Shown: piece by piece, positions 1-64,000 of the stretch
Layout of the letters: each line of letters opens with the position of its first letter
Numbering within the stretch: the stretch's first letter is position 1
Assembly: GCF_000423585.1 (NCBI RefSeq)
Contig: NZ_AUIG01000002.1
Span: 62,001-126,000 of the forward strand
Direction: 5' to 3'
From: Salinimicrobium xinjiangense DSM 19287
GTDB lineage: Bacteria; Bacteroidota; Bacteroidia; Flavobacteriales; Flavobacteriaceae
Length of the DNA: 64,000 nucleotides
Made by a program: the position numbers and the translations under genes
The notes under the pieces: generated by a model
Databases searched by the model: none
The model's input: the letters and a program-made list of their open reading frames with translations, nothing else
Told to the model about the DNA's origin: nothing

Positions 1-2268
1 TTCCTAAGCGGATTTTCCGGAAAACAAGATCGAAATATGAATCCCACACAATCTTTAAACGACAGTATAGAAGCAAAAATCGATTCGCTGTTGAACATCA
101 TGACCCTGGAAGAAAAAGCCGGGCAAATGAACCAATACAATGGTTTCTGGGAAGTGACCGGTCCTGCACCAAAAGACGGGGATGCTGCTTTGAAGTATGA
201 ACATCTTAGAAATGGCCGCGTAGGTTCTATGCTCACCGTTCGCGGAGTCGATCAGGTAAGGGCGGTTCAGGAAATTGTAGTTAATGAGTCAAGATTGGGA
301 ATTCCGCTTATCATTGGTTTTGATGTGATCCACGGATACAAAACACTTAGCCCGATTCCCCTTGCTGAAGCTGCCAGTTGGGACATTGAGGCCATAAGAA
401 GATCGGCTGAAGTTGGTGCCGCAGAAGCTGCTGCCTCGGGGATCAACTGGACCTTTGCGCCCATGGTCGATATTTCAAGGGATGCCCGTTGGGGCCGTGT
501 GATGGAAGGCGGAGGAGAAGATCCATACCTGGGGAGCAAGATCGCCGCTGCCAGAGTTAAAGGTTTCCAGGGAGAAGATCTTTCAGATCCATTAACAGTG
601 GCTGCGACTGCAAAGCATTTTGCGGGTTATGGTTTTGCTGAAGCCGGCCGTGAATACAATAAGGCAGACATGGGAAATTCCACTTTGTACAACATGGTTT
701 TGCCACCGTTTAAAGCTGCCGAAGAAGCCGGAGTAAGAACCTTTATGACCGGTTTTAATACGCTGGATGAGATCCCTGTAACCGGTAATGAGTTTATCCT
801 CAGAGATATTCTAAAAGGAAAGTGGGGCTTCGACGGATTTGTAATTTCAGATTATGCTTCAATTGAAGAAATGGTTGTTCATGGATTCGTGAAAAATGAG
901 AAAATGGCTGCCAAAAAAGCGGTTGAAGCCGGGGTAGACATGGATATGGAAGCCTATTCTTATGTAAACGAGATCGTGGGTCTTGTGAATGAAGGCAAGC
1001 TTGAAGAAGCCCTTGTTGATGATGCCGTGAGAAGAATTCTCCGGGTGAAATATGAGCTGGGTCTAATGGATGATCCCTACAGGTATCTTGACGCGCAAAG
1101 AGAAAAAGAGGTGATTGGAAATCCTGCACATCAGGAAGCTGTACTGGACATGGCTAAAAAGTCGATCGTCCTTCTGAAAAATGAAAGAAATCTACTTCCG
1201 CTGAAGAAAAGCGGACAAAATATAGCCTTGATTGGAGATCTTGCAGATGATAAGAACAGTCCGCTTGGAAGCTGGAGAATAGCTTCAGACGACAATACAG
1301 CCGTATCTGTACTTGAAGGGATGCAAAAGTATTCAGGGAATAAACTTAATTTCGTAAAGGGGGCTCAGCTGGTTGTAGGAAATGAGTCTTTTTTAACTGA
1401 AGTTCGATTCAACACTACAGACAAAAGCGGATTCCCTGCAGCCGTTAAGGCAGCGAAAAGTGCAGATGTAGTTGTAATTGTACTTGGAGAGCACGGATTC
1501 CAGAGTGGGGAAGGAAGAAGTCGTACAAACCTTGACCTTCCCGGCGTACAGCAGGAACTATTGGAGGAAGTTTATAAAGCCAATAAGAATGTAGTGCTGG
1601 TTTTGAATAACGGAAGACCTCTTGCTATTGATTGGGCCGCAGAAAATATTCCCGCCATCGTTGAGGCATGGCAGCTGGGTACACAGACAGGTAACGCTGT
1701 TGCGCAGGTACTTTATGGAGACTACAACCCCAGCGGAAAACTACCAATGACCTTTCCACGGAACATAGGTCAGACGCCTATTTACTACAACCATCAAAAT
1801 ACCGGCCGTCCCGAAGATCCCCAACCGGGAGCAGAAATGGTATGGTGGTCACATTATATGGATGTGGAAAATACGCCCCTCTATCCCTTTGGCTACGGGT
1901 TGAGCTATACTACTTTCAAGTATGACAATCTAAAGCTGAACAAAGACCAGTTCGAAATAGGAGAGGATGTGCAGGTTACTGTAGATATTACCAACACAGG
2001 AAATTACGACGGAAAGGAAGTTGTGCAGCTGTACATTCGTGATCTCTACGGAAGCACTGTAAGACCTGTAAGAGAACTTAAAGGTTTTGAATTGGTAGAG
2101 CTGAAGAAGGGTGAAAAAAGAACAGTGAATTTCACGCTGACTGAAGATGAGCTTGGTTTCTATAATAATCAGGGAGAATACCTGGTGGAACCGGGAGAAT
2201 TTGAAGTTTTCGTCGGTGGTAATTCGGTAGAAACTCTGAAGACTTCTTTTACTTTGGGAGAAGAATAA
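1..2268 (+). CDS. bglX: GH3 beta-glucosidase (BglX type), 5' end cut by window
   Basis: Glycoside hydrolase family 3 enzyme that should release terminal beta-glucose (or beta-xylose) from oligosaccharides, probably in the periplasm. The first ATG is at 37, but the frame stays open to base 1 and reads FLSGFSGKQ before it, like the tail of a signal peptide, so the true start probably lies left of the window. Counting from the ATG at 37, the nucleophile is Asp272 in the ISDYAS motif; KHFAGYG and a Gly/Glu-rich loop (GEHGFQSGEGRSR) lie in the catalytic barrel and second domain. The C-terminal third after YPFGYGLSYT is the fibronectin-III-like domain usual for BglX. It converges on the minus-strand glycosidase series. 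Family is certain; the exact substrate is not. Confidence 0.93.
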   Translation, partial: FLSGFSGKQDRNMNPTQSLNDSIEAKIDSLLNIMTLEEKAGQMNQYNGFWEVTGPAPKDGDAALKYEHLRNGRVGSMLTVRGVDQVRAVQEIVVNESRLGIPLIIGFDVIHGYKTLSPIPLAEAASWDIEAIRRSAEVGAAEAAASGINWTFAPMVDISRDARWGRVMEGGGEDPYLGSKIAAARVKGFQGEDLSDPLTVAATAKHFAGYGFAEAGREYNKADMGNSTLYNMVLPPFKAAEEAGVRTFMTGFNTLDEIPVTGNEFILRDILKGKWGFDGFVISDYASIEEMVVHGFVKNEKMAAKKAVEAGVDMDMEAYSYVNEIVGLVNEGKLEEALVDDAVRRILRVKYELGLMDDPYRYLDAQREKEVIGNPAHQEAVLDMAKKSIVLLKNERNLLPLKKSGQNIALIGDLADDKNSPLGSWRIASDDNTAVSVLEGMQKYSGNKLNFVKGAQLVVGNESFLTEVRFNTTDKSGFPAAVKAAKSADVVVIVLGEHGFQSGEGRSRTNLDLPGVQQELLEEVYKANKNVVLVLNNGRPLAIDWAAENIPAIVEAWQLGTQTGNAVAQVLYGDYNPSGKLPMTFPRNIGQTPIYYNHQNTGRPEDPQPGAEMVWWSHYMDVENTPLYPFGYGLSYTTFKYDNLKLNKDQFEIGEDVQVTVDITNTGNYDGKEVVQLYIRDLYGSTVRPVRELKGFELVELKKGEKRTVNFTLTEDELGFYNNQGEYLVEPGEFEVFVGGNSVETLKTSFTLGEE

Positions 2269-2310
2269 TCAAGGCGAATTCCTTACTTCCGGGAAAAATT
2301 CAAAATTTAA

Positions 2311-2350
2311 ATACTCTTCAAAAATGTCATTTTTGAAGAGTATTTTTTTT
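2311..2350 (+). terminator. Rho-independent terminator between convergent genes
   Basis: Perfect 16-base arms 2311-2326 and 2328-2343 (ATACTCTTCAAAAATG and its complement) followed by a T run to 2350. It ends the GH3 gene and may also act on the opposite strand for the esterase ending at 2377. The centre is the AAAATGTCATTTT palindrome found repeatedly in this window. Confidence 0.85.
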
Positions 2351-2376
2351 TATTACACTCAAATTGAAAAGCAGAA

Positions 2377-3759
2377 CTATTTCTGAATTTTTTCAAGAAA
2401 ACTTGAGGCCGGTAAACCTGCTTCGTTAAAAATATTGGAAGTACCGGCGTTTTTCCAGGAGTAGCGGACTTCTACTGGATTTTCTATATTTTTCACATCC
2501 AGCTCCACAACGTTTTTCTTTATTTTCATTTCCACAGATTTGAACTCTCCATCCTCTCCGGCCACTTCAAACTGGGATACCGGGTTCTGTTTATCGAGTC
2601 TTAATTCTTCAGAATCTTTGAAATAGATCCGGAGTCTATTTCTCTTTTTTTCAACCCTCTCAAAAAGGGGAAAATAGGCAGCTGTTTTCTTTCCGTAGAT
2701 TTCGTTTAGGGCGAGATTGGCGAAGCGTAAACCGACATCTTTCTTGTTGCGGGGATGAATATCTTCCAAGTCACCAATATCGCTGGTCATAACCATGCCT
2801 GTTTTTGGCATTTTAAGTACCCTTCGCTGGGCATCCCTCACTTTTACCCCGGCAAAGTTATCCCCGTAATCATAAGGAGCTATCTGAGCATAGTAAAAAG
2901 GCAATTCAGAATTCCATTTTTGGCGCCAGGAGTCTATCAGCGTTGAAAAGATCTGCTCATAGTGATCCGCATTATCGGTATTCGACTCTCCTTGATACCA
3001 TAATACTCCGGCTATTTTCAAATTGGTGAGAGGGGCGATCATGGCGTTGTAAAGGGCGCCGGGTTTTCTGGGTCCCCATTCCACATCGGGTAACATTGCG
3101 GCTGCTTTACTAAGCTCCTCATTTTCCTCAATAACTTCCGCCGGCATCCACACTTCAGCCGGAGTTCCTCCCCAGCTGGAGTCGATCAATCCTATCGGAA
3201 CATCGAGTTCGATGTTGAGCTTATTTCCGAAGAAATAGGCAACGGCGCTAAAGTGCTTCATGGTTTCAGGAGTACTTGCTACCCACTCCCCGCCCAGATC
3301 CTGCTGCGGAGTAGGAGCTGTTCTGTCGTGTACTGTGAAAAAGCGGATGTTGGGATTTTCTGCGCCGGCTATTGCTTCTTCTGCATTGTCTATTCCGGCA
3401 GCGGCAGTCCATTCCATGTTCGATTGCCCGCTTACCAGCCAAACCTCTCCCAAAAGCACATTTTTGAGCACAATGGTATTATAGCCGGTAATGGTCACCT
3501 CCTGTGGTTCCCGAAGGTTGGGCGTAGGCAGGAAAATTTCCCAGCTTCCGTTGTTGCCCGCTTTGGTCTGAATTGTGTCGGTACTCCAGCTGGTGGATAT
3601 TTTCACAACCTCTCCGGGTTTTGCCCAGCCCCAGATCCTGGCTTCAGTATTTCGCTGAAGGACCATATCATTAGAAAAGATTGCAGGAAGGCTGACGTTG
3701 GAGAAGGCTTCTACAGTAGACATCAGGATGAGCAGGATTAGGTAGGTGAAAGGTTTCAT
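2377..3759 (-). CDS. Sialate O-acetylesterase-type carbohydrate esterase
   Basis: SGNH-type esterase of the SASA family that removes O-acetyl groups from sugars. An N-terminal signal peptide (about residues 1-18) points to export. The nucleophile motif SGQSNMEW carries Ser113, and DIHP near residue 340 supplies the Asp/His pair typical of the family. Although named for sialic acid, such enzymes are common in plant-polysaccharide loci, and its place beside a fucosidase, galactosidase and xylosidase suggests deacetylation of a hemicellulose side chain such as acetylated galactose of xyloglucan (inference). It is the last gene of the minus-strand series, 103 bases after the beta-lactamase-fold gene. 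Confidence 0.88.
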   Translation of the reverse strand: MKPFTYLILLILMSTVEAFSNVSLPAIFSNDMVLQRNTEARIWGWAKPGEVVKISTSWSTDTIQTKAGNNGSWEIFLPTPNLREPQEVTITGYNTIVLKNVLLGEVWLVSGQSNMEWTAAAGIDNAEEAIAGAENPNIRFFTVHDRTAPTPQQDLGGEWVASTPETMKHFSAVAYFFGNKLNIELDVPIGLIDSSWGGTPAEVWMPAEVIEENEELSKAAAMLPDVEWGPRKPGALYNAMIAPLTNLKIAGVLWYQGESNTDNADHYEQIFSTLIDSWRQKWNSELPFYYAQIAPYDYGDNFAGVKVRDAQRRVLKMPKTGMVMTSDIGDLEDIHPRNKKDVGLRFANLALNEIYGKKTAAYFPLFERVEKKRNRLRIYFKDSEELRLDKQNPVSQFEVAGEDGEFKSVEMKIKKNVVELDVKNIENPVEVRYSWKNAGTSNIFNEAGLPASSFLEKIQK

Positions 3760-3862
3760 TTTATTCAGGTTTAATAGGCAGGCTATTCCCGGTAGCTTAT
3801 TTCGTTTTCAATAGGCTCTTGTAGTAATTTTTTCAAGCAGGTTAGGGTAAAATGTTTGGCCA

Positions 3863-5158
3863 TTATTTTATACTGACCATCACCATCTGGCGGAATTTCC
3901 AGCCGGTCTCATCTCCGGTATTTCCCTGGGTTTGTTTCAGTAAAATTCCAATTACATCTTCTTTGGGATCTGCAAAATACTGGGTGTTGAAATAGCCGCC
4001 CCAGTCGAAAGTGTCTTCACTTCCCAAACCTCCGGTACGCACTCCTTCTTCGGTAAGAACAGAAAATGCCAACCCGTGATCTTTACTAGGATCCCCAATA
4101 AGCTCTTTTGCATGGTTCTTTAGGATGAGATCAACCGTCGTCCTGCTTAATATCATTTTTCCATTCAGTTCACCTCCATTCAGGTACATTTGAAGGAATC
4201 GGGCGTAATCTTCCGCGGTACTCGTGAGTCCTGCACCGCCGGAAAAGAACTTCTTTGCTCCTTTTACAGGATAATCTGGATCATAAAAAGTTACCGGAAA
4301 ATTCTGCCATTCTCCGTTTTCCTTGTGCTGCACGGCAACAAGACGATCCTGCTTTTCATCTGACAGATAAAATTGTGTGTCCTCCATCCCCAGCGGCTCA
4401 AAGATCCTTTCCTGTAAAAACCCGTCAAATGGCTGACCTGAAATTACCTCAACAAAATAACCCAGCACATCAAGTCCTTCACTGTAATGCCATTCTTCAC
4501 CCGGCACTGCGTATAAGGGTAATCCTGCTAACTTTTTTACGTTTTCTTCAATACTCACATTTTCTGTCGTGAACAGATCTACAATTCCCGCTTTAATATA
4601 TATTTTTCTTATCCTGTCATCCGAATCTATCCTGCCATAGCCCAACCCGGAAGTATGGGTAAGCAACTGCCGAATGGTGATTTCCTTTCCTACCGTTTTT
4701 TTGGTATAGGTAGAATCTTTCTCATTGAAGGTTGCGATGAGCTGAGGATCCTTGAACTCAGGAATATATTTGGAGATGGGATCGTCCAGCCGGAATCTTC
4801 CTTCTTCCCACAGCATCATCACAGCAGTAGAGGTAATTGCCTTTGTTTGAGAGGCAATTCTAAAGATATCGTCCTTCTTCAACTCCCTGCCTTGGGCATT
4901 GGCAGTACCAAAGCTTTTGTGGTAAACGATTTGCCCATCTTTTGCTATCAAAGCTACAGCCCCCGGAATTTCTTTTTGTGCAATAGCCTCTTTGAGCATC
5001 TCATCAATCTTCTCCAGGCGCGCCTCACTCATTCCCACTTCCTCTGCGGAAGTTGCGGGAACAAGACCTGAACTGCCAGGATTTTGGGCAGATAACAAAC
5101 TGGTCACCAGCAGGAGCAATAGAAAGAATTTAGTCTGGAACTTTATTCGTCGTAGCAT
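3863..5158 (-). CDS. Beta-lactamase-fold serine hydrolase (EstB-like esterase)
   Basis: Secreted serine hydrolase of the class C beta-lactamase/penicillin-binding fold. A hydrophobic leader (residues 8-24, ending SAQ) marks it as exported. The nucleophile motif is S103-Q-T-K, and WHYSEG gives the second-motif tyrosine. Proteins of this family are more often esterases or peptidases than antibiotic-degrading enzymes, and a position inside a glycosidase series favours an esterase on a decorated glycan (inference). It lies 69 bases after the fucosidase gene and 103 before the SASA esterase. Confidence 0.85.
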   Translation of the reverse strand: MLRRIKFQTKFFLLLLLVTSLLSAQNPGSSGLVPATSAEEVGMSEARLEKIDEMLKEAIAQKEIPGAVALIAKDGQIVYHKSFGTANAQGRELKKDDIFRIASQTKAITSTAVMMLWEEGRFRLDDPISKYIPEFKDPQLIATFNEKDSTYTKKTVGKEITIRQLLTHTSGLGYGRIDSDDRIRKIYIKAGIVDLFTTENVSIEENVKKLAGLPLYAVPGEEWHYSEGLDVLGYFVEVISGQPFDGFLQERIFEPLGMEDTQFYLSDEKQDRLVAVQHKENGEWQNFPVTFYDPDYPVKGAKKFFSGGAGLTSTAEDYARFLQMYLNGGELNGKMILSRTTVDLILKNHAKELIGDPSKDHGLAFSVLTEEGVRTGGLGSEDTFDWGGYFNTQYFADPKEDVIGILLKQTQGNTGDETGWKFRQMVMVSIK

Positions 5159-5227
5159 TTGGTTGTTTTTATAAAATTAAATTACTGAAAAAACCATCTC
5201 CTAAACTCAGGAGAATTGGCGTATCAA

Positions 5228-6736
5228 CTAAATAGAAATCTTCACCACAAATGCCTTCTCATTTACTGCTGTCGAAGGTGTAGTCATGTGCAGGCCCTCA
5301 TCGAGAAGTTTATATTTTATGTCTCCCTGATAACCTAAAACTGAAACCGATCTTACGTTGGGAACATTTCCCCCCAGTACTTCTTTTGAAAAAGAATGCA
5401 TGGTTACTTCCTTATTATTTCCCGGCCATCCCAGGAAAATTGCATAGATAGCATCACCTTTCTTTGTGTAGCGCACATCTTCTGCTGTGTAGGTCAGCTT
5501 GTCGAGGAACATCCCCGATCGTTCCTGTTTAGTAGGACCTTCACCATAAACTTCCCAGGTGCGCGTACCGTAAATTGCTTCGCCGTTGGTCTCCAGCCAT
5601 TGTCCAATTTCCAGCAGAATATCCTGCTGGTCCTGCGGAATGATACCATTGGCTTTTGGAGAAACGTTCAGCATCAAAGCTCCGTTCTTGCTCACAATAT
5701 CTGCCAGCAGATCGATGATCTCATCGGAAGTTTTTAAGCCAAGATCATTCGTGTAGCTCCAGCTACCCACAGAAACGGTTTCATCGGTAAGCCAGAATTC
5801 TTCAGTCTTGTCTTTCATCCGTCCTTTTTCAAGGTCTTCAAGACTTACAGATTTTGGAAGTTCTCCTTCCTTGTGAGTGATGACTACCTGCTTATTTTTT
5901 GCTTCAGCATGATTAAAATAATAAGCCACAAATTGCTTTTTTAAAGAGTCTGGTAATTTGTCCAATTTGCTGTCAAAATAGATGAGATCGGGGCTGTAGT
6001 TATCGATGACCTCTTTTAACTCTCCAAGCCAGTTCCTGTAAAACTGTTCCTGCGGAATGTTCCCGTACATGATTGAAAGCAAAGGATCTTCGGAAGCTGT
6101 TGGCAGATCAGGATTGTATGGGAAATAGGAGGTGTCATCCAACCATTTTGTAGAATCCTGTTGCGCGATCTGGAGATTCCTCGCCTTATGAAAAGTGGCA
6201 ACAAACTTCATGTCCCGCTCCTTCAATGCTTTTTCAAGAGCTCCTAAAATGTCCTTTTTGGGACCCATGTCTACAGAGTTCCAGTGATTGATCTCGCTGT
6301 CCCAGTTGGACCAGCCGTCGTGATGAATGGCTACAATTCCGCCGAACTTAGCACCGGCTTTTTTCCAAAGTTCAGCCCATGCATCGGCATCAAATTCGTC
6401 CGCTTTAAACATCGGCACATAATCGTGATAACCGAATTCGGAATGTGGCCCGTAAGTTTCCACATGATGCCTGTACTCATCTGTACCTTCAATGTGCATG
6501 TTCCGCGGATACCAGTCGTTGGCATAAGCCGGAACCGATAGTATTCCCCAATGCGCATAGATCCCGAACTTGGCATCTTTGAACCATTCCGCAGTCTCGT
6601 CATATTTTGCCAGCGAATCCCAGTCGGCCACGTATTTCTCCTGCTGCGGCTCCACATTGCTTTCCTGCTGATTATTCTGGCCGCAAGCCAGAACGAGTGA
6701 CAGGGAGAGGATCATTATGAATCTTAAATATTGCAT
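5228..6736 (-). CDS. GH29 alpha-L-fucosidase lipoprotein
   Basis: Retaining alpha-L-fucosidase. The start at 6736 gives a lipoprotein signal (ILSLSLVLAC with the lipobox Cys about residue 18); an upstream in-frame ATG at 6799 would place translation inside the hairpin that ends the preceding gene and hide the signal, so it is rejected. FGIYAHWGILS and the His-rich GIVAIHHDGWS segment are family signatures, and DLIYFD ends with the probable nucleophile Asp255. About 502 residues, normal for a GH29 with its C-terminal beta domain. It would remove terminal fucose before the galactosidase and xylosidase of the same series act. Linkage preference cannot be read from sequence. Confidence 0.9.
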   Translation of the reverse strand: MQYLRFIMILSLSLVLACGQNNQQESNVEPQQEKYVADWDSLAKYDETAEWFKDAKFGIYAHWGILSVPAYANDWYPRNMHIEGTDEYRHHVETYGPHSEFGYHDYVPMFKADEFDADAWAELWKKAGAKFGGIVAIHHDGWSNWDSEINHWNSVDMGPKKDILGALEKALKERDMKFVATFHKARNLQIAQQDSTKWLDDTSYFPYNPDLPTASEDPLLSIMYGNIPQEQFYRNWLGELKEVIDNYSPDLIYFDSKLDKLPDSLKKQFVAYYFNHAEAKNKQVVITHKEGELPKSVSLEDLEKGRMKDKTEEFWLTDETVSVGSWSYTNDLGLKTSDEIIDLLADIVSKNGALMLNVSPKANGIIPQDQQDILLEIGQWLETNGEAIYGTRTWEVYGEGPTKQERSGMFLDKLTYTAEDVRYTKKGDAIYAIFLGWPGNNKEVTMHSFSKEVLGGNVPNVRSVSVLGYQGDIKYKLLDEGLHMTTPSTAVNEKAFVVKISI

Positions 6737-6780
6737 ATGATGTTTTTTCCGAAAGAATTGGTTTAAATCTCCTGAAAGAA

Positions 6781-6811
6781 GGGGTCTCAAAAATGTCATT
6801 TTTTGGACCCC
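6781..6811 (-). terminator. Hairpin downstream of GH3 gene
   Basis: GGGGTC at 6781-6786 pairs with GACCCC at 6806-6811 around an AAAATGTCATTTT core (6790-6802). On the minus strand it follows the GH3 stop at 6826 by 15 bases and precedes a pyrimidine tract rather than a clean T run, so it may be a partial terminator or RNA-stabilising hairpin within the series. Confidence 0.6.
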
Positions 6812-6825
6812 TTGTTGAAACTCTT

Positions 6826-9072
6826 TTATTTTACCTGTACCGTTACTTCCTGAAGAATATTTCTGGAGGAATTACCTAATTTGAGAGTGTAAGTCCCCGG
6901 TTCTACAGTCCAATTATTATTTTCCATATTGTAATAAGCCAGCTCTTTCACAGGAACATCAATGGTCACAGTCTTTGTGGCACCTTTAGCTACGGTTGCT
7001 TTTTTAAATCCTTTAAGCTCCTGCGCAGCACGCTCTACTTTGGAATCTAATTTCGAAACATAAAGCTGCACCACTTCTTTTCCGTCGAAGTCTCCTGTAT
7101 TCTTTACATCTACTGAAACCTGAATCGTTTCATCTCCTGCATAAGCTTCTTTTTTATCAAGCCTTGCATTGGAAAATTCAAAATCTGTATAGGAAAGTCC
7201 GTAGCCAAAAGGATACAAAGGTTCTACGTTTTTGGTATCAAACCATCTGTAGCCTACCAATATACCTTCATCGTAGGTTGCTGTTTCTCCTCCCGGGAAG
7301 CTATTGGTGGCATGTGCAGGAGAATCCTCCAGCTTTTTAGGCATCGTCCATGGCAGTTTTCCGGAAGGATTTACTGTACCAAGAAGAACATCTGCGAGGG
7401 CATTACCGCCTTCAGAACCATTGAACCAGCTCCACACAAGCGTTGAAGATTTCTGGCTGATGTCTTCAATATCAAAAGGAGCACCGGCGATCAGCACCAC
7501 AATAGTATTAGGATTTGCCTGCATTACTTTCTCGATCAATTCCTGCTGTCCAAACGGCAGATCCAGGCTTGCCCTGTCTGAAGCTTCAGTCTCATAATCG
7601 CGGTTAGAGCCGGCAAAAATGATGGCAACATCAGAATTTTTTGCAGCATTAACGGCCTCTTCCAGCAGCTTTGGATCCAACTCATCGATGGTTACAGGTC
7701 CATCCAGTGTAATGTCTCCGAATTTAGCTCTTTCTGTTTTAGAGTAGCGCTCCAGGTAACCCTGAGCATGATTGATCTTTACTGATTCCGGTAGCCTGTT
7801 TTGAAGTCCTTCTAATGGGGTGACCTCACGTTTGGTTTTTACACCGGCTCCAAATCCTCCCAGTGCATTTTTCTTAGTGGCGTTGTCACCAATTACAGCA
7901 ATGCTTTTTACCCCTTCCAGATTTAAAGGCAGCACATTTTTGTCGTTTTTGAGCAGCACGACAGATTCTGAAGCAATATTATAGGCTTCCTGAAAATGCT
8001 CTTCCGTATTTCTGGCACCTTTAGCGCGACCGGTAGAATCAATACTTTTGATGTTGTACATCAATCTCAACACCCGTCTTACATGCTTGTCCACTTCTTC
8101 TTCAGCAAGCTCACCAGATTTTACAGCAGCAATAAGAGGATCGGCAAAGTAGAATTCATTAAAAGGTCCGGGAGTTCCCATCTCCACATCGGCTCCGGCT
8201 TTTAAAGCTTTCACGGTGCTGTGAATAGCAGCCCAGTCTGAGATCACGATACCTTTAAAACCCCATTCATCGCGCAGCACGTTCTGCAGCATATATTCAT
8301 TTTCATTGAGATAATCTCCGCGGAACCTATTGTAGGCGCCCATAACACTGTAAGCATGCGCATCTGTGATTGCCGCTTCAAAGGCAGGTAAGTAGATCTC
8401 TCTAAGCGTGCGTTCATCCATTTGCACATCTACGGTACCACGGTTGGTTTCCTGGTTATTTACAGCATAATGCTTGATACATGCCGCCACATCATGTTCC
8501 TGAACCCCCACAATGTAAGGCACGGTGATCTGTGTGTTTAGAAATGGATCTTCAGAGAAATATTCATAGGTACGGCCTCCCAGCGGAGTCCTGATGATAT
8601 TAAAAGCAGGAGCCAGCAACACGTCTTTATTTCGCTCACGGGCCTCGGCACCTATAACACTTCCAAAAGTATGCGCCAGCTCAGGATTCCAGGTAGCTGA
8701 TAGTCCGGCACCGGCAGGTAAATAAGTCGCAAAGTCGTTATCCCAACCTGCAGGAGCCCAGGAGTCACGCGAAATTTCTTCACGAATTCCCAAGGGTCCA
8801 TCGGCCATTGTCAACTCAGGAATTCCCAGCCGCGGAACGCCAGATGTCGCAAACATACTGGTGCCATGTAGCATTCCTGCTTTTTCTTCAAGGGTCATTT
8901 GAGAGATCAATTTGGTGATCTCCTCCTCGTATTCCATACTCATGGGTTTCCCCACAAAAATGTCCTTTTCCTGCGTTTCTGTTTTTGTACCGGTCGTCGC
9001 CGATCCATCCTGACAACCTGTTAAAGCCATAAAGCTAACACCTAATGACAGCGCTAATAATTTGTTTCTCAT
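6826..9072 (-). CDS. GH3 beta-glucosidase lipoprotein
   Basis: Second GH3 enzyme of the locus, 748 residues, with a lipoprotein signal (SFMALTGC, Cys about 20). The nucleophile is Asp279 in VISDWAAIHS; IKHYAVNNQE is the KH motif region, and DRASLDLP belongs to the alpha/beta sandwich domain. The C-terminal fibronectin-III-like domain follows YPFGYGLSYT. It starts 8 bases after the next GH3 gene ends, so the two are almost surely co-transcribed. The sequence differs enough from the neighbouring GH3 genes to be a different specificity rather than a recent duplicate; beta-glucosidase is the likeliest activity. Confidence 0.92.
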   Translation of the reverse strand: MRNKLLALSLGVSFMALTGCQDGSATTGTKTETQEKDIFVGKPMSMEYEEEITKLISQMTLEEKAGMLHGTSMFATSGVPRLGIPELTMADGPLGIREEISRDSWAPAGWDNDFATYLPAGAGLSATWNPELAHTFGSVIGAEARERNKDVLLAPAFNIIRTPLGGRTYEYFSEDPFLNTQITVPYIVGVQEHDVAACIKHYAVNNQETNRGTVDVQMDERTLREIYLPAFEAAITDAHAYSVMGAYNRFRGDYLNENEYMLQNVLRDEWGFKGIVISDWAAIHSTVKALKAGADVEMGTPGPFNEFYFADPLIAAVKSGELAEEEVDKHVRRVLRLMYNIKSIDSTGRAKGARNTEEHFQEAYNIASESVVLLKNDKNVLPLNLEGVKSIAVIGDNATKKNALGGFGAGVKTKREVTPLEGLQNRLPESVKINHAQGYLERYSKTERAKFGDITLDGPVTIDELDPKLLEEAVNAAKNSDVAIIFAGSNRDYETEASDRASLDLPFGQQELIEKVMQANPNTIVVLIAGAPFDIEDISQKSSTLVWSWFNGSEGGNALADVLLGTVNPSGKLPWTMPKKLEDSPAHATNSFPGGETATYDEGILVGYRWFDTKNVEPLYPFGYGLSYTDFEFSNARLDKKEAYAGDETIQVSVDVKNTGDFDGKEVVQLYVSKLDSKVERAAQELKGFKKATVAKGATKTVTIDVPVKELAYYNMENNNWTVEPGTYTLKLGNSSRNILQEVTVQVK

Positions 9073-9080
9073 AATATTTA

Positions 9081-11249
9081 TTATTTCTGAATGCTTATTG
9101 TTTTGGTAAGCACGATTTTATCTGAAGCCCCGCCTACCTGAATTTCAATTTGTCCGTTTTCTAATTCGAATTCCTGTTTTTGAATATTCCAGTATTTCAG
9201 ATCTTCGGCTTTAAGCGGAAGATCAACTGTTACCGATTTCCCGGCTGGTATTGAAATTCGCCGGAATCCCTTTAATTCTTTAATGGGTCTTTCTACTGAA
9301 GAATTTAAATGCTTTACATAAAGCTGAACTACTTCCTCGCCATCTATTTTTCCGGTGTTTCTAATTTTTACTTTTACTGTGGCAGTTTCACCATCCTGAA
9401 GCCTGTTTTTATTTACATGAAGATTTTCATAGCTGAAGTTCGTAAAGCTCAATCCGTGGCCAAAGGCATATAATGGATCTCCTTCAAAATACATGTAAGT
9501 CCTTCCATTCCTGATGTTGTAGTCCATTAACGGCGGCAGATCTGTAATACTTTTCACCCAGGTCTGCGTCAGTCTCCCCGCCGGATTATAGTCTCCAAAA
9601 AGCACGTCTGCCAGGCCATTACCTAATTCCTGACTGTTCTGCGTCATGTGCACAATAGCAGGAACATTTTCCTGTGTCCAGTTAATCGCGTAGGGAAAAG
9701 TGCTGATGAGCACCGCTATAGTTTTCGGATTCGCCTGGTGCACCACTTTGATGAGATCTTCCTGTTCCAGTTCCATGCTTTGACGATCAACAGATTCCTT
9801 TCCTTCGCTGGGCACGGGGCAATTTGCCCAGCCTGCGTCACAAACAGGGTGATTCCCCACAAGAACAATGGCTACGTCTGCTTTTGCTGCTATTTCTGCC
9901 GCTTTTCCGTCAGCATTGTTTTTTGCTATTAATATTTCCACATTTTCTCCCACTTTATTTCGGATTCCTTCCAGCGGAGTCACCCTGTACGGCGGGGTAC
10001 CACTGTACCAGTCCAGCAAAACTTCATCTGCTCTTTTTCCTATAATTGCAATAGATTTTATTTTGTTTTTATTGAGTGGCAAAAGCCCCTCTTCTGTATC
10101 ATTTTTCAGCAGTACAATAGATTTGCGGGTGGCTTCGAGTGCCAGCGTTTTATGAGCTTCAGTGGTCCAGGGATCTATAGTGTCTTTTCCGGAGCCAATT
10201 TTTGTATACGGATTCTCTTCCGAAGGATCCAGCATGCCCAGCTTTAGCATAACACGGTAATTTCCGCGCAGCACTTCATCAATGTCGGCTTCGGTTAGAT
10301 AGCCATTGGAGATTGCGCCGTAAACGGCTTCGGTGTATTCATCAAGAAACTGATTTATTCCCGCTTTGATCACTGCAGCAGCTCCCAGGTATTTGTCTTC
10401 GTAATACTTGTGATCTGAAAGCAACAGCTTGAAAGCTCCTCCGTCGGTGCAAATGATCCCATTCTGTCCCCATTCATTTACTGTGATTTCTTTGAGCATG
10501 GGATGTACGGTGGCGGGGATCCCGTTCACTTTATTGTAAGCGGCCATGTACGCCCGGGAACCACCTTCCAAAATGCCCTTTTTGAAGGGTAAGGCGTAAT
10601 ATTCTCTCCACAATCGCTCATCAAAATCTGATGAGGTGTAGGTACGACCGTCTTCGTTGGAATTCGCAAGGAAGTGCTTCATCAAAGAAGCCGTTTGCCA
10701 GTAATTAGGATCATCACCCTGCAGGCCTTTGACAAAAGCCACTGTTAACTCACCTGCCAAAAATGCGTCTTCTCCGTAACTTTCTTCGGTGCGGCCCCAG
10801 CGTGGATCCCGTGCAAGATCTGCATTTGGCGCCCTTACTACGAGTCCGCCGTGGTTGTATTTCTGAAATGCGTATCGTGTCTCCAGACCTTCAGCTGCGG
10901 CTACTTTTTGGATCAATTCTCTGTCCCAGGTTTCCCCGAGTCCGTAGGCCTGCGGAAATGTTGTAGTTACCTGTACCTCTCTGTTCCGGCCTTCCCATCC
11001 TGCAGGTCCGCCAAGGGCAAGTCCGTGCAGTCCTTCAACGTGTCCTGTTCCTTTGACACCCAGCCGGGGAACAGAAGGATTCGTACTTAAGGCACTTATC
11101 TTTTCATCGAGCGTCATTACAGACAGCAGGTTGTCGATACGTGCTTCAGTGTCCAGAGAAGGATCCTGAAAAGGATATTCAAAAGTTTGCTGTGCCCAAA
11201 GCGGCAGTGCCGAAAAGAATGTAACAATGTAAAACAGATATTTTTTCAT
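9081..11249 (-). CDS. GH3 beta-glucosidase/beta-xylosidase
   Basis: Third GH3 enzyme, 722 residues with a cleavable signal (ending LWAQQ). Its catalytic motif is GIICTDGGAF with Asp269 as the probable nucleophile, a form seen in the xylosidase/glucosidase branch of the family rather than the BglX branch. LARDPRWGRTEESYGED and LMKHFLANSNE are clear family blocks, and the fibronectin-III-like domain closes the protein. It lies 25 bases after the GH97 gene and 8 before the next GH3. Whether it removes beta-xylose or beta-glucose cannot be settled by eye. Confidence 0.9.
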   Translation of the reverse strand: MKKYLFYIVTFFSALPLWAQQTFEYPFQDPSLDTEARIDNLLSVMTLDEKISALSTNPSVPRLGVKGTGHVEGLHGLALGGPAGWEGRNREVQVTTTFPQAYGLGETWDRELIQKVAAAEGLETRYAFQKYNHGGLVVRAPNADLARDPRWGRTEESYGEDAFLAGELTVAFVKGLQGDDPNYWQTASLMKHFLANSNEDGRTYTSSDFDERLWREYYALPFKKGILEGGSRAYMAAYNKVNGIPATVHPMLKEITVNEWGQNGIICTDGGAFKLLLSDHKYYEDKYLGAAAVIKAGINQFLDEYTEAVYGAISNGYLTEADIDEVLRGNYRVMLKLGMLDPSEENPYTKIGSGKDTIDPWTTEAHKTLALEATRKSIVLLKNDTEEGLLPLNKNKIKSIAIIGKRADEVLLDWYSGTPPYRVTPLEGIRNKVGENVEILIAKNNADGKAAEIAAKADVAIVLVGNHPVCDAGWANCPVPSEGKESVDRQSMELEQEDLIKVVHQANPKTIAVLISTFPYAINWTQENVPAIVHMTQNSQELGNGLADVLFGDYNPAGRLTQTWVKSITDLPPLMDYNIRNGRTYMYFEGDPLYAFGHGLSFTNFSYENLHVNKNRLQDGETATVKVKIRNTGKIDGEEVVQLYVKHLNSSVERPIKELKGFRRISIPAGKSVTVDLPLKAEDLKYWNIQKQEFELENGQIEIQVGGASDKIVLTKTISIQK

Positions 11250-11274
11250 GTTTTAATATTTTCAGAAGCAGCGA

Positions 11275-13278
11275 TTACAGCTTTTTAAATCTTATCGCTG
11301 TGCCTCCACTTTCACCCAAGCTCAGCGTGAGCTTATCGGCCGCAGTTACTTCTTTTTTGCTTATTGCAACTTCCATTGGATTATTCTGATATCCGGTTCC
11401 TTTCGCATCGGCATAGATCTGGGCTTCATAAGTTGCCTCTTCATCTAAAAATGAGAGGTCGATCTCCAGATCCCGACTTTCTTCATTCGTAATGCTTCCC
11501 AAATACCAGTCATCGCTATCGAGATCTTTTCTCACAGTAGTGATATATTCTCCAATCTCTCCATTCAGGATTTTTGTGTCCTCCCAGTTCACAGGCACAT
11601 CAAGCAGGAACTGAAAAGCCGGTTTATCAACATAATTTTCGGGCAGGTCGGCAAACATCTGGACAGGAGAAAAGACCGTTACCAAAAGCGCGAGTTGCTT
11701 GGCTGTGGTGGAATGTACATTCCTGCCGGGATACCCCTGACTGATCTCCACATCGAAAATTCCGGCGGTAAAATCCATCGGCCCTGCCAAAAAGCGGGTA
11801 AATGGAAGAATGGTCACATGGTCCGGAGGATTTCCTTCACTCCAGGCGTTGTATTCAATTCCGCGGGCGCCTTCACGGGCCATCATGTGCGGATATGTTC
11901 TGCGCTCACCGGTATCCTTTATAGGTTCATGGAAGAAAACGGTAAGTTTATGTTCGGCCGCTTTTTCGAGGATATACCTGAAGTACCTTACACCAAACTG
12001 CCCGTGATGCCACTCTTTCATATTGAGTTTCGAACCTACATGGCCAATTTTTACATCATTAACCCCCATTTCATTATAAAGAGCAAACGCGCTGTCTACC
12101 TGTTTCAGGTAGTTGTCTATATTGGAACCGGTTTCGTGGTACCCCACAATTCGCACCCCATTTTCGGCAGCATAGTCGGTTACTTCTTTGAGATCAAAAT
12201 CATCTGTTGATTGTGTAAAATTAAACTGGTGCATTGCATTTTTGTACCAGTCCGGGGTCCAGCCTTTATTCCAGCCTTCAATCAGCAGATGGTCAACTCC
12301 CAGTTGTTTTGCATAATCGATGTGTTCTTTAGCATTTTCGGTAGATGCCCCGTGATTAGGGCCTTCCCAAAAAGTGTATTTTCCAATGTGCATTCCCCAC
12401 CAGATTCCAATGTATTTATAGGGTTCTATCCAGCTGGTATCTTCAATTTTATTTGGTTCGTTAAGGTTGAGGATGAGGTAGGAAGTTATGAGATCCTTTG
12501 GCTCCTCTCCGATCTGCAGAGTTCTCCACGGCGTAGTAAAGGAATCTGTGGTGCGGACTTTCACTCCGTCGGCCCACGGCACAAGATCAATTTTAAGTTC
12601 AGTTCCTTCTTGCGGAAATAAGGTATAGCTGGCAAAATCGGTGAGATTTGCCTCATGGAAACTCAGTGCCAGTCCATTTTCACTTTGAATGGTGAGCGGC
12701 GTATGTATAGTATCCAGTTCGCTTACCGGAGAAGCTTCATACAAATTTTCATAACGTTGTTCATGATAGGCAGGGATCCACCAGGCTTTCCCATCTTGTT
12801 TAAGGTTGAAGGTGGTGAGCTCATCCATTATAAAAATGCTGTCCTTAATTCCCTGCTCCGGAAAAATGTATCTGAAGGCTACGCCATCATCAAAAGCGCG
12901 GAACTGCACCTGCAGTTTCCTTTGCTTTCCGGATTTCTCCTGAAGGTTCACCAGCAGCTCATTATAGTGGTTCCTGATCTCTGCCTTTTCTCCCCAAACC
13001 TGTTCCCAGGTTTCATCCTTTGAGCTTTCTTCTACTCCGGTTATCTCAAAATTATTTCCAAGGGTGTCGTTGTCTTTAAAAACGAATCCCATTACTGAAG
13101 GAGTGATAATTTCTGTCTCCCCCCGGCTAACAGAATATCTCGGACTGTTATTGGCAAGTTCGAATTTTATTTTGTTCTGCCCGTCGGGAGAACTTAGCTC
13201 GTGTACCTGCGCAGTTTCCTGGTCACAGGAAAAAATCGAAAGGAACAATGCGGGAAATAATATTAATCTGCTGATCAT
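11275..13278 (-). CDS. GH97 alpha-glucosidase/alpha-galactosidase lipoprotein
   Basis: GH97 enzyme of 667 residues with a lipoprotein signal (LFLSIFSC, Cys about 18). The N-terminal beta-sandwich is followed by the catalytic barrel with WWGMHIG, then FFHEPIKDTG (Glu451), YPHMMAREGARGIEYN and FTRFLAGPMDFTAGIF. In the characterised family, a Glu at the HE-P position is typical of the inverting, SusB-like, calcium-dependent branch, while retaining members lack it; this points to an inverting alpha-glucosidase-like enzyme, though alpha-galactosidase remains possible. It is separated from the upstream GH31 gene by 221 AT-rich bases that might hold an internal promoter. Confidence 0.88.
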   Translation of the reverse strand: MISRLILFPALFLSIFSCDQETAQVHELSSPDGQNKIKFELANNSPRYSVSRGETEIITPSVMGFVFKDNDTLGNNFEITGVEESSKDETWEQVWGEKAEIRNHYNELLVNLQEKSGKQRKLQVQFRAFDDGVAFRYIFPEQGIKDSIFIMDELTTFNLKQDGKAWWIPAYHEQRYENLYEASPVSELDTIHTPLTIQSENGLALSFHEANLTDFASYTLFPQEGTELKIDLVPWADGVKVRTTDSFTTPWRTLQIGEEPKDLITSYLILNLNEPNKIEDTSWIEPYKYIGIWWGMHIGKYTFWEGPNHGASTENAKEHIDYAKQLGVDHLLIEGWNKGWTPDWYKNAMHQFNFTQSTDDFDLKEVTDYAAENGVRIVGYHETGSNIDNYLKQVDSAFALYNEMGVNDVKIGHVGSKLNMKEWHHGQFGVRYFRYILEKAAEHKLTVFFHEPIKDTGERRTYPHMMAREGARGIEYNAWSEGNPPDHVTILPFTRFLAGPMDFTAGIFDVEISQGYPGRNVHSTTAKQLALLVTVFSPVQMFADLPENYVDKPAFQFLLDVPVNWEDTKILNGEIGEYITTVRKDLDSDDWYLGSITNEESRDLEIDLSFLDEEATYEAQIYADAKGTGYQNNPMEVAISKKEVTAADKLTLSLGESGGTAIRFKKL

Positions 13279-13499
13279 TTTATATTGCTTAAATTTTTTT
13301 AATTGACTGAATAGCTTCTCTTAACTTGTAATTGTTGGCTTAGCTGTCAGTTCTTTATTTTTTTTACATCAAATTTCTGTTTCTATTTTCTGCTATAGTT
13401 GTGGCTATTAGTCTTTGGATCGGGTTTATAAAGCTCAGTCATCTCCAATTAACTTATTAACCAATCACTAATAACCATTAACTTTTAACCATTAATTCT

Positions 13500-15899
13500 T
13501 TATTTCTTCCATTCGGTTTTAAAAGAAGTCTTGCCGTTCAGCGGGTTCTCCGAAACTTCAAAGGAATTTCCCTTTTTTGACACCTTTATAATTTCAGCTT
13601 TTTCTCCTTCGGGCAGATATACTTTTCCGGTTGCAGAATTGACGTTGTCACTAGCAAAAACCTTCAGCTGAATATTTTTCCAATCCATGTCCTGAGTTGA
13701 CTGTGCGAGTCTGATATGCGGGATCACTGCTCCGTCTTTTACCAGAGCGACAATGGGTACGTCACCAGCCTTTATTGTATGCCAGCCGCTGTCGTAAACC
13801 TTTCCGGATTGATAGTCGATCCATCTTCCGGGAGGAAGATATACATCGCGCTCTGTGGTTGCTTCAAAAAGTGGCGCCACCAGCATGTCCGATCCAAATA
13901 AATATTGATCATCAATTAACCAGGAACCGGGATCATTGGGGAACTCAACAAAGAGCGCACGCATCATTGGCAGTCCCTGTTCTGAGCTCTCCTTTGCCTG
14001 AGCATAGATGTAAGGCATCAATTCATACCTCATGTTGTCTGCTTTTCTGAAAGCCTCTAAGAAGCTTTCATTGTAAAGCCATGGTTCTGTAGGTGGTTCC
14101 CCGTGGCTTCTCACATGAGAAGAAAGCATTCCGAAGGGAGTCCAGCGGCGATAAAGATCTTCGGGGGCGGCAGTTACGAAGCCGCCAACATCATGGCTCC
14201 AGAAGGTAAATCCGCTTAGACCTAAAGAAAGTCCGCCGCGCAAAGTTGCCGACATGGCGGTATTGGTCGTAGCAGCATCGCCACCCCAATGTAACGGGTA
14301 ACGCTGACTACCAGCCCAGGTACTTCTTGCCCAGATTAGGGAGTAGCCTTTTTCTTTTTTAGTCAATTCGGCCACCGCCTTGTTATAACGCAACGGATAC
14401 AGGTTGTGCTCGTAAAAGCCGGTGCGACCGGAATGATATAATCCGTTTGCGGGGGCTGCTTCTCCAAAATCCACTTTGAAAACCCCAACTCCCTGGTCAA
14501 ATAAATGTTTCAGTTTTCCCTGATACCAGGTCACTGTTTCGGGATTCGAAAAGTCGAGAACAGCATCTTCAAAAGAAATGTTGCCTTTGCGATCTTTAAC
14601 CGCAAGACCTTGTTCGACTATCTCGTTAAAAAGGGTGTTTTCCGGAGTAAAATATGGCAGCTGCCATAGCGAAACATGAAAGCCATCTTCTTTCATGTCT
14701 TTCATCATATCCACGGGATCTTCAAAACGATCGGCTGCAAATTCGTAGTTATTCCTCCAGTCCACATCAAACCAGCCGGTATCAAAATGTATCACGTCAC
14801 TCGGGATCTTATACTTCCGCAGATTTGCTGCAATCTCACGACCTTCTTTTTCAGAAAAATAGGTGATACGACTCATCCAGAAACCGAAGGACCATAGTGG
14901 CGGCATTTCAGATTTTCCTGTGAGGTCGGTGTATTCATCAAGAATGTCTTTTGGTTCACCGAGGAAGAAGAATAGATCGGCAACATCATTCCCCAGCATC
15001 ATGTTATTGGCAGCGTTGAAGTATTTTCCGAAGTCAACGGTAATTGGAGAAGAAGTGTGCATGAAAACACCATAACCGCGGCTACTCATATAGAACGGAA
15101 TGGGCTTATACATAGTTTCATTCTGAACCCCGTTCGCATCATCTACCCAAAGCACCACTTTTTGGCCGCGCTTATTGAACTGGGTAAAAGATTCTCCGAG
15201 TCCGAAGATCTTTTCTCCCGGTTCAAGGCTCAAAACGGCAGCCATGCTTCGGGAGTAATCGCTGTTTCTTCGTACATAGGAGAAAGGCAGCACGGGAGTG
15301 TAAGTATTTGTGACATCGCTGCTGTGCAGCGTGCTGGTAAGTAATTTCCCTTTCCCGTCATAAAGCTTAACATGCCAGGGTTTAGAAAGAATTTCTACTC
15401 TTCCATATTGATTAGAATAGCTATGGCCACCGTCGATCTTTGAATATTTCCAAAGTTCGGGGCGATTTGGCGCAATTCCATCGATAAGCATTAGCGACTC
15501 TTCCTGCTTGTGGAACTGTGGGCCCGAAGCCATTTTTATCCGTACAGTCCTGTCAGAAACAAATTGTATCTCAAAAGGTAATTCGGGAGAAACTTCATAC
15601 TCTGTGGTGGGAAATTCATTGGCTTCAACAGGAACAGGCCGCATAAGCATGTTGTTAAAAGCCTGCCGGGTCTGATAATCGTTCCGTAGATATTTTACAG
15701 TTCCTTTTCCGGTTTTGGGATCAAAATTTACCAGTTCATCGGCAAAATAAAAGGTGTTATTGTAATCGACAAAATCTTTACTGATGTCTACCGGAGTGTT
15801 AAGGATATCGACTTCCTGAAGCTGCGCATTGGCACCTGTACTTCCTAAAACTGCCAGGGCAAGAGCAAGTCCCAGCTTATGTAACCAGCCGTTTTTCAT
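13500..15899 (-). CDS. GH31 alpha-xylosidase (YicI type)
   Basis: Exported 799-residue GH31 enzyme (signal ending TGANAQ). The block FKVDFGEAAP carries the nucleophile Asp477 and HWGGDAAT the acid/base Asp541, a spacing of 64 close to that of E. coli YicI. SLGLSGFTFWSHDVGGF and FGMLSSHVRSHG are also close to YicI, and HFDTGWFDVDW replaces the DWFYW motif of the other xyloglucan alpha-xylosidase subgroup. It would release alpha-xylose from isoprimeverose-like ends after removal of galactose. It follows GH2 by 31 bases. This gene is the best single clue that the locus targets xyloglucan. Confidence 0.92.
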   Translation of the reverse strand: MKNGWLHKLGLALALAVLGSTGANAQLQEVDILNTPVDISKDFVDYNNTFYFADELVNFDPKTGKGTVKYLRNDYQTRQAFNNMLMRPVPVEANEFPTTEYEVSPELPFEIQFVSDRTVRIKMASGPQFHKQEESLMLIDGIAPNRPELWKYSKIDGGHSYSNQYGRVEILSKPWHVKLYDGKGKLLTSTLHSSDVTNTYTPVLPFSYVRRNSDYSRSMAAVLSLEPGEKIFGLGESFTQFNKRGQKVVLWVDDANGVQNETMYKPIPFYMSSRGYGVFMHTSSPITVDFGKYFNAANNMMLGNDVADLFFFLGEPKDILDEYTDLTGKSEMPPLWSFGFWMSRITYFSEKEGREIAANLRKYKIPSDVIHFDTGWFDVDWRNNYEFAADRFEDPVDMMKDMKEDGFHVSLWQLPYFTPENTLFNEIVEQGLAVKDRKGNISFEDAVLDFSNPETVTWYQGKLKHLFDQGVGVFKVDFGEAAPANGLYHSGRTGFYEHNLYPLRYNKAVAELTKKEKGYSLIWARSTWAGSQRYPLHWGGDAATTNTAMSATLRGGLSLGLSGFTFWSHDVGGFVTAAPEDLYRRWTPFGMLSSHVRSHGEPPTEPWLYNESFLEAFRKADNMRYELMPYIYAQAKESSEQGLPMMRALFVEFPNDPGSWLIDDQYLFGSDMLVAPLFEATTERDVYLPPGRWIDYQSGKVYDSGWHTIKAGDVPIVALVKDGAVIPHIRLAQSTQDMDWKNIQLKVFASDNVNSATGKVYLPEGEKAEIIKVSKKGNSFEVSENPLNGKTSFKTEWKK

Positions 15900-15930
15900 T
15901 TTTGTAGTATTATAATTAGGGGAATCATTT

Positions 15931-18414
15931 CTATTCTAAATTTATTGTTGTGGTTGCCTGTTGGAGACCATCTGCCGTGGCGGACAATTCCACGGGACCG
16001 GCTTCTTTTCCGGCGCGGATGACCACCAGAACTTTCCCATTTAAAGCTGAATGTGAGATTCCTTTAAAGGACTCATGGCTGGTAGGATCGCCGCTCCCAA
16101 CTGCTTCTATTTTTCCGCCGCCTTTAACTTCAAAATGAACAACATTGTTAGCTCTGGGAGCAAGGGTGCCATTTTCATCTGTAATAGTCACAGTCACGAA
16201 TGAAAGGTCCTGCCCATCTGCTTTAATTGTAGTCCTGTCTGGTTGCAGGGCCAGTTTTGCAGGTGCTCCGGCGGTTCTGACTTCTTTCTCAAGAACTACC
16301 TGTCCGTCCTTTCTGGAAACAGCCCTCAAAATACCCTTTTTGAAGGGGAAGCGCCACATGACGTGCAGGTCATCTCCTTCTTTGCTCTTCACACCCTGTG
16401 ATTCTCCATTAAGGAAAAGCTCTACTTCATCTGCATTGTTGTAATACGCCCAGACATCCACAATTTGCCCTTCCTCCCAATTCCAGTGTGGCAGGATATG
16501 CAGCACATCTTCTGTGGTCCATTCACTTTTGTACATGTAGTAGGAATCCTTCGGAAATCCTGCGAGATCGACAATTCCGAAGTATGAACTTCTGGAGGGC
16601 CAGCCGTAGGGCGTGGGTTCTCCGAGGTAATCAAAGCCTGTCCAAATGTAAAATCCTGAAAGGAAATCGTGCTTTTTAATGACTTTCCAGGTCGCTTCAT
16701 GAGTAGAGCCCCAGGGCGTTCTCACCTGATCAAAAGCTGAAATTGTATTATCCGGATTCCCGCCATCAAAAGGAATATCCCAGCGCACCGGCCAAATCTT
16801 GACAGTGTCTGAAGGAAATTCGTAGTAACCTCTCTTGGCCAGAGCCGAAGTAGTTTCAGTGGCTATAAAAGGTGTGTTTGGGAAATTCACCTGATGCTTA
16901 GGCCAGGTTTGATGTGCATAATTGTAGCCAATAAGATCCAAAGCTCCGGAACCTGCAAGCGCATTAGGTTGTTGCGGTTCATCAAATTGTAAGGTAACAT
17001 CATCTTCGCTGGTATGGATCGGCGGATTCATTCCGGCGGTAACAGGGCGTGTGGGATCCACTTCTTTGGTGATTCGGGCCAGTTCCGTGCCAATTTCTGC
17101 ACCGCGATCACTCCATTGCTCCGGTACCTCATTCCCGATGCTCCAGATAAATATACTGGGATGATTACGGTCGCGCAGGATCATATCCCTCATGTCCCGC
17201 TCATGCCATCCCTGCCAGTAATTGCTGTAATCATTTTCAGTTTTGGCTCTTTCCCACATGTCAAAGGACTCAGCCATCACGATGAAGCCCATTTTGTCTG
17301 TTAGTTCCAGAAGTTCGGGAGCCGGCGGGTTATGAGCGGTTCTAATTCCGTTGACACCCATTTCCTTCATGATCTCCAGCTGTCGTTCAATGGCTCTTTT
17401 GTTTACGGCGGCACCTAAAGGTCCAAGATCATGATGGTTGTTTACACCCTTGATCTTCACCTGTTCGCCATTCAGAAGAAACCCTCTTTCCAGATCAAAC
17501 CTGAAATCCCTGATCCCAAATTGCGTAATGTATTCGTCGACTATTTCCCCGTCTACCTTTATTCTTGTTACTGCGGAATAGAGCTGCGGATCATCTACCG
17601 ACCACAATTGAGGCTGATTAACCTGTATCTGCTGAGTAATTCCTGAAGTGTCCTGCGCCTGAATCTCAAATTCTGAAACAGTTGAATTAACCTCCTGATC
17701 ATTATAAACCAAAGAGGTCTCTAAAATGCCATTTTTGGCACCGCTGTATTTGTTTGCCATTCTCACCTCAACCTGAACCAAAGCACTGTCTTTGCTCACG
17801 TTTGGCGTAGTAACAAAAGTTCCCCATAGAGGCACGTGCAATTTATCTGTTTGGGTAAGCCAAACATTTCTGTAAATTCCCGAACCTGAATACCAGCGGG
17901 AATTCGGCTGATCTGAATTATCAACCTTTACCAGGATTTCATTCGGTTCATCCCCGTAGTTGAGATAAGGAGTGAGATCATATTGAAAGCCGATGTAGCC
18001 GTTAGGCCTGCTGCCGAGGTAATTTCCGTTGATCCAGACTTCACTGTTCTGGTAAACTCCGTCAAAAGTTACGGCAGTTAGTTTTGTACTGTCGCTTTCT
18101 TCGACTTTGAAGGTTTTTTTGTACCAGCCTAAACCGCCGGGCAAAGCTCCACCACCAACTCCTGCAGGATGATTGGGACTAAATTCTCCTTCTATGCTCC
18201 AGTCATGAGGAAGATTGATGGTTCTCCAATCGGCTTCAGGAGAAGTCATTTTTAAAGAATCTTCCAGAACGAACTGCCAGTTTTCATTGAAGGAAGCTTT
18301 TCTTTCAGTTTTAAAACTTTCAGTCTCAATACCTTCAGGAGTAGTAGTTTTACAGGAATACAGAAAATTCAGAAGAAGAAATAAGGCTGGAAAAAGGAAT
18401 CTCTTTTTATTCAT
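15931..18414 (-). CDS. GH2 beta-galactosidase lipoprotein
   Basis: GH2 enzyme of 827 residues with a lipoprotein signal (LLLNFLYSC, Cys about 21). Order: sugar-binding domain, immunoglobulin-like domain, TIM barrel with acid/base Glu429 in WSIGNEVPE and nucleophile Glu520 in FIATETTS, then beta-sandwich domains, including a Big/invasin-like module near the C terminus (about 720-827). It is the first gene of the minus-strand series; the 700-base spacer upstream is the obvious place for the regulatory region. Beta-galactosidase is the default activity for this architecture, and removing galactose from xyloglucan side chains would fit the neighbours. Confidence 0.92.
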   Translation of the reverse strand: MNKKRFLFPALFLLLNFLYSCKTTTPEGIETESFKTERKASFNENWQFVLEDSLKMTSPEADWRTINLPHDWSIEGEFSPNHPAGVGGGALPGGLGWYKKTFKVEESDSTKLTAVTFDGVYQNSEVWINGNYLGSRPNGYIGFQYDLTPYLNYGDEPNEILVKVDNSDQPNSRWYSGSGIYRNVWLTQTDKLHVPLWGTFVTTPNVSKDSALVQVEVRMANKYSGAKNGILETSLVYNDQEVNSTVSEFEIQAQDTSGITQQIQVNQPQLWSVDDPQLYSAVTRIKVDGEIVDEYITQFGIRDFRFDLERGFLLNGEQVKIKGVNNHHDLGPLGAAVNKRAIERQLEIMKEMGVNGIRTAHNPPAPELLELTDKMGFIVMAESFDMWERAKTENDYSNYWQGWHERDMRDMILRDRNHPSIFIWSIGNEVPEQWSDRGAEIGTELARITKEVDPTRPVTAGMNPPIHTSEDDVTLQFDEPQQPNALAGSGALDLIGYNYAHQTWPKHQVNFPNTPFIATETTSALAKRGYYEFPSDTVKIWPVRWDIPFDGGNPDNTISAFDQVRTPWGSTHEATWKVIKKHDFLSGFYIWTGFDYLGEPTPYGWPSRSSYFGIVDLAGFPKDSYYMYKSEWTTEDVLHILPHWNWEEGQIVDVWAYYNNADEVELFLNGESQGVKSKEGDDLHVMWRFPFKKGILRAVSRKDGQVVLEKEVRTAGAPAKLALQPDRTTIKADGQDLSFVTVTITDENGTLAPRANNVVHFEVKGGGKIEAVGSGDPTSHESFKGISHSALNGKVLVVIRAGKEAGPVELSATADGLQQATTTINLE
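17723..17735. repeat. AAAATGNCATTTT palindrome inside GH2 gene
   Basis: Exact copy (centre GCC) within the GH2 coding sequence, where the minus strand encodes KNGIL. One of seven exact copies in the window. Confidence 0.7.
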
Positions 18415-19134
18415 GAGAATTCATATAAGCTAAGGCCTTTTGAAAAATTAGAGGCCAGAAATTTTAATACCCGAAGCGATTAAATCGGATCTTATTTTAG
18501 TCACTCAATTAGTACATGAGAATTTCCCTCAAAAGCAGTTACACCCGAAGCTAAACCAATAACATACCTGATAAAAATTAATCCACCCTAAACTGAACTT
18601 GAACAAAGAATAGTATCATCTCCATTAATTGATATAACATTACCAACTTTTAAACATCCCGATCGGCATCAGCAAAAAAACTACGCATCGCAGGATACTG
18701 TAGCATCTGTCACACTTTAGGAAAAAAATCATTCCACCCTGTAACTGAACTACAAGCTACTTCGGAGCAGATTCAAACCGGATCATTCCTCGTCGGCGCC
18801 ATCATTGAACAAGTCCAGGAGAAGGTTGCCCAAAAGTTGATTAAATGTAAGGTTTACAATTAATATTAGGAAAAATTTAAGTCAAAAATTTCGTGTTGCT
18901 AAAACATTGAATTTTGCACCGCCTGGATTTTCTCGGCTCCTTAAGAAAAACACTAAGCTTTAAAAATTTATATAACTGAAATACAGAAATAGCTTTATTG
19001 ATTCCAGGATAAAATTTTAAATTGAAGAAATCTGTTTCCCGGATTTTTTATTCCCCAACTTTCTGCCGTTGTTGAACATAAAAAACCCTGCCGATTCTTG
19101 ATCAACAGGGTTTTCTTGTCTAACATTCAAAAAG
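18415..19134. other. Spacer upstream of the GH2 series, with a coding-like remnant
   Basis: A 720-base AT-rich spacer with no intact gene. A plus-strand frame without a start codon stays open from about 18654 to a TAA at 18861-18863 and has a coding look (for example HPVTELQATSEQ and FLVGAIIEQVQEK), suggesting the decayed 3' end of a lost gene, but no family was recognised. Imperfect copies of ATCCACCCT-AACTGAACT occur near 18581-18600 and 18731-18750. The promoter and control sites of the GH2-led series should lie in the left part, but no TAnnTTTG box could be placed on the minus strand with confidence. Confidence 0.4.
19080..19114 (-). terminator. Terminator of tRNA-Arg
   Basis: Arms 19082-19090 and 19106-19114 (AAAACCCTG/CAGGGTTTT). 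On the minus strand the hairpin is followed by a T run and it lies 21 bases beyond the 3' end of the tRNA. Confidence 0.8.
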
Positions 19135-19206
19135 TAGCCTCGCCAGGAATCGAACCTGGATCTAAAGTTTAGGAAACTTCTATTCTATCCATTGAACTAC
19201 GAGGCC
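19135..19206 (-). tRNA. tRNA-Arg(CCT)
   Basis: Complete cloverleaf on the minus strand. Acceptor GGCCTCG pairs with CGAGGCT (one G-T pair), then T8-A9, D stem GTTC/GAAT, anticodon loop TTCCTAA with anticodon CCT (reads AGG), and T arm CCAGG-TTCGATT-CCTGG. The discriminator base is A and CCA is not encoded. It stands alone with its own terminator. Confidence 0.95.
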
Positions 19207-19352
19207 GAAGTTGATTTTTTAGAAGTATAATTCCCGTCCTTGTGAAAGGATGACAAAAATAAAAATGTTTAAAGAATTTTTACTCTTAATACTGCAAAAC
19301 TTTCACTTCACTTTTAAGTGCAACTGTCTTTCTTATAAAATAAACTTAATCC

Positions 19353-19384
19353 TTGGGAATCATCTGTTCAGGCTTTTATATTTG
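19353..19384 (+). promoter_or_regulatory. Promoter for DUF2490 gene
   Basis: TTG at 19353-19355 and TATATTTG at 19377-19384 are 21 bases apart, matching the Bacteroidota -33/-7 consensus. Only 11 bases separate the -7 box from the ATG, so the mRNA leader must be very short. Confidence 0.7.
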
Positions 19385-19395
19385 TAAAAAAAGCA

Positions 19396-20091
19396 ATGAG
19401 ATTGAAACATTTTCTACCTCTACTATTTACCACATTTTTTATTACCACTACTACAGCACAAATAGATGAAGATCAAACCGGAGCCTGGTATATTTACAAC
19501 TGGGGGACAGGTTTTGGCGAGAGCCGGTTTGGGGCCCAGGGTGATATTCAATTCCGAAACTGGGATCTTATAGGAGACCTTGAACAATTACTTATTCGCG
19601 GGGGAGTTACTTACAGCCCTTCTACCGCCAATGTGAAATTCGTGCTTGGATATGGCCATATCACCACCGGAGCATTTGGGGATAGTGATGCTACTTCTAC
19701 AGAGAGCAGGATTTATCAGGAAGCCAACCTTCCGCAGAAGCTGGGAACAAGGGTTTATCTCAACCATAGATTCCGCTACGAACAGCGGTGGGTGGTGACA
19801 CAAGATTTTCGTACCCGCTACAGGTACAATTTGTCACTTACACTTCCGCTTAACCAGACCGACCTCACTCAAAATGCTGTCTACCTGGCACTTTACAATG
19901 AACTCTTCATGAATGGTCAACGGGATATAGGAGATAACCGACAGGTGGAGCTTTTCGATAGAAACAGGCTTTATGGAGCATTGGGTTATTCTCTAAAAAA
20001 CAATCTCCGGCTGCAGGTGGGATATATGGAACAAACTACAGATAATTGGAGCAAAGGACAATTACAGCTGAGTTTACACCATACTTTTTAA
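19396..20091 (+). CDS. DUF2490 outer-membrane beta-barrel protein
   Basis: 231-residue exported protein with a signal peptide (to about residue 21, ending TTAQ) and alternating amphipathic strands rich in Tyr, Arg and Asn, ending LQLSLHHTF with the C-terminal Phe typical of outer-membrane barrels. The pattern (WYIYNWGTG at the start, LNHRFRYEQRW in the middle, RLYGALGYSL near the end) matches DUF2490. Function is unknown. A DUF1028 gene follows after 36 bases and may be co-transcribed. Confidence 0.83.
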   Translation: MRLKHFLPLLFTTFFITTTTAQIDEDQTGAWYIYNWGTGFGESRFGAQGDIQFRNWDLIGDLEQLLIRGGVTYSPSTANVKFVLGYGHITTGAFGDSDATSTESRIYQEANLPQKLGTRVYLNHRFRYEQRWVVTQDFRTRYRYNLSLTLPLNQTDLTQNAVYLALYNELFMNGQRDIGDNRQVELFDRNRLYGALGYSLKNNLRLQVGYMEQTTDNWSKGQLQLSLHHTF

Positions 20092-20127
20092 GAAGATGTC
20101 CTATATTTGAGTAAGAAAAATTTACAG

Positions 20128-21114
20128 ATGAAAAAACTCCTTCTAGCATTCCTCACTGTTCTCCCGCTATCTGAGCTTACTGCGCAAAATCCTGAAATCA
20201 TGAAAGATGCCTTTGCGCATACTTATTCTATTGTGGCGCGTGATTCCAAAACAGGGGAAATGGCAGTGGGAGTCCAAAGTCACTGGTTTTCTGTGGGTTC
20301 GATAGTTTCCTGGGGAAAGGCCGGGGTAGGTGTTGTTGCCACCCAGTCTTTTGTTAATCCCGCTTATGGCCCGAACGGATTAAAATTAATGGAAGAGGGA
20401 AAATCTCCTTCTGAAGCTCTTGAACAATTATTGGCTCAGGATGATGGGAAAGCTTACCGGCAGGTGGCTTTTTTAAACGCTAAGGGAGAAACTGCGGCCC
20501 ATACCGGAGATAAATGTGTGGAAGCTGCAGGTCATTATGCTGCTGAAAATTTCTCTGTTCAGGCTAATATGATGCTGAATAATACGGTAGTTCCCGCTAT
20601 GGCTAAGGCTTTTCAGGAAAATGAAGGTCTGCCTTTAGCCGAAAGAGTTCTCAAAGCCATGCAGGCTGCAGAAGCTGAAGGAGGTGACATCCGCGGAAAA
20701 CAATCGGCAGCACTTATTGTAGTAGGCGCCGAAAAAGTTGAAAATCCATGGGAGGAAAAGAAAATTGACCTACGGGTTGATGATCATACTGAACCTCTCG
20801 TGGAATTAGAGCGACTGCTTAAAGTTTCCCGGGCCTATGAATTCATGAATCGCGGAGATCTTGCCATGGAAGAAGAGAATGTAGAAAAGGCTCTTGAAGA
20901 ATATGGAAACGCCATGAAATTATTCCCTGATAATCTGGAAATGCAATACTGGACGGCAGTGGCATTGGCGAACAGTGGAAGAATAGACGAGGCAACACCC
21001 ATGTTTGAAGCCATTTTTAAAGAAGATGAAAACTGGAAGGAAATGACCCGGAGGTTACCCGCTTCAGGACTGCTAAACATTTCGGAAGAAGAATTAAATA
21101 AACTTACTAAATAA
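20128..21114 (+). CDS. DUF1028 secreted protein with TPR-like tail
   Basis: Start taken at the ATG at 20128, which gives a proper signal peptide (MKKLLLAFLTVLPLSELTAQ); a TTG 21 bases upstream is less likely. Residues about 25-215 form the DUF1028 domain, an Ntn-hydrolase-like fold (HTYSIVARD, SVGSIVSWGKAGVGVVATQ), in which the Ser/Thr after processing could be catalytic; activity in the family is not established. The last 110 residues have two helix-turn-helix repeats resembling TPR (AYEFMNRGDLAMEEENVEKA). A small lipoprotein gene follows 8 bases later. Confidence 0.82.
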   Translation: MKKLLLAFLTVLPLSELTAQNPEIMKDAFAHTYSIVARDSKTGEMAVGVQSHWFSVGSIVSWGKAGVGVVATQSFVNPAYGPNGLKLMEEGKSPSEALEQLLAQDDGKAYRQVAFLNAKGETAAHTGDKCVEAAGHYAAENFSVQANMMLNNTVVPAMAKAFQENEGLPLAERVLKAMQAAEAEGGDIRGKQSAALIVVGAEKVENPWEEKKIDLRVDDHTEPLVELERLLKVSRAYEFMNRGDLAMEEENVEKALEEYGNAMKLFPDNLEMQYWTAVALANSGRIDEATPMFEAIFKEDENWKEMTRRLPASGLLNISEEELNKLTK

Positions 21115-21122
21115 ATATAGCT

Positions 21123-21491
21123 ATGATACTAAAGAAACTAAACATCATTATTTTGGCCCTCGGACTTGTTTTTATGGTTTCGTGTAAAGACGAAGAAAAA
21201 CAACCGAAAGCTGCAACTCAACCGGCTACCGAAGCCAGTACCACTACAAATGATACTGCTGTAACTCTTAATCCGGCACATGGGCTTCCAGGTCACAGGT
21301 GTGACCTTCCTGTTGGAGCTCCGCTTGACGGATCGAATCCCGGAGAAACTGCAAATCCCACCCCTACCAGTCAGTTGCCTTCGACTTCGGTCTCTCCGGT
21401 GAGGGTAAATCAAACGCCGACAGTGAATCCGCCGCATGGAGAGCCGGGTCATGATTGTGCAGTTCCTGTGGGAGCACCGTTAAATAAGTAA
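21123..21491 (+). CDS. Lipoprotein with two HGxPGHxC repeats
   Basis: 122-residue lipoprotein (LVFMVSC, Cys about 21). After a Thr/Ala-rich linker come two copies of a 19-residue block: NPAHGLPGHRCDLPVGAPL (about 71-89) and NPPHGEPGHDCAVPVGAPL (about 103-121), the second at the very C terminus. The invariant His, His and Cys of each block suggest metal or heme contact, or a cysteine-mediated link, but no function is known to me. It follows the DUF1028 gene by 8 bases and ends in a strong terminator. Confidence 0.8.
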   Translation: MILKKLNIIILALGLVFMVSCKDEEKQPKAATQPATEASTTTNDTAVTLNPAHGLPGHRCDLPVGAPLDGSNPGETANPTPTSQLPSTSVSPVRVNQTPTVNPPHGEPGHDCAVPVGAPLNK

Positions 21492-21497
21492 GTTCCA

Positions 21498-21539
21498 AAA
21501 ATGACATTTTTAAAGCTGCTTTCGGGCAGCTTTTTTTTT
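21498..21539 (+). terminator. Terminator after His/Cys lipoprotein
   Basis: AAAGCTGC at 21512-21519 pairs with GCAGCTTT ending near 21533, then a long T run to about 21539. Just before it lies an exact AAAATGACATTTT palindrome (21498-21510), giving a double hairpin. Confidence 0.85.
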
Positions 21540-21586
21540 GCGCTTTTTTCTACTTCGGAAAAATCCTTATTTTAAAAAGAAAAACA

Positions 21587-22111
21587 ATGGAAGAAGAAGC
21601 CCTGGAATTTGCCACCCGGGCTCATGGGGAACAGCAACGAAAATTCACTAGTGAGCCTTACATAGAACATCCAAAACGAGTCGCAGAGATGGTTAGAAGT
21701 GTGTCTCATACCACCGAAATGATCTGCGCCGCATATCTACATGATGTGGTGGAAGATACCGCTGTGAAAATTGAAGAAATTGAGCAAAAATTCGGAAAAA
21801 AAGTAGCTGATCTGGTGCAGGAACTCACAGATGAATTCATGAAGGAAAATTATCCTCAGCTCAACCGCCGGGCTCGAAAAGATAAGGAAGTGGAGCGGCA
21901 GGCGACTATCAGCAAAGAAGCGAAAACCATTAAACTGGCCGATGTAATTGATAACACACCCGATATCGTAAAGAACGATCCGGGTTTTGGCCGGAAATAT
22001 ATAAGGGAAATGGAAAAACTTTCTCGGGTTTTGGTAGGTGGAGATAAAGAACTCTTTGACAGGGCACGGCGTGAAGTTGCAGAAGGCAAAAGAGCTCTGG
22101 GTGTAAAGTAA
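21587..22111 (+). CDS. HD-domain hydrolase (RelA/SpoT hydrolase-like)
   Basis: 174-residue single-domain HD protein. The motifs HGEQQRKFTSEPYIEHP, LHDVVEDT and KLADVIDN follow the order of the (p)ppGpp hydrolase domain of SpoT and of stand-alone small alarmone hydrolases, whose length (about 175-180) it matches. There is no synthetase, TGS or ACT domain. It is therefore a candidate alarmone or nucleotide pyrophosphohydrolase in the cytoplasm; substrate is inferred only. It converges on the M28 peptidase gene. Confidence 0.78.
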   Translation: MEEEALEFATRAHGEQQRKFTSEPYIEHPKRVAEMVRSVSHTTEMICAAYLHDVVEDTAVKIEEIEQKFGKKVADLVQELTDEFMKENYPQLNRRARKDKEVERQATISKEAKTIKLADVIDNTPDIVKNDPGFGRKYIREMEKLSRVLVGGDKELFDRARREVAEGKRALGVK

Positions 22112-22115
22112 AAGA

Positions 22116-22314
22116 GCTGCAGAAAATTACAATTTTTAACGACAATGAAACCGTTGAAACGGTTCAGGTCATCCTCAAATTTATAGCACGGGTTTAAACC
22201 CGGGGCTGTGGAGTAGAATTTACAGAAAAATGGTTTTTAACCATTTAGTACGACAACAAAAAAACTGCAGAATATACCATTTTTAACACCTTAGGTAAAA
22301 TGATATTTCTGCAG
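22116..22314. repeat. Repeat-rich convergent spacer with REP-like hairpins
   Basis: Three copies of a CTGCAGAA-AT-ACCATTTTTAAC-like element: forward at about 22117 and 22265, inverted ending at 22314. The last two form a large hairpin (22265-22314) that can end transcription from both sides. Between them are the short palindromes ACCGTTGAAACGGTT (about 22150) and CGGGTTTAAACCCG (about 22190), of the kind seen in REP/BIME elements. Confidence 0.6.
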
Positions 22315-22371
22315 CTTAATTTACTTATATAAGAGAGTCTGTAATCTTGGCTCTAAGCTCTTGACTCTCTT

Positions 22372-23925
22372 TTACTCCACACCGCCTTTACGATTAGGTG
22401 AACGCGGCTCGGGCCAGGTCATGGGTTCGCCTGTGCGTGGATTATTTGGCAACTTAATTTGTTCCCTTGAGGTTTTCTCATCATCTTCACTGGCCATGTA
22501 GGTAAGCACAGCTGTAAGGATCACGTTGTTTCTCACATCATCAAAGACTATTTTGTCATAAGTGTCTCTATTGGTGTGCCAGGTATAATTCCAGTAGGAC
22601 CAGTTTAGGGCGCTCAGGTTAAAAGCAGGAACTCCCGCAGCAAGGAAAGAAGCATAATCTGAACCGCCACGTCCGGGTCTTCCGGGGAATTCGGTCTCTA
22701 CATGGTCTGCTACTGTATCAGGAACTTTAGAAAGCCATTCTCCAAGATAGTCATAAGCGTGTAATAAACCGTTTCCGGAAATTCTTACCACTCTTCCTGT
22801 TCCATTATCCTGGTTAAAAAGAGCCTGAGTATTTTTGACGATTTCAGAATGATCTTCTACAAAAGCACGGGATCCATTAAGCCCCTGTTCTTCGCTTCCC
22901 CAAAGCCCAATTATTATTGTTCTTTTGGGATTTGGATAATGCTTTTTAAGAATCCTTGCAGCCTCCATCATTACAATAGTACCGGTACCATTATCTGTCG
23001 CACCGGTTCCTCCATCCCAGGAGTCAAAGTGTGCAGAAAGTATAACGTATTCTTCAGGCAGTTCTGTTCCTTTAATCGTGGCGATAGTATTAAAGGTTGG
23101 TACCATCCCCAGTTCTTTTGATTCCGCAGTCACTCTTATTTTTGGCTTACTGCCATTTTTAGCCAGCCTGTAGAGCAATCCATAATCTTCAAGTGCAAGA
23201 TCGAGGGTAGGAACTTTTTTTGAGTAAGCTCCAAAAACTTTATTCACTCCAAACCCGTTTGACCAGTTGGAAGTGATCACTCCCGCAGCACCGGCTTTTT
23301 CAAGGACTGCAGGCAGCGTTCTTGAGTTATAACCCATGTTGCGAAATTTATCCCTCCATGCTTCTGTCTGCTCCCTACGTTCACGTTTCATTTTTTCAAA
23401 AGAAGCTTCAGTAGCAAATTCCTCCCAGTTATAATCAGGTCGTCCAGTAGGCTCAGGCATTGAGATCAGCACAAATTTACCTTTTACATTCGGAAGCCAT
23501 CGCTGGAATGCCGTAGAATCTGAAACCGTTTCAGGCAAGGTAATGACCTCGGCAGTAACGGGCTTCTTTCCGGTAGAGGGACTCCATGCAAGCTGTCTTC
23601 CCTCCAGTGTCTGCACTCGTGGTTCAATCATATCAATATGGGTAATTCCACGTTCCCATCCGCGCCATTCACCCCACTGCTGCTTCTCTGCCGGAATACC
23701 CCAGTTCTCAAATTTCTTAACCGCCCAATTGTGAGCCGAATTCATTTGTGGTGTTCCCACCAATCTGGGACCAATGCTGTCAAGAAGCTGATGAGCCAGC
23801 TGCTCAAGCTTAGAATTTTCTTCAGCTTCTTTTACGATGTTCTGGATTACAGGATGCTCCTGTGCCACAGAGATATTTCCTGCCACAAGGAAACAAAAAA
23901 GTAGAATTCCTGAAATTTTTTTCAT
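22372..23925 (-). CDS. M28 family zinc aminopeptidase
   Basis: Secreted metallopeptidase of 517 residues (signal ending ISVAQ). The metal-binding set of M28 is complete: SAHFDSWDGGTGATDNGTG (His and Asp), GSEEQG (catalytic Glu and Glu ligand), NQDNGTG (Asp) and TWHTNRDT (His). A PA-like insert (about 130-260) precedes the catalytic core. Likely a broad aminopeptidase or carboxypeptidase-Q-like enzyme in periplasm or medium. It stands alone, with its own promoter 28 bases upstream. Confidence 0.92.
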   Translation of the reverse strand: MKKISGILLFCFLVAGNISVAQEHPVIQNIVKEAEENSKLEQLAHQLLDSIGPRLVGTPQMNSAHNWAVKKFENWGIPAEKQQWGEWRGWERGITHIDMIEPRVQTLEGRQLAWSPSTGKKPVTAEVITLPETVSDSTAFQRWLPNVKGKFVLISMPEPTGRPDYNWEEFATEASFEKMKRERREQTEAWRDKFRNMGYNSRTLPAVLEKAGAAGVITSNWSNGFGVNKVFGAYSKKVPTLDLALEDYGLLYRLAKNGSKPKIRVTAESKELGMVPTFNTIATIKGTELPEEYVILSAHFDSWDGGTGATDNGTGTIVMMEAARILKKHYPNPKRTIIIGLWGSEEQGLNGSRAFVEDHSEIVKNTQALFNQDNGTGRVVRISGNGLLHAYDYLGEWLSKVPDTVADHVETEFPGRPGRGGSDYASFLAAGVPAFNLSALNWSYWNYTWHTNRDTYDKIVFDDVRNNVILTAVLTYMASEDDEKTSREQIKLPNNPRTGEPMTWPEPRSPNRKGGVE

Positions 23926-23952
23926 TTGAAGATAGTTTTAGATCAATTTTTC

Positions 23953-23960
23953 CAAATATA
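23953..23960 (-). promoter_or_regulatory. -7 box for M28 peptidase gene
   Basis: Minus-strand TATATTTG 28 bases before the ATG. No clear TTG at the -33 position, so strength is uncertain. Confidence 0.5.
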
Positions 23961-24175
23961 TTAATTTAAGACCATGGTTTGCTACTGAAGGTTTACATGG
24001 AACTGACAAATTTTCGGGTTTTTGACTTATTGTCGGGAGAAGGTGAAAATAGATATAATTATATATACCTGAAATTTAGTAACTTAACACGTGTAAAATA
24101 TTATTTTCTAATAAAAAAATAAAAGAAGGTGTGTAAAGTACAGTCTTTGCACAAACTGATTTAAAATATCATACA

Positions 24176-24982
24176 ATGAAAGTTTTAGTTATCGGAGCAG
24201 GTAATATGGGTCTCACCTATGCAGAAGGCATGGCGTCATCAACATTCTTAAACAGGCGAAAGCTCATGGTTTACGATGTATCGCCAGACAAGATCGTCTT
24301 GCTGAAGGATATGGGAATTTTTGATGTTCATGAAAAACTTGAAGATGCCCTTCCGGAAGCCGATGTAATTTTTCTGGCTGTAAAACCTTTTCACAGCGAA
24401 GAGCTATTTGAAAGAATGAAGCCTATGATGAACGAGGAACAAATAGCTGTTTCTCTTATGGCCGGTGTAACTATTAACAGGATCCAGGAAGGTCTCGGTA
24501 TTAAAAAGGTTGTAAGGGCAATGCCTAATCTTCCCGCACAGGTTGGAAAAGGAGTTACTTCCTATACAGAAAGCAAGGAAGTTTCAAGGGTTGAGTTGCT
24601 TATGGTAAGAAATCTTCTCGACACTACAGGGGAGTCAATTCACGTTAAGAATCAAAACTATATTGATGCCTCTACCGGCATTTCCGGGAGCGGACCTGCA
24701 TATGTCTTCTACTTCATGAATTCAATGCTGGAAGCAGCCTTAAAAATGGGCTTTTCGGAGCACGATTCCCGGGTATTGGTGAGTCAGACTTTTGAAGGTG
24801 CCGTAGAACTGTTTAACCAGAACGACCTCTCTCCAACCTTATGGATGGACCGTGTAGCTTCAAAGGGAGGTACTACACGTGCAGCACTGGATTCCATGGA
24901 TGACAACAATGTAAAGGAATTGATCAAAGAAGCAGCTTACGCAGCATTTGACAGGGCTGTGGAACTGGGAGAGGAAAGTTAA
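24176..24982 (+). CDS. proC: Pyrroline-5-carboxylate reductase
   Basis: Last step of proline synthesis: NAD(P)H-dependent reduction of pyrroline-5-carboxylate. 268 residues, normal length. The Rossmann motif GAGNMG sits at residues 7-12; AVKPF, RAMPNLPAQVGKG and the family signature GSGPAYVF followed by GGTTRAALD near the C terminus are all present. Monocistronic: a terminator follows at 25028. Confidence 0.96.
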   Translation: MKVLVIGAGNMGLTYAEGMASSTFLNRRKLMVYDVSPDKIVLLKDMGIFDVHEKLEDALPEADVIFLAVKPFHSEELFERMKPMMNEEQIAVSLMAGVTINRIQEGLGIKKVVRAMPNLPAQVGKGVTSYTESKEVSRVELLMVRNLLDTTGESIHVKNQNYIDASTGISGSGPAYVFYFMNSMLEAALKMGFSEHDSRVLVSQTFEGAVELFNQNDLSPTLWMDRVASKGGTTRAALDSMDDNNVKELIKEAAYAAFDRAVELGEES

Positions 24983-25027
24983 TTCAATAAAAAATATAAT
25001 TCAGGATTCAGACCTGAAATTACAGAT

Positions 25028-25066
25028 AAGCCTAACAGTTCCTGAGTAGCTGTTAGGCTTTTTTAT
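25028..25066 (+). terminator. Terminator of proC
   Basis: 11-base arms AAGCCTAACAG (25028-25038) and CTGTTAGGCTT (25050-25060), followed by TTTTTT. Confidence 0.92.
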
Positions 25067-25141
25067 TCTGTTTTCTAAGGAGAACAGAAATTCAGAAAAT
25101 ATTTGTGGTTCTTCCGGTATCTTTTTATCTTATTTATATAA

Positions 25142-25149
25142 TACTTTTG
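25142..25149 (+). promoter_or_regulatory. -7 box for acyl-CoA ligase gene
   Basis: TACTTTTG matches TAnnTTTG and lies 67 bases before the ATG, leaving a leader of about 60 bases. No good -33 TTG. Confidence 0.5.
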
Positions 25150-25216
25150 CACTTCTAAACCGAAACGGGCATGGCATTTCTTCGCCTGATTTTTCGGTAG
25201 CAACAGCTTTTATAAA

Positions 25217-27025
25217 ATGAATGCACAGATAAAACATAAAGCAGATCCAAAACGGCTTTTTGACTTCCTTAGCTATCAGCTGGAAAACTTTCCACTTCCC
25301 GATATGCTGGCAGCAAAGGAAAATGGTGAATGGAGAAAATACAGCACCCGGGAAGTTGGTGAAAAAGTAGATCAAATAAGTGCTTCCCTTATAAAAATGG
25401 GATTTTCGGAAGGCGATGGCAGCATTGAAAGTCGGGACAAAATTGGAATAATTAGCCAGAACTGCCCTGAATGGATGTTGGCTGATATGGCCATTCAGCA
25501 GGTGGGAGCAGTCTCTGTGCCTGTATATCCTAATATCACTAACAATGAACTCAAATTCATACTTCAGGATGCCACCGTGAAAATGATCTTTGTTGGTGAT
25601 ACTTCCCTCTTCGGAAAGATCATGGAGATTGAATCTGAACTGCCCCGTTTACAACACATTTATTCCTTCAAAACTGTACCCGGAATACCACAACTGACAG
25701 AATTGATGCAGGAGATCACTCCCGAGCAAAAGCTTCAGGTTGAGGAAAGCAGGGAGAAGGTAAAGGAAACCGATCTCGCCACCATTCTGTATACATCGGG
25801 CACTACAGGTATTCCAAAAGGAGTTATGCTCTCACACAAGAATATTGTAAGTAATGCTCTTGGCGCTGCAGATGTGATCCAGGAGGTTGGCGTGCAGGGA
25901 AAACGTGTCATTAGTTTTCTGCCGCTCAACCATGCCTTTGAACGTATGGCGACTTACTGCCAGTTCTATAGTGGGGCTGCAGTATATTATGCCGAAAGCA
26001 TGGATACCATAGCAGCAAATCTCAAAGAAGTAAAACCTACACTATTTACCACAGTACCCCGTCTACTCGAGAAGATATATGAAGGCATACTTGCAAAAGG
26101 CAACGAATTAACAGGAGTAAAAAGAAAAATATTTTTCTGGGCTCTTGATTTAGCTGAAAAGTTTGAGATCAATAAACCTCAGAGCCTTACCTACAGACTA
26201 CAGTTGGCGGTGGCCAACAAATTAATCTTTAGCAAGTGGAGAGAAGCATTGGGTGGAGAAGTGAAATCAATTATTACCGGTGCAGCTGCCTGCCAGGTAA
26301 GATTACTGCGCATCTTCACCGCAGCAGAGATCGTTATACAGGAAGGCTATGGTCTAACGGAAGCTTCCCCAATCATTAGCGGAAATCGCTATAGTGAAGA
26401 AAACAGGATGTTTGGTACTGTGGGTCCACTGCTGAAAGGTGTGGAAGTAAAAATAGCCGAAGACGGAGAGATCCTTTGCAAAGGTCCTAATGTGATGATG
26501 GGATATTTTAAACGACCCGATCTGACGGAAGAGGTCATGGAAGGAGATTGGCTGCGAACAGGTGACATTGGAGAGTTCATAGACGGAAAATTCCTTAAGA
26601 TCACAGACCGAAAAAAGGAGTTGATCAAGACCAGCGGCGGAAAATATGTTGCTCCGCAGCCCATCGAAAATAAAATGGTGGAAAGCCCCTGGATCGAGCA
26701 GATCATGGTGGTAGGGGAATTCCAAAAATTCGTAGGGGCTTTGATCGTTCCGGCTTTTCAAAGTTTAAAGACATGGTACCAGGAACAGGAAATCCCCTAC
26801 CCCGGAAACGACAAGGTGCTGGACACGAAGGAAGTCCGGCAGTTAATTAGTGAATCAATAAAGAAATACAACCTTGATTTTAATCCGGTTGAGCAAATAA
26901 AGAAGTTCCGCTTGATCCCGAATGAATGGACGATTGAAGGTGGAGAGTTAACTCCCACCCTTAAGTTGAAAAGAAGAACGATCCTCGAGAAATATGAAGA
27001 GTTTATACATTCAATTTATTCTTAA
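25217..27025 (+). CDS. fadD: Long-chain acyl-CoA synthetase
   Basis: 602-residue ANL-superfamily enzyme activating fatty acids to acyl-CoA with ATP. The P-loop-like motif YTSGTTGIPKGVMLSH starts at Tyr192; GYGLTEASP and LRTGDIGEF followed by ITDRKKELIKTSGGKYV give the adenylate-binding and hinge motifs, and the C-terminal lid domain is complete. No signal peptide; cytoplasmic or membrane-associated. Monocistronic behind its own promoter. Chain-length preference is not readable. Confidence 0.93.
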   Translation: MNAQIKHKADPKRLFDFLSYQLENFPLPDMLAAKENGEWRKYSTREVGEKVDQISASLIKMGFSEGDGSIESRDKIGIISQNCPEWMLADMAIQQVGAVSVPVYPNITNNELKFILQDATVKMIFVGDTSLFGKIMEIESELPRLQHIYSFKTVPGIPQLTELMQEITPEQKLQVEESREKVKETDLATILYTSGTTGIPKGVMLSHKNIVSNALGAADVIQEVGVQGKRVISFLPLNHAFERMATYCQFYSGAAVYYAESMDTIAANLKEVKPTLFTTVPRLLEKIYEGILAKGNELTGVKRKIFFWALDLAEKFEINKPQSLTYRLQLAVANKLIFSKWREALGGEVKSIITGAAACQVRLLRIFTAAEIVIQEGYGLTEASPIISGNRYSEENRMFGTVGPLLKGVEVKIAEDGEILCKGPNVMMGYFKRPDLTEEVMEGDWLRTGDIGEFIDGKFLKITDRKKELIKTSGGKYVAPQPIENKMVESPWIEQIMVVGEFQKFVGALIVPAFQSLKTWYQEQEIPYPGNDKVLDTKEVRQLISESIKKYNLDFNPVEQIKKFRLIPNEWTIEGGELTPTLKLKRRTILEKYEEFIHSIYS

Positions 27026-27211
27026 ATAATGGTTCCCCTTCTAACGGCTTTCAATTTTTCAAATTCGAATAGGTAGTATAGATCACACTGAGGCAGTACA
27101 AAAATTCGTGAAGTAATGTAGCCTATTTTTGCTCCTGTCCTTCATGATAAAAAAGTATAATTTCCACTTTACTTTTTTCAAACATTGTTTAGGGAAATAG
27201 AAATTTTAAAT

Positions 27212-27219
27212 TATATTTG
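27212..27219 (+). promoter_or_regulatory. -7 box for the tRNA-Asn pair
   Basis: TATATTTG ends 24 bases before the first tRNA-Asn. A small hairpin, GCAACC (27218-27223) with GGTTGC (27234-27239), lies between box and tRNA, possibly a 5' processing signal. Confidence 0.6.
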
Positions 27220-27243
27220 CAACCGCAAAAATGGTTGCGACAG

Positions 27244-27317
27244 TCCTCCTTAGCTCAGTTGGTTAGAGCATCTGACTGTTAATCAGAGGGTCCTTGGTTC
27301 GAGCCCAAGAGGAGGAG
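27244..27317 (+). tRNA. tRNA-Asn(GTT), copy 1
   Basis: Acceptor TCCTCCT pairs with AGGAGGA, D stem GCTC/GAGC, anticodon loop CTGTTAA with anticodon GTT, T arm CTTGG-TTCGAGC-CCAAG, discriminator G, CCA not encoded. Identical in sequence to the second copy at 27450. Confidence 0.97.
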
Positions 27318-27389
27318 CTTAATTTTATGTTGAATTTTCTTTTGGGCGAGAAATTTATCCCGAGTACCGACGCTTCGAGATTGAGGGAA

Positions 27390-27405
27390 GCCTAAGAGGA
27401 GGAGC
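27390..27405 (+). repeat. Fragment of tRNA-Asn 3' end
   Basis: GCCTAAGAGGAGGAGC matches the last 16 bases around the 3' end of tRNA-Asn (GCCCAAGAGGAGGAGC) at 15 of 16 positions. The rest of the tRNA is missing, so this is a duplicated tail between two intact copies. Confidence 0.7.
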
Positions 27406-27449
27406 AAAAAGCATCAGTAAGCTTTATAAAAAACTGGACATATTGAAAT

Positions 27450-27523
27450 TCCTCCTTAGCTCAGTTGGTTAGAGCATCTGACTGTTAATCAGAGGGTCCT
27501 TGGTTCGAGCCCAAGAGGAGGAG
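27450..27523 (+). tRNA. tRNA-Asn(GTT), copy 2
   Basis: Same 74 bases as copy 1, 132 bases downstream, probably in one transcript, and followed by a terminator at 27529. Confidence 0.97.
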
Positions 27524-27528
27524 CAAAT

Positions 27529-27555
27529 AAAGCCACCCATTCGGTGGCTTTTTGT
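27529..27555 (+). terminator. Terminator after tRNA-Asn copy 2
   Basis: AAGCCACC (27530-27537) pairs with GGTGGCTT (27543-27550), followed by TTTTGTTTT. Confidence 0.9.
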
Positions 27556-27560
27556 TTTCT

Positions 27561-27780
27561 ATGGAGTATTATGTTTATATTCTAAGATCAGCAAGACTGG
27601 ACAGATTTTATATTGGATCTACTTCTGATTCAGAAACAAGAATAGAGTTTCATGAAACTTCTCCCGGTCATAAGTTTACCGGAAAGACAGCCGATTGGTA
27701 GCTATTCTTCAAATCTATTTGTAGAGACAAAAAGCAGCTCACAGTAACGGTTCATCTAAATTATTATCTCTCTTCTATTC
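27561..27780 (+). pseudogene. GIY-YIG nuclease, truncated
   Basis: The frame from the ATG at 27561 begins MEYYVYILRSARLDRFYIG, followed by Arg27 and His31, the start of a small UPF0213-type GIY-YIG nuclease. A TAG at 27699-27701 stops it after Trp46, where relatives usually have Trp-Glu; beyond the stop the frame (LFFKSICRDKKQ) still resembles the family for a few residues and then loses it. Full relatives have about 80-95 residues. Such genes often lie beside tRNA genes in Flavobacteriaceae. Probably inactive. Confidence 0.7.
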
Positions 27781-27786
27781 ATCGGA

Positions 27787-29232
27787 TCAAATTCCGCGGT
27801 TGCAGCCATCCAGGTCAATTACCGATTGGTGCTGCATCAGGTAGTCTATGAGGTATTCTGCAGTGGTTTTTTCGAAAGTCGTAACTGGCTGAGTGAAATC
27901 CTGTGAATAAACATGGGACAGGTAATCACTCAGGGCAACGGTAACTGTAGTTGAGTTGGAGAGAAGATTACCATTTGCTGTAATGAGCTCAACCCTACCA
28001 TTCCTACGTTCCATTTTGATTCCGGAGTAAGCTAAAGAAGGCGCATAAGAGACATTCAGAAAATCTTCCACCTCTCCCACTGTCATTGAAAAAGTGTCTA
28101 ATCCATTTTGAAAAGGATCAATAGTGTAGATGTCAAAAGGGGTTATTTTTCCATAATCCAAAGTAGCACGAATTCCCCCATAGTTTTGAAAAACAATGTC
28201 GGCACCAGTGATAGTCTGGAGAGCAGTGGTATAAAAACAGGCAGTTTCTGCCCTGCTATGATCCTGAAGAGAAGTGCCAATCTCCACAAAAAATTCCGGT
28301 TGATTATTATAAGCTGCTATGAGTTTCTGTACTTCTGCATCTCTTTGGGGAGCAGCATCAAGATCAATCAACTGACGCGTATAAGAAGTGATCTCTCCTT
28401 TCTCTACAGTTAAAGACAATTTTGTAAGGTACTTTAGATCTGCCCCAGATTGCACCATAACGCGCCCAGCTACTTCCTCGCTGTAAACCGCGTGATTGTG
28501 TCCGCCTATTACCAGGTCCACAAAATCGTGTTGCTGTAAGATCGCCTGGTCTCCCTGCTTTCCATAATGCGTAAGTGCCACAACTAAATGAGCCTCCTTT
28601 ACATCGGCGTCATCTTCAAAAATACCTATGGCATCCACTCCTTCAGAAAATTCCAGGCCCTCCAGCTTCTTTGGGTGAGAGAGCGGTTTGTTATCATAAG
28701 AGCCGGTCTCCACAACACTTAAAAAGGCGACTTTGAAGCCATCTTTTTCAATGACTACTTTTCCCTGCGGAATTACGAATCCGGAGGTGCTTCTCACCAG
28801 ATTGGCGCAGAGGAAAGGAAAGCTAGCCTGCAGTATTCTATCCTGAAGAATTTGCTGTCCATAATCAAATTCATGGTTGCCAAGTGCGCTTACATCCATT
28901 CCTGCCTTTCCCATGAGATCAACAATAGGAGAACCCTTTTCGGGGTGATAATCCACAATAGGATTTCCGGAAAATATATCCCCGCCAGAGACAAAGAAAA
29001 CCTGGGATTCGGTTTCCTTTTCTTTGTCGATGATCGCCTTGATCTTGTCAAAGTTATGGATCTTCCCGTGGGGATCATTGATTGAAAAGATCACAATATT
29101 CTCGGCCTTAGTCTCAACTTCAGGCGTCACGGGATCTTCGGTAGAGCAGGAAACTAGAAAAACAATACCTGCCAAAAATGTCATTTTCCAAAGGAATTCC
29201 GCAGCAGAAATGACTCTTGATATTTTCTTCAT
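27787..29232 (-). CDS. 5'-nucleotidase/metallophosphatase lipoprotein
   Basis: 481-residue two-domain enzyme of the UshA/5'-nucleotidase family, anchored as a lipoprotein (FLVSC, Cys about 29). Metal-site motifs of the N-terminal phosphoesterase domain are present: NDPHGKIHNF, GGDIFSGNP, GNHEFDYG, LTHYG and GGHNH. The C-terminal domain carries FQNYGGIRA, the nucleotide-binding region. The usual first motif is DxHG; here NDPHG keeps Asp and His. An inner ATG at 29184 would give a shorter leader lacking positive charges, so 29232 is preferred. Likely scavenges phosphate or nucleosides in the periplasm. Confidence 0.9.
   Translation of the reverse strand: MKKISRVISAAEFLWKMTFLAGIVFLVSCSTEDPVTPEVETKAENIVIFSINDPHGKIHNFDKIKAIIDKEKETESQVFFVSGGDIFSGNPIVDYHPEKGSPIVDLMGKAGMDVSALGNHEFDYGQQILQDRILQASFPFLCANLVRSTSGFVIPQGKVVIEKDGFKVAFLSVVETGSYDNKPLSHPKKLEGLEFSEGVDAIGIFEDDADVKEAHLVVALTHYGKQGDQAILQQHDFVDLVIGGHNHAVYSEEVAGRVMVQSGADLKYLTKLSLTVEKGEITSYTRQLIDLDAAPQRDAEVQKLIAAYNNQPEFFVEIGTSLQDHSRAETACFYTTALQTITGADIVFQNYGGIRATLDYGKITPFDIYTIDPFQNGLDTFSMTVGEVEDFLNVSYAPSLAYSGIKMERRNGRVELITANGNLLSNSTTVTVALSDYLSHVYSQDFTQPVTTFEKTTAEYLIDYLMQHQSVIDLDGCNRGI
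29175..29187. repeat. AAAATGNCATTTT palindrome in nucleotidase leader
   Basis: Exact copy (centre GTC) within the codons for the signal peptide; the minus strand reads KMTFL. Confidence 0.7.
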
Positions 29233-29299
29233 ACGAGTGAAAAAATAAGGCTGAAAATGAGATTTTTCCAGCCTTAAGATTAGTCTTTAGAATCGACGA

Positions 29300-30673
29300 T
29301 TATTCAAACAACCAACGATAAATGTCATTCCCGTTGGCAAACAACACAAGTGCAATCAAAATTACAAATCCTACCAGTTGTGCATATTCCATGAACTTCT
29401 CATTGGGTTTGCGCCCCGTCACCATCTCGTACAGCAGGAATACTACATGTCCCCCATCAAGCGCAGGGATTGGCAGAATATTCATAAAGGCCAGAATGAT
29501 CGATATAAAAGCTGTTGTCATCCAGAAGGCCTGCCAGTTCCAGGCATCGGGGAAAAGACCACCAATGGCTCCAAAACCTCCCACTTGTGTGGCTCCTTTT
29601 TTTGTAAATACATATTTAAATTGAGCAACATAATCGTGTAGTGTCCAGTAGGCAAGGTCAAAGCCTTTTGTAATGCTTTCTGAAAACGAATAGTGCTCCC
29701 GGCTTACCTTTATGGAAGATTCCGCATCAACATAAACTCCCAGGTTCCCCTCCTCATTCGGAGTAATAGAAACAGATTTTAAATTATTATCAAGTACGGC
29801 AGCTTTATCCTGATCCATCTCAACGCTCTCAAATTCACCTTCACGGCTATAAACCAGTCTCAATTCTTTTCCCTTGCTTTCGGCCACTTTCCTGTTTAAC
29901 TGGTGCCAGTATCCTACTTCGAAATCATTGATAGAAATGATCCTGTCTCCTTTTCTAAGACCTGCACGATCTGCAGGGCTACCCGCAATAACCGAATCAA
30001 GAATTGGAATGGTCATAGGCACAAATGGCTGCATCACTCCCTGTTCAAACATTTGAGAACCAATATCTTCAGGAACCTCAAGGGTTTCCCTTTGCCCGTC
30101 CTGGTGCTCTACCGTAATACTCTTCACATCTCTCAAAAAGAGATATTTATTGATGTCAATACTGTTTTTAAGTTGCTCTCCATTAACAGCCATCACTTTA
30201 TCCCCGTCCCGGAATCCATATTCCTTAAAAGTATCGTCAACAGCAAAACCATTTGGCATATCTTCGGGTGCAATATAAGGGCTACCCCAGGTGAAGACTA
30301 CCATCATATAAATAAAGAATCCTACAATTATATTCACAGTAACTCCTCCAACCATTACAATGAGGCGCTGCCATGCCGGTTTTGTTCTAAATTCCCATGG
30401 TTTTGGTGGTTGTGCCATTTGTTCCTTATCCATGCTCTCATCGATCATCCCGGCGATCTTGACATAACCACCTAACGGAAGCCAGCCAATACCATATACC
30501 GTATCACCGATCTTCTTCTTGAAAAGGGCAAATTTTACATCAAAAAACAAAAAGAACTTTTCCACCTTTATTCCGAACATCTTCGCAGGAATAAAATGTC
30601 CAAGCTCATGAAGTACAATAAGAATAGATAAACTGAGTATTAATTGAAGTGCTTTTATAAAAAAGGGATCCAT
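29300..30673 (-). CDS. rseP: RIP metalloprotease RseP (site-2 protease)
   Basis: Inner-membrane M50 zinc protease that cuts transmembrane anti-sigma factors and signal peptides. The start at 30673 gives the usual N terminus with HELGH in the first membrane helix (about residues 22-26); an in-frame ATG at 30727 lies upstream of the promoter box and is rejected. PLGGYVKIAGM follows, then PDZ domains (AGLRKGDRIISIND), and the C-terminal NILPIPALDGGH supplies the third zinc ligand. About 457 residues, normal. Confidence 0.95.
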   Translation of the reverse strand: MDPFFIKALQLILSLSILIVLHELGHFIPAKMFGIKVEKFFLFFDVKFALFKKKIGDTVYGIGWLPLGGYVKIAGMIDESMDKEQMAQPPKPWEFRTKPAWQRLIVMVGGVTVNIIVGFFIYMMVVFTWGSPYIAPEDMPNGFAVDDTFKEYGFRDGDKVMAVNGEQLKNSIDINKYLFLRDVKSITVEHQDGQRETLEVPEDIGSQMFEQGVMQPFVPMTIPILDSVIAGSPADRAGLRKGDRIISINDFEVGYWHQLNRKVAESKGKELRLVYSREGEFESVEMDQDKAAVLDNNLKSVSITPNEEGNLGVYVDAESSIKVSREHYSFSESITKGFDLAYWTLHDYVAQFKYVFTKKGATQVGGFGAIGGLFPDAWNWQAFWMTTAFISIILAFMNILPIPALDGGHVVFLLYEMVTGRKPNEKFMEYAQLVGFVILIALVLFANGNDIYRWLFE

Positions 30674-30700
30674 AGCAATCTTGGGTAAATTAAAATCGCA

Positions 30701-30708
30701 CAAAAGTA
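30701..30708 (-). promoter_or_regulatory. -7 box for rseP
   Basis: Minus-strand TACTTTTG 27 bases before the chosen start codon; it lies downstream of the alternative ATG at 30727 and so supports the shorter protein. Confidence 0.55.
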
Positions 30709-30804
30709 AACTTTTAAAGGTTCTCAAAAAAGTCTAAAAGTTCAGCAGGTTAAGAATCAGAGAATTTTAAGTATCAAATGATTTAAAAATGAATTTCGGA
30801 ATCG

Positions 30805-30812
30805 TAATTTTG
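30805..30812 (+). promoter_or_regulatory. -7 box for SCO1 gene
   Basis: TAATTTTG, 17 bases before the ATG; no clear -33 TTG. Confidence 0.5.
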
Positions 30813-30829
30813 CATCAAATAAAATCCCT

Positions 30830-31501
30830 ATGCTCCGGTTTTTTGCCAAATATAAATTCTTTGGAATTTTTCTTTTTGTGCTTTCTGTGATCATCATCAC
30901 CATCATATACAATATCCTGACGCCCGAGAAGAGACTTCCTGTATACCAACCAGATATGGTCAATGCCGAACTGGTGGATAGTACTGTGCAGGAGGTAAGA
31001 AAATATCACACGATTAAAGACTTTAAGCTCTACAACCAAAATGGAGATACTATTACGCCGGACTTCTACAGAGACCGCATATATGTAGCCGATTTTTTCT
31101 TTACCACCTGTCAGACTATCTGCCCTATAATGACAGATCATATGCTGGAGATACAGGAGAAAGTGAAGGATGATGAAGAGGTGTTCTTGCTTTCCCATAC
31201 CGTCATTCCCAATTATGACAGTGTCCCGGTTTTACGTAAATATGCCGATGAGAAGGGTGTGAAAGATGAGAAGTGGAATCTGGTAACCGGCGACAAAAAA
31301 GAAATTTATGATCTCGCAAGGAAATCCTACCTGGCAGCAAAAAGCGATGGGGATGGCGGAGCTTTTGACATGATACATACCGAAAACTTCGTGCTCGTTG
31401 ACAAGAAAAGAAGAATAAGAGGATTTTATGACGGTACCGACCCCGATGCCATAGCTCAATTAATGGAAGATATTCAGATTCTCAAGAAAGAATATCGTTA
31501 A
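30830..31501 (+). CDS. SCO1/SenC copper chaperone
   Basis: Thioredoxin-fold protein that delivers copper to the CuA site of cytochrome oxidase or keeps its cysteines reduced. One N-terminal membrane helix (about residues 9-28) anchors it facing the periplasm. The copper/thiol motif is C94-QTI-C98 and the partner His is probably the one in DMIHTENF. 223 residues, normal. It precedes the feo genes but with its own promoter on each side, so it is a neighbour rather than an operon partner. Confidence 0.92.
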   Translation: MLRFFAKYKFFGIFLFVLSVIIITIIYNILTPEKRLPVYQPDMVNAELVDSTVQEVRKYHTIKDFKLYNQNGDTITPDFYRDRIYVADFFFTTCQTICPIMTDHMLEIQEKVKDDEEVFLLSHTVIPNYDSVPVLRKYADEKGVKDEKWNLVTGDKKEIYDLARKSYLAAKSDGDGGAFDMIHTENFVLVDKKRRIRGFYDGTDPDAIAQLMEDIQILKKEYR

Positions 31502-31577
31502 AACTGATCTTTATCAACTATACATCATAAAAGAGGTCTTTTGTGAATTAAGGTTTTCCTAATCGTTGATTTTACCT

Positions 31578-31585
31578 TATTTTTG
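31578..31585 (+). promoter_or_regulatory. -7 box for feoAB
   Basis: TATTTTTG, 27 bases before the TTG start of feoA. Confidence 0.5.
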
Positions 31586-31612
31586 CCTTGTTTAAAATCA
31601 ATCTAAATAACA

Positions 31613-31843
31613 TTGAGCAAGACAATTGCCGATCTTAAAAGGGGCCAGCGCGGTATCATCAAAAGCTTTTCAGCTGAGACTATTCCGCTAAAGCTTCTTG
31701 AAATGGGTTGTTTGCCGGGCAATGAAGTGGAGCTCGTACAATCTGCACCATTTCGCGATCCATTGTACGTGAACATTAATGGCAGTCATCTTGCCATTAG
31801 AAATGAGACGGCCCGGCAAATAGAAATTGAAATTCTTACCTAA
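31613..31843 (+). CDS. feoA: Ferrous iron transport protein A, TTG start
   Basis: 76-residue SH3-like FeoA domain protein that assists FeoB. The N terminus MSKTIADLKRGQRGII can only begin at a TTG (31613), because a TAA lies three codons upstream and no ATG precedes LLEMGCLPG. Core motifs LKLLEMGCLPGNEVEL and the C-terminal LAIRNETARQIEI are typical. FeoB follows after 2 bases, so translation is probably coupled. Confidence 0.92.
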   Translation: MSKTIADLKRGQRGIIKSFSAETIPLKLLEMGCLPGNEVELVQSAPFRDPLYVNINGSHLAIRNETARQIEIEILT

Positions 31844-31845
31844 TC

Positions 31846-33945
31846 ATGTCTAAACAGTTAAATGTTGCACTAATAGGCAATCCAAATACCGGAAAGACTT
31901 CTGTTTTTAACCAGCTAACAGGTTTAAATCAGCAGGTAGGAAATTATCCCGGTATCACTGTTGAGAAAAAGGAAGGAATTTGCAAACTCCCCAAAAATAT
32001 AAAGGCACATATCCTGGATCTGCCCGGGACCTACAGCTTGAATGCCTCCTCTCTTGATGAGAATGTGGTAATAGAACTGCTGCTGAATAAAAATGATAAG
32101 GATTATCCCGATGTCGCGGTAGTTGTGAGCGATGTTGAAAATCTCAAAAGGAATCTACTCCTCTTTACGCAGATAAAAGATCTCGAAATTCCTACTATCC
32201 TGGTGGTGAATATGGCCGACCGTATGGAGCGAAAAGGAATTTCCATTGACGTTCCGGCGCTGGAAAAGGAACTGAAAACGAAGGTCGTACTTGTAAGTGC
32301 CCGAAAGCGAATAGGAATCGAGGAACTAAAGGAACATATAGTCAATTACAGACATCTTTCCACAGAGCCTTGTCTCAACGCATCCTCTATGGACCCTGAA
32401 TATTTCAACAGGCTGCGTAATGCTTTCCCCAATCAATCACTCTACAAGCTTTGGCTGGTGATCACCCAGGATGTAAACTTTGGAAATGTAAACCGAAATT
32501 CTATAGGCATAAAGGAAGATTTTATCACCAAAGACGACTCTACCCTTAAAAGATTGCAGCAAAAGGAGACCATCCTAAGATATCAGTTTATCAATGGAGC
32601 CCTTAAGAAAACAATGAGCGTAGATGTAAATGCAGCTAAAGGGCTCAGGGCAGGATTGGATCGGATACTTACACATAGGATTTGGGGCTATGTGATCTTC
32701 TTTTCCATTCTATTACTTATTTTTCAGGCAATTTATGACTGGTCCAGTTATCCTATGGATTTCATAGATGAGTCCTTTGCCAGATTAAGCGAATTAACAC
32801 GGTCTGTTTTACCGGCGGGACCTTTTACCAATTTGATATCTGAAGGGGTAATCCCCGGACTGGGAGGGGTTGTTATTTTCATACCCCAAATTGCTTTCTT
32901 ATTTCTCTTTATTTCTATTCTGGAGGAAAGTGGTTATATGAGCAGGGCAGTTTTCCTTATGGACAGAACCATGCGTCGGTTTGGCCTTAGCGGTAAAAGT
33001 GTTGTGCCATTGGTATCTGGGACTGCCTGTGCAATTCCGGCTGTGATGGCGGCACGAAATATTGAAGACTGGAAGGAGCGATTAATTACTATTCTGGTGG
33101 TTCCTTTTACCACATGTTCTGCGAGGCTTCCGGTTTATCTTATTATCATCGCTCTGGTGATCCCCGAGGAATCTTTCATGGGATTTAATTTGCAAGGTCT
33201 TACGCTGATGTTGCTTTATATGCTCGGCTTTGGAATGGCAATATTTTCGGCCTGGGTACTTCACAAGATTTTGAAGATTAAAAGCCGCTCCTACTTTGTG
33301 ATCGAAATGCCCAATTACAAGCTACCTATGTTCAAAAATGTGGGTATAAATGTGGTGGAGAAAACAAAGGCCTTTGTTCTGGGTGCAGGAAAGATCATTC
33401 TTGCGATATCCATTATTCTCTGGGTGCTGGCCAGCTATGGCCCCGGAGAGAATTTTAATAACGCCAGAGAAATTGTGGAAGCCAACTACAGTGAAACCTT
33501 TCTTCCGGAAGAAGAGCTGGATGAGTTGGTCGCATCCTATAAACTACAGCATTCTTATATAGGAAATATTGGGAAGGCCATAGAACCCGCCGTTGCACCT
33601 TTGGGTTATGACTGGAAAATCGGGATAGCACTTATAAGTTCCTTTGCAGCGAGGGAAGTCTTCGTGGGCACTCTTGCCACCATTTACAGCGTTGGAAGTG
33701 ACGAAGAAGAAACGATCAAATCCAGGATGGCATCAGAGACTAATCATATTTTAGGAGGACCTCTTTTTACCTTGGCGAGTGGTGTAAGTTTGCTGTTATT
33801 TTATGCCTTCGCCATGCAGTGTATGAGTACCCTGGCCATTGTTAAAAAAGAAACCAATACCTGGAAATGGCCGGTGTTACAGTTAATTATTATGACAGCA
33901 ATTGCGTATTTGGCGGCACTCTTAGCTTTTCAATTTTTAAGATAA
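31846..33945 (+). CDS. feoB: Ferrous iron transporter B
   Basis: 699-residue inner-membrane Fe(II) transporter. N-terminal G domain with the P-loop GNPNTGKT at residues 11-18, LDLPGTYSL (G3) and VVNMADR (G4), then a helical bundle and a membrane domain from about residue 280 with two Gate motifs (SGTACAIPAVMAAR and FAAREVFVGTL). Full length. Together with feoA and the following Cys-rich peptide it forms a complete Feo operon. Confidence 0.97.
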   Translation: MSKQLNVALIGNPNTGKTSVFNQLTGLNQQVGNYPGITVEKKEGICKLPKNIKAHILDLPGTYSLNASSLDENVVIELLLNKNDKDYPDVAVVVSDVENLKRNLLLFTQIKDLEIPTILVVNMADRMERKGISIDVPALEKELKTKVVLVSARKRIGIEELKEHIVNYRHLSTEPCLNASSMDPEYFNRLRNAFPNQSLYKLWLVITQDVNFGNVNRNSIGIKEDFITKDDSTLKRLQQKETILRYQFINGALKKTMSVDVNAAKGLRAGLDRILTHRIWGYVIFFSILLLIFQAIYDWSSYPMDFIDESFARLSELTRSVLPAGPFTNLISEGVIPGLGGVVIFIPQIAFLFLFISILEESGYMSRAVFLMDRTMRRFGLSGKSVVPLVSGTACAIPAVMAARNIEDWKERLITILVVPFTTCSARLPVYLIIIALVIPEESFMGFNLQGLTLMLLYMLGFGMAIFSAWVLHKILKIKSRSYFVIEMPNYKLPMFKNVGINVVEKTKAFVLGAGKIILAISIILWVLASYGPGENFNNAREIVEANYSETFLPEEELDELVASYKLQHSYIGNIGKAIEPAVAPLGYDWKIGIALISSFAAREVFVGTLATIYSVGSDEEETIKSRMASETNHILGGPLFTLASGVSLLLFYAFAMQCMSTLAIVKKETNTWKWPVLQLIIMTAIAYLAALLAFQFLR

Positions 33946-33947
33946 CT

Positions 33948-34100
33948 ATGGAATTATTTCAGGAAATACTCGTTTTTATCACCTTTGCCTTAGCGGTAGG
34001 TTATATGTTTACAAAATTTGTTTATAAACCAAAATTTATCTTCGGAAGTAAGAAGAAAAACGGAAAAGCCTGTAAGACTAGCTGCGGAAGCTGTCATTAA
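33948..34100 (+). CDS. FeoB-associated Cys-rich membrane peptide
   Basis: 50-residue peptide starting 2 bases after the feoB stop. One membrane helix (about residues 6-24), then a basic stretch (KPKFIFGSKKKNGK) and a C-terminal CKTSCGSCH with three Cys and a His. This matches the FeoB-associated Cys-rich proteins of Bacteroidota and Firmicutes, thought to play a FeoC-like role; an iron-sulfur or Fe(II) site is plausible but unproven. Confidence 0.85.
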   Translation: MELFQEILVFITFALAVGYMFTKFVYKPKFIFGSKKKNGKACKTSCGSCH

Positions 34101-34112
34101 AACATTGAGCCC

Positions 34113-34159
34113 CCGAATAGTTTACTTTTTCCTGAACTGATATTAATAACTCTATTCGG
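34113..34159. terminator. Hairpin in spacer between feo operon and ZIP gene
   Basis: CCGAATAG (34113-34120) pairs with CTATTCGG (34152-34159) across a 31-base loop, between convergent transcripts. No strong T run, so termination is tentative. Confidence 0.35.
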
Positions 34160-34300
34160 AAAATCCTCTGCAGAAGATTGTGATATTTTCTTCACACTTA
34201 TATCATTTCCTTCTCACTACAATCTTTCTTGAGCATGTTCGCCTACTCCTTTCAGGAGAAACCGGAGAGAGGGACATCTTTTAATACACGGTAATTCAGA

Positions 34301-35122
34301 CTAAGATAGTCCAACATCCAGAGTCATCATGACCATAAAACCGCCAATGAAGCCCATGGTGGCAATATCTGTGAACCGGTCCTGCTGAGCTTCGGGAATA
34401 ACTTCTTCCACAACAACAAAGATCATCGCGCCGGCGGCAAAACAAAGCGCGTAGGGAAGAATGGGTTGAAATGTCAAAACAGCCCAGGCTCCTAAAACTG
34501 CAGCAATAGGTTCTACTATTGCAGAAAGTTGCCCGAAATTCCAGCTTTTCCACCTGCTCATCCCCTGACCCCTCAACGGCATAGCTACGGCAAAACCTTC
34601 AGGGAAATTCTGTAAACCAATTCCCATGGCAAGGGCAACAGCACCACCGATACTTGCACCTTCCAGCCCCATTGCAGCTCCTCCAAACAGCACTCCAATA
34701 GCCAGACCCTCTGGAATATTGTGAAGGGTAATTGCCAGCGTAAGTAAAACAGATTTTTGCCATGGAGTTTTTACCCCTTCCTTGTCAGCCATTTTGAAGT
34801 TAACATGCAGGTGTGGAAGGATCTTATCCAGCCCGAATATGAATAGCGCCCCCAAACCAAAACCTACTACGGCCGGAATTACTTTAACGAATCCCTCACC
34901 TTCGCTCATTTCTATGCCGGGAGCGAGCAGACTCCAAAAACTGGCCGCCACCATTACCCCTCCGGTAAAGCCGAGCATTCCGTCGAATAAAGCCCTGTTC
35001 ATCTTCTTAAAAAAGAAGACCAGAGAAGCCCCGAGAGCGGTGAGCCCCCATGTGAAAAGAGTGGCCAGAAAAGCAGCCATCACAGGATCTATTGATTCGA
35101 AATAGGCTATAATTTGATTCAT
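34301..35122 (-). CDS. ZIP family metal transporter (GufA/ZupT type)
   Basis: 273-residue inner-membrane transporter with about eight helices that brings divalent metal (Zn, Fe or Mn) into the cytoplasm. The metal-site helices HNIPEGLAIGV and QNFPEGFAVAMP are intact, with the second His replaced by Gln as in GufA-type members. Its ATG overlaps the stop of the DtxR-type gene by 4 bases (ATGA), so regulator and transporter form one operon, suggesting metal-controlled uptake. Confidence 0.92.
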   Translation of the reverse strand: MNQIIAYFESIDPVMAAFLATLFTWGLTALGASLVFFFKKMNRALFDGMLGFTGGVMVAASFWSLLAPGIEMSEGEGFVKVIPAVVGFGLGALFIFGLDKILPHLHVNFKMADKEGVKTPWQKSVLLTLAITLHNIPEGLAIGVLFGGAAMGLEGASIGGAVALAMGIGLQNFPEGFAVAMPLRGQGMSRWKSWNFGQLSAIVEPIAAVLGAWAVLTFQPILPYALCFAAGAMIFVVVEEVIPEAQQDRFTDIATMGFIGGFMVMMTLDVGLS

Positions 35123-35781
35123 TTCTCAAAAATTTTTATAAACAAATTGCTGGAAATGCTTTGAGAGATACTTAATTCCCTTCCTCCTACTTTTATGAAC
35201 ATGGAGTTGTCAAAATTTTCCTTGGTTAATACTTTGATCTCTTTTCCCAAGGCAATTTCATTCTTATCAAGGTATCGCAGAAATTCAGAAGAAGAATCTC
35301 TTACCCCTACACAAATACCGGCATCTCCTTTTTCAAGTTCAGAAAGCAGGACCCGGTTAGAGGTCCTGAGATTACCTTCAGAATCGGGAATAGGATCTCC
35401 ATGAGGATCATGTTTTGGATAACCCAGCAGTCTGTCGAGCTCATCAATGAGCTTTTCTGAACGAATATGCTCCAGCTGTTCGGCTACTTCGTGGACCTCA
35501 TCCCAGGAAAAATTCAGTTTTTCAACAAGAAAGGCTTCCCAAAGACGATGTTTCCTTATCACCTCTACAGCTGTTTTTCTCCCCGACTGACTAAGCCTTA
35601 CCCCCTGATATTTCTTATAGTTGACCAGGCCTTTTTCCGAAAGTTTTCGAACCATATCAGTAATTGATGAAGCCTTCGTATCCATTTCTTCGGCCAACGC
35701 ATTTGTACTAACCCCGCCGGAATATCTTTTTTCCAGATGAAATATTGCCTTAAGATAATTCTCTTCCGAAAAACTGAACAT
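35119..35781 (-). CDS. DtxR/MntR-type metal-dependent repressor
   Basis: 220-residue regulator: N-terminal winged helix (EENYLKAIFHLEKR, MDTKASSITDMVRKLSEKGLV), dimerisation and metal domain with HRLWEAFLVEKL, HEVAEQLEHI and DPHGDPIPD, and a C-terminal FeoA/SH3-like domain (about 150-220). It likely represses its own operon (with the ZIP gene) and the divergent TonB receptor when metal is plentiful. Whether it senses Mn, Fe or Zn is not decided by sequence; the overlap with a ZIP gene and the nearby feo operon allow any of these. Confidence 0.92.
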   Translation of the reverse strand: MFSFSEENYLKAIFHLEKRYSGGVSTNALAEEMDTKASSITDMVRKLSEKGLVNYKKYQGVRLSQSGRKTAVEVIRKHRLWEAFLVEKLNFSWDEVHEVAEQLEHIRSEKLIDELDRLLGYPKHDPHGDPIPDSEGNLRTSNRVLLSELEKGDAGICVGVRDSSSEFLRYLDKNEIALGKEIKVLTKENFDNSMFIKVGGRELSISQSISSNLFIKIFEK

Positions 35782-35800
35782 ATCTGATTTTGTTATGCGT

Positions 35801-35808
35801 CAAATTTA
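35801..35808 (-). promoter_or_regulatory. -7 box for DtxR-type operon
   Basis: Minus-strand TAAATTTG, 20 bases before the ATG, in a very AT-rich divergent spacer. Confidence 0.45.
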
Positions 35809-35833
35809 AAATTTAAATTTATCAAATCCAATT

Positions 35834-35849
35834 TTTAGACTTATCTAAA
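35834..35849. promoter_or_regulatory. Probable DtxR-family operator
   Basis: TTTAGACTTATCTAAA is a near-perfect dyad (TTTAGA...TCTAAA) in the 98-base spacer between the regulator and the TonB receptor gene. It overlaps the -33 region of the receptor promoter, as expected for repression. Its form resembles DtxR/MntR-type operators, but the assignment is inferred from position and symmetry. Confidence 0.55.
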
Positions 35850-35858
35850 TTTTATTTA

Positions 35859-35866
35859 TAGATTTG
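35859..35866 (+). promoter_or_regulatory. -7 box for TonB receptor gene
   Basis: TAGATTTG, 13 bases before the GTG start. Confidence 0.55.
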
Positions 35867-35879
35867 TAAAAAATTTAGC

Positions 35880-38150
35880 GTGAGAACTGTCTTATTTTAT
35901 TTATTAATGCTATTCGGCTTTAATCTCATTGCCCAAACAGCGAGTTTGAAAGGCAAAATAACAGCCGGAGGTAAGGGAGTGCCAGGCGCAAGTATTTATT
36001 GTCAGGCTTATGGGATTGGAACCAGTACAGATGATAAAGGCAATTATATTCTGAACAAACTCCCTGCCGGCAAAATTGATCTTACCATTAGCGCTCTGGG
36101 ATATCAAACCATCACAAAGAAAATTGCTGTTTTTGCCGGTGAGAACAACAGTCTTAATCTCAAATTACAGGAGATTACGAATGAATTGGAGGAAGTCATA
36201 CTTGTAGATCATCACACCGGTATTACCCGCCAATCCCCGTATAATATTTCCAGTATCAGTTTAAAGGGCATAGAGAAGAAAGGAAGTCCTTTGGGTGTTA
36301 TGGGTACCCTTAAAGAAGTGCCCGGTGTATATGGGGCAGAGTTTGGCCATGGCATTGTCAAACCTTTTATAAGAGGACTGGGTTTTTCCCGCATTGTCAC
36401 TATTTATCAGGGTAACAAACTGGAAAACCACCAATGGGGTGCAGACCACGGCCTGGGGATCAATGATCTCGGAATAAAAAGGGCGTAGGTGATCAAAGGA
36501 CCCGCTTCAGTTTTATATGGATCGGGAGCTTTAGGAGGAGTACTGGTACTAAAGGACGATGACTATTATGTGGATTCAAATCACCTCACAGGAAAATTCG
36601 GATCAAGCTATAATCACGTCTCCCGTGGCATACGCACTTTTGCTTCCGCAGGAAAGCAGTTGGAAAATAAGCTATTCCTGGCTGCAGACGCCGCCTACGA
36701 AAATCACGCCGATTATGCCGACGGAAATGATCGTGTCATTGGGAATAGCCGGTTCAACACCTCAACCTTGCGCCTTCATACGGGCTTCACTAAAGAGAAC
36801 TTTCAGAACAAGCTCTCCTTTACCTTTAATACCCAAAACCTAGGAATAATAATCGACGAGGAAATGAAAGATGAACAAAGCCTTGCAACTAAGAGAAATG
36901 ACCGGGATATGCAGTTGCCATACCAGAAAGTTTCAGATTATCTCCTCTCCTATGACCAGAACAGCTTCCATGGAAAGACGGAAATCTTTCTGCATATTTC
37001 CCATCACCTAAATCTAAGAAAGGAAATAGAGGAGCAATACAGACAGACAGACCTTGGGTTAAATCAGAACCATACCTTTTACAATACAGGAATCCGAACC
37101 CACTTGGGTACGATAAAGCACAATTTAGGCCTTCAGGGAAGTTTTATAAAAAGCCGAAATATGGAAAATGCGCAGGAATTCCTGATTCCTGATGCTAAGG
37201 TTAACGAGCATGCATTATATTATCTGGCAAGCCTCAAAAAGGGGCCTCTGTTTTTTCAGGGGGCACTAAGGTATGATTACAGGAGAGTCACTGCCAATGC
37301 AGGTTCAAAGAACCTGCTTGATGCAAATTTCATTTTACCGGGCGATCCCGAAAACAGGAAGTTGTCGCGGGAATTCACCGGTTTTACCGGATCTCTTGGA
37401 GTGACCGGAAAAATAAACTCTGAGAGCACTCTAAAAGTGAATATTTCCACCGGGTTCCGGGCTCCTGATATTGCGGAGTTGTTTTCGAACGGCCCTCATC
37501 CCGGAACCAGCAGGTTTGAAATGGGAAATGATAATTTTGACCGGGAGCAAAGTTTACAGGCAGATATAAGCTATTCGTATAGAAAAGACCGCTTTACAGG
37601 GACGGCTTCTGCTTTTGCCAGCCGGCTTAGAAACTTCATATTCTTTGCTCCCACTGGTGAAAACAGACCAGAAGACAATCTTGAAATATGAAAATTTGAC
37701 CAGACCAATGCGGGATTTTATGGGGCGGAGTTTGAATTTAGTCATACCTGGTTTGAACCTAACCGGTTAGAAACAAAAATATCCGGAGCAGTAGTCAGAG
37801 GAATTGACCTGGAGACAGAGAATCCCCTGAACTTCATTCCACCAGACAATTATTCCGCAGAACTGGGTTATTATGCACTAAAAAATCGGAGTCTCTACCT
37901 ATATACAGGGACACGTGTGGTCGATTCACAGCAAAGAACCGGCGAAAATGAAGAGCCTACCCCGGGTTATATGCTCTTAAATGCCGGTCTTAGTAAAAAA
38001 ATTTATTTTACAGATCATACCTTGAGTGCAGGATTGAAAATACAAAACGTCCTTGACAGAACCTATGTAGATCATATGTCCATACTAAGACCTTTTGAAG
38101 TTGGTAGTCCGGGAAGAAATGTTAATATAAACCTGCAGTATGATTTTTAA
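35880..38150 (+). pseudogene. TonB-dependent receptor with two in-frame stops
   Basis: One continuous frame of 756 codons encodes a full receptor: signal peptide (GTG start), carboxypeptidase-regulatory-like domain (about 23-100), plug domain, and beta-barrel ending LQYDF. It is broken by TAG at 36486-36488, inside the plug motif where relatives read E-VIKGPASVLYGSGALGG, and by TGA at 37689-37691 between LEI and KFDQTNAG. No frameshift is seen and sequence stays receptor-like throughout, so decay is recent, or there is readthrough or sequencing error. It lies divergently from the DtxR/ZIP operon and probably imported a chelated metal. Confidence 0.85.
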
Positions 38151-38156
38151 GAGGAA

Positions 38157-38885
38157 TCAGATTCCTCTCTCCTTTTGTATTTGTTCGTAGGCTTCCTGAA
38201 CCCGGCGAAATTTTTCTTCGGCCCCTTTTCGGTAAGCTTCATCCATGTGGCCTAATTTATCGGGATGATATTTCTTGGCCATTTCGCGGTAGGCTTTTTT
38301 AACCTCAGCATCGGTTGCATTTTTGTCAATCTCCAGGATCTTATAGGAATTATCGGTTGTTTTAAAGAACATGGCATGAAGACTCTCGTAATCCTTCACA
38401 CCAATCCTTAGATGTCCTGCAATGGATCTTATCTTTCTCGCTTCAGCTTCACTTACACGTCCATCTGCATTTGCGATGCTAAACAGGAAGTGCACAATTT
38501 GAAGACGGGCAGCGTATTGGGTACGGGCTGCAAGGAATTGTGCGATCCTGGCTTCATCGAGTTCCCTGTCCTTAACTACCTCGTTAAATGTCCGAAAAAC
38601 AGCATTTGCGCGCTCCTTGCCGTAAGCCTGCACAAAATAATTGCGGACATAGTCCATTTCCTGCTGACTCACTTTACCATCAGCTTTAATAACTATAGCC
38701 GAAAGTGTTAACAGGTGAAGCTCAAAATCTCCGGGAGTGACCCGCTCTTCCTCAGAAAAGACCCGAAATCCGCCTCTGCGGGATGAGGTAAGAAAATCTA
38801 TAAGACTACCTATAATAAATCCGAGGATGGCTCCACGAATTCCATAAAACATAAAACCGACAAAAGCGGCAAACCATTTGATCAT
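38157..38885 (-). CDS. DnaJ/TerB-domain co-chaperone (DjlA-like)
   Basis: 242-residue protein with an N-terminal membrane hairpin ([22 protein letters not shown]), a TerB-like helical domain (about 55-160, [16 protein letters not shown] and [12 protein letters not shown]) and a C-terminal J domain with the HPD motif ([10 protein letters not shown]). This is the order of DjlA. It should stimulate the ATPase of DnaK at the membrane. The start at 38885 is chosen because a -7 promoter box lies at 38904-38911, downstream of the alternative ATG at 38945. Confidence 0.88.
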
Positions 38886-38903
38886 TCCGGTACTTTTGGG
38901 CTG

Positions 38904-38911
38904 CAAAGATA
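38904..38911 (-). promoter_or_regulatory. -7 box for DjlA-like gene
   Basis: Minus-strand TATCTTTG, 18 bases before the chosen ATG. Confidence 0.6.
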
Positions 38912-38991
38912 GTATTTTACAATGGCTTTTTTTGTAAGAGAGCAACGCGGGGGTTTAACTCTTCAGAATTTATCCTCTTACTTTTATTTGG

Positions 38992-38999
38992 TATCTTTG
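38992..38999 (+). promoter_or_regulatory. -7 box for bacilliredoxin gene
   Basis: TATCTTTG followed by C, 32 bases before the ATG; an excellent match to the Bacteroidota -7 box. Confidence 0.65.
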
Positions 39000-39031
39000 C
39001 GCTTTTAGTTCTAATAATAAAATTTATAAAT

Positions 39032-39442
39032 ATGTATCCACCGGAATTAGTAAAGCCAATGCGCGAAGATCTTACCAGTATTGGGTTTGAAGAATTACAT
39101 ACAGTAGAGCAGGTTGATGAGGCGATTGCCAGAAAAGGAACTACCCTGGTGGTGGTGAATTCGGTATGTGGTTGTGCCGCAGCGAATGCAAGACCGGCCG
39201 CAAGAATGAGTCTGCAAAACAGCAAACGTCCAGACCATCTGGTAACAGTTTTTGCAGGTGTTGATAAAGAAGCAACAGAGAAAGCCCGTGATTATATGGT
39301 TCCTTTCCCTCCTTCTTCTCCATCTATGGCATTGTTTAGAGATGGCGAACTTGTGCATATGCTGGAAAGACATCACATTGAAGGCCGTCCCGCAGAAATT
39401 ATAGCCGACAATCTTACAGAAGCTTATAACGAGTTCTGTTAA
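39032..39442 (+). CDS. BrxA/BrxB family bacilliredoxin
   Basis: 136-residue thioredoxin-fold protein of the YphP/YqiW family. The active site is C46-G-C48 in VVNSVCGCAAANARPA. In bacilli such proteins remove bacillithiol from S-thiolated proteins; bacillithiol-like thiols are known or suspected in several Bacteroidota. Monocistronic with its own promoter and terminator. Confidence 0.93.
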   Translation: MYPPELVKPMREDLTSIGFEELHTVEQVDEAIARKGTTLVVVNSVCGCAAANARPAARMSLQNSKRPDHLVTVFAGVDKEATEKARDYMVPFPPSSPSMALFRDGELVHMLERHHIEGRPAEIIADNLTEAYNEFC

Positions 39443-39464
39443 GAAAGCGAAGCCAGAAAAACCT

Positions 39465-39500
39465 AAGCTGTCAAAAATGTTATTTTTGACAGCTTTTTTA
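39465..39500 (+). terminator. Terminator of bacilliredoxin gene
   Basis: 14-base arms AAGCTGTCAAAAAT (39465-39478) and ATTTTTGACAGCTT (39482-39495), then TTTTT. The core AAAATGTTATTTT is a near match to the repeated palindrome. Confidence 0.92.
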
Positions 39501-39571
39501 TGAAGTAAAAATTTACGAGCTCTTCAAAAAAATCCGGCTTTTGATTATGTTTTGCACAGCAGGATTAAATT

Positions 39572-40348
39572 ATGGAAATTGCAGCCTTTTACAAGCAAGT
39601 AAAAATGAAGACCTTCAAAAAGATCCTTTCCTATCCGCTTTCGGTATTATTTTACATTTTCTTTTTTATAACCCTGCTTATCTTTCATCCAATTCAATGG
39701 ATATGCCTTAAACTGGGTGGCTATCAGGCCCATAAAAAAAGTGTTGACATATTTAATTTTTTTCTCTTACGCTGTCTAAACATTTTAGGTACCCGCTACT
39801 CTTTTGAAAATCCTCACAAGCTCCCGTTGGACAGACCATGTATTTTTGTAGCCAATCACCAGGGGATGTATGACATCCCGCCTATTATTTGGCATATGAG
39901 GAAGCACCATCCTAAATTTGTAAGTAAGAAGGAACTGGGAAAAGGTATTCCCAGTATATCATTTAATTTGAGACATGGTGGAAACTTGCTAATCGACCGT
40001 AAGAATGGCCGGGAAGCACTTGTTAAAATGAGCAAATTTTCAGAGTACCTTAATAAAAATAGTCGGTCGGCTGTTATTTTTCCAGAAGGCACCCGCAGCC
40101 GCACGGGAGCGCCTAAGAAATTTGCTGTCCAGGGTTTGCAGCTGCTTATTAAAAAAATGCCCGGTGCTGTGGTGGTTCCCATAAGCATCAACAACAGCTG
40201 GAAGCTTTTTCGCTACGGAAGTTTCCCCATGGGAATTGGAGTTCACCTCAGGTTTAAAGTTCATGAGCCTATCTCTGCAAATGCAGAAGATCCTGAAGCC
40301 ATGGTTGCAATGATAGAAAGAACCATAATTGCAGATATCTATAACTAA
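39572..40348 (+). CDS. plsC: 1-acylglycerol-3-phosphate acyltransferase
   Basis: Membrane-associated acyltransferase making phosphatidic acid. Catalytic NHQGMYD gives His96 and Asp101 (HX4D), and FPEGTRS is the acceptor motif. A strong N-terminal membrane segment (LSVLFYIFFFITLLIFHP) precedes it. The ATG at 39605 (MKTFKKIL) is an equally good start and would be 11 residues shorter. An HD phosphohydrolase gene follows after 12 bases. Confidence 0.9.
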   Translation: MEIAAFYKQVKMKTFKKILSYPLSVLFYIFFFITLLIFHPIQWICLKLGGYQAHKKSVDIFNFFLLRCLNILGTRYSFENPHKLPLDRPCIFVANHQGMYDIPPIIWHMRKHHPKFVSKKELGKGIPSISFNLRHGGNLLIDRKNGREALVKMSKFSEYLNKNSRSAVIFPEGTRSRTGAPKKFAVQGLQLLIKKMPGAVVVPISINNSWKLFRYGSFPMGIGVHLRFKVHEPISANAEDPEAMVAMIERTIIADIYN

Positions 40349-40360
40349 CGATCTTTTTGT

Positions 40361-41029
40361 ATGAACAAGAACCACGTCATAGAACAAACCATTTCATTTG
40401 TGCAAGGCCGCCTGAAAAATGCTGAAGGAGGCCATGACTGGTTCCATATTGAGCGGGTTCTTAAGAATGCTCGGGAGATTGCTGCCGGAGAGGATGTAGA
40501 TCTTCTCGTAGTAGAGCTGGGAGCCATGCTGCACGACATCGCAGACTACAAGTTTCATAATGGAGATGAGTCAATTGGCCCGCAACTGGCGAAGAATTTT
40601 CTGAAGGAGCAGGAAGTTCCCGATGATATTATTGACCACGTGGTGAATATCATTAACTGGATTTCCTTTAAAGGCGGAAACGAAACTCAGGAATTTAATT
40701 CTCCGGAACTGCAGGTTGTTCAGGATGCAGACAGACTTGACGCTCTGGGCGCGATTGGAATTGCCCGTACCTTCAACTACGGAGGCTTTAAAGGCAGACC
40801 GATATTTGACCCCGCTATTAAGCCAAACCTCAACATGAGCAAGGAAGAATATAAAAATTCTACAGCTCCAACTATTAATCACTTCTATGAGAAACTTTTC
40901 CTTCTGAAAGATCGTATGAATACAGAAACAGGAAAAAAACTGGCAGAAGAGCGGCATGTTTTTATGGAAGAATTCCTGAAGCAATTTTACCGAGAGTGGG
41001 GACTACCCTTTCAAAAATGGGATTTTTAG
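40361..41029 (+). CDS. HD-domain phosphohydrolase (YpgQ/YedJ-like)
   Basis: 222-residue HD protein: HDWFHIERVLKNA, LHDIADYKFH and DADRLDALGAIGIAR are the metal-binding set, and the C-terminal helices match the YpgQ/YedJ group of nucleotide or phosphate-ester pyrophosphohydrolases. Substrate unknown. It lies 12 bases after plsC, and its stop codon overlaps the stop of the convergent radical SAM gene (41026-41029). The last codons fall in an AAAATGGGATTTTT palindrome-like stretch. Confidence 0.88.
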   Translation: MNKNHVIEQTISFVQGRLKNAEGGHDWFHIERVLKNAREIAAGEDVDLLVVELGAMLHDIADYKFHNGDESIGPQLAKNFLKEQEVPDDIIDHVVNIINWISFKGGNETQEFNSPELQVVQDADRLDALGAIGIARTFNYGGFKGRPIFDPAIKPNLNMSKEEYKNSTAPTINHFYEKLFLLKDRMNTETGKKLAEERHVFMEEFLKQFYREWGLPFQKWDF

Positions 41030-42099
41030 AAGAGTTTCATTTGCCCGTCCTTATACTGCTCGTGAAGATCACAATTAAGCGAAGGCCTTTCTTTATCCTT
41101 AAGATATAGCTTTCGAGCGATGGCGAATTGTTGTGCTACCTGATCGGCAATATTTCCCTCTCCTTTCATTCTGGCACCAAAGCGGCTGTCATTCAGACTT
41201 CCGTTGTGGCATTCTGCAATCTGATTAAGGACTTTCTCAGCCTTTCCGGGCATTGCCTTTCTTATCCATTGTGAAAAAACTTCTCCAATAGCGCCATTCA
41301 GTCTTACTACAGTATAACCTACACCAATGGAACCTCTCTCAGAAATTTCTTTTACCAGGGGAAGGATCTCGTGGCTGTTGATAGAAGGAATAATGGGTGC
41401 CATCATTACACTTACCGGAATATTTTTAGAGGATAATAATTCCACTGTTTCAAGACGTTTTTTAATACTTGCAGTTCTTGGTTCCAGGAGCTGTCGCGTG
41501 CGTTCATCAAGTGAAGTAATGGAAAGATTTACCCTTACAAGATTGTCTTTAGCCAACTCCTGAAGAATATCAACATCCCGCTGTATAAGAGCATTTTTAG
41601 TGATGATGCCCACAGGATGTTTGTATTTAAGGAATACCTGCAGCAATTTCCTGGTGATCTCCAGCTTGCGCTCTACAGGCTGATAACAATCTGTGTTTCC
41701 CGAAAGAACTATGGGAACAGCTTTCCAGCTCTTACTCCGCAGCTTTTGCTCCAGCAATTCCACCGCATTACGTTTGACCAGTATCTTTTGCTCAAAATCC
41801 AAACCCGCGCCATATCCCCAATACTCATGCGAATTCCGGGCATAGCAGTAAACACATCCATGTTCACAACCCTGATAGGGGTTAAGAGAAAATTCCAGCC
41901 CCACGTCGGGGCTGGTTACATTATTCACAATGGTCTTTGGAAAAGTGTCAATAAAGGAAGTCTTTGAAGAGGTAGCTTCCTCTCCTTCTGCCGCACAATA
42001 GTTGAGAAAATCATCTCTTAATTCATAGCCCAGGGAATCAAACCTGTTCTTTACCTGATGCTGGGCTCCCCTTCCTCTGATGTAATCGCTCCTCTCCAT
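41026..42099 (-). CDS. Radical SAM protein (PA0069/SPL-like)
   Basis: 358-residue radical SAM protein with the cluster motif C78-EHG-C82-VY-C85. NPYQGCEHGCVYCYAR and the GRGA N-terminal block place it in the PA0069 family, distantly related to spore photoproduct lyase; the reaction is unknown, and an association with DNA repair or ribonucleotide chemistry is only inferred. The start at 42099 is chosen because the -7 box at 42106-42113 overlaps the alternative ATG at 42108; the transcript is then nearly leaderless. Confidence 0.9.
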   Translation of the reverse strand: MERSDYIRGRGAQHQVKNRFDSLGYELRDDFLNYCAAEGEEATSSKTSFIDTFPKTIVNNVTSPDVGLEFSLNPYQGCEHGCVYCYARNSHEYWGYGAGLDFEQKILVKRNAVELLEQKLRSKSWKAVPIVLSGNTDCYQPVERKLEITRKLLQVFLKYKHPVGIITKNALIQRDVDILQELAKDNLVRVNLSITSLDERTRQLLEPRTASIKKRLETVELLSSKNIPVSVMMAPIIPSINSHEILPLVKEISERGSIGVGYTVVRLNGAIGEVFSQWIRKAMPGKAEKVLNQIAECHNGSLNDSRFGARMKGEGNIADQVAQQFAIARKLYLKDKERPSLNCDLHEQYKDGQMKLF

Positions 42100-42105
42100 A
42101 AGGAA

Positions 42106-42151
42106 CAAAAATAGGAAAAAATCCTATATATTGGAAAATATCCTATTTATT
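42106..42151 (-). promoter_or_regulatory. Promoter and 19-base tandem repeat for radical SAM gene
   Basis: Minus-strand TATTTTTG at 42106-42113. Next to it are two tandem 19-base units, 42114-42132 and 42133-42151, that differ at three positions (GGAAAAAATCCTATATATT and GGAAAATATCCTATTTATT). They span the -33 region and look like a two-site operator. Confidence 0.5.
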
Positions 42152-42929
42152 CTCCAGGAAAGTCTGCTTTACGTTTATTCAAAAAGGCTGAAGTTCCTTC
42201 TTTAAAATCGGCGGTGCCAAATGATCTGCCGAATCCTTCAATCTCCACCTTATAACCATTAACTCCGTCTTCATAGTTAGCATTAACTGCTTTTATGGCT
42301 GCCGCAATCGCTACAGAGGAATTGTTCATGATCTTACCCGCAATCTTTTCGGCTAAAGGAATAAGTTCTTCGGTGGTGGTAACATGATTTACCAGATGAT
42401 ATTCCAGGGCTTGACGTGCATCTATCATCCCTGCAGTCATGATCATTTCCATAGCCCTGCCTTTCCCTACAAGCTGCGGCAATCTCTGCGTTCCCCCGTA
42501 GCCGGGAATAACGCCTAAAGAAACCTCAGGAAGACCCATTCTCGCATTATCACTTGCGATTCTAAAATGAGCAGCCATAGCCAGTTCGAGTCCCCCTCCA
42601 AGAGCGAAGCCATTAACTGCGGCAATAACCGGTTTTGACAAATTCGCCACGAGATCAAAAAGTTTCTCCTGACCTTCGGCTGCCAAACGCCTGCCTTCTT
42701 CGGCAGAAAAATCTGCGAATTCGCTGATATCAGCACCTGCCACAAAAGCCTTTTCCCCGCTTCCGGTGAGAATAATGACTTTTATATCCCTATCCTCTTC
42801 GGCAGAAGCGAAAGCTTCATGCAATTCCTGAATAGTTGCTCTGTTCAAGGCATTCAGTTTTGCTGGCCGGTTAATGGTGATATAAGCGATTTGGTCGTTC
42901 TCTTCAAATAAAATATTTTCGAAATTCAT
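42147..42929 (-). CDS. Enoyl-CoA hydratase/isomerase
   Basis: 260-residue crotonase-fold enzyme. The oxyanion-hole segments AFVAGADISEF and NGFALGGGLELAMA, and the catalytic Glu pair around LPEVSLGVIPGYGGTQRL, are those of short-chain enoyl-CoA hydratases. Likely hydrates enoyl-CoA in fatty acid or amino acid breakdown. It follows the histidine kinase by 6 bases, a pairing with no obvious functional reason. Confidence 0.93.
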   Translation of the reverse strand: MNFENILFEENDQIAYITINRPAKLNALNRATIQELHEAFASAEEDRDIKVIILTGSGEKAFVAGADISEFADFSAEEGRRLAAEGQEKLFDLVANLSKPVIAAVNGFALGGGLELAMAAHFRIASDNARMGLPEVSLGVIPGYGGTQRLPQLVGKGRAMEMIMTAGMIDARQALEYHLVNHVTTTEELIPLAEKIAGKIMNNSSVAIAAAIKAVNANYEDGVNGYKVEIEGFGRSFGTADFKEGTSAFLNKRKADFPGE

Positions 42930-42935
42930 ATAATG

Positions 42936-44381
42936 TTATTTTGGAAAATGTACCTTAAAGATAGTGCCTTTATTTAATTTGGAAGTAAAGGTGATGCTAC
43001 CACCACAACTCTCCACTAAATTTTTCACCATTGCAAGACCAAGACCCATACCACTTGATTTTGTAGTAAACTTGGGCTCAAAAATGAGAGGCTTGTTTTC
43101 TTCAGAAATTCCCACTCCGTTGTCGGAAACTGTTAGACAAGCCCGGCCTTGCTCTTCGGTCACAGTGACCAATACCGCCGGATTCTTCTCCAAAGCTACT
43201 GCCTGCACCGCATTTTTCACGAGATTGGTAACCACTCTAATTAACTGGGTACGATCAAATTTTGCAATTATCTCCTCTTTTTCAGAAGAAAACAGAATGT
43301 AATCTTCATTGAAAATATCGAGTGCCAGTTTTACTATTTTAGGTACATTAAGAGTTTCATTCTGTTGTGCGGGCATCTTTGCAAAGTTCGAAAAAGCCGA
43401 GGCAATAGAACTCATGGTATCGATCTGAGTAATTAAAGTATCACTAAATTCATCTACCTTTTGCTGCATTTGAGGATCGTTTGGATCAAATTTCCTCTGA
43501 AAGCTCTGAACACTTAACCTCATTGGAGTTAGAGGATTCTTGATCTCATGAGCCACCTGCTTTGCCATTTCACGCCAGGCCTGCTCCCGTTCACTGGTGG
43601 CAAGCTTTACAGCACTCTCTTCCAGATCATCGATCATGGAGTTGTAGGCATTTACCAGAGTAAAAATTTCTTCACTTACATTACCGATCTCTATCTTTTG
43701 ATTTTTCTTGTCTAAACGGGTTTGATGAATCTTTTCGGAAATAGTTTTAAGGCTTCGGGTGATATATTTAGATAAAAAGTAAGCCAGTAAAATTGCCAGT
43801 ACCAGCATGAACAGGTACACCTCGGTAAGGCGAACAAGAAAATTACGCAGGTCTCTTGTGATGAAAAAATCATCTTCCAGATAAGGAAGATTTAAAATTG
43901 CAAGGGGCCGGAATTTGTTATCGGTAATATAAGTATAGGATGACTGAAAACGTTTGTCATTTTTCACTGTTTGTCTCAAAACCCTTTTTTGAGAGGATGA
44001 GGCAAGTTGCTCCACTACACTTCGATCCAGCCGAAGATCTGTAGTATCAGGAAAGAAGGATTGATTCGATTTAAGCACCAGGTCTCCCTGCAGGCTGTAA
44101 ACGTTAATGGGCATATTATGCACCTGTGAGATCTCATGGATCTTGTCCCTTTCTTTAAGGATGAGGTAAACATTATCTTCGTTCACCTCGTATGTAGTGC
44201 TTTCCACCACAAATTTGATATGCTCCCTTATTGCTTCCTCCTTTCGCTCAAGCCGCTCCCGGTGATACTCCTGAGCCTCCCGCTTGTACTGTAGGACAGT
44301 TATACCCCCAATTAGGACGGAGGCTAACAACACCAGCAGGATCATTGACAGAAAAATTCGTGTTCTTAAGGAGAATTTCAA
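42936..44381 (-). CDS. Sensor histidine kinase (NtrY-like)
   Basis: 481-residue inner-membrane kinase: first helix about residues 9-29, extracytoplasmic sensor region to about 190, second helix (VYLFMLVLAILLAYFLS), HAMP, then HisKA with the phospho-acceptor His278 in AHEIKNPLTPMRLS and HATPase with DNGVGI and SSGMGLGLAMV. The PLTPMRLS form is common in NtrY-type kinases. No response regulator is adjacent, so it is an orphan. Co-transcribed with the hydratase and perhaps hemJ. Confidence 0.93.
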   Translation of the reverse strand: MKFSLRTRIFLSMILLVLLASVLIGGITVLQYKREAQEYHRERLERKEEAIREHIKFVVESTTYEVNEDNVYLILKERDKIHEISQVHNMPINVYSLQGDLVLKSNQSFFPDTTDLRLDRSVVEQLASSSQKRVLRQTVKNDKRFQSSYTYITDNKFRPLAILNLPYLEDDFFITRDLRNFLVRLTEVYLFMLVLAILLAYFLSKYITRSLKTISEKIHQTRLDKKNQKIEIGNVSEEIFTLVNAYNSMIDDLEESAVKLATSEREQAWREMAKQVAHEIKNPLTPMRLSVQSFQRKFDPNDPQMQQKVDEFSDTLITQIDTMSSIASAFSNFAKMPAQQNETLNVPKIVKLALDIFNEDYILFSSEKEEIIAKFDRTQLIRVVTNLVKNAVQAVALEKNPAVLVTVTEEQGRACLTVSDNGVGISEENKPLIFEPKFTTKSSGMGLGLAMVKNLVESCGGSITFTSKLNKGTIFKVHFPK

Positions 44382-44425
44382 AGCTTTAATTTAAGTGGCA
44401 AATTAGTTACAATTATTAAACCATT

Positions 44426-44974
44426 CTAAAGTTCGGGATTTTTAGATCTAAGCCTTTTATAAACCCTTATCCCGAGCATGAGCATTCCGGCAAGCAAAAA
44501 GATTCCCAGAACCCCATAGATCCAGTTTAAGGCGTCCCGCAGGATCACCAGAAATATAACAGCAAATAAAATAAGAGTTGAACCTTCATTCCACAACCTC
44601 ATTTGATTTGAGCTCCAGGTTATTTTGTCTCTTTGAAGCTGTCTAAAAATCTGGTGACTCTTGAAATGGTATGCAAAAAGCAGAACGACGAATGCAAGTT
44701 TTACGTGCATCCAAGGCATTTGCAGCCATACCGGCGCCAGTAATAATAACCATACCGCAAATAAGGTTGCCAGAATGGCCGAAGGCCACGTAATGATAAA
44801 CCACAACCTCCTGGTCATGATCTTTAATTGGTCGATTAAAATGCTTTTATCGGGCTCCGGTTTCTCGGCAGCTTCTATGTGGTAAATGAAAAGCCTCGGA
44901 ATGTAGAACAAACCGGCAAACCATGTGATTACAAAAATGAGGTGAAGGGCTTTTATGTAATTGTAGTATTCCAC
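44426..44974 (-). CDS. hemJ: HemJ-type protoporphyrinogen oxidase
   Basis: 182-residue membrane protein of the CopD/UPF0093 family with four helices. KALHLIFVITWFAGLFYIPR has the conserved His in the first helix, and MRLWNEGSTL matches the HemJ signature. It oxidises protoporphyrinogen IX, the step before ferrochelatase. The close location of hemH and the hemA-F cluster supports the assignment. The toxin gene of a TA pair ends 7 bases upstream. Confidence 0.88.
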   Translation of the reverse strand: MEYYNYIKALHLIFVITWFAGLFYIPRLFIYHIEAAEKPEPDKSILIDQLKIMTRRLWFIITWPSAILATLFAVWLLLLAPVWLQMPWMHVKLAFVVLLFAYHFKSHQIFRQLQRDKITWSSNQMRLWNEGSTLILFAVIFLVILRDALNWIYGVLGIFLLAGMLMLGIRVYKRLRSKNPEL

Positions 44975-44981
44975 TAAAGAT

Positions 44982-45278
44982 TTATGGTTTTTTATATGGA
45001 TTTAGGCTGGAATGGAAGACCGAATGAACTATAATATCATCTCCTGAAAGTGTAAACAGTATGATAAAAGGAAATTTACTGAGTACTGCTTTTCTGAATT
45101 TGGTATGAGTTCCGTCGGTTTCTTTAAAAATCAACGGGTTATTAACGATTCGGTTCAATTCATTTTCCAACTCAATTAAAAAATATTCACCTAATCCTTT
45201 TTCCCGCCTTTCGTACCAATCAATTGCATCAGAGATCTCATTCTGGGCGCGGGGAAGGAGAACAGGTTTAAAAGCCAT
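44982..45278 (-). CDS. RelE/ParE superfamily toxin
   Basis: 98-residue ParE-like protein: helical start (RAQNEISDAIDWYERREKGLG) and a beta-sheet core (FRKAVLSKFPFIILFTLSGDDIIVHSVFHSS). This fold covers mRNA-cleaving RelE and gyrase-blocking ParE; the absence of the basic/aromatic mRNA-cleavage set makes ParE-like action more likely (inference). The start overlaps the antitoxin gene by 11 bases, the usual TA arrangement. Confidence 0.85.
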   Translation of the reverse strand: MAFKPVLLPRAQNEISDAIDWYERREKGLGEYFLIELENELNRIVNNPLIFKETDGTHTKFRKAVLSKFPFIILFTLSGDDIIVHSVFHSSLNPYKKP

Positions 45279-45531
45279 GAGTATTCTTAATCTCTTGGCG
45301 AAATGTTTTCCACGAAATTCCTTCTATTTCTCCACTTTTATATTTCCTGAATTCCTCCTCTATTTTATGATAGTGACTGGCAGGAACATTTAACTCTTTA
45401 ATATAATTTTCACCTCTCTCCCTTACTTCAGAAAATTCAGCAAAAATCTCATCCAGCGCTTTAAGAACGGCGGCATCATCACAGTCTCTTATCTTCTGGA
45501 TAAGCTTCTTTTTTAGGCCTTCATTTTCCAT
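45268..45531 (-). CDS. Antitoxin of RelE/ParE pair
   Basis: 87-residue, highly charged, mostly helical protein with the C-terminal YKSGEIEGISWKTFRQEI block typical of addiction-module antitoxins paired with RelE/ParE. A TATTTTTG box at 45539 puts the transcript start almost at the ATG. The pair lies between hemH and hemJ on the same strand. Confidence 0.8.
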   Translation of the reverse strand: MENEGLKKKLIQKIRDCDDAAVLKALDEIFAEFSEVRERGENYIKELNVPASHYHKIEEEFRKYKSGEIEGISWKTFRQEIKNTHGF

Positions 45532-45538
45532 ATCCTAA

Positions 45539-45546
45539 CAAAAATA
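45539..45546 (-). promoter_or_regulatory. -7 box for TA operon
   Basis: Minus-strand TATTTTTG only 7 bases before the antitoxin ATG, implying a leaderless or nearly leaderless mRNA. Confidence 0.5.
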
Positions 45547-45583
45547 ATGAAAAGTACTTTCTGCTAAAGTGCCAAAAAGGGTA

Positions 45584-46615
45584 TTATACGGCAACATTCT
45601 GGTGAGCCCATTCATCGATCCAGCGGGCCAGTACCTTCACCCAATCGTCCCGATCATTTAGACAGGGAACTACCGTGAACTTCTCACCTCCTACTTCTTC
45701 AAAGATCTCCCTGCCTTCCATGGCGATCTCTTCCAGGGTTTCAAGACAGTCAGATACGAATGCAGGGGTAACTATAGCCAGGTTCTTTACTCCTTCAAGG
45801 CCTTTTCTCTCTATGGTCCTGTCAGTATAAGGCTGCAACCATGGATCAAATCCAAGCCTTGACTGGAAAGAGACGGAATATTTTCCTTTTTCGAGCCCCA
45901 GGTATTCGGCTACCAGTTTGGTAGTCTCATAACACTGATGCCTGTAACAGAACTGATGTGCCGGAGAGGGGGTCTGGCAACAGCTGCCATCAATCTTACA
46001 ATGAGATTTAGTGATGTCGCTTTTCCTGATATGCCTTTTAGGAACTCCGTGATAAGAGAAAAGAAGATGGTCAAATTCCACTCCTTTTAAAGATTCTGAT
46101 ATACTCGTTCCAAGCACCCTGATGTAATCTTCGTGATTGTAAAATGCAGGAACTGAAGTGAACTGCATTTTCGGAAAATGCTTTTTCCGAAGCTCTTCAG
46201 CCAATACCAGAATAGTTTCCGTAGTTGCCATAGCAAATTGTGGATACATTGGAAAGATCAACACCTCATCCACCCCCTTGTCATGTAATTCCTGTAGCCC
46301 GCTTTTGATAGAAGGCTTTCCGTAGCGCATTGCCAGAGTAATAGGCACAGAAGTCAAAGCATCTACTTTTTCCTGAAGCCTTTCTGAAAGGACTATTAAA
46401 GGAGATCCTTCTTCCCACCAGATCTTTTCGTAAGCCTCTGCCGATTTCTTTGGACGGGTATTGAGGATGATCCCTCGCACCAGTAAAGTACGGGCCCAGT
46501 AAGGGACATCGATCACCCGTTCATCCATTAGAAACTCATCAAGATATTTCTTTACATCTGCAGGATCTGTACTATCCGGCGATCCCAAATTAACGAGTAA
46601 TACTCCTTTGCTCAT
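45584..46615 (-). CDS. hemH: Ferrochelatase
   Basis: Inserts Fe(II) into protoporphyrin IX, the last step of heme synthesis. 343 residues from the ATG at 46615 (MSKGVLLVNLGSPDS); the ATG at 46633 overlaps the -7 box and is rejected. LLFSYHGVPKRH carries the conserved catalytic His and the Cys-rich segment SHCKIDGSCCQ is notable. FAMATTETI and the C-terminal PAFVSDCLETLEEI match the family. Confidence 0.96.
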   Translation of the reverse strand: MSKGVLLVNLGSPDSTDPADVKKYLDEFLMDERVIDVPYWARTLLVRGIILNTRPKKSAEAYEKIWWEEGSPLIVLSERLQEKVDALTSVPITLAMRYGKPSIKSGLQELHDKGVDEVLIFPMYPQFAMATTETILVLAEELRKKHFPKMQFTSVPAFYNHEDYIRVLGTSISESLKGVEFDHLLFSYHGVPKRHIRKSDITKSHCKIDGSCCQTPSPAHQFCYRHQCYETTKLVAEYLGLEKGKYSVSFQSRLGFDPWLQPYTDRTIERKGLEGVKNLAIVTPAFVSDCLETLEEIAMEGREIFEEVGGEKFTVVPCLNDRDDWVKVLARWIDEWAHQNVAV

Positions 46616-46630
46616 CTTAATAATTTGGTT

Positions 46631-46638
46631 CAAAAATA
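46631..46638 (-). promoter_or_regulatory. -7 box for hemH
   Basis: Minus-strand TATTTTTG, 15 bases before the chosen ATG; it decides the start. Confidence 0.6.
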
Positions 46639-46703
46639 CTATTAAAATAACCGGAAGAAAAATCTCTTACCCGGCTTTAGAAGAATAGCATCATTGAAGG
46701 AAT

Positions 46704-47600
46704 TTATGATTGTGCTTCCGAGGACAGCGACATAAGGTATTTCTTGGGTGTGGTCCCAAATTTCTTTTTAAATGCCGCGATAAAGTGACTGGAAGTACTG
46801 TACCCCACCTTTAGCCCTGCTTCATTTACATTGTAATCTCCGGAATCCAGTAGCTTTCTGGCATATTCCATCTTGTAATCGAATAAAAAGCTGAAAACAG
46901 AATCTCCATAGATCTGCTTAAAACCCTCTTTTAATTTTTTGAGACTCAGACCTATTTCTCTGGACAGCTCCTGTAAAGACGGAGGCTCGGCCATATTGGC
47001 TATTACAATATCTTTAGCTTTCCTTATTTTAAGAACATTCTCTTCATCACTTAAAAATGGACATTGTTCGATATCGGGTTCTTCAGACCTGTTAAAATAG
47101 AGACTCAGCAGCTCATAAGCCTTTGCTTTGTAATATAGAATCCTGATCGTAGGAACGATGTTATAATTGAAGATCTGGTTAAGAACAATCATCATTCCCG
47201 GGGAAAGAGGTGTATCTTTATAATATTGCTTATCCCTGTTTTCCAGATTCAGGAAACTAATGTACCCGGCTTCGTCGGAAAACAGGGCGTGAAACTTCTT
47301 GATGGATATAATGATTGACACAACCCAGCTCCCCGGTTGTAATTCAAGGTCTATCGGGAGGTCTCTTTTAGGATTATACAGAAGCAGTACGTTCTCTTCA
47401 GGCAATGGTATTTTATAACTGCCATTATTAAAGAAAAATCTGTTCTCTCCCTTACCGGAAAAATGAAATTGTATGAAATCACTATTGATATTCCGCTGAA
47501 TTTTCACGGGCTGCTGCCGTGTATTCTGAAATTTCAGAAGATAAAATCCTTCTTCGAGTCGGGTCTTTTCAAAGGAACCTTGAGCGATATTTTCTTCCAT
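46704..47600 (-). CDS. AraC family transcriptional regulator
   Basis: 298-residue regulator with an N-terminal cupin-like effector domain (about 1-180) and a C-terminal double helix-turn-helix: SLQELSREIGLSLKKLKEGFKQIYG and NVNEAGLKVGYSTSSHFIAAFKKKFGTTPKKY. It resembles the PchR-like regulators of iron and siderophore genes. Divergent from hemA, with a 210-base spacer, it is the natural candidate for heme or iron control of the hem operon; the signal it senses is unknown. Confidence 0.9.
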   Translation of the reverse strand: MEENIAQGSFEKTRLEEGFYLLKFQNTRQQPVKIQRNINSDFIQFHFSGKGENRFFFNNGSYKIPLPEENVLLLYNPKRDLPIDLELQPGSWVVSIIISIKKFHALFSDEAGYISFLNLENRDKQYYKDTPLSPGMMIVLNQIFNYNIVPTIRILYYKAKAYELLSLYFNRSEEPDIEQCPFLSDEENVLKIRKAKDIVIANMAEPPSLQELSREIGLSLKKLKEGFKQIYGDSVFSFLFDYKMEYARKLLDSGDYNVNEAGLKVGYSTSSHFIAAFKKKFGTTPKKYLMSLSSEAQS

Positions 47601-47686
47601 GGTTTTTCATTAATTATTGACACCTTTATTTAGATTTATTCTAAACTAGAAATCAGGTTTTCCAGATTTGACAGGTAAAATTAGCC

Positions 47687-47694
47687 CAAATATA
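47687..47694 (-). promoter_or_regulatory. -7 box for AraC-type gene
   Basis: Minus-strand TATATTTG in the divergent spacer, 86 bases before the regulator ATG. Confidence 0.5.
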
Positions 47695-47754
47695 TGATAT
47701 TGATCAGTTTTTGAAAGAAAATCACGTGTAGCGACAAAAAATGTACTTTTAGCG

Positions 47755-47786
47755 TTGTTTTTTAAATTAACCTTATCTTAATTTTG
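47755..47786 (+). promoter_or_regulatory. hemA promoter
   Basis: TTG at 47755-47757 and TAATTTTG at 47779-47786, 21 bases apart: a full Bacteroidota -33/-7 promoter. It excludes the in-frame TTG at 47784 as a start and supports the ATG at 47811. Confidence 0.75.
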
Positions 47787-47810
47787 TCCGTTGGAATCCT
47801 AATCAGGTAC

Positions 47811-49070
47811 ATGGAAGATTATAATATTTCAAGAGGAAAACATTTTTATACAATCGGGCTAAGTTATAAAAAGGCCGACGCAGAGATAAGAGGACATTTT
47901 AGTTTAGACGAGACCGGAAAGAAAAATTTGCTTGAGCAGGCAAAAACTGAAGGTATCGACGGAATTATTGTAACCTCCACCTGCAACCGAACTGAGATCT
48001 ATGGTTTTGCCCAGCATCCTTTTCAGTTGATCAAACTTTTGTGCGAACATACACCCGGAACGGTTGAGGAGTTTGAAAAAGTGGCTTATGTCTATAAGAA
48101 CAAAGACGCCATTTCTCATATGTTTAGAGTGGGGACCGGTCTTGATAGCCAAATCCTTGGAGACTTTGAAATAATTAGCCAGATAAAATCGGCATTTATT
48201 CAGTCAAAGGATATAGGAGTCTCAAATCCCTTTTTGGAGAGGCTGGTAAATTCCGTGATTCAGGCCAGTAAGCGCATCAAAAATGATACAGACATTTCTT
48301 CGGGGGCAACTTCAGTAAGTTTTGCCTCGGTACAATATATTTTAAAGAATTACGACAAACCTGCAGATCAGGACATTTTGTTGTTTGGAACAGGAAAAAT
48401 AGGTCGTAACACCTGTGAGAACCTGGTGAAACACACTAAGAATCATCATATAACTCTTATCAACAGGACTAAAGATAAAGCTGAAAAAATAGCAGGTAAA
48501 TTTGATCTCACAGTTAAAGATTACGCCGATCTACAGGCAGAGATAAGACAGGCTGATATTTTAATAGTGGCTACAGGCGCTCAAACTCCTACCATTACAA
48601 AAGAACTTATCTACAATAAGAAGGATTTGTTGATCCTGGATTTATCGATTCCGAAGAATGTTTCAGACGAGGTAAGGGATCTTCCCGGTGTTACTGTAAT
48701 TCATCTGGATCATCTTTCTCAAATGACAGATGAAACTTTGGAACGAAGAAAAGCAGCAATTCCCCTGGCACAACAAATAATAGCTGAAGCCGAAGCTGAA
48801 TTCAACTCCTGGTTGGAAACAAGAAAATTTGCACCAACTATAAAGGCTCTTAAAAAGAAATTGAGAGACATGAAGGATGCCGAAGTGGATTTTCAGCGTA
48901 GGAAAATTGAGAATTTTAATGACCGCCAGGCCGAAATTTTAGGAGATCGTATTATTCAGAAGATCATGAACCAATTCGCCAATCACCTTAAGGGAGATTC
49001 AAATACTACAGATGAAAGCCTGGAACTTATTCAAAAGGTATTTCAACTGGAAGAGACGGCGAAGCGATGA
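47811..49070 (+). CDS. hemA: Glutamyl-tRNA reductase
   Basis: First enzyme of C5 heme synthesis, reducing glutamyl-tRNA to glutamate-1-semialdehyde with NADPH. 419 residues. The catalytic Cys58 lies in TSTCNRTEIYG, GTGLDSQILGD follows, and the NADPH domain has LFGTGKIGRNT. The C-terminal dimerisation helices are complete. hemC overlaps its stop by 4 bases. First gene of the hem operon. Confidence 0.96.
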   Translation: MEDYNISRGKHFYTIGLSYKKADAEIRGHFSLDETGKKNLLEQAKTEGIDGIIVTSTCNRTEIYGFAQHPFQLIKLLCEHTPGTVEEFEKVAYVYKNKDAISHMFRVGTGLDSQILGDFEIISQIKSAFIQSKDIGVSNPFLERLVNSVIQASKRIKNDTDISSGATSVSFASVQYILKNYDKPADQDILLFGTGKIGRNTCENLVKHTKNHHITLINRTKDKAEKIAGKFDLTVKDYADLQAEIRQADILIVATGAQTPTITKELIYNKKDLLILDLSIPKNVSDEVRDLPGVTVIHLDHLSQMTDETLERRKAAIPLAQQIIAEAEAEFNSWLETRKFAPTIKALKKKLRDMKDAEVDFQRRKIENFNDRQAEILGDRIIQKIMNQFANHLKGDSNTTDESLELIQKVFQLEETAKR

Positions 49071-49990
49071 ATAAAATAATCCGCATCGGAACACGAGACA
49101 GTGAACTGGCGCTTTGGCAGGCAAACGCTGTTAAGAACGCTCTTGAAAAGCTGGGGCATCAAACTGAATTAATTCCGGTAAAATCTCAGGGAGACCTGGT
49201 TCTTGACAAGCCTCTGTATGAATTCGGAATAACGGGAATCTTTACCAAGACTCTTGACGTAGCAATGTTGACCGATGCTATTGATATTGCGGTTCATTCC
49301 ATGAAAGACGTTCCCACCGCTTTGCCCAAGGGTATAGTAGAGGGAGCGGTATTAAAAAGAGCACATACGCAGGATATTTTGATCCATAAGGGTACAGACT
49401 TTTTAAATGAAGAAGGTATAGTGGCCACAGGAAGTCTTCGAAGACAGGCGCAATGGCTACATAAATATCCAAACCACGAAATTGTGGATTTGCGGGGCAA
49501 TGTGAACACCCGACTTCAGAAACTGGAGGATAGTGACTGGAACGGGGCCATATTCGCGGCTGCCGGGCTGGAGCGCATTAATATAAAACCAGAATCCTAT
49601 ATAGATCTTAAGTGGATGATCCCGGCACCCGCACAGGGAGCAATGCTAGTCGTTGCCAAAGAGGAAGACGATTTTTGCCTTAAAGCTTTAGCGGCTTTGA
49701 ATCATGAACCTTCCGAAATCTGCGTTCATATGGAAAGAGAATTTTTAAGAGTTCTTGAAGGCGGATGTACCGCTCCCATTGGCGCTTTGGCCACTATTGA
49801 AGGCGACAATATTCATTTTAAAGGTGCTTTGTTCAGTCTGGATGGGCAGCAGAGAATAGGAGTAGAAAAGACAATCCCTGTTTCGGAACATAAAGGCTTC
49901 GGAAGAACCTGTGCAGAAGAGATCCTGCAGGCCGGTGGCGCCGAACTTATGAAGCAAATAAAGCAGCAGGTCAATAACACCAAAGGATAA
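49067..49990 (+). CDS. hemC: Hydroxymethylbilane synthase
   Basis: Joins four porphobilinogen molecules. 307 residues; IGTRDSELALWQA at the start, GSLRRQAQW and the cofactor Cys234 in LEGGCTAPIGA, to which the dipyrromethane is bound. Overlaps hemA by ATGA. Confidence 0.97.
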   Translation: MNKIIRIGTRDSELALWQANAVKNALEKLGHQTELIPVKSQGDLVLDKPLYEFGITGIFTKTLDVAMLTDAIDIAVHSMKDVPTALPKGIVEGAVLKRAHTQDILIHKGTDFLNEEGIVATGSLRRQAQWLHKYPNHEIVDLRGNVNTRLQKLEDSDWNGAIFAAAGLERINIKPESYIDLKWMIPAPAQGAMLVVAKEEDDFCLKALAALNHEPSEICVHMEREFLRVLEGGCTAPIGALATIEGDNIHFKGALFSLDGQQRIGVEKTIPVSEHKGFGRTCAEEILQAGGAELMKQIKQQVNNTKG

Positions 49991-50032
49991 TCCTCTCTTG
50001 CTGAAGCAAAACAATTTTGAAAAATTCAGAAA

Positions 50033-50743
50033 TTGTCAGAAAAAACAGAACCAAACTCTCCTTTTCCACACTCCACAGAGAGCCGGGTCACTGTGCTTTC
50101 CACTAAGAAACTGAAGACCAATCAAAGAGAATTGCTGCTCAACCGTGGTATCGGATTAGTGGAGAAAGAATTTATTTCTATAGTCCCTCTTCCATTTAAA
50201 ATAAATGAAATTCCTGAAAATATTATTTTCACCAGTAAAAATGCTGTAAAAGCTATTTTGGACCACCCTTCAAAAAGGTATTTTCAGCAGAGGAATATTT
50301 TTTGCGTTGGCTATAAAACTGCAGAGTTCTTAACTCAAAATGGCTTTCACATTTGTAAAACAGCAAATTATGGAGAAGATCTGGCTTCATTAATAGTTAA
50401 AGAACATTCGGGCGAAAGTTTTCTTTTTATCTGCGGAAAAAGTCGACATGACGCTCTTCCGAAAGGTCTAAAGAAAGCAGGAATTCCCCTAAAAGAGGTA
50501 GAGGTATACGACACTGAACTGAGTCCAAAAAAAATTGATCGTATCTTTGACGGAGTGCTGTTTTTCAGCCCGAGTGCAGTCAAAAGCTACTGTAGCGAAA
50601 ATGATCTTAATGAAAGTGTGGTCTTCTGTATAGGTACCACAACTGCCGAAGAAGCCGGGAAATACACAGATAAAATAGTCCTGACTTCGACACCTTCTGT
50701 AGAAAATGTGATCGTGCAGGTGGTGAAATATTTTAGTGGGTAA
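50033..50743 (+). CDS. hemD: Uroporphyrinogen-III synthase, non-ATG start
   Basis: 236-residue HemD-fold protein (VTVLSTKKL at the start, NIIFTSKNAVKAI, LFICGKSRHDALP, FFSPSAVKSY, CIGTTTAEEAGKY near the end). HemD sequences are weakly conserved, but the motif order and place after hemC are convincing. No in-frame ATG exists before the first motif: a TGA lies upstream, so translation begins at TTG 50033 or GTG 50093. The gene is followed by REP hairpins and a transposase. Confidence 0.9.
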   Translation: MSEKTEPNSPFPHSTESRVTVLSTKKLKTNQRELLLNRGIGLVEKEFISIVPLPFKINEIPENIIFTSKNAVKAILDHPSKRYFQQRNIFCVGYKTAEFLTQNGFHICKTANYGEDLASLIVKEHSGESFLFICGKSRHDALPKGLKKAGIPLKEVEVYDTELSPKKIDRIFDGVLFFSPSAVKSYCSENDLNESVVFCIGTTTAEEAGKYTDKIVLTSTPSVENVIVQVVKYFSG

Positions 50744-50746
50744 ATT

Positions 50747-50829
50747 GACCTGCAAGGTTTTCAAAACCTTGTAGGTCTTAAACAAATCCGAACAAGACCT
50801 ACAAGGTCCAAAAAAGACCTTGCAGGTCT
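50747..50829. repeat. REP/BIME hairpins next to TnpA-REP gene
   Basis: First hairpin 50747-50777 (GACCTGCAAGGTTTT with its imperfect complement), second 50795-50829 (AGACCTACAAGGTC with its complement). The two halves are also complementary to each other, giving a cruciform of about 80 bases. It sits between hemD and the transposase and is its likely substrate; it may also weaken hem transcription past this point. Confidence 0.8.
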
Positions 50830-50843
50830 GATGAAGTAGAAAA

Positions 50844-51395
50844 ATGAAACTTGAAACGTTAGAGAAGGATTCGGTTTATCACCTTTATAATAGGGGGATA
50901 AATAGGTCGAACATTTTTTCTAATGAAGAAAATAAATTTTACTTCCTTAAACAATATAACAAGTACTTATCCGGAAAGGTTTCCACCTTTGCATACTGTC
51001 TTCTCCAAAACCATTTTCATCTCGTTGTGAGAATTGAAGGTGAAACTAAAGAAGTCACCCAATGCTTTTCAAATTTCTTTAATTCCTATGCAAAGGCATA
51101 TAATAAATTGGAAAACAGGAGCGGCAGTTTATTTGAAAAACACTTTAAGAGAATTAAAGTAAATAAGGAATCTTACTTGAAACAACTTATAATCTATGTA
51201 AATTTGAATCCCCAAATCCATTTTGGGGAAGATTTTAAAGACTATTCTTTTTCTTCCTATAAAGAAATATTAAAAGAGTCTTCAAAAATTATAAAATCAG
51301 ACGAAATTTTTGAGCTTTTTGGAGGGAAAAAGAACTTCGAAGAAGTACACGACATTCGCAAAATCTCTTTGTCTGACCAATTAACATTAGAATAG
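50844..51395 (+). CDS. REP-associated tyrosine transposase (TnpA-REP, Y1/IS200-like)
   Basis: 183-residue single-domain Y1 transposase. The HUH motif is H57-F-H59 in LLQNHFHLVV, and the probable nucleophile is Tyr118 in IIYVNLNP. VYHLYNRGINRSNIF at the start is typical of the RAYT group. It nicks single-stranded REP sequences like those 15-97 bases upstream. It lies in the hem operon direction and hemE begins 9 bases later. Confidence 0.92.
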   Translation: MKLETLEKDSVYHLYNRGINRSNIFSNEENKFYFLKQYNKYLSGKVSTFAYCLLQNHFHLVVRIEGETKEVTQCFSNFFNSYAKAYNKLENRSGSLFEKHFKRIKVNKESYLKQLIIYVNLNPQIHFGEDFKDYSFSSYKEILKESSKIIKSDEIFELFGGKKNFEEVHDIRKISLSDQLTLE

Positions 51396-51404
51396 AATTA
51401 TACT

Positions 51405-52433
51405 ATGATAAAAAACGACCTCTTTCTTAGAGCATTAAAAGGTGAAACCGTAGAACGTCCGCCGGTTTGGATGATGAGGCAGGCAGGAAGATACCTTCCC
51501 GATTTTATGAAGCTGAAGGAAAAATATGACTTCTTCACACGTTGCCGCACTCCCGAACTGGCTACAGAAATTACCGTTATGCCAATCCACCAGGTAGGAA
51601 CAGATGCGGCTATACTTTTTAGTGATATTCTCGTAGTCCCACAAGCCATGAACATCGAAGTGGAAATGAAACCCGGACTGGGACCATGGCTCCCAAATCC
51701 CGTTAGAACCTCAGCAGATGTAGAAAAGGTAATTGTCCCCGATGTGCATGAAAGTCTGGGCTATGTAATGGAAGCTGTAAAAATGACCAAAAAGGAACTT
51801 AATAATGAAGTGCCTCTTATAGGTTTTGCCGGTTCTCCGTGGACAATACTATGTTATGCTGTACAGGGACAGGGATCCAAGAACTTTGATATTGCAAAGA
51901 AATTCTGCTTTACGAATCCGCAGGCAGCTCATACGCTGCTTCAAAAGATCACCGATACGACTATTGCTTATTTAAAGGCAAAAGTTGAAGCGGGAGTCGA
52001 TGCCGTGCAGGTTTTTGACTCCTGGGGTGGAATGTTGTCACCGCAGGATTACCAGGAATTTTCATGGAAATATATTCAGCAGATCATTGATGCCTTAAAA
52101 GGTGAAACTCCGGTAATCGCCTTTGGAAAAGGCTGCTGGTTTGCTCTTGATAAAATGGCAGTTTCTGGTGCTTCGGCACTTGGTGTGGATTGGACCTGCT
52201 CTCCTGAAATGGCGAGAAAACTGACAGGAGGAGAAATTACTCTACAGGGTAATTTTGATCCCAGCCGACTTTATTCCCCCCCGGCAAAGATCAAAGAGAT
52301 GGTGCACAACATGATCAATGAATTTGGTAAGGACAGATACGTGGTAAACCTGGGTCACGGAATTCTTCCCGATATCCCGGTTGAGAACGCTATCGCATTT
52401 GTAGAAGCAGTAAAAGAGTATAAAGTAAAATAA
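51405..52433 (+). CDS. hemE: Uroporphyrinogen decarboxylase
   Basis: 342 residues. [16 protein letters not shown] contains the conserved Arg residues at the substrate cleft, and [16 protein letters not shown] and [11 protein letters not shown] are family blocks. It converts uroporphyrinogen III to coproporphyrinogen III. The ATG lies 9 bases after the transposase stop, so its expression may depend on readthrough past the inserted element. Confidence 0.97.
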
Positions 52434-52435
52434 AG

Positions 52436-52930
52436 GTGGCGATAGAGAGAAGAATAGCGTCCCTCAATTTTCGGGAACTCGTTGTTCTTTGTTTAGTCTT
52501 TTTAAGACGCCCCCAATACCTTATTCCGACCTATAAAGCTACCAACAGAGCGGTTGAAATTTCTGATCGGCTTTACGGCGATCTACATCATGAAGACAAC
52601 AGAACAAATGCTTTTCGACATGCGCTTTGGAATTATTTGATCTGTCAGTACTGTTTACCAGTTGCAGGATGTCCGGAAAGAGTCATGAGTTGGAGCAAAA
52701 AGATCACTGATCTTCATGAACGGCTCGCCCCAAATGAAGATCTGGCGAAGATGATGGATCTGCATAACAACAAGATAGGGAGAGAATTGTTTCTGAATTT
52801 CTCCGGAAAAGAAATGGATATCTTAACTGTGCTGCAACAAATGACCGCGGAAGCAGTCCAGGTGAAAAGTCCAGCAGAAATTGAAGAAGAGCAAAGCATA
52901 TTAGTCTTTATTGAAAAAATAAAAAGATGA
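52436..52930 (+). CDS. DUF6973-like protein inside hem operon, GTG start
   Basis: 164-residue cytoplasmic protein starting at GTG 2 bases after hemE and ending with an ATGA overlap into hemF, so it is translationally tied to both. NAFRHALWNYLICQ and MMDLHNNKIGRELF carry conserved His, Asn and Asp residues and match the DUF6973 pattern; the His/Asn set could bind a metal. Function unknown; the tight placement in the heme operon suggests a role in this pathway. Confidence 0.75.
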   Translation: MAIERRIASLNFRELVVLCLVFLRRPQYLIPTYKATNRAVEISDRLYGDLHHEDNRTNAFRHALWNYLICQYCLPVAGCPERVMSWSKKITDLHERLAPNEDLAKMMDLHNNKIGRELFLNFSGKEMDILTVLQQMTAEAVQVKSPAEIEEEQSILVFIEKIKR

Positions 52931-53829
52931 AAGAAAAATTCTACGCTTACATCCAAAACCTGCAGGACAGGATTACGGCCAATCTTGAAGCTATGGATGG
53001 AGAAGCTGTTTTCAAAGAAGATCTGTGGCACCGCGAGGAAGGCGGCGGAGGCCGTACCAGGGTGATCGAAAACGGAGCCGTTTTTGAAAAGGGAGGTGTG
53101 AATATTTCGAAAGTCTTTGGCCCTCTTGCACCGGCCATGCAGTTACATTTTGGAGTGGGAGATGTAGATTTCTTCGCCTGCGGAATCAGTCTTGTCCTCC
53201 ATCCTAAGAATCCCATGGTTCCCACAGTACACGCCAACTGGAGGTATTTCGAAATGTACGACAAAGCAGGAAACACTGTGGACAGCTGGTTTGGCGGCGG
53301 ACAAGATCTTACCCCCTACTACCTTTTTGAAGAGGATGCAGCACATTTCCACAAGATCTGCAAACAAGCCTGTGACAGACATGATCCTGATTTTTACCCG
53401 GATTTCAAGAAAAAATGCGACGAATATTTTCACAACTCCCACCGCAATGAAGCCCGGGGAATCGGCGGATTGTTCTTTGATTATCTAAAGCCTTCCGAAG
53501 AAAGGGATGAAGAGCAGTGGTATGATTTCGTTACAGATGTAGGCGACAGCTTTTTGGAAGCCTATTTACCCATTGTAGAAAAAAGAAAAGATCTGCCATA
53601 CAATGAGCAGCAACGCAGTTGGCAGGAAATAAGGCGCGGCCGTTATGTTGAATTTAATCTCGTGCACGACAAAGGCACCTTATTTGGATTAAAGACCAAT
53701 GGGAGGATCGAAAGCATTCTCATAAGCCTCCCTCCACACGTGCAGTGGGTATACGACCACCACCCCGAACCCGGTAGTGAGGAGGAGAAGTTGGTGAGGG
53801 TTTTGGAACAGCCGAGAGAATGGGTGTAA
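52927..53829 (+). CDS. hemF: Oxygen-dependent coproporphyrinogen III oxidase
   Basis: 300 residues. GGGGRTRVI, FACGISLVLHPKNP, NWRYFEM and WFGGGQDLTPYY are signature blocks, with LPPHVQWVYDHHP near the C terminus. Makes protoporphyrinogen IX using oxygen, so this operon is the aerobic route. Overlaps the preceding gene by 4 bases. Confidence 0.97.
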   Translation: MKEKFYAYIQNLQDRITANLEAMDGEAVFKEDLWHREEGGGGRTRVIENGAVFEKGGVNISKVFGPLAPAMQLHFGVGDVDFFACGISLVLHPKNPMVPTVHANWRYFEMYDKAGNTVDSWFGGGQDLTPYYLFEEDAAHFHKICKQACDRHDPDFYPDFKKKCDEYFHNSHRNEARGIGGLFFDYLKPSEERDEEQWYDFVTDVGDSFLEAYLPIVEKRKDLPYNEQQRSWQEIRRGRYVEFNLVHDKGTLFGLKTNGRIESILISLPPHVQWVYDHHPEPGSEEEKLVRVLEQPREWV

Positions 53830-53832
53830 ATT

Positions 53833-53867
53833 AGTGATCAGTGGTCAGTGATCAGTGATCAGTGATC
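53833..53867. repeat. Seven-base tandem repeat (AGTGATC)x5
   Basis: Five units of AGTGATC, one changed to AGTGGTC, in the hemF-hemB spacer. A second short-period repeat, CTTGAATTTTGAA, follows near 53920-53945. Slippage-prone sequence; each unit carries GATC. Confidence 0.8.
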
Positions 53868-53951
53868 AGAGCATAGTGACATAACCTTGAACGGTGAATT
53901 TTAAATCTCGAACCAAAAAAATCTTGAATTTTGAACCTTGAATTTTGAATT

Positions 53952-54917
53952 ATGTTAATACGAAACCGAAGACTTAGAACTACAGAAGCCATAAGAAGCC
54001 TGGTGAGGGAAACCAGCATTACTCCCAACGATTTCATTGTACCAATGTTTGTGGTGGAGGGGCAGAATGTAAAGGAGGAAATCACTTCCATGCCCAATTA
54101 TTACAGGTACAGCCTGGATCTTTTAAAGACGGAGGTAAAAGAACTCTGGGACCTGGGGCTGAGATCTGTCTTACTCTTTGTCAAGGTTCCGGATAATCTA
54201 AAAGACAATAAAGGAACTGAAGCTGTCAACTCCGACGGACTCATGCAACGGGCGGTAAAGACAGTAAAAGATGCAGTGCCTGAAATGCTGGTGATGACCG
54301 ATGTTGCCCTTGACCCCTACTCCTCTTACGGTCACGACGGGATCGTTGAAAACGGGCAGATTGTAAACGACGCTACTAAAGAAGTACTGGCAAGAATGTC
54401 GCTTTCTCATGTGCAGGCGGGAGCCGATTTTGTAGCGCCAAGTGATATGATGGACGGCAGGATTAAAGCGATTAGGGAGCTGTTGGAGCAGGAAAGATTT
54501 CATAATTCCGGCATCATGAGCTACAGCGCCAAATACGCTTCAGCTTTTTATGGGCCTTTTAGAGACGCTTTAGATTCGGCACCCGGATTTGGAGACAAGA
54601 AAACTTATCAGATGGATCCGGCGAACCGGGAGGAAGCGGTCAAAGAGACGCTGCAGGATATCGAAGAAGGGGCAGATATCGTGATGGTCAAACCGGGACT
54701 TTGCTATCTTGACATAGTTCGTGACATCAGGAATGTGGTGAATGTTCCGGTGGCGGTTTACCAGGTGAGCGGGGAATATTCCATGCTAAAAGCGGCAGCC
54801 GAAAAAGGCTGGTTGAATCATGATGCGGTAATGCTGGAACAGCTTACGGCCATTAAAAGAGCCGGTGCACATATGATCGCGAGTTATTTTGCGAAAGACG
54901 CTGTTAAACTGCTATAA
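53952..54917 (+). CDS. hemB: Porphobilinogen synthase
   Basis: Condenses two 5-aminolevulinate molecules. 321 residues. The two active-site lysines are K194 in SYSAKYASAFYGPF and K247 in VMVKPGLCYLD. The metal-site loop (TDVALDPYSSYGHDG) has no Cys triad, so this is a magnesium-type rather than zinc-type enzyme. It follows hemF after a 122-base repeat-containing spacer. Confidence 0.96.
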   Translation: MLIRNRRLRTTEAIRSLVRETSITPNDFIVPMFVVEGQNVKEEITSMPNYYRYSLDLLKTEVKELWDLGLRSVLLFVKVPDNLKDNKGTEAVNSDGLMQRAVKTVKDAVPEMLVMTDVALDPYSSYGHDGIVENGQIVNDATKEVLARMSLSHVQAGADFVAPSDMMDGRIKAIRELLEQERFHNSGIMSYSAKYASAFYGPFRDALDSAPGFGDKKTYQMDPANREEAVKETLQDIEEGADIVMVKPGLCYLDIVRDIRNVVNVPVAVYQVSGEYSMLKAAAEKGWLNHDAVMLEQLTAIKRAGAHMIASYFAKDAVKLL

Positions 54918-54958
54918 GCGGTCCACTTTTTGATTACTTTTATTTGCAGCAGCAGCAG

Positions 54959-55294
54959 ATGAAAAACTTCGGAAAATACCTGATCCTGATTCTTGCCTTT
55001 TTCAGTATTGGCAAGGCTTCCGCCTATAGTTTTTCTTCTTCTGAAGTAAAGGAAGAACTGCCTTTATCTTCTGAAGATCTTCGGGCTGCAAACATTTCTC
55101 TTTTTGCTTTCAGAGAAAATCCTTTCCAGGAGATCTCAGACTTTTCAAACAAGACATTTTTCCCGATCTCTTCGGTCGTACCTGTAAAATTTGTGTCAGT
55201 TGCCACTCCTTCTGAAGCGGCAAATCTCGTTTATACCCGGGATCTTAGGAAAAACATCTCTCAACAGCTATTTCCGAAGCATTTTTTCTTGTGA
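54959..55294 (+). CDS. Small exported protein of unknown function
   Basis: 111 residues from the ATG at 54959 (MKNFGKYLILILAFFSIGKASA, a clear signal peptide). The rest is Ser/Phe-rich with no recognised domain. It begins 41 bases after hemB and may be its transcriptional follower. No homologue recognised. Confidence 0.6.
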   Translation: MKNFGKYLILILAFFSIGKASAYSFSSSEVKEELPLSSEDLRAANISLFAFRENPFQEISDFSNKTFFPISSVVPVKFVSVATPSEAANLVYTRDLRKNISQQLFPKHFFL

Positions 55295-55359
55295 AGCTTT
55301 GAATCTGCAGGTTTCTGCACGTTTAGACAATTAAAATTCACAATTAAAAATCATTAGAA

Positions 55360-55836
55360 ATGGATACAGCATCAACCCTTATGGGTTTGGGATTGCTCAT
55401 ATTATTTGTAGCTCCCGTAGGTTACCTGGTTTACACTCAATCTCTCCAGGAGAAAAAAAGAGCAAAGAAAATGGCATTTTTGGCACATCAGCAAGGCTAT
55501 AGCCTGGATGAAACCAAAAATATCAATGGCCTTTCCCTGGGACTGGATAAAACAGCTAAAAAGTTCTTCCTATTACGCACCGGAAGTGGGGCAAAACTAC
55601 AGGTCATCGACCTTGAAGAGGTTTCTAAAATCGATCTCACAAAAACTGATGAAGACGGAATTTCTACTTCCCTCATGGATGAAGTAAGGGAAATCGCCCT
55701 TCAGATGAGAAATGCAGATGGAACAGTAAAGAAAAAAATTGTTTTTTACGCCGAGGAAGAAGATCCGGTTACTCAGAAAACAGAACGATTGGATAATGCC
55801 ATAAAGTGGCAAAAGATCCTTCAGAAGTATTCTTAG
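55360..55836 (+). CDS. Single-pass membrane protein of unknown function
   Basis: 158 residues: an N-terminal membrane helix (about 7-27) followed by a basic stretch and a compact alpha/beta domain (KFFLLRTGSGAKLQVIDLEEV, then KKKIVFYAEEED). No enzyme motif. No family recognised. A terminator follows. Confidence 0.7.
   Translation: MDTASTLMGLGLLILFVAPVGYLVYTQSLQEKKRAKKMAFLAHQQGYSLDETKNINGLSLGLDKTAKKFFLLRTGSGAKLQVIDLEEVSKIDLTKTDEDGISTSLMDEVREIALQMRNADGTVKKKIVFYAEEEDPVTQKTERLDNAIKWQKILQKYS
55468..55480. repeat. AAAATGNCATTTT palindrome in membrane-protein gene
   Basis: Exact copy (centre GGC) inside the coding sequence, which reads KMAFLA here. Confidence 0.7.
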
Positions 55837-55868
55837 TCATAAACTTTTCTTAACGTTATTTTCAACAG

Positions 55869-55898
55869 ACAGGAGCTAAAACTCCTGTTTTGTTTTTT
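55869..55898 (+). terminator. Terminator after membrane-protein gene
   Basis: ACAGGAG (55869-55875) pairs with CTCCTGT (55882-55888), followed by TTTGTTTTTT. Confidence 0.88.
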
Positions 55899-56047
55899 AG
55901 GTGCTTCATCATCCCCTATAGCTGCTGAATTTATTAAGAATTATCTCACTCCCGGTCGGCTGCTGATCCTCTTGACAAAGCCAGTCCCCACCAGGGGTTT
56001 AAGAATGTTTTAGGCTTGCTTTAATACAATTTCACAGCCTCCTCATG

Positions 56048-56055
56048 TACCTTTG
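56048..56055 (+). promoter_or_regulatory. -7 box for the sugar operon
   Basis: TACCTTTG, which should start transcription near 56061 and give a leader of about 104 bases before the SDR gene. No TTG at -33. Confidence 0.5.
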
Positions 56056-56064
56056 AAAATGAAG

Positions 56065-56125
56065 CGGCAGGTTGACTTTGCCGTTTTTTCCGCAGGTTTT
56101 TACCCCCCTACGATTATACCTGCCG
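56065..56125 (+). promoter_or_regulatory. Candidate transcription attenuator in operon leader
   Basis: CGGCA (56065-56069) and TGCCG (56079-56083) form a hairpin followed at once by TTTTTT (56084-56089), a terminator-like unit just after the transcript start. The same first arm, extended as CGGCAGGT (56065-56072), is perfectly complementary to ACCTGCCG (56118-56125), giving an alternative structure that would break the terminator. The effector, if any, is unknown. Confidence 0.45.
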
Positions 56126-56164
56126 AACAAATGTCTGGAAAGACCTTAAAAATTTTCAACTGTA

Positions 56165-56872
56165 ATGAATAAAAGCACTTATTCCAAAATCGCAATTGTC
56201 ACCGGCGGAAGCAGCGGAATAGGGAAAGCAATAGCCGAAAAATTAAACAGCCAAGGAATTAAAGTAATTGTTGCAGATAAAGCAGATGGCGAAAAATTAG
56301 CCGGGGACATTGAAATGAGAAAGTGTGATGTGACCAGCGGCGAGGAGATAGACGAACTTTATTCCTGGGTTACAAAGAATTTTGGACATCCGGAATATCT
56401 CATCCTCAATGCAGGACAGGGAATTCAGGAGAAACTTACAGAAGGGGATCCGGAAAAATGGAAAAAAGTGCTGGACATAAATATCATGGGTGCATTGAGA
56501 TGCATCAGGGCCTTTACTCCGCACATGATTGAAAATAAAAGAGGAAACGTAGTTTTCATTTCATCTGTTTCAGCAAACCAGCCACACCCTTATGGCGGAA
56601 TTTATGCCGCTTCAAAGACGGCGCTTGAAGTCATTGCTGAAACATTAAGACTGGAAACAATTCCGTACATCAATGTAACTGTCGTAAGTCCCGGAATAGT
56701 GGATACCGCATTTTATAAGCACCAGATCTCCGGTGACAATTCCGTAGAAAAAATGGGGATGGGCGCTATAACTTCCGAAGAGATTGCAGAAGATGTGTGG
56801 TATGCTTTAAACAAGAAAAAAGGAACAAGTATAAATAAAATCATAACAAGACCAACATTACAGGATTTCTAA
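56165..56872 (+). CDS. Short-chain dehydrogenase/reductase
   Basis: 235-residue classical SDR: TGGSSGIGKAIA at the N terminus for NAD(P), NAG in the fourth strand, and the catalytic Ser with YAASK further on. Substrate unknown. First gene of a plus-strand operon with gaps of 19, 10, -4, 1, -11 and -4 bases. It may oxidise or reduce a sugar or polyol made by the operon. Confidence 0.9.
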   Translation: MNKSTYSKIAIVTGGSSGIGKAIAEKLNSQGIKVIVADKADGEKLAGDIEMRKCDVTSGEEIDELYSWVTKNFGHPEYLILNAGQGIQEKLTEGDPEKWKKVLDINIMGALRCIRAFTPHMIENKRGNVVFISSVSANQPHPYGGIYAASKTALEVIAETLRLETIPYINVTVVSPGIVDTAFYKHQISGDNSVEKMGMGAITSEEIAEDVWYALNKKKGTSINKIITRPTLQDF

Positions 56873-56891
56873 CCAACCAAAATGTAGATCG

Positions 56892-58010
56892 ATGCAGAAA
56901 AAAGTCTTAATAACCGGAGGGGCCGGGTTTATAGGGTCCCATCTCGCAGATGAACTTTTAAATAAAGGATATAAAGTCCGTGCTCTTGATAACCTTTCAG
57001 AGCAGGTACATGGAGAAAATGCTACCCGTCCCGAATATCTTCATCAGGATGTTGAACTTCAAATAGGAGACGTAAGGGATAAGGCAGCAGTGGAAAAGGC
57101 TCTTGAAGGTGTTGACGCTGTGATACATCTTGCCGCCATGGTTGGTGTTGGACAAAGTATGTATCAAATCAAAGACTACACAGATGTAAATAACGTGGGT
57201 ACTGCAGTGCTCATGGAAGCTTTAATGGATAAGCCTGTTGAAAAACTGGTAACCGCATCGAGTATGAGCATCTATGGAGAAGGTCTTTACCTGGATGAAA
57301 AGGGAGAAAAGAGAATGGATTGTGAAAGAAAACTTTCCGATCTCAAAAAGGGTCAATGGGAGATGTATGACAGCAATGGAAAAGAGCTGGAGCCTGTCCC
57401 TACACCTGAATCTAAAAATCCGAATCTTTCTTCGGTATATGCACTTTCTAAATATGATCAGGAAAGATTAAGTCTTATCACCGGAAAGGCTTATAATTTT
57501 CCGGCAACTGCATTGAGGTTCTTTAATGTTTACGGAACCCGTCAGGCACTCTCCAATCCCTACACCGGAGTGCTTGCCATATTTGCCTCAAGGCTGCTGA
57601 ATAATAATCCGCCTATGATCTTCGAGGACGGAAAACAGAAACGGGATTTTATTCATGTCAAAGATGTGGCCCGTGCTATTCGCTTAGCCATGGAAAAACC
57701 TGAAGCCGATGGGGAAGTATTCAACGTGGGTAGCGGAAACAAATACACCATACTGGAGATAGCCGATAAACTTGCAGGAGTGATGGGCAAGGATAATTTA
57801 AAGGCAGAAGTCACCGGAAAATACCGTGTTGGAGATATAAGACATTGTTTTGCCGACACTACAAAAACAGAAAAGCTACTCGGATTTAAACCTGAAGTTA
57901 AATTCGAAGATGGCTTGTATGAACTGGCAGAATGGCTTAAGACACAGATTGCTACCGATAATGTGAGTAAAGCCAGCAGTGAACTTTCATCCAGAGGTCT
58001 AACCGTATAA
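56892..58010 (+). CDS. NAD-dependent sugar epimerase/dehydratase
   Basis: 372-residue extended SDR acting on nucleotide sugars. ITGGAGFIGSHLADELL binds NAD; VTASSMSIYGEG and YALSKYDQE give the Ser/Tyr/Lys set; RDFIHVKDVARA is a further family motif. It resembles UDP-glucose 4-epimerase-like enzymes, but has an insert of about 35 residues between the Ser and Tyr motifs. Exact reaction not readable. Confidence 0.88.
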   Translation: MQKKVLITGGAGFIGSHLADELLNKGYKVRALDNLSEQVHGENATRPEYLHQDVELQIGDVRDKAAVEKALEGVDAVIHLAAMVGVGQSMYQIKDYTDVNNVGTAVLMEALMDKPVEKLVTASSMSIYGEGLYLDEKGEKRMDCERKLSDLKKGQWEMYDSNGKELEPVPTPESKNPNLSSVYALSKYDQERLSLITGKAYNFPATALRFFNVYGTRQALSNPYTGVLAIFASRLLNNNPPMIFEDGKQKRDFIHVKDVARAIRLAMEKPEADGEVFNVGSGNKYTILEIADKLAGVMGKDNLKAEVTGKYRVGDIRHCFADTTKTEKLLGFKPEVKFEDGLYELAEWLKTQIATDNVSKASSELSSRGLTV

Positions 58011-58020
58011 AAGAACAGCT

Positions 58021-60051
58021 ATGAACGAAATGAAAAAGATAAACGAATCGTCACCGGCTCTTGGAATTCTTGAATGGTTTAGGCCCGGCGAATACGAACA
58101 GGTTAAGCAGGCAATAGAGGATTTTAAAAGGCTTGGGATCAAACACCTTCGTACCGGGATCTCCTGGGCAGACTGGTACGTAGAAGGAACTCCCGAATGG
58201 TATGACTGGTTGTTTGCAGAACTGGATCCACATGTGGAAATACTACCCTGTTTCCTTTACACACCACCTTCTATCGGAGAAATGGCCAAAACCTCTGCCC
58301 CTCCAAAAGACCTGAAAGCATATGCCGATTTCATTGATGAAATGATCACCCGTTACGGACAATATTTCGACTGGATTGAGCTGTGGAATGAACCCAACAA
58401 TAAAGTCGAGTACGATTTCACACTGGATTATTCCTGGAATAAATTTTCTACAATGATAGGAATGGCCGCACATTGGGCTCAAAAAAGGGGGAAAAAGACC
58501 CTGCTTGGGGGGATGAGTCCCATAGATCCCAACTGGCTGCAAATGATGGCTGAACAAAAAGTGCTGGATTACATAGACGCAGTAGGAATTCACGGTTTTC
58601 CTCATGTATTTGACCAACAATGGAAAGGTTGGGAAGTCAATATTAAGAGCGTACGGGAAATCCTGGAGAAAAATGGATATAAGCAGGAAATATGGATATC
58701 GGAAGTCGGTTTCTCCACCTGGCAAAATGATGAAGTTAAACAATACCAGGAATTTAAAAATGTACTCAATGCCAATGCTGCCCGTATCTACTGGTATTCC
58801 CTTAAAGATCTTGATCCAAAGAATTCCACCGTAGGAGGCTTTCACCTCGATGAGCGGGAATATCATTTCGGACTGAAGAAGACCGATGGCACGAAAAAAT
58901 TGCTTTATAAGCTGCTGGAAAAAGACGGTGTTGAGAAGATCCACCAGCAGCATTATATCAATAAGCAGTATAAAATCGATGAGAAGGAAAAATACACGCT
59001 CATCACCGGCGGCGCCGGATTCATTGGTACTAACCTCGCATCCCGTTTTCTTTCGGAAGGAAAACGCGTGATGATCTACGACAGTCTTTTTCGCGACGGA
59101 GTGGAAGAGAATCTTCAGTGGCTGCAAAAAGAGTACGGTGATAAGCTGCTCATACAGATCTCTGATATCAACGAGACCAGAATCCTGCAGCAATGCGTGA
59201 ACAATGCTTCGGAAGTTTTCCATTTGTGTGCCCAGGTTGCTGTTACTTCTTCGGTAACGAACCCGATTCATGATTTTAACGTGAACCTCAGCGGAACTTT
59301 TCATCTTTTGGAGGCTATCCGGAAGAGTAAACATCAGCCGCCTTTGATCTTCACCTCGACCAACAAAGTCTACGGAAATCTTCAGGATGTAAAAATGGAA
59401 GAGACTGAAACCAGGTATTATCCCGCAGATGCGAAGATGAAGAAATACGGGATTAATGAAAAGATCCCGCTGGACTTCCACAGTCCCTACGGCTGTTCTA
59501 AAGGAGCGGCAGACCAGTACATACTTGATTATTCAAGAACCTACGGACTAAAAACAGTTGTCTTTAGAATGAGCTGTATTTACGGTCCACATCAGTTTGG
59601 TACCGAAGATCAGGGTTGGGTTGCCCATTTCCTTATCAGTGCTCTGGAAGACAAGCCGGTAACCATCTACGGAAACGGAAAACAGGTAAGAGACATTCTC
59701 TTTGTAGAAGATCTTATAGACGCTTTTATGCTGGCGCACAAAAATATGGATAAGCTTGCCGGTGAAGTATTCAACATAGGTGGAGGAACAGAAAACACCG
59801 TGAGTCTGCTGGAAATTCTGAACATCATAAGAGAAAAGGCCGGAAAAGAAATGGACATTAGTTTCGAAGACTGGCGCACCGGGGATCAGTTCTATTATGT
59901 CTCCAATACCGACAAATTCAAGGAAGCCACGGGATGGAAGCCAAAATATAATATTGAAGAAGGAGTTGAAAACCTGCTGAGATGGCTTTGCGAAAACCGA
60001 AGCATTGAACTTCCCGAAAATCTAACTCCGAAAAAACAGATCGCCATATGA
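58021..60051 (+). CDS. Fusion: cytoplasmic clan-A glycosidase + CDP-paratose-2-epimerase-like domain
   Basis: 676 residues in two parts. Residues about 10-310 form a TIM barrel like GH39/GH5 glycosidases, with acid/base Glu124 in ELWNEPNN and nucleophile Glu228 in WISEVGFST. Residues about 324-660 form an extended SDR: TGGAGFIGTN (G330-G336), Y490-GCS-K494, and IYDSLFRDGVEENLQWL, the pattern of CDP-paratose/tyvelose 2-epimerases. No signal peptide, so both act in the cytoplasm. The reading frame is unbroken across the join. Perhaps the glycosidase trims a product or intermediate whose sugar the epimerase supplies (inference). Confidence 0.88.
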   Translation: MNEMKKINESSPALGILEWFRPGEYEQVKQAIEDFKRLGIKHLRTGISWADWYVEGTPEWYDWLFAELDPHVEILPCFLYTPPSIGEMAKTSAPPKDLKAYADFIDEMITRYGQYFDWIELWNEPNNKVEYDFTLDYSWNKFSTMIGMAAHWAQKRGKKTLLGGMSPIDPNWLQMMAEQKVLDYIDAVGIHGFPHVFDQQWKGWEVNIKSVREILEKNGYKQEIWISEVGFSTWQNDEVKQYQEFKNVLNANAARIYWYSLKDLDPKNSTVGGFHLDEREYHFGLKKTDGTKKLLYKLLEKDGVEKIHQQHYINKQYKIDEKEKYTLITGGAGFIGTNLASRFLSEGKRVMIYDSLFRDGVEENLQWLQKEYGDKLLIQISDINETRILQQCVNNASEVFHLCAQVAVTSSVTNPIHDFNVNLSGTFHLLEAIRKSKHQPPLIFTSTNKVYGNLQDVKMEETETRYYPADAKMKKYGINEKIPLDFHSPYGCSKGAADQYILDYSRTYGLKTVVFRMSCIYGPHQFGTEDQGWVAHFLISALEDKPVTIYGNGKQVRDILFVEDLIDAFMLAHKNMDKLAGEVFNIGGGTENTVSLLEILNIIREKAGKEMDISFEDWRTGDQFYYVSNTDKFKEATGWKPKYNIEEGVENLLRWLCENRSIELPENLTPKKQIAI

Positions 60052-61058
60052 GATCAGCCGAAACGATGCAGGAGAAATCTCCTGTTTCAGAAGAAACTAC
60101 TGTAAGAAGAGCAGCAGTACTAGAAGCCCCTCAAAAAGTTAGCATAAAAGAGTTCGAACTTCCTGAACCCGGAGAAGGTGAAGTGCGTATAAAATTGGAA
60201 GGCAGCGGAGTTTGTGCCTCAAATATTCCGGTGTGGGAAGGACGTGACTGGTTCGATTATCCCGTTACTCCGGGAGAACCGGGGCATGAAGGCTGGGGAA
60301 CTATAGATGCCGTTGGCGCCGGAGTGAAAGATCTAAAAGAAGGAGATCGCGTTACGGCATTAACTTATAAGGCTTACGCCACTCACGATATTGCAAAAGA
60401 AGATACTGTAGTGAAATTACCAGAAAGTCTCTCCGGAAAAGCTTTTCCGGGAGAACCTTTGGGATGTGCGATGAACATTTTCAATCGCAGTGATATCCAA
60501 AAAGGCCAAAAAGTAGCCATAGTTGGCAGCGGATTTTTAGGATCCCTGCTGGTACAACTGGTAAAGTCAGCCGGGGCCGAGGTCATCGCTGTTTCCAGAA
60601 GACAATTTTCCCTCGACACTGCTAAAGAAGCAGGCGCAGATCACCTGGTTCAAATGGATGATCATTACAAGATCATTGAAGAAGTAAAAGAATTGACAGG
60701 CGGGAACTTCTGCGAAAGGGTGATAGAATGTACAGGAAAAGAATGGCCATTGAATTTGTCAATAGAACTAACAGGAACGAGAGGAAAATTGATCGTCGCA
60801 GGCTTCCATCAGGACGGCATGCGCAGCCTCAATGTACAGATGTTGAATTGGAGAGGAATTGACATGATAAGTGCCCATGAAAGGGATCCACAGCAGTACA
60901 TAAAAGGTATAAAAACAGCTATAGATGCAGTGGAGCAGGGAAAAATGGACCCTTTCCCCCTATTTACCCATAAATTTAGCCTTGAAGAAATGGGGCAAGC
61001 CTATGAACATCTCACGGAACGACCCGACGGATTCATTAAAGCATTAATTATTAATTAA
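60048..61058 (+). CDS. MDR-type alcohol/sugar dehydrogenase
   Basis: 336-residue medium-chain dehydrogenase: GroES-like domain with SGVCASN and GEPGHEGWG (catalytic-zinc Cys and His-Glu), then a Rossmann domain with VGSGFLGSLL. The four-Cys structural zinc loop of classical alcohol dehydrogenases is absent. Overlaps the fusion gene by ATGA. Likely oxidises or reduces a sugar or inositol-like compound. Confidence 0.88.
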   Translation: MRSAETMQEKSPVSEETTVRRAAVLEAPQKVSIKEFELPEPGEGEVRIKLEGSGVCASNIPVWEGRDWFDYPVTPGEPGHEGWGTIDAVGAGVKDLKEGDRVTALTYKAYATHDIAKEDTVVKLPESLSGKAFPGEPLGCAMNIFNRSDIQKGQKVAIVGSGFLGSLLVQLVKSAGAEVIAVSRRQFSLDTAKEAGADHLVQMDDHYKIIEEVKELTGGNFCERVIECTGKEWPLNLSIELTGTRGKLIVAGFHQDGMRSLNVQMLNWRGIDMISAHERDPQQYIKGIKTAIDAVEQGKMDPFPLFTHKFSLEEMGQAYEHLTERPDGFIKALIIN

Positions 61059-61059
61059 A

Positions 61060-62073
61060 ATGATCGCAACTCAACCCACAAATAAAGAATTATCCCTGGG
61101 CTTCCTGGGCGTAGGCTGGATAGGTCGTAATCGCATGGAGGCCATCCTCGATCATACCAATGCTAAAGTCACGGCAATCGCAGAACCAAATTCCGAAAAT
61201 TCTGATGCCGCTTTAAAGAGCGCCAAAAATGCCATTTTAAAGACCTCTGCGGAAGAACTTTTTTCTGAAGAAGATCTTGACGGAATTGTCATCGCAACCC
61301 CTAGTGCCATGCATGCCGAACAAAGTATGCAGGCCCTGAAAAGCGGAAAAGCAGTGTTCTGCCAGAAACCTTTAGGCCGCACTGCCGAAGAAGTGAAACA
61401 GGTTGTGGAAGCTTCCCGGGAAGCAGATAAATTACTCGCTGTCGACCTCTCCTATCGCTACACTAAGGCATTTAAAGCTGTCTACGATACCATCCAAAAA
61501 GGGGAAATTGGGGATGTGTTTGCCGTGGACCTTAAATTCCATAACGCCTACGGGCCCGATAAGGAATGGTTCTACGACATCAAACGCTCCGGCGGAGGTT
61601 GTGTAATGGATTTGGGAATCCACCTGGTTGATCTGGCGCTATGGAGCCTGGATTTCCCCGAAATTTCAGACGTACGGAGTCAGCTTTACCACAAAGGCCA
61701 GAAATTAACCTCTTTTGAGGAACACGTAGAGGATTTTGCGAGTGTTTCTATAACTTCAGAAAAGGAGCAGGTGATCAACTTAGAGTGTTCGTGGCATGTT
61801 TCCGCAGGAAAAGACGCTATCATAGAAGCTACTTTCTACGGTACAAAAGGAGGGGCATCTTTTAGGAATATCAACGGCTCTTTCTACGATTTCAATGCAG
61901 AAAAATATCAAGGTACCCAGACAGAAACCCTTGTCACTCCTCCGGATGAGTGGAGCGGACGCGCCGGCGTGGTTTGGGTGGAAAATATGATCAAAAACAA
62001 CCGGTTCGACGAAAAATCGGCCACAGAATTCATAAAAACAGCAAAAGTAATTGACCGCATCTATGGAAGATAA
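61060..62073 (+). CDS. Gfo/Idh/MocA family oxidoreductase
   Basis: 337 residues. N-terminal Rossmann fold (LGVGWIGRNRMEAI), then CQKPLGRTAEEV where the conserved Lys of the EKP motif is kept but Glu is Gln, and GGGCVMDLGIHLVDLALW in the substrate domain. Acts on sugars, inositols or nucleotide sugars. One base after the MDR gene, suggesting consecutive redox steps. Confidence 0.92.
   Translation: MIATQPTNKELSLGFLGVGWIGRNRMEAILDHTNAKVTAIAEPNSENSDAALKSAKNAILKTSAEELFSEEDLDGIVIATPSAMHAEQSMQALKSGKAVFCQKPLGRTAEEVKQVVEASREADKLLAVDLSYRYTKAFKAVYDTIQKGEIGDVFAVDLKFHNAYGPDKEWFYDIKRSGGGCVMDLGIHLVDLALWSLDFPEISDVRSQLYHKGQKLTSFEEHVEDFASVSITSEKEQVINLECSWHVSAGKDAIIEATFYGTKGGASFRNINGSFYDFNAEKYQGTQTETLVTPPDEWSGRAGVVWVENMIKNNRFDEKSATEFIKTAKVIDRIYGR
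61226..61238. repeat. AAAATGNCATTTT palindrome in Gfo/Idh gene
   Basis: Exact copy (centre GCC); the coding strand reads KNAIL. Confidence 0.7.
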
Positions 62074-63169
62074 GAAGATGAAAGTTTTGATGACTACCGA
62101 TACGGTAGGCGGAGTTTGGGTATATTCCCTGGAGCTCTGCAGGGCGCTGGAGCAGTATGACGTACAGGTGCATTTAGTAGCAATGGGAGGCTGGCCTTCC
62201 CCTGCCCAACAGGTGGAAGCCGAAAAGATCCCGAATGTTACATTTTACAAGAGCGATTATAAGCTGGAGTGGATGAAAGATCCCTGGGAAGATGTGGAGC
62301 AATCCCGTAAATGGATAAACTGCATTTACACTACGGTGCAGCCAGATGTGGTGCACCTCAACAACTACGCGCATGTAGAGGAAGAATGGACCGCTCCGGT
62401 GGTCACTGTTTTTCATTCCTGCGTGCAAACCTGGTGGCAGGCCGTGAAAGGAAAAGCCGCCCCAGAGGAGTGGGATCAATATACAAGAATTGTGAAGGAA
62501 TCGCTGCAGGCCTCAGATATTGTAGTGGGACCCACGCAGGCAATCCTTGACAAAGCTGCAAAAGCCCATCATTTCACTTCGGAAATAAAAGTGATCCACA
62601 ACGGCAGAAGTATCAAAACTTCGGAAGCAAAGCCGAAAGAAGAATTTATCCTGTGTATGGGCAGGATGTGGGACGAAGCAAAGAACTTTCCTCTGCTGTC
62701 TAACATAGCTGAAAGGCTTCCATGGCCTGTTTACGTGGCAGGCGAATCTGTTAATCCGGACACCGGAAAGGAGTGCAGTCTCAAAAATGTGAAATTCCTG
62801 GGAAGATTATCTCCGGCAGAAGTACAGGACTGGATGCAGCGGGCGAGCATTTTCGTGAGCCCCACCCGTTATGAGCCTTTCGGACTCGCCATTTTAGAGG
62901 CCGCAGCAAACGGCTGTGCCCTGGTGCTGAGTGATCTGGAAACGCTTCAGGAATTATGGCAGGATGTTGCCCTATTCTTCAATCCCGAAGATGAAGCTGA
63001 AGCTGAAAAAACAGTGACCAGACTAATTGAAAATCCTGAATTCCTTAAGGAGCTTTCAGAAAAGGCCAGAGAAAGAGCCGGAAAATTTTCCGCAGAAAAA
63101 ATGGGAGCCGCATATCACCGGCTGTACCATGAAATAATGGAAAAAGAACAAAAATTGATGAGTATATGA
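62063..63169 (+). CDS. GT4 family glycosyltransferase
   Basis: GT-B fold retaining glycosyltransferase. TTDTVGGVWVYSLEL is the N-terminal Gly-rich loop, and SPTRYEPFGLAILEAA has the EX7E motif for the nucleotide sugar. Start taken at 62063 (11-base overlap with the previous gene); the ATG at 62078 (MKVLMTTD) is also good. Transfers one sugar to an unknown acceptor. Confidence 0.9.
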   Translation: MEDKKMKVLMTTDTVGGVWVYSLELCRALEQYDVQVHLVAMGGWPSPAQQVEAEKIPNVTFYKSDYKLEWMKDPWEDVEQSRKWINCIYTTVQPDVVHLNNYAHVEEEWTAPVVTVFHSCVQTWWQAVKGKAAPEEWDQYTRIVKESLQASDIVVGPTQAILDKAAKAHHFTSEIKVIHNGRSIKTSEAKPKEEFILCMGRMWDEAKNFPLLSNIAERLPWPVYVAGESVNPDTGKECSLKNVKFLGRLSPAEVQDWMQRASIFVSPTRYEPFGLAILEAAANGCALVLSDLETLQELWQDVALFFNPEDEAEAEKTVTRLIENPEFLKELSEKARERAGKFSAEKMGAAYHRLYHEIMEKEQKLMSI

Positions 63170-64000
63170 AAATAGTGATGTTTTACCATTCCCTTTATTC
63201 GGACTGGAACCACGGGAATGCGCATTTTTTACGGGGGATCGTCAAGGAACTTCAAAAACGGGGACATGACGTGGATGTCTATGAACCCGAAGGTGGCTGG
63301 AGCCTTCAGAATCTGCTGAAGGATCACGGGGCCGAGCGGCTGGATGAATTCCGGCAGTATTATCCTTCGCTGAATCCGCAGTTCTACAACCCCGAGAAAA
63401 AACTGAACTATCAAAGTATACTTGGAAAAGCCGACCTGGTGATCGTTCACGAATGGAACGACCCTAAACTCATGGCTGAAATAGGAAAGCAAAAAGAAAG
63501 GTTTGGCTATAAATTAATATTTCACGATACCCATCACCGGGCTGTTTCTGCCGAAGAAGAAATGGCAAAATTCGACCTTTCGAACTTTGATGGCGCCCTT
63601 GTATTTGGGGAGGTGATCAAAAAGATCTATCAGGAGAAAAACTGGGTGAAGAATGTGTGGACCTGGCATGAAGCGGCAGATGCCGAATTTTTCAGTCCGA
63701 ACCGCGATGAAGAAAAGGAAGGTGACCTGGTGTGGATTGGCAACTGGGGTGACGGAGAAAGAAAAGAAGAACTGTTTGAATTTTTGATCAATCCCGTGAA
63801 GGAGCTAGGCATAAAGGCGAAGGTTTACGGCGTTCGTTATCCCGAAAAAGCACAAAAAGCACTTGCCGATGCCGGAATTGAATACGGCGGATGGTTACCA
63901 AACTATAAAGTGCCTGAAGTATTTGCGAAATATAAAGTTACAGTACATGTGCCGCGACGGCCTTATGTTCAAATGTTGCCGGGGATCCCTACTATCCGGC
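63166..64000 (+). CDS. CgeB-like glycosyltransferase, 3' end beyond window
   Basis: The frame from the ATG at 63166 (overlapping the GT4 stop by ATGA) is open to the right edge, 278 codons visible. MKIVMFYHSLYSDWNHGNAHFLRG at the start, FHDTHHR, WTWHEAADAEFFSP and VHVPRRPY follow the pattern of GT-B enzymes of the CgeB/spore-coat type. No signal peptide. The operon clearly continues to the right. Confidence 0.8.
   Translation, partial: MKIVMFYHSLYSDWNHGNAHFLRGIVKELQKRGHDVDVYEPEGGWSLQNLLKDHGAERLDEFRQYYPSLNPQFYNPEKKLNYQSILGKADLVIVHEWNDPKLMAEIGKQKERFGYKLIFHDTHHRAVSAEEEMAKFDLSNFDGALVFGEVIKKIYQEKNWVKNVWTWHEAADAEFFSPNRDEEKEGDLVWIGNWGDGERKEELFEFLINPVKELGIKAKVYGVRYPEKAQKALADAGIEYGGWLPNYKVPEVFAKYKVTVHVPRRPYVQMLPGIPTIR

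Follow-up and report, generated by a model that had tools for sequence, protein, structure and literature searches.

A clan-A-type glycosidase barrel fused to an extended SDR in a conserved glycosyltransferase operon of Salinimicrobium xinjiangense, and its apparently circularly permuted standalone relatives

In clan-A glycosidases the catalytic glutamates are located at barrel strands 4 and 7. The gene of PslG, the enzyme whose fold is closest to the N-terminal half of the protein studied here, is a member of the Psl exopolysaccharide operon. PslG is reported to be an endo-beta-glucanase; its family, GH39, is retaining, and the protein carries a signal peptide and matures to a periplasmic form (PMC11912335). 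For the C-terminal half, the closest described systems are the CDP-tyvelose 2-epimerases (TyvE/RfbE). A report on TaTyvE links T124, N125, K126, Y164, K168, Q205, R237 and R299 to catalysis, sugar positioning or phosphate contact, and ascribes only minor changes in activity to variants of V83 and M85 (PMC13098431). Natural rotation of a glycosidase-type barrel is known from GH70, in which the barrel is circularly permuted relative to GH13, beginning with what is helix 3 in GH13 (PMC11046441), and which is described as a natural permuted TIM barrel (PMC6274110). The matches listed for circular permutation in an open library concern GH70, NlpC/P60 peptidases and, in one case, NAD systems of viruses. 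The gene neighborhood of the locus has already been noticed, as shown by the family models TIGR04290 (methyltransferase) and TIGR04295 (B12_rSAM_oligo) of the NCBI curators; it is presumably the one labelled 'rhizo-twelve'. Literature searches returned neither the names TIGR04290/TIGR04295 nor the term 'rhizo-twelve', and the neighborhood is known as curated family names only.

We analyzed a window of 64,000 nucleotides of the S. xinjiangense DSM 19287 genome. The gene of interest (58021..60051, on the + strand, as are all features of the operon given below) is a single open frame without internal stops, has full-length relatives and encodes a protein of 676 aa. The original prediction, of a glycosidase and an epimerase in one unbroken frame, with a clan-A-type glycosidase at the N-terminus and an extended SDR at the C-terminus, agrees with our analysis in both respects. 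The observation of a real glycosidase-epimerase fusion is confirmed, and the earlier interpretation as a whole is partly supported. The pairing had been called undescribed, and among the literature matches listed we indeed found no description of it; both domains are known, and the pairing and the clan-A permutation discussed below are new as far as the open-library search reaches. The predicted lack of a signal peptide is in line with a hydropathy test, by which no obvious export signal and no hydrophobic N-terminus were found (highest Kyte-Doolittle mean over 15 residues within the N-terminal 50 aa, 0.15). Comparison with the fusion at locus L005 gave a dN of 0.05 and a dS of 1.49 for the glycosidase half, and a dN of 0.03 and a dS of 1.35 for the SDR half; in the other five pairs compared, dN was 0.05-0.20 and dS was 2.6 or saturated. 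By these ratios, with dS near or beyond saturation, both halves look to be under constraint. Structure prediction of the full-length fusion (pLDDT 63.3, pTM 0.51) gave a model too poor for use, which holds no information on domain contact.

The fusion was found in 11 genome loci. Ten of these are full length, with 71-93% identity (Salinimicrobium, Gillisia, Marivirga, Flavobacterium), and the eleventh, cut by the contig start, covers residues 132-676. Among plasmids, 156 records match the fusion and 50 have one place at a cover of at least 80%, chiefly from Rhizobium and also from Tistrella, Paracoccus, Geminicoccaceae, Xanthomonas and Agrobacterium; with these records and a conserved operon, the gene is not the isolated oddity for which it had been taken. 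Three of 149 sampled genomes of its own family, the source genome included, have a match, and in all three it lies in an open frame of 682-688 aa. The glycosidase half has matches in 8 of 395 sampled Bacteroidota genomes, one being the fusion of the source genome and seven being weak. These seven were considered as further fusions and rejected, as none of them (0/7) showed a match to the SDR half in the DNA fetched; the fusion looks rare in Bacteroidota. Six pattern matches in viral contigs included no relative of the fusion. In a plasmid of Xanthomonas sacchari (L018:12001-12881) the glycosidase part is spread over two reading frames; the rest of the cluster, SDR2 part included, matches in single pieces.

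The N-terminal domain (residues ~15-305, 58063..58935) is assigned a clan GH-A-type (beta/alpha)8 barrel with a PslG/GH39-like fold on the basis of an AF2 model, Foldseek and alignment. The model, the best of five and built with 11 close sequences, has a mean pLDDT of 74.1 and a pTM of 0.78 (the other four models, 59-67). It places barrel strand 4 at residues 118-122, followed by E124, and strand 7 at residues 223-229, with E228 at its end; thus the predicted barrel (model pLDDT 74) has its glutamates at strands 4 and 7, as in clan GH-A. The loop 125-137 beside E124 is below a pLDDT of 50. E124 (codon 58390..58392), in the context ELWNEPNN, is the predicted acid/base, and E228 (codon 58702..58704), in the context WISEVG, the predicted nucleophile. 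Both were found where the original prediction had placed them, as were the motifs at residues 330 and 490, and all are invariant in 19/19 aligned fusions from Bacteroidota and Alphaproteobacteria, so that a check for lost catalytic residues did not refute the fusion. Together with R44, N123, H191 and W258, the two glutamates are invariant in 28/28 proteins, i.e., the 19 fusions and nine permuted proteins. The active site of clan A is thus complete in the N-terminal half, which is probably a retaining glycosidase.

In the Foldseek search with the model, PslG ranked at the top (E 1.5e-13, TMq 0.71), and the leading matches were two PslG entries, one 'glycosyl hydrolase from Pseudomonas aeruginosa' and one GH39 enzyme (E 1.5e-13 to 9.7e-12). 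Sequence comparison gave less: Pfam showed no significant glycosidase match for this half, its GH39 model did not match at E values up to 10, and no GH39/PslG family profile matched above its cut-off. A sequence profile gave weak matches to solved structures, namely the 6-phospho-beta-glucosidase 4ipl (E 2e-4) and the GH39 enzyme 1px8 (E 0.16). Like PslG, the domain is a glycosidase-type protein encoded with polysaccharide synthesis genes; unlike PslG, it is fused to an epimerase, lacks a Pfam GH39 match and has no signal peptide that we could see. Beta-mannanases and one beta-mannosidase were also among the Foldseek matches, which had prompted a link between the halves through mannose (a mannosidase with a mannose-forming epimerase). 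We dropped this link because PslG is reported as an endo-beta-glucanase, and because ranking within clan A gives no specificity.

The C-terminal domain (residues ~325-660, 58993..60000) is the only part of the fusion recognized by Pfam, as an extended SDR (Epimerase, GDP_Man_Dehyd). Its closest solved structures, 9rl0 (E 1e-95) and 1orr (E 1e-86), are both CDP-tyvelose 2-epimerases, so the expected CDP-paratose-2-epimerase type holds. The GxxGxxG NAD-binding motif (residues 330-336, 59008..59028), with G330, G333 and G336, and the triad T447, Y490 and K494 are kept in 19/19 fusions and in 9/9 separate SDR2 proteins. T447-N448-K449 (59359..59367) align with the TNK segment at TaTyvE 124-126, and the Y490-xxx-K494 pair (59488..59502) with TaTyvE Tyr164/Lys168; both segments are invariant. 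All TaTyvE-equivalent residues, T447, N448, K449, Y490, K494, Q531, R557 and R619, are present in 19/19 fusions, so that the domain shares with TyvE/RfbE the fold family, the triad, the TNK segment and the pyrophosphate-contacting arginines R557 and R619. It differs from them in being fused, in this lineage, to a glycosidase and in the VAM segment, which reads V406 (or T), A407 and V408, the last in place of Met85 of TyvE; among the other positions tested in the 19 fusions, V406 alone varies (V or T). A further difference is that the source genome has no CDP-glucose synthase over the cut-off of TIGR02623, and the nucleotide of the donor may therefore not be CDP. Judged by these residues, the C-terminal half probably catalyzes the NAD-dependent C2 inversion of a nucleotide hexose. 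An SDR with 51% identity to this half is encoded in a different polysaccharide cluster of Azospirillum brasilense plasmid p2 (L043).

The fusion gene is the third of the operon, with spacings in the window of -23 to +19 bases. It is preceded by a classical SDR gene (56165..56872, 235 aa), which has the same place in the seven Bacteroidota loci tested (own included), and by SDR1 (56892..58010, 372 aa), an extended SDR and partner epimerase/dehydratase. Downstream are a zinc-type alcohol dehydrogenase of the MDR type (60048..61058), whose start overlaps the fusion stop by 4 bases, a Gfo/Idh/MocA dehydrogenase (61060..62073; top NCBIfam model inositol 2-dehydrogenase, 120 bits vs a cut-off of 355) and the glycosyltransferases GT_a (62051..63169) and GT_b (63166..64000, truncated where the window ends). 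GT_c, GT_d and a TIGR04290 methyltransferase follow GT_b outside the window (L019:10300-13292, own locus). The methyltransferase scores 340 bits against TIGR04290 (cut-off 300) and lies beside the glycosyltransferases, so the operon is the same as that of the TIGR04290/TIGR04295 neighborhood; it differs from it in that neither the source locus L019 nor any of the six other Bacteroidota loci has the TIGR04295 radical SAM protein.

By tblastn at an E threshold of 1e-15 we scored 32 loci with the cluster, the source locus among them; 25 of these were scored first, with L043 as a non-cluster comparison. They are not independent of each other: seven are Bacteroidota loci closely related to that of the window, many come from Rhizobiaceae, one species accounts for L032 and L052, and one strain for L044 and L056. 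SDR1, GT_a, GT_b, GT_c and GT_d are each present in 32/32 loci, SDR2 in 31 (missing in L042, A. brasilense plasmid p2) and the TIGR04290 methyltransferase in 30. The methyltransferase is missing from L032, which ends ahead of its expected place, and was not found in L014, which extends 1.5 kb beyond GT_d; methylation is therefore not universal. A glycosidase of either form is present in 31/32 loci, 18 with the fused linear form (including L018 with its frame break) and 13 with a permuted standalone protein; none was seen in L047, which the record start truncates. The gene tables of the annotated plasmid loci, which have gaps, name no transporter, flippase or polymerase from the first cluster gene to the last. 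A potassium channel and a PQ-loop transporter lie just outside the cluster limits.

In loci with SDR2 as a separate gene, the fused barrel matches by tblastn as two blocks in swapped order, residues ~120-297 and then ~11-113. The ends of these blocks map to residues 113-115 (58357..58365), which close helix 3 and precede strand 4. The free glycosidase of the split clusters thus appears, by alignment, to be circularly permuted, with strand 4 at its start and strands 1-3 at its C-terminus. The standalone proteins have 307-320 aa and begin just ahead of strand 4 with M/V-IEAA-M/K-IWNEPNNK in 9/9 examined; they end after the equivalent of helix 3 with a short tail. In 6/9 loci (L033, L039, L040, L041, L042, L044) the annotated start overlaps the methyltransferase stop by 4 bases, which fixes the N-terminus there. 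Rotation of the standalone sequences raised the local score in 8/8 proteins tested against each of three fused domains; against the window, it rose from 292 to 400 for S. meliloti and from 265 to 400 for A. lipoferum, with shuffles at ~36. The ninth protein, from S. medicae, was aligned in rotated form only. As a control, rotating the window barrel lowered its score against three other fused barrels (3/3). The outgroup linear Bacteroidota glycosidase L026 scored 158 against the A. lipoferum protein as is and 224 after rotation, which, from one outgroup and one protein, indicates that the fused order is the ordinary one. Both catalytic glutamates are kept in 9/9 permuted proteins. At the positions of E18, R21 and P83 in the fused form, the permuted proteins have Q, H/N and E, and Y257 varies, so substrate recognition may differ between the forms. 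GH70, whose barrel starts near the cut of the standalone relatives, is thus a precedent, outside clan A, for rotated glycosidase barrels; the present case would differ in concerning a predicted retaining beta-glycosidase of clan-A type, opened between helix 3 and strand 4 and encoded in homologous operons. A query with the permuted form against all plasmids matched 148 places in 146 records, 97 of the records at a cover of at least 80%; from this within-record count, at most two records hold two places.

The permuted glycosidase adjoins an inositol-3-phosphate synthase and a histidine phosphatase in 13/13 cluster loci, and again in L059. In the first 25 loci, the 10 split clusters have the synthase and phosphatase, and the 15 fused clusters lack both of them and the permuted glycosidase within the fetched stretches. 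The source genome (0/1) lacks the synthase (PF01658), and the fused pathway therefore needs no inositol-3-phosphate synthase there. A second regularity concerns the dehydrogenases. Six of the first 25 loci encode the TIGR04295 B12-binding radical SAM protein, and the zinc dehydrogenase is absent from exactly those six (L047 being truncated) and present in the remaining 19/19. In all 32 loci, the TIGR04295 protein occurs in seven (L017, L033, L038, L042, L044, L047 and L056), without the zinc and Gfo/Idh dehydrogenases; the other 25 have both dehydrogenases and no TIGR04295 protein, with the exception of L046, which lacks Gfo/Idh. As a guess, the dehydrogenase pair and the radical SAM protein may bring about the same net change on one hydroxyl.

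Both regularities were set as predictions and then checked on six held-out loci. The rule on radical SAM protein and dehydrogenases held in 6/6, and that on the fused form and the permuted module in 5/6. The exception is a plasmid of Rhizobium sp. CB3090 (L054, L059), which has a fused cluster and, ~10 kb off, a set of synthase, phosphatase, permuted glycosidase, F420-type and pyruvyl-transferase genes, the module genes each matched in a single piece. Strict mutual exclusion of the fused glycosidase and the permuted module, which had held in the first 25 loci, was therefore rejected, and given the distance of ~10 kb, further modules could lie outside the fetched stretches of other loci. The CB3090 plasmid could possibly be an intermediate or a sign of different jobs; with both forms on one plasmid, they may not be interchangeable. 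In trees of SDR2, the methyltransferase and GT_c, split Sinorhizobium/Ensifer clusters stand beside fused Rhizobium/Agrobacterium clusters, and two, three and three changes between the fused and split states are needed, respectively (moderate supports, midpoint root). The fusion is not essential, for the halves are separate genes in related clusters, where the glycosidase is circularly permuted. Two plasmids of Bradyrhizobium sp. 195 (L044:7958-11671, L056:16431-20141) combine a split cluster with a nucleotidyltransferase, an extra glycosyltransferase and an annotated phosphopentomutase, and these added genes are a possible clue to the donor sugar.

The reading that we favor, with a probability of roughly 0.55, is that the fusion acts in the cytoplasm as a bifunctional enzyme and belongs to an operon for oligosaccharide assembly; its C2 epimerase would make a donor, and its retaining glycosidase would trim or transglycosylate. 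T447, Y490 and K494 of the C-terminal half would oxidize C2 of a nucleotide-activated hexose to a transient ketone in an NAD-dependent manner, and return of the hydride from the other face would yield a manno-type donor for the four glycosyltransferases of the operon. The PslG-like N-terminal half, with E228 as nucleophile and E124 as acid/base, would trim or transglycosylate the growing chain; as it would act on a chain under construction, we propose cutting to be a step of synthesis. A methylated oligosaccharide of the cytoplasm is the product suggested by the four glycosyltransferases, the methyltransferase and the lack of any named exporter. Linkage of the halves might aid co-production or co-location and would not be required. 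Substrate channelling from epimerase to glycosidase as a requirement for the fusion was rejected, because the halves occur as separate genes and the glycosidase is expected to free a sugar that is not nucleotide-bound.

Some retaining clan-A enzymes transfer sugars between glycosides, and the glycosidase half could instead be a transglycosylase or phosphorylase, taking a sugar from a glycoside and adding it to the chain under construction. The operon with its four glycosyltransferases, the lack of a visible export signal and the retention of E124 and E228 would all suit such an enzyme; we nevertheless regard it as rather unlikely, as no sequence feature was found that separates transfer from hydrolysis, and PslG, the closest fold, is reported to hydrolyze. 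In a catabolic cluster, the glycosidase would release sugar from a glycoside taken up by the cell, for processing by the dehydrogenases and the epimerase; this reading could draw on the resemblance of the alcohol and Gfo/Idh dehydrogenases to inositol/glycoside dehydrogenases, which stays below all cut-offs. The constant presence of four glycosyltransferases (32/32 loci), the methyltransferase in 30/32 and the absence of any named transporter or sugar kinase within the annotated clusters (gene tables incomplete) make this improbable.

Low sequence similarity to named glycosidase families would fit a barrel that is catalytically dead and serves the epimerase as a glycan-binding scaffold, but such a scaffold would hardly explain the invariance of both acids and of R44, N123, H191 and W258 in 28/28 proteins, separate permuted genes included, and we consider it very improbable. 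Joining of two genes by misassembly or frameshift, for which the frame break in the glycosidase part of X. sacchari L018 could be cited, has next to no likelihood: a check for a misassembled join found the same fusion in 11 genome loci and 50 plasmid records, and the full-length frames in 10 of those loci, with the cover of at least 80% in the plasmids, refute it.

Beyond the favored reading of a bifunctional assembly enzyme, we tentatively suggest, at somewhat less than even odds, that a widespread oligosaccharide pathway depends on the glycosidase as an obligatory biosynthetic enzyme of the cytoplasm, and that this enzyme exists in two topologies: in ordinary order when fused to the C2 epimerase, and permuted when free, the latter spreading as a module with an inositol-3-phosphate synthase and a phosphatase. 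If so, it would represent a new glycosidase family containing a natural circular permutation, and the pathway would be built of interchangeable modules, including a radical SAM protein that replaces a dehydrogenase pair. The analysis makes the orphan fusion an entry point to an unstudied pathway of Salinimicrobium, Rhizobium, Sinorhizobium, Azospirillum and others; Sinorhizobium includes the laboratory strain S. meliloti 1021, which has a split-type set at pSymB 242475-260353, with the glycosidase match at 257009-257887 and the SDR2 match at 248779-249813. The pair of topologically rearranged glycosidases offers natural material on how a barrel survives permutation, and the idea of a cytoplasmic glycosidase as a building step in bacteria becomes testable. 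Stress-type genes near the clusters (DUF1003, manganese catalase, sigma-70 family factors) point, as a guess, to a protective role of the pathway.

Elsewhere in the window, a frame of 183 aa (50844-51395) without a Pfam match lies between HemD-type and uroporphyrinogen decarboxylase genes; it may resemble REP-associated tyrosine transposases.
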